From an uncultured Ruminococcus sp. (lineage in GTDB: Bacteria; Bacillota; Clostridia; Oscillospirales; Ruminococcaceae), in assembly GCA_946183385.1 (NCBI GenBank), contig CAMHBN010000076.1, forward strand, positions 1 through 8,005: a stretch of 8,005 nt of DNA, read 5' to 3'. Below, in pieces: positions 1 through 8,005 of this stretch (within the stretch, counting starts at the first letter, position 1; each line of letters begins with the position of its first letter). A program made the translations under genes and the position numbers. Below the pieces are notes generated by a model. It made no database searches and was not told the origin of the DNA. It worked only from the letters and a program-made list of their open reading frames with translations.

Positions 1-2
1 TC

Positions 3-530
3 AACAATGTGCAGACGGCTTACGATGAGTATGTTGAGGCACAGACGACTACCCTTGCTCAGCCTACTGTTGAAGAGGAGACTACGACCACTACCGTTGA
101 GACTACTACAGAGTCTGCCGAGTCCACTACGACAACAACAGACAAGTTCGACGGCGAGAATATTATTCAGAGGAACACAACAACTACGGCTTCCGCGAAC
201 AGCTCTGACAATACGGAGACAACGACGGCAGATACCGAGGACGCAGAGTACAAGTTCAAGGAGTTCGTATTCAATGAGCTTACTCTTGGCAAGGCTACTG
301 TTTATGACTACGACGAAAGCACTATCTATGTCGTTATCCGCGGCGACCTTCACGAGCGTATGACCGAGGACGACTACTGGAGCGAGGATTATATCAGCTA
401 TCTCCAGTCATTGAGATATTCCGGAGATTTCAAGGACTACCTCGAAGAAAAGGCAGAAGCGCTCTCGCTTGATAAGAACAAGTCGGCGTACAGACGTTAT
501 GCACCGTTCAAGCTCAAGCTTGAAAGCTGA
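3..530 (+). CDS. 3' end of a Thr-rich protein of unknown function (5' partial)
   Basis: The reading frame is open from the window edge to TGA at 528-530, giving 175 visible residues. The true start lies upstream, and the in-frame GTG at 9 has no ribosome binding site. Two parts are visible. The first ~75 residues are a low-complexity linker rich in Thr and Glu with several runs of four or five Thr. The rest is a charged, probably globular C-terminal region with mixed strand and helix character (KFKEFVFNEL, IYVVIRGDL, then a Tyr/Asp-rich helix) ending in a basic tail. Thr-rich linkers like this join domains in ruminococcal envelope and secreted proteins, so an extracellular or membrane-anchored protein is likely, but no signal peptide or membrane segment lies in the visible part. 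I do not recognise the C-terminal domain. The gene ends at a strong shared terminator. Confidence 0.8.
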   Translation, partial: NNVQTAYDEYVEAQTTTLAQPTVEEETTTTTVETTTESAESTTTTTDKFDGENIIQRNTTTTASANSSDNTETTTADTEDAEYKFKEFVFNELTLGKATVYDYDESTIYVVIRGDLHERMTEDDYWSEDYISYLQSLRYSGDFKDYLEEKAEALSLDKNKSAYRRYAPFKLKLES

Positions 531-545
531 TTCAAAGTAAAGAAA

Positions 546-580
546 AACCGCAGGTCACAATGACCTGCGGTTACTTTTTT
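546..580. terminator. Bidirectional Rho-independent terminator
   Basis: A perfect 12-bp stem (546-557 with 561-572) closes a 3-nt loop. It is followed on the + strand by a T-run at 575-580 and preceded by an A-rich stretch at 537-547, which is a T-rich tail when read from the - strand. It lies between two convergent genes and can end both: the Thr-rich gene (stop at 530) and the DUF1292 gene, whose stop codon at 579-581 overlaps the T-run. Confidence 0.92.
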
Positions 581-881
581 ATTCAAATTCGTATTCGCCC
601 TCGTAATTTTTCTTGAATTCTTCATATACTGCCGTTGCAAGAGCTTCATCTTCAACAGCTATGAACTCCTCGGAGTCCTCATCATCGCCCTCGATGACCT
701 CAATAATGACTAAATCCTCGTCTTCTTCATCAAAGGGGATAGCCACAAGGAAAATGCGCTCCGAATACTCTACAGAGCCGATTATCTCGAAAGAGACATC
801 ATTGCCGTCGTCATCGGTGAGGGTTATATAGTTCTCATCGTCTTCGAGTTCCTCGTTGTTATTTTCAATAATATCGCTCAT
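579..881 (-). CDS. DUF1292 family acidic protein (YrzB-like)
   Basis: This 100-aa protein matches the DUF1292 pattern: an ITLTDDDGNDVSFEIIG opening (residues ~19-35), a strand-rich core (ERIFLVAIPFDEEDEDLVIIEV), and a C-terminal EEF helix region. More than a third of residues are Asp or Glu, with only about three Lys/Arg, so it is strongly acidic and presumably cytosolic. Family members of this size occur widely in Firmicutes (B. subtilis YrzB) and have no established biochemical function. The ATG at 879-881 is supported by GGAGG (889-893 on the - strand) with 7-nt spacing. It is monocistronic: it has its own promoter (913-940) and a terminator overlapping its stop codon. The recombinase gene lies upstream on the same strand but a separate promoter intervenes. 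Family assignment is by remembered motif. Confidence 0.88.
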   Translation of the reverse strand: MSDIIENNNEELEDDENYITLTDDDGNDVSFEIIGSVEYSERIFLVAIPFDEEDEDLVIIEVIEGDDEDSEEFIAVEDEALATAVYEEFKKNYEGEYEFE

Positions 882-912
882 AGTATGACCTCCAAACGTT
901 TATGATAATATT

Positions 913-940
913 ATTATACTGATTTTGCGTGATTTGTCAA
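913..940 (-). promoter_or_regulatory. Sigma-A promoter of the DUF1292 gene
   Basis: Reading the - strand, TTGACA (935-940) and TATAAT (913-918) are separated by 16 bp, so both hexamers are perfect consensus. The predicted transcription start is near 906, leaving a leader of about 25 nt that contains the GGAGG ribosome binding site. A 10-bp AT-only palindrome (905-914) covers the predicted start site and may be chance in such AT-rich DNA. Confidence 0.88.
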
Positions 941-977
941 TGGCTGTCCGAGGCAGGCGAGGGGAGAGGGGAGTCCC

Positions 978-1967
978 CTATTTTTTGCGGCTCTTGTCGG
1001 ACTTCACATTTGCAAGCGGGTTGCTCTCGACTGCACTTCTTACATTGTCGTCGCTGAGGTGGGTGTATATCTCCGTTGTGGAAACGCTCGCGTGTCCGAG
1101 GAGCTCCTTCAGCGTCAGAACATCGGCATCGCCATACTGGTACATCAGCGTTGCGGCGGTGTGACGGAGTTTGTGCGTGGTTATGCCTTTGCCGTCAAGT
1201 CCCGCTTCTTTCAGCGAGTTTTCAACAATCTGCTGTACACGGCGCTTTGAGATGCGCTTGTTCTGATTGCTTATAAAGAGCGCAGGTTCGGCTTCGGCTT
1301 TCTTGTTGGCTGACCTGTCCTCAAGATAGCTGTTCAGAGCTTCAATGCACGCTGAATTGAGGTAGACCATGCGCTCCTTGTTGCCCTTACCGTAGACTTT
1401 CAGCCGCTTTTCGGTGAAGTCGATATCCCTGACATCTATGCCAACAAGCTCGCTGAGTCGCATTCCGCAGTTGAGAAACAGCGTAAGTATGCAGTAGTCA
1501 CGCTTGGAATCCGTACTGTCAGCGGAAGAGAGCAGCCTCAGACTGTCGTTGAGCGAAAGGAATTTCGGCAGAGCCTGCTTGGGGACGGGGACTTCGATAT
1601 CCTTTGTCGGGTCTTCGGGAAGAATGTGCGTGGACTTGGTAAGATACTTGAAAAAGCTTCGCAAAGCCGAAAGCTTGCGGTATCGGGCTTTGTCGGCGTT
1701 GTGGCGCTCATCGGCTGTATAGAAAATGAAATTGTATATGTCCGTAAGCGTTATCTTCTTCAAATCGTCAGTTGTCATTCCTGAAATATCAACATCTTCA
1801 ATGTTTTCAACATTGTCGTTTTTGAGGTTGTAATAGTATTTCAGAAACAGCCTTGTGTCGAGGTAATATTCCTGTATCGTGCGCTCAGAGAGCATTTTCA
1901 CGACCTTGATATGTACAAGGTAATCGTTCAGGAATTCGGGATTGTCGCTATTGTTATAATTTTTCAT
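978..1967 (-). CDS. Tyrosine recombinase, XerC/XerD type
   Basis: This 329-aa site-specific recombinase has an N-terminal SAM-like core-binding domain (residues ~11-110, LNDYLVHIKVVKMLSERTIQEYYLDTRLFLKYY) and a C-terminal catalytic domain (~130-315). All six catalytic residues are visible: R170 (GMRLSEL), K194 (GKGNKER), H265 and R268 (THKLRH), H292 (LLGHASVSTTEIYTH) and nucleophile Y301. Their spacing matches E. coli XerD closely, with R to Y 131 residues apart. It is a little longer than typical Xer proteins (~300 aa), mainly from extra residues in the N-terminal domain and a basic tail. The ATG has an AGAGGA site 4-5 nt upstream and overlaps the NUDIX gene stop (ATGA, 1964-1967), so translation is probably coupled. 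It could be the chromosomal dimer-resolution enzyme or a recombinase for another site. No clear dif-like site is seen, and the sequence does not separate XerC from XerD. Confidence 0.93.
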   Translation of the reverse strand: MKNYNNSDNPEFLNDYLVHIKVVKMLSERTIQEYYLDTRLFLKYYYNLKNDNVENIEDVDISGMTTDDLKKITLTDIYNFIFYTADERHNADKARYRKLSALRSFFKYLTKSTHILPEDPTKDIEVPVPKQALPKFLSLNDSLRLLSSADSTDSKRDYCILTLFLNCGMRLSELVGIDVRDIDFTEKRLKVYGKGNKERMVYLNSACIEALNSYLEDRSANKKAEAEPALFISNQNKRISKRRVQQIVENSLKEAGLDGKGITTHKLRHTAATLMYQYGDADVLTLKELLGHASVSTTEIYTHLSDDNVRSAVESNPLANVKSDKSRKK

Positions 1968-2479
1968 AAAATCCTCTTATCAAGTAAGTATTCGAGCACA
2001 AGAGCTTCGCGCTCGATGAGCATAGCATCGTAGCCGCCGTGGTCATGTGTGCGGTTGACCTCGATGGCTTTATGCGGTTCCACATATTCGAGCCTGAAAC
2101 CTTCCTCGGATTCATATTCATCAAGTGACTGCTCACCGACAGCTTCATCGACAGAGCAAATATAATAGAAGTTTTCCTGCTCGAATATCTCGTTTGCGTT
2201 TACAAGGCTCCGCTGCACGCGCAGGACTGAACCGAGCTCCGTGACAGATTCCGGTTTGATGTGCAGTCCGATTTCTTCGCTGACCTCACGTATCAGCGTC
2301 TGAATGTGTGATTCGTTATTCTCGATACCGCCGCCGGCAAATTTGTAGTAGTCGTACTTGGCGCTGTAGACCATAGCTACCTTTGAATCCCTCGTAATAA
2401 CGGCTCTCACGGACGGGCGCCTGAACCTTGGCATAGCTTCGTCGTAATCCTTCAGGTCTATAGTAATTATTCGTTCCAT
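1964..2479 (-). CDS. NUDIX hydrolase
   Basis: This protein has a complete NUDIX box, G-x5-E-x7-REV-x-EE-x-GL, with REVSEEIGL at its end (residues ~50-72 counted from the start used here). The motif binds Mg2+ and hydrolyses a nucleoside diphosphate linked to another group. The preceding KYDYYKFAGGG strand is the normal lead-in to the box. Flanking sequence (PSVRAVITRDSKVAMVYS) fits the fold's first strands. Substrate cannot be predicted. I chose the ATG at 2479 (171 aa, MERIITIDL), because AGAGGA at 2487-2492 lies 7 nt upstream. An upstream in-frame ATG at 2503 (179 aa) has no recognisable binding site and abuts the inverted repeat. It is the first gene of a two-gene operon with the Xer recombinase, which it overlaps by 4 nt. 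Confidence 0.9.
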   Translation of the reverse strand: MERIITIDLKDYDEAMPRFRRPSVRAVITRDSKVAMVYSAKYDYYKFAGGGIENNESHIQTLIREVSEEIGLHIKPESVTELGSVLRVQRSLVNANEIFEQENFYYICSVDEAVGEQSLDEYESEEGFRLEYVEPHKAIEVNRTHDHGGYDAMLIEREALVLEYLLDKRIL

Positions 2480-2503
2480 ATTTGCATCCTCTGTAATCTC
2501 CAT

Positions 2504-2539
2504 TAAATTTGCACCAAACTTTGATTTGGTGCAACTTTA
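2504..2539. repeat. 36-bp inverted repeat in the NUDIX-recombinase leader
   Basis: Arms at 2504-2518 and 2525-2539 are complementary at 14 of 15 positions, including a perfect 10-bp inner arm (TTGCACCAAA / TTTGGTGCAA), around a 6-bp centre CTTTGA. It lies between the predicted - strand promoter (2561-2589; start near 2554) and the chosen NUDIX start at 2479, so it falls in the 5' untranslated RNA. It could be a dimeric repressor operator, a leader hairpin, or a recombinase core site, since arms plus a 6-bp centre resemble Xer site geometry. No T-run follows on the transcribed strand, so it is not an ordinary terminator. Confidence 0.85.
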
Positions 2540-2560
2540 TCCGTCGCTTTCTATAGTATC

Positions 2561-2589
2561 ATTCTATCATTTTTTTCTGTATAATGCAA
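2561..2589 (-). promoter_or_regulatory. Probable promoter of the NUDIX-recombinase operon
   Basis: On the - strand, TTGCAT (2584-2589) and TAGAAT (2561-2566) are separated by exactly 17 bp, each one or two changes from consensus. The predicted start is near 2554, giving a leader of about 75 nt to the NUDIX ATG at 2479 that includes the 36-bp inverted repeat. It is divergent from the aroA promoter. Confidence 0.65.
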
Positions 2590-2669
2590 GTGCTTATCCT
2601 GTATCGTATCGTGAAGTTTTGATATGTTGTCATCGGGCTTTGGTTTTAACGAGAATTTGCGCACATTCC

Positions 2670-2698
2670 TTGACAAAGTCCGTTTAATATGATATAAT
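2670..2698 (+). promoter_or_regulatory. Sigma-A promoter of the aroA operon
   Basis: TTGACA (2670-2675), a 17-bp spacer and TATAAT (2693-2698) form a perfect consensus promoter. The start would be near 2705. It is the only convincing + strand promoter before aroA, and no others were found within the six-gene unit that follows. Confidence 0.9.
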
Positions 2699-2704
2699 TA
2701 AATG

Positions 2705-2923
2705 AAGTATTGCTGTATTTTTTTTGTATTCAAATCGTCTGTTTCTGCGCCTGATATGTGCGAATTACAGACCGTTGCTTTATATGGATGAGCAGTGTTT
2801 TTATGTGAAAGGCGGAATCTGTTGTGAAATCATACCATAAACTGACAATTATATCTCTTAATATCGTTTTATCACATTATTCTGCCTTTATGGTCGGAAA
2901 ATCCTGATTTGTGGGGGTATGCT
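2705..2923 (+). promoter_or_regulatory. Long aroA operon leader with a possible structured element
   Basis: About 220 nt separate the predicted transcription start from the aroA ATG, with no convincing gene. The part near aroA can fold: 2808-2818 pairs with 2879-2889 (11 bp including one G-U), and TGTGA at 2823-2827 pairs with TCACA at 2872-2876 inside it. The helix ends about 22 nt before the aroA ribosome binding site. I see no T-box sequence (no AGGGTGG-type motif), no terminator T-run after the helix, and no riboswitch class I recognise. Two tiny ORFs (from 2702 and 2784) lack ribosome binding sites. Regulation through this leader is a guess from its length and pairing. Confidence 0.4.
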
Positions 2924-4150
2924 ATGGATATTCGTATAAGTCCCTCAAAGCTCGCGGGCAGCGTTGATATTCCCGCTTCAAAGAGCTGTGCTCACCGCGC
3001 TCTTATTTGTGCTGCACTTGCTGATGGAGTTTCGCATATCAGCGGAGTTACCTTTTCCAAGGATATTGAAGCTACAATTAATGCTATGACTGCTCTCGGT
3101 GCGTCGTTTGAAGTTGATGGTACTGATATAACTGTGCACGGCATCTCCGAGTCCCCTGCCAATGCCGATATTGACTGCAATGAGAGCGGTTCCACACTTC
3201 GATTCGTGATTCCGATCGCCGCAGCTCTCGGAGTTGATTCTGTTTTTCACGGCAGAGGCAGGCTCCCCGAGCGTCCTATCGACATCTACAAGCGCGAACT
3301 CAGCAAGAATGGCGTGCGCTTTGTTACCGAGACTATGCCTTATGAGATATGCGGCAGGCTCACAGGCGGCAGATTTGAAGTCGAGGGCAATGTATCCTCA
3401 CAGTTTATCACGGGACTGCTCTTTGCTCTTCCGCTGTGTGAGGGCGATTCCGAAATTGTTCTCACATCTCATCTTGAATCACGTCCCTACGTGGATATAA
3501 CTCTCGATATACTCAGGCGATTCGGCATTGTTATAAACGAGACTGAGAACGGCTTCACTGTCAAGGGCAGACAGAAATATGTCCCGCATGACGAAAAGGT
3601 CGAGGGAGACTATTCGCAGGCTGCGTTTTTCTATGTCGCGAATGCTATTGGCTCGGCTGTCAACATCAATAATCTTGTATCTGACAGCGTTCAGGGCGAT
3701 AAGAAAATAGAAGACATTATTATAAAATCAACGAAAAATGCTGAAATCATCGGATTTAACGAGGACTGCTCGGATATTCCCGACCTTGTTCCGATTCTTT
3801 CAGTGCTCGGAGCTTACGGCAAGCAGAAGTCTGTCATATACAACGCTGAGAGGCTTCGTATCAAGGAGAGCGACCGTCTTGCTGCGTGTGCTGATATGCT
3901 CGGACGGCTCGGCGGAAACGTCACAGTGACCTCAGACGGTCTTATCATAGAGCCGAACGGAAGACTGCACGGCGGCGAGGTCAACAGCTTCGGCGACCAC
4001 AGAATCGTTATGGCGGCGGCTATAGCGGCTCTCGGAGCTACGGGCGACGTCATTATCCGCGGTGCGGAGGCGGCTGAAAAATCCTATCCCGACTTCTTCA
4101 GAGATTACACTTTACTTGGAGGTATTGCAAATGTCATCGATCTGGAATAA
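2924..4150 (+). CDS. aroA: 3-phosphoshikimate 1-carboxyvinyltransferase (EPSP synthase)
   Basis: The product transfers the enolpyruvyl group of PEP to shikimate-3-phosphate, the sixth step of the shikimate pathway, in the cytosol. It is 408 aa, slightly short for the family (~420-430). Visible conserved sites are ASKSCAHRA (K20, S21, R25), ESGSTLRF (~87-94), LPERPID (R117), VSSQF (158-161, Ser-Ser-Gln), SRPYVD (186-191), EGDYSQAAF (227-235), IPDLVP with catalytic D287, LRIKESDR with K314 and E315, FGDHRIVM (D358, H359, R360) and KSYPDFF (K386). All substrate-binding and catalytic residues I can check are present, so it should be active. The ATG at 2924 follows a G-rich site (GGGGG, 2912-2916) by 7 nt; an in-frame TTG at 2909 is less likely. 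It is first in a six-gene unit and overlaps the aroC homologue by 20 nt. Confidence 0.97.
   Translation: MDIRISPSKLAGSVDIPASKSCAHRALICAALADGVSHISGVTFSKDIEATINAMTALGASFEVDGTDITVHGISESPANADIDCNESGSTLRFVIPIAAALGVDSVFHGRGRLPERPIDIYKRELSKNGVRFVTETMPYEICGRLTGGRFEVEGNVSSQFITGLLFALPLCEGDSEIVLTSHLESRPYVDITLDILRRFGIVINETENGFTVKGRQKYVPHDEKVEGDYSQAAFFYVANAIGSAVNINNLVSDSVQGDKKIEDIIIKSTKNAEIIGFNEDCSDIPDLVPILSVLGAYGKQKSVIYNAERLRIKESDRLAACADMLGRLGGNVTVTSDGLIIEPNGRLHGGEVNSFGDHRIVMAAAIAALGATGDVIIRGAEAAEKSYPDFFRDYTLLGGIANVIDLE
4118..4122 (+). promoter_or_regulatory. Ribosome binding site that fixes the aroC start
   Basis: GGAGG lies inside the 3' end of aroA, 8 nt before the ATG at 4131. It decides for the 348-aa start over an in-frame ATG at 4062, which would add 23 residues encoded over conserved aroA sequence in another frame and matches no chorismate synthase N-terminus. 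Confidence 0.9.
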
Positions 4151-5177
4151 CAGGATCTCCATATCATTCTTCGGCGAAGCCGAGGGTGCTGCTATAGGTG
4201 TAACGATAGACGGTCTGCCTGCGGGCGAGTTCATTGACTCTGACGAGATACGCCGCTATATGGACAGGAGAACGCCCAATTCCTACAAGGACGAGAATAC
4301 GCGCAGAACTCCCCTCCCCCGTATTATGTCGGGCGTTTCGGGCGACCGTACTTCCGGCGGTCCGCTGTGTGCATTTATCCAGAATGTTGACAGGCGTCCA
4401 CGTGAGGAGCGCAGGAATGAGCTCTCAGCCAATACTCGCGTGGGAAATGCAGATTATACGGGAGCTGTACGCTTCCGCGGCTACAATGATGTTATGGACA
4501 GGAGCTCGCGCGCCGAAAAGCTGACTGCTCCGCTCTGCTTCGCGGGTGCTGTTTGCGCTCAGATACTGGAGCGCCGCGGTATCTTCACGGGAGCTCACAT
4601 TGCGCAGATACACAACATCAAGGACAACCCCTATGACAGGGTCAAGCTCGACCGCGACGCCGTCGTAAGCGTGAGATATAAGGACTTTCCCGTAATCAAC
4701 GACCGCAAGGGCTGGCTTATGCTCGAGGACATTGCAAAAGCTAAGGAAGCAGGCGAATCTCTCGGCGGTATTATCGAATGCGCCGCTGTGAATGTCCCCG
4801 CGGGCGTTGGCTCGCCGATATTCGACGGCCTCGAGAACAACATCGCTCAACTCATTTTCGGTATCCCGTCTGTTAAGGGCCTCGAATTCGGAGCGGGCTT
4901 CAGTACGGCGAAAATGGTGGGAAGTCAGAGCAGCGATGATTTCTACGTTGACGAGCATGGTCGTATGCTGACACGCACCAATAATCACGGCGGTATCCTC
5001 GGAGGTATTTCCTCGGGTATGCCGATAACCCTGAACGTAGCCTTCAAGCCCGTTCAGAACGAAGGCAGCGGCGGTCTCGGCGATACCTGTATCGTTCCCA
5101 AGGTCGTTCCGTGTGTGGAAGCCGCTGTGAATATAGCACTTCTCTCGAATATGCTCGATTACCCGAGCTTCTGTTGA
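4131..5177 (+). CDS. aroC: Chorismate synthase homologue with a lost active site
   Basis: The 348-aa product is clearly of the chorismate synthase family (EPSP to chorismate, FMN-dependent). Scaffold motifs remain: AIGVTIDGLPAG (21-32), SGVSGDRTSGGPL (67-79), LTAPLCFAGAVC (131-142), NVPAGVGSPIFD (221-232), GLEFGAGF (250-257), NNHGGILGGISSGMP (284-298) and CIVPKVVPCVEA (320-331). The catalytic signatures are altered. FGESHG is FGEAEG (His to E18). RPGHADY is RVGNADY (His to N106). The segment normally RGGGHFSGR is MDRSSRAEK (122-130). GRHDPC is GLGDTC (315-320). The stretch between KPT and GRHD is about 20 residues short. The frame is open and unbroken, with normal codon use and a good binding site, so it is not an obvious pseudogene. 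As written it is unlikely to make chorismate by the known mechanism. It may be a pseudoenzyme, a regulator or a new activity. The family call is firm; the function is not. Confidence 0.88.
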   Translation: MSSIWNNRISISFFGEAEGAAIGVTIDGLPAGEFIDSDEIRRYMDRRTPNSYKDENTRRTPLPRIMSGVSGDRTSGGPLCAFIQNVDRRPREERRNELSANTRVGNADYTGAVRFRGYNDVMDRSSRAEKLTAPLCFAGAVCAQILERRGIFTGAHIAQIHNIKDNPYDRVKLDRDAVVSVRYKDFPVINDRKGWLMLEDIAKAKEAGESLGGIIECAAVNVPAGVGSPIFDGLENNIAQLIFGIPSVKGLEFGAGFSTAKMVGSQSSDDFYVDEHGRMLTRTNNHGGILGGISSGMPITLNVAFKPVQNEGSGGLGDTCIVPKVVPCVEAAVNIALLSNMLDYPSFC

Positions 5178-5186
5178 GGTGATACA

Positions 5187-5780
5187 ATGCACGACGAAAA
5201 CATTTTCAAAATGTCGGAAATGGCTGACACCGAGATAAAGGACGTTCCTACGCTGAATATCCTTATCTGCTATCTGCTCTACAAGATAGGCAAGCCTGTC
5301 AGCGTCGAGCACCTGTACGATATCATCATCAATACGGGTGTGATAAACTACTTCTACTATCAGGACTCTATCGACTATCTGCTCACCAACGGGCTCATTA
5401 CCGAGGAGCAGGACGACAAGGGAGTTAGCTGCTATGTGCTCCAGCCGAAGGGAACTGTCTGCGCCAAGGAGCTCAAGACCTTTGCTCCCAAGGCTTACCG
5501 TGACAAGCTCGTGCTCGCGGCTCTGCGATATTTCGCAAGGCTCAAATATGAGCAGGAGATAAAAATAGAGTACATCGAGCTCGATAACGGAGTATATACG
5601 CATATACGCTGTCTCGACGTGAAAAACGACCTCATGGACCTCAAGCTTTTTGCTCCCGATATGGGACAGGCTAAGCTTATCGGTGAAAAGGTAATGCTCA
5701 ATCCCGCGGGCTTCTACGGCAAGGTCATCGAGCTCGCGCTCTCCAACGAGGAGGACCCTTATGACCTCACAGACAATTAA
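5187..5780 (+). CDS. DUF4364 family protein, winged-helix-like
   Basis: This 197-aa protein matches the DUF4364 family of Clostridia. Its N-terminal half (residues ~22-90) reads as a winged-helix fold: LNILICYLLYKIGKPVSVEHLYDIII, then YFYYQDSIDYLLTNGLITEEQ as the likely recognition helix and wing, then a strand pair with YVLQPKG. The C-terminal half (~95-190) is an alpha/beta region with an IKIEYIELDNGVYTHIRC strand pair. The fold suggests DNA binding or a protein interaction role, but no family member has a function I can name. The ATG is supported by GAGGTG (5176-5181), which overlaps the aroC stop codon, with a 9-nt gap between genes. Position after aroA-aroC makes a local regulator possible, though this is inference. 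No signal peptide or membrane segment is seen. Confidence 0.85.
   Translation: MHDENIFKMSEMADTEIKDVPTLNILICYLLYKIGKPVSVEHLYDIIINTGVINYFYYQDSIDYLLTNGLITEEQDDKGVSCYVLQPKGTVCAKELKTFAPKAYRDKLVLAALRYFARLKYEQEIKIEYIELDNGVYTHIRCLDVKNDLMDLKLFAPDMGQAKLIGEKVMLNPAGFYGKVIELALSNEEDPYDLTDN
5748..5754 (+). promoter_or_regulatory. Ribosome binding site of the small membrane protein
   Basis: GAGGAGG ends 6 nt before the ATG at 5761, inside the end of the DUF4364 gene. It is among the strongest binding sites in the window and is the main evidence that the 59-codon frame is translated. Confidence 0.85.
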
Positions 5781-5940
5781 CGCGCTCAGTGGCTCTCCCC
5801 TGCCGACGTGGCTCGTGGTACTGCTGTGTGTGGTGATATTTGTAGCTGTATCGGCGTTAACGGGTTATCTGACATACAAGTACCGCGTAAACAGGTTTAA
5901 AGGAGTGCAGGACACCGATGAGAACAGATCCGATAAATAG
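5761..5940 (+). CDS. Small single-pass membrane protein, 59 aa
   Basis: An open frame of 59 codons runs from ATG at 5761 to TAG at 5938-5940. It has a strong GAGGAGG site 6 nt upstream, overlaps the DUF4364 gene by 20 nt, and overlaps the next gene by 23 nt. The protein has a short polar N-terminus (MTSQTINALSGSPLPT), one hydrophobic segment from about residue 17 to 37 (WLVVLLCVVIFVAVSALTGYL), then a basic stretch (YKYRVNRFK) and an acidic tail. By the positive-inside rule the C-terminus should be cytoplasmic. One Cys (C23) lies in the membrane. I recognise no family. It lies between a winged-helix protein and an unknown protein, in a unit that ends with a secreted protein, so a membrane role linked to them is possible but unproven. 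It is short enough to be missed by default gene callers. Confidence 0.8.
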   Translation: MTSQTINALSGSPLPTWLVVLLCVVIFVAVSALTGYLTYKYRVNRFKGVQDTDENRSDK

Positions 5941-6259
5941 TATAGGCTCAGACGGTCTGCACAGGGATACCGCGCTGTATGAGGACTCACATTTTATCGC
6001 CTTTATTCAGCCATACTTGGTCGATGAAAGAATAGAGGAATACCGCGAGGAGGCTCTTGCGCTCGCCGAAAATGAGCCCTGCGACAGGATAGTCATTTAT
6101 GCTGTCCTTGAATATGACGAGGCAAGAAGCACTCTCATATCTGCGGATCTTATGTGTAAAAGCGTTCCCTACGAGAAATATGTGGAACTGGCGTCAAAGC
6201 TGATAAACAGCTGCCGCCTTTTCTTTTTCAGAGGCAGGAAGGAGATAGACAATGAATAA
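5918..6259 (+). CDS. Unrecognised 113-aa protein
   Basis: I do not recognise this protein. It is acidic and predicted soluble, with no signal peptide. The layout suggests a small alpha/beta domain: a strand (SHFIAFIQPYLV, ~24-35), a charged helix (DERIEEYREEALALAENE, ~36-53), a strand (DRIVIYAVLEYD, ~56-67), and a long helix with a hydrophobic end (YEKYVELASKLINSCRLFFF, ~85-104). It has two Cys in the C-terminal part plus one at ~55. The ATG at 5918 follows AAAGGAG at 5899-5905 by 12 nt, longer than usual, so initiation may depend on coupling to the 59-aa gene it overlaps by 23 nt. It overlaps the dockerin gene by 8 nt. Overlap on both sides argues that it is a real operon member. Confidence 0.75.
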   Translation: MRTDPINSIGSDGLHRDTALYEDSHFIAFIQPYLVDERIEEYREEALALAENEPCDRIVIYAVLEYDEARSTLISADLMCKSVPYEKYVELASKLINSCRLFFFRGRKEIDNE

Positions 6260-7094
6260 GAAGCAAGCGCTCTCCGCGCTCCTCGCTGCGGCTGTTATGT
6301 GCTCCGCGGGAGCTTACGGTACGGCTAATGCCGAGGATACCGCTGCACATACGGTGACGGTCTACGATTTTGACGGCAATGTTATGGCAACTTTGAACGT
6401 CAGCGACGGTGCTCCGCTCGACCTTAATACCGTAGATACGTCTGTTCTTGAGAAGCACCTCGACGTCTATACTCAGATAGGCTTCAGCTCGTGGAGCTCA
6501 TATCCCGAGACGGTGACCGAGGATATCTCCGTGTACGCGCTCTATAAGAAGATGACTATATCTCTCGACGGAAAGCCGAAAAAGACCGAGTATTACTCCA
6601 AGGAGGGCAATATTGACCTCAGCGGACTTAAAGTCACTATCACCGTTGACAAGCAGCTGCCCGAAAAGGATGAACTGGGCAATTTCAGGATAGATAACGA
6701 GGTCCTGAGCATAGAGTCAAAGTGTACTGCTGTTCCTGCGACCCTTGAGGAGGCTTTTGCCTCCGGCATGACCGCTAATGTCAAGGTCTACCCCATCGAC
6801 AGCGAGAAGGAGATACTCTCCTACGACATCAGCTGCTTCCCTGAAATAGGCGATGTCGATATGAACGGAGCTGTCAATGCCTCCGATGCCTCCGAGATAC
6901 TGAAATTCTACTCGATAGCTTCGACCGGGAAAACTCCCGTGTATAAGGAGGGGCAGCAGAAACGCGCCGATATTGACAGGAACGGCAAGGTCGATTCCAA
7001 CGACGCCTCTATCGTGCTCGTGTACTACTCCGCCGCTTCTACGGGACAGGACACAAATATGGATAGAATGCTCGCAGGCAAACAAAAAATCTGA
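6252..7094 (+). CDS. Secreted protein with C-terminal type I dockerin
   Basis: This 280-aa protein has a classic signal peptide (MNKKQ, hydrophobic core LSALLAAAVMCSAGA, likely cleavage after A27 in TANA|ED). Residues ~34-100 resemble an InlB B-repeat-like module (TVTVYDFDGNV, then FSSWSSYPETVTEDISVYALYKK). Residues ~101-195 look like a bacterial Ig-like domain (YYSKEGNIDLSGLKVTITV). The C-terminus is a dockerin with two Ca2+-binding F-hand repeats: GDVDMNGAVNASDA (200-213) and ADIDRNGKVDSNDA (239-252), each followed by a helix. Dockerins bind cohesins on scaffoldins or at the cell surface; residues 10-11 of the repeats, which often set specificity, are Ala-Ser and Ser-Asn. No catalytic domain is seen, so the cargo is an adhesion or structural module. 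The ATG follows AAGGAG (6239-6244) by 7 nt. It is last in the aroA unit, an unusual place for a secreted protein. Confidence 0.92.
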   Translation: MNKKQALSALLAAAVMCSAGAYGTANAEDTAAHTVTVYDFDGNVMATLNVSDGAPLDLNTVDTSVLEKHLDVYTQIGFSSWSSYPETVTEDISVYALYKKMTISLDGKPKKTEYYSKEGNIDLSGLKVTITVDKQLPEKDELGNFRIDNEVLSIESKCTAVPATLEEAFASGMTANVKVYPIDSEKEILSYDISCFPEIGDVDMNGAVNASDASEILKFYSIASTGKTPVYKEGQQKRADIDRNGKVDSNDASIVLVYYSAASTGQDTNMDRMLAGKQKI

Positions 7095-7101
7095 TTTTTT
7101 T
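7084..7101 (+). terminator. Weak A/T-only hairpin with T-run after the dockerin gene
   Basis: Arms AAAAAAT (7084-7090) and ATTTTTT (7094-7100) flank a CTG loop, and the run continues to seven T (7095-7101). The stem overlaps the stop codon and has no G-C pairs, so it is a poor intrinsic terminator. It is the only candidate between the dockerin gene and the glyA promoter, and read-through into glyA is possible. Confidence 0.3.
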
Positions 7102-7111
7102 GCTTTTGCTA

Positions 7112-7140
7112 TTGCAATATATCGGAAAATGATGTATAAT
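7112..7140 (+). promoter_or_regulatory. Promoter of glyA
   Basis: TTGCAA (7112-7117) and a perfect TATAAT (7135-7140) are separated by 17 bp. The predicted start is near 7147, giving a leader of about 40 nt. The -35 lies in a 10-bp palindrome, TATTGCAATA (7110-7119). The leader carries TTTTGTGCAACTTTTAT (7154-7170), a near-copy of one arm of the inverted repeat at 2504-2539. AAGGAG at 7172-7177 is the ribosome binding site. Confidence 0.82.
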
Positions 7141-7187
7141 TGACTTATGATGCTTTTGTGCAACTTTTATTAAGGAGAATGATAAAA

Positions 7188-8005
7188 ATGTATAACGACC
7201 TTATGGATTCTATCGGATTCGTTTCAAGCTATGACCCCGCTGTCGGCGAGGCTATGGGCAAGGAGCTCGCCCGTCAGCAGAGAAATCTTGAACTCATCGC
7301 AAGCGAGAATATCGTTTCCCCTGCTGTTATGGCTGCTATGGGAAGCGTCCTCACTAACAAGTACGCTGAGGGCTACCCCGGAAAGCGCTATTACGGCGGA
7401 TGTCAGTGCGTGGACGAGGTAGAGGCTATCGCTATAGAGAGAGCCTGCAAGCTCTTCGGCGCTAAGTTCGCAAACGTACAGCCCCATTCGGGTGCTCAGG
7501 CTAACACAGCTGCTTACTTCGCTGTTCTCCAGCCCGGCGATACCGTTCTCGGTATGAGCCTTGCAGACGGCGGACACCTCACACACGGCTCGCCCGTTAA
7601 CCTCTCGGGCAAATACTTCAACTTCGTTTCATACGGTCTCGACGATGAGACAGAGATGATAAACTACGATACGGTTCAGGCTCTTGCCAACGAGCATAAG
7701 CCCAAGCTCATCGTTGCGGGCGCAAGCGCTTATCCGAGAGCTATCGACTTCAAGCGTCTCCGTGAGATAGCTGATTCTGTAGGGGCTCTCCTCATGGTGG
7801 ATATGGCTCATATTGCGGGTCTTGTTGCGGCAGGCTGCCACGAGTCACCTGTCCCCTACGCCGATATCACTACAACTACAACTCATAAGACCCTCCGCGG
7901 ACCTCGCGGCGGTCTTATCCTCACAAATGACGAGGCTCTCGCAAAGAAGATCAACTCCGCTATATTCCCCGGAACACAGGGCGGTCCTCTGATGCACACA
8001 ATTGC
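7188..8005 (+). CDS. glyA: Serine hydroxymethyltransferase (3' truncated by window edge)
   Basis: This PLP enzyme interconverts serine and glycine with transfer of a one-carbon unit to tetrahydrofolate in the cytosol. The frame is open from ATG at 7188 to the window end with no stop, giving about 272 of the usual ~410-420 residues. Diagnostic motifs in order: [12 protein letters not shown] (near 36-47), [63 protein letters not shown], and the PLP site [15 protein letters not shown] with Schiff-base Lys234, then FPGTQGGPL. All family hallmarks in this part are intact. AAGGAG (7172-7177) lies 10 nt upstream of the ATG. It has its own promoter and is probably transcribed separately from the aroA unit. 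Confidence 0.97.

Follow-up and report, generated by a model that had tools for sequence, protein, structure and literature searches.

A putative chorismate synthase pseudoenzyme maintained behind aroA in Ruminococcus

The window analysed here, a stretch of 8,005 nucleotides, is the whole of contig C76 of an uncultured Ruminococcus genome (2.1 Mb in 334 contigs, estimated to be 75% complete). Its forward strand carries aroA, a chorismate synthase-like gene whose product we call AroC', and a gene for a DUF4364 protein:

2924..4150, forward strand: aroA, EPSP synthase, upstream of and overlapping the AroC' gene (TIGR01356, 348.5 bits against a cut-off of 287.25)
4118..4122, forward strand: GGAGG, Shine-Dalgarno-like, read directly within aroA, 8 bases 5' of the ATG at 4131
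4131..4150, forward strand: overlap of the aroA 3' end and the AroC' start, 20 bases (the same length at 48 of the 50 loci measured)
4131..5177, forward strand: AroC', a putative chorismate synthase-like pseudoenzyme of 348 residues, stop codon at 5175-5177 (from translation, PF01264 match and clade)
5187..5780, forward strand: gene for a DUF4364 protein (PF14277), the usual 3' neighbour of the clade-A genes introduced below

The 348 residues, translated from 4131-5174, belong to the chorismate synthase family by sequence. In profile searches they pass the curated cut-offs of PF01264 (256.5 bits against 27) and TIGR00033 (229.6 against 212.2), and score 249.5 with NF003793, below its cut-off of 321; residues 11-343 are homologous to AroC, and the assigned fold is that of chorismate synthase. 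We searched 60 relatives and then 125 genomes of the genus with PF01264, with a second search using the window protein. These data reveal two AroC lineages in Ruminococcus, clade A encoded behind aroA and clade B encoded elsewhere, which a tree separates into A (100/100) and the B proteins of the genus (100/100); AroCs from the order's other families branch close to one or the other. Clade A includes both intact AroCs and proteins with a broken pocket, for which we use the name AroC'. The linkage to aroA is tight: aroA was detected in 109 of the 125 genomes, a clade-A gene in 108 of these 109 (the exception is G078) and on the same contig in 107, and whenever one contig showed both aroA and AroC' the two were encoded together. 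The overlap was measured at 50 of 55 loci, the exceptions to its length being L076 and the intact L104 (23 bases). A DUF4364 gene was not found downstream of the clade-A gene at L109, L115 and L141, each inspected over more than 5 kb of downstream sequence, and is also absent beside the intact clade-A gene of G137.

The active-site motifs of the window copy, and the residues newly fixed in AroC', lie as follows:

4170..4187, forward strand: FGEAEG, residues 14-19 (FGESHG motif), Ser to Ala17 and catalytic His to Glu18
4293..4313, forward strand: ENTRRTP, residues 55-61, replacing the enzyme's TxRxExD substrate loop
4437..4454, forward strand: RVGNAD, residues 103-108 (RPGHAD motif), His to Asn106, with Arg103 and Asp108 kept
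4494..4520, forward strand: Met122 to Lys130, replacing the R-GGGHFSGR loop, with acidic Glu129 near the start of a predicted helix (125-148)
4626..4631, forward strand: Asn166-Pro167, each present in 94/94 AroC' and 0/9 intact aroA-linked AroCs
4668..4670, forward strand: Ser180, in 90/94 AroC' and 1/9 intact
4713..4715, forward strand: Trp195, in 92/94 AroC' and 0/9 intact
5046..5063, forward strand: KPVQNE, residues 306-311, a degraded KPTPSI motif (which we take to be the FMN site of chorismate synthase), then a deletion
5073..5090, forward strand: GLGDTC, residues 315-320 (GRHDPC motif), EPSP-contact Arg to Leu316, with Asp318 kept

The original prediction held that this AroC homologue had lost both catalytic histidines, and translation of the window places its three motifs, F14GEAEG19, R103VGNADY109 and M122DRSSRAEK130, at exactly the residues it gave. 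Both histidines and most ligand-contacting residues are gone: where a functional enzyme has His17, His106 and the EPSP-contact Arg of GRHDP, the window copy has Glu18, Asn106 and Leu316. The catalytic Asp of GRHDP is retained as Asp318, and is Asp in 24 of 94 AroC' overall. The region at 315-320, which lies outside the stretch that the prediction covered, is likewise degraded. Altogether the copy deviates at 32 of 90 columns that are near-constant in intact AroCs, and its motif losses are more than chance. They are unlikely to be a sequencing error, because the nearest relatives share them, e.g. the isolate R. flavefaciens MC2020 (93% identity, FGESEG and RAGNADY). Sequencing or assembly error was also rejected across the wider set, in which degraded copies occur in isolates and in all but one of the 47 named genome records (46), L104 being the intact exception.

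To place these losses on the enzyme, published ligand contacts were transferred to AroC' by motif and spacing. The available text of PMC11633415 gives contacts at Arg46, Arg103, Arg129, Arg354, Arg362, His106, Ser127, Ala128 and Thr54/55 for the Paracoccidioides enzyme; the catalytic histidines are described in PMC7144000, and His110 and Asp367 are named as catalytic in PMC3509576. The residue census covered 103 of the 108 clade-A rows, leaving out G077, G080, G083 and G084 (partial or broken) and G140 (not fetched), and includes one row, G026, that ends at a contig end. All nine intact clade-A proteins retain all eight key residues, whereas all 94 AroC' rows have lost between two and eight of them, with no in-frame stops. 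Of the 94, 93 lack the GRHDP Arg (two of these as gaps) and 93 lack Gly128, which is replaced by Glu or Asp in 87. Of His17, His106 and the catalytic Asp, 88 rows have lost one or more and six keep all three. The residues found at these positions are diverse (H, Q, E, N, D, S or A for His17; D, E, I, R, P and others for Asp), loop lengths vary, and the KPTPSI motif is mostly lost too. The pocket residues that are kept include Asp108 (94 rows), Arg103 (84), His106 (77) and Arg129 (62). The double histidine loss thus holds for the window copy but as a family trait is only local, occurring in 14 of the 94 rows.

A comparison by column gives the same family a conserved side. Here 90 columns reach 95% constancy or more across 39 intact AroCs. 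In 29 AroC' (three partial rows, L046, L064 and L065, being omitted), 42 of these columns keep their residue in 90% or more of the proteins and 22 in less than half. Losses fall chiefly in FGESHG, TxRxExD, the S-x-D-Y segment, RGGGHFSGR, AVKG, KPTPSI and GRHDP. None of the ten EPSP-contact invariants is kept at the 90% level, compared with 42 of the 80 others (Fisher p 0.0014, the ten having been picked after the column comparison was seen).

The estimate of dN/dS in relatives that had been proposed as a check gave low pairwise values for AroC', 0.04-0.11 where dS is unsaturated (three AroC' pairs in the set have saturated dS), in the same range as aroA, the DUF4364 gene and B, and with the frame maintained. 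Pooled over 31 independent AroC' pairs, one of them with saturated dS, dN/dS reaches 0.148 in the pocket loops and 0.056 in the remainder of the protein; for intact clade-A genes (four pairs) the corresponding values are 0.050 and 0.052. Relaxed constraint is centred on the pocket and is partial even there, at 0.148 and not near 1. In-frame stops are absent from 107 of the 108 clade-A rows, several of which end at contig ends; the exception, G084, is a broken-frame copy that still shows FGESHG and RPGHAD. Moreover, AroC' proteins share residues of their own. In addition to Asn166, Pro167, Ser180 and Trp195, they have T25 (88 of 94, against 0 of the 9 intact), G208 (88 against 1) and C348 (90 against 2), and an acid at position 129 in 87 against 0, while 43 further positions are common to AroC' and intact clade A and rare in 58 B and outgroup rows. 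Predicted models place 166-167 in a post-strand loop and position 129 close to where the 125-148 helix begins, and assign 180 and 195 to two helices; the model from the deeper alignment has a pLDDT of 72.7, with residues 88-128 below 50 and so low confidence in the pocket, where the initial model was likewise poor. Purifying selection that is strongest outside the pocket, open frames and newly fixed residues uphold the earlier view that the loss is not random decay, and the 94 open-frame rows with broken pockets bear out, at the level of sequence, its suggestion of a pseudoenzyme or a new function. Judged by these data, AroC' is a maintained family of putative pseudoenzymes and not a decaying gene.

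The original prediction also reasoned that the organism must have a further AroC or take up aromatic compounds, and most of the genus indeed carries a canonical second AroC alongside AroC'. The full clade-B rows that were read retain the motifs GESHG, R-P-x-H-A-D and GRHDP, by which B is presumably active, and AroC' and B are approximately 35-42% identical. AroC' occurs with a full canonical B in 91 of the 125 genomes, that is, in 91 of the 99 that have AroC'; eight have AroC' without a full B row, the window's genome among them, and 7 of the 94 AroC' rows come from such genomes. Nine have an intact clade-A gene and no B, twelve have B only, and five have no full row of either; an intact clade-A gene together with B was found in none of the 125. 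In this census unfetched rows were called AroC' on score, residue-level readings covering 94 of the 99. G035 counts as AroC' only although it carries B fragments, G084 likewise although its clade-A copy shows two intact motifs, and G125, with a weaker match left unassigned, counts as neither. Among the 71 genomes that are at least 90% complete, 62 have AroC' and B, one has AroC' only, six have intact A only, two have B only and none has intact A with B. Intact aroA-linked AroCs were found in G015, G029, G079, G097, G103, G115, G120, G132 and G137, and also in L104. Both AroC' and B lie on one 1.33-Mb scaffold in the isolate R. flavefaciens MC2020 (G007) and on one 3.6-Mb contig of the three-contig assembly G034; further isolates with AroC' are YRD2003, YL228, MA2007, ND2009, SAb67 and 007c.

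In the window's own genome, 75% complete, no second PF01264 match is assembled. The sister genome G105, whose AroC' is 98% identical, has B at 9195-10220 of a 19-kb stretch, L190, which the window's genome matches at 88-95% identity: contig C204 ends at L190 position 5681 and the first base of C257 corresponds to position 10397. The B gene of the window's genome would therefore fall in the gap between the ends of these contigs. A comparable case is G006 (93% complete, AroC' without B), where the 8.7-kb B neighbourhood of its relative G005 returned no more than a match of 846 bases at 68% and some shorter matches; the flanks of B are absent as well, so its missing B is probably an assembly gap. 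Conversely, the B-only genomes were considered as a sign that AroC' is dispensable, a reading we rejected: G008 (99% complete) and G004 (90%) also lack aroA, the locus being missing or unassembled, and no clean empty AroC' site was found among the B-only genomes.

Phylogeny suggests an order for these events. AroC' forms one clade (SH-aLRT 100, stem 0.28) whether or not the pocket columns are excluded, and in the outgroup-rooted tree the intact clade-A genes form a basal grade. Parsimony on the 103-row tree requires two changes each for the GRHDP Arg, Gly128 and Thr307, compared with 12 for His17, 10 for His106, 11 for the Asp and 14 for Arg129; losses within AroC' vary among branches and accumulate. 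Outside the main AroC' clade, metagenomic proteins show pocket losses without N166, P167 or W195: P0114 has lost the GRHDP Arg and His17, P0105 the GRHDP Arg, Arg129 and the Asp, and P0058 only Ser16 of the eight. Pocket loss therefore seems to have preceded the new residues and to have occurred in more than one line. The 118 new proteins that are nearest an intact copy retain all eight residues in 117 cases, P0226 lacking the GRHDP Arg only. An RpoB tree of 27 rows, which left out G014 (wrong-frame row), G032 (short row) and G035 (partial), recovers one clade of 14 B carriers (92/92, below the starred level), and all nine intact-A genomes fall outside it. Both B and AroC' had roughly a single origin, and their association is close to one event rather than 91. 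In the simplest history B was gained once, A was then freed from catalytic constraint, and A was then re-used.

Because pocket residues are lost, the scaffold remains constrained and an intact B is encoded elsewhere in most genomes, chorismate synthesis by AroC' has likely ceased. That the scaffold is conserved and no shared new pocket is seen points to a non-catalytic, probably protein-binding role, and the preserved adjacency and 20-base overlap make AroA the first candidate. We therefore regard AroC' as probably a non-catalytic partner protein, most plausibly of the co-encoded AroA, with chorismate presumably made by B in most genomes. The trees suggest that the ancestor of the genus had one intact AroC behind aroA; carriers of B would then represent one derived clade, as the RpoB tree supports, in which B may have taken over catalysis. 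Comparison shows that the GRHDP Arg, Gly128 and Thr307 are missing from almost all AroC', that His17, His106 and the catalytic Asp underwent repeated parallel changes, and that fold-wide residues were kept and N166, P167, S180 and W195 became fixed. The carboxylate at 129 is predicted to fill or repel the EPSP site, which in the enzyme lies at this end of the helix. A docking model for the fungal enzyme (PMC11633415) has the backbone amide beside Arg129 contact an inhibitor bound like EPSP, and an acid at this inhibitor-contact site would be expected to repel or mimic substrate. The least certain step is the last, in which the scaffold and its new residues would bind another protein, perhaps AroA.

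The choice of partner is less secure than the loss of catalysis. Linkage to aroA is ancestral and alone no proof of a new partnership, and B and the DUF4364 protein remain alternative partners, although DUF4364 as a necessary one is weakened by its absence downstream at L109, L115 and L141. In 22 genomes (500 permutations) the partial rate correlation with AroC' is 0.53 for DUF4364 (no permutation as high), 0.30 for AroA (21) and 0.25 for B (3); AroA and B also correlate with each other in these genomes (0.23, one permutation of 500), and at 41 AroC' loci the matrix r favours AroA (0.80, against 0.69 for DUF4364) whereas per-genome means favour DUF4364 (rho 0.84, against 0.74 for AroA). Rate covariation is consequently uninformative on the partner of AroC'. 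A bolder form of the partner reading makes AroC' an obligate non-catalytic subunit at the end of the shikimate pathway, in which the 129 carboxylate would plug the site as an EPSP mimic, N166-P167, S180 and W195 would dock AroA or the replacement AroC and set activity or assembly, and the intact ancestor would already have had this second job, so that the gene outlived its catalytic replacement by a foreign AroC; taken whole, we consider this doubtful.

Several other readings must be weighed against a non-catalytic partner. The old pocket may have been remodelled to take a different substrate, the new site then including the acid at 129 together with the kept Arg103 and Asp108. Newly fixed residues, including the Glu/Asp at 129, fit such an enzyme, as do the continued constraint on the pocket loops (dN/dS 0.148) and the retention of Asp108 in every row and of Arg103 in 84; a residual or new ligand may exist, given the kept Arg103, His106 and Arg129 and these constrained loops. 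However, the former catalytic positions and the loop lengths differ among lineages such that no common new chemistry is visible, and KPTPSI is mostly lost as well, which makes a new enzyme rather unlikely. That AroC' is instead a non-catalytic subunit of B in a mixed tetramer, and not a partner of AroA, we judge improbable. The M. tuberculosis chorismate synthase is described as a dimer-tetramer (PMC7144000), 91 of the 99 AroC' genomes have a full B row, and the AroC'-B correlation was reached in only 3 of 500 permutations; yet the two proteins come from different AroC lineages at approximately 35-42% identity, and their correlation is hardly above that of AroA with B and below that of AroC' with DUF4364 in the same 22 genomes.

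Residual catalysis fares worse still. A weak or conditional isozyme of B would accord with the retention of His106 in 77 of 94 rows, Ala at that position costing approximately 20-fold in the N. crassa enzyme according to PMC3509576, and with the six rows that keep His17, His106 and the Asp. It is very unlikely in view of the near-universal loss of the GRHDP Arg and of the Gly before Arg129 (93 of 94 each), the absence of both histidines, the Arg-rich loop and the KPT loop from the window copy, and the failure to find any intact clade-A gene alongside B. Finally, a displaced gene in slow neutral decay, held in place by its overlap with aroA, might explain losses that vary by branch and accumulate, and the broken frame of G084. 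The overlap spans just 20 bases, though, and a dN/dS of 0.04-0.11, 107 of 108 rows free of in-frame stops, 42 of 90 canonical invariants kept at the 90% level and the newly fixed residues all argue against it; contradicted by the selection and frame data, neutral decay is highly improbable and was rejected.

AroC' can be set beside three known systems. With chorismate synthase AroC (PF01264, TIGR00033) it shares homology over 11-343, the fold, and an aroA linkage as in its intact same-clade relatives, but in the window copy His17, His106, the GRHDP Arg, Arg129 and the RGGGHFSG and KPTPSI loops are replaced. With the intact aroA-linked AroCs of basal Ruminococcus it shares its clade, the aroA neighbour and (except in G137) DUF4364, whereas those copies keep all eight key residues, lack N166, P167 and W195, and in nine genomes occur without a second AroC. 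Pseudoenzymes are paralogues without catalytic activity that serve as partners or regulators; as in that class, AroC' combines a conserved scaffold and a degraded active site with a presumably active homologue, encoded in most of the same genomes, but here this homologue comes from another AroC lineage and is not a tandem duplicate. No report of an AroC pseudoenzyme, in Ruminococcus or otherwise, was found among the open-licence papers searched, a scope that leaves most subscription journals outside. AroC' is apparently a pseudoenzyme made by replacing an essential enzyme with that of another lineage and kept through most of the genus. Enzymes of the shikimate pathway are classic examples of essential enzymes and serve as targets of drugs or herbicides, and a non-catalytic role would be an unusual second life for one: chorismate synthase has apparently been replaced by the version of another lineage, and its remains are kept in 99 of 125 species-level genomes. 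With intact, partial and gutted copies in one genus, and the replacement placed on a tree, the non-catalytic job of the scaffold becomes a question that can be asked, as does whether ordinary AroC proteins share a hidden job of this kind. Several AroC' proteins are named chorismate synthase in public records, which may lead metabolic models of Ruminococcus from the rumen and gut to place the chorismate reaction on the wrong gene.

Four proteins of clade A, the AroC lineage that sits behind aroA, from metagenomes or MAGs (P0226, P0058, P0105 and P0114) are near-intact AroC, having each lost one to three of the eight key active-site residues. Judged by sequence, they may be living intermediates of the transition from intact AroC. 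Frame breakage was found in a single clade-A gene among 108 rows, at locus L147 of genome G084, where the reading frame lies in three pieces (5924-7102); despite the split frame, this copy retains both FGESHG and RPGHAD. Because the G084 genome is only 64% complete, the split could possibly reflect an assembly error.

Damage to aroA was observed beside an intact AroC', the active-site-degraded clade-A copy, in two genomes: the gene is a partial row with one TGA in G010 (contig C69), and is in two pieces in G024 (contig C37). Neither aroA nor AroC' was found in G008 and G004 (estimated completeness 99% and 90%), where the canonical second AroC, B, is present; either the entire aroA-AroC' locus is unassembled in these genomes, or the end of the pathway has been rearranged.

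The clade-A gene is usually followed by a DUF4364 gene, which was not found 3' of it at L109, L115 and L141, with more than 5 kb downstream covered. The window also encodes:

978-1967, minus strand, tyrosine recombinase
6252-7094, downstream of AroC', dockerin type I protein

The recombinase scores under the cut-off for all 12 NCBIfam families listed for this protein (XerC, 221.6 versus 335.15). Proteins similar to the dockerin type I protein lie near AroC' in several relatives, an association that fits a cellulosome-forming Ruminococcus.
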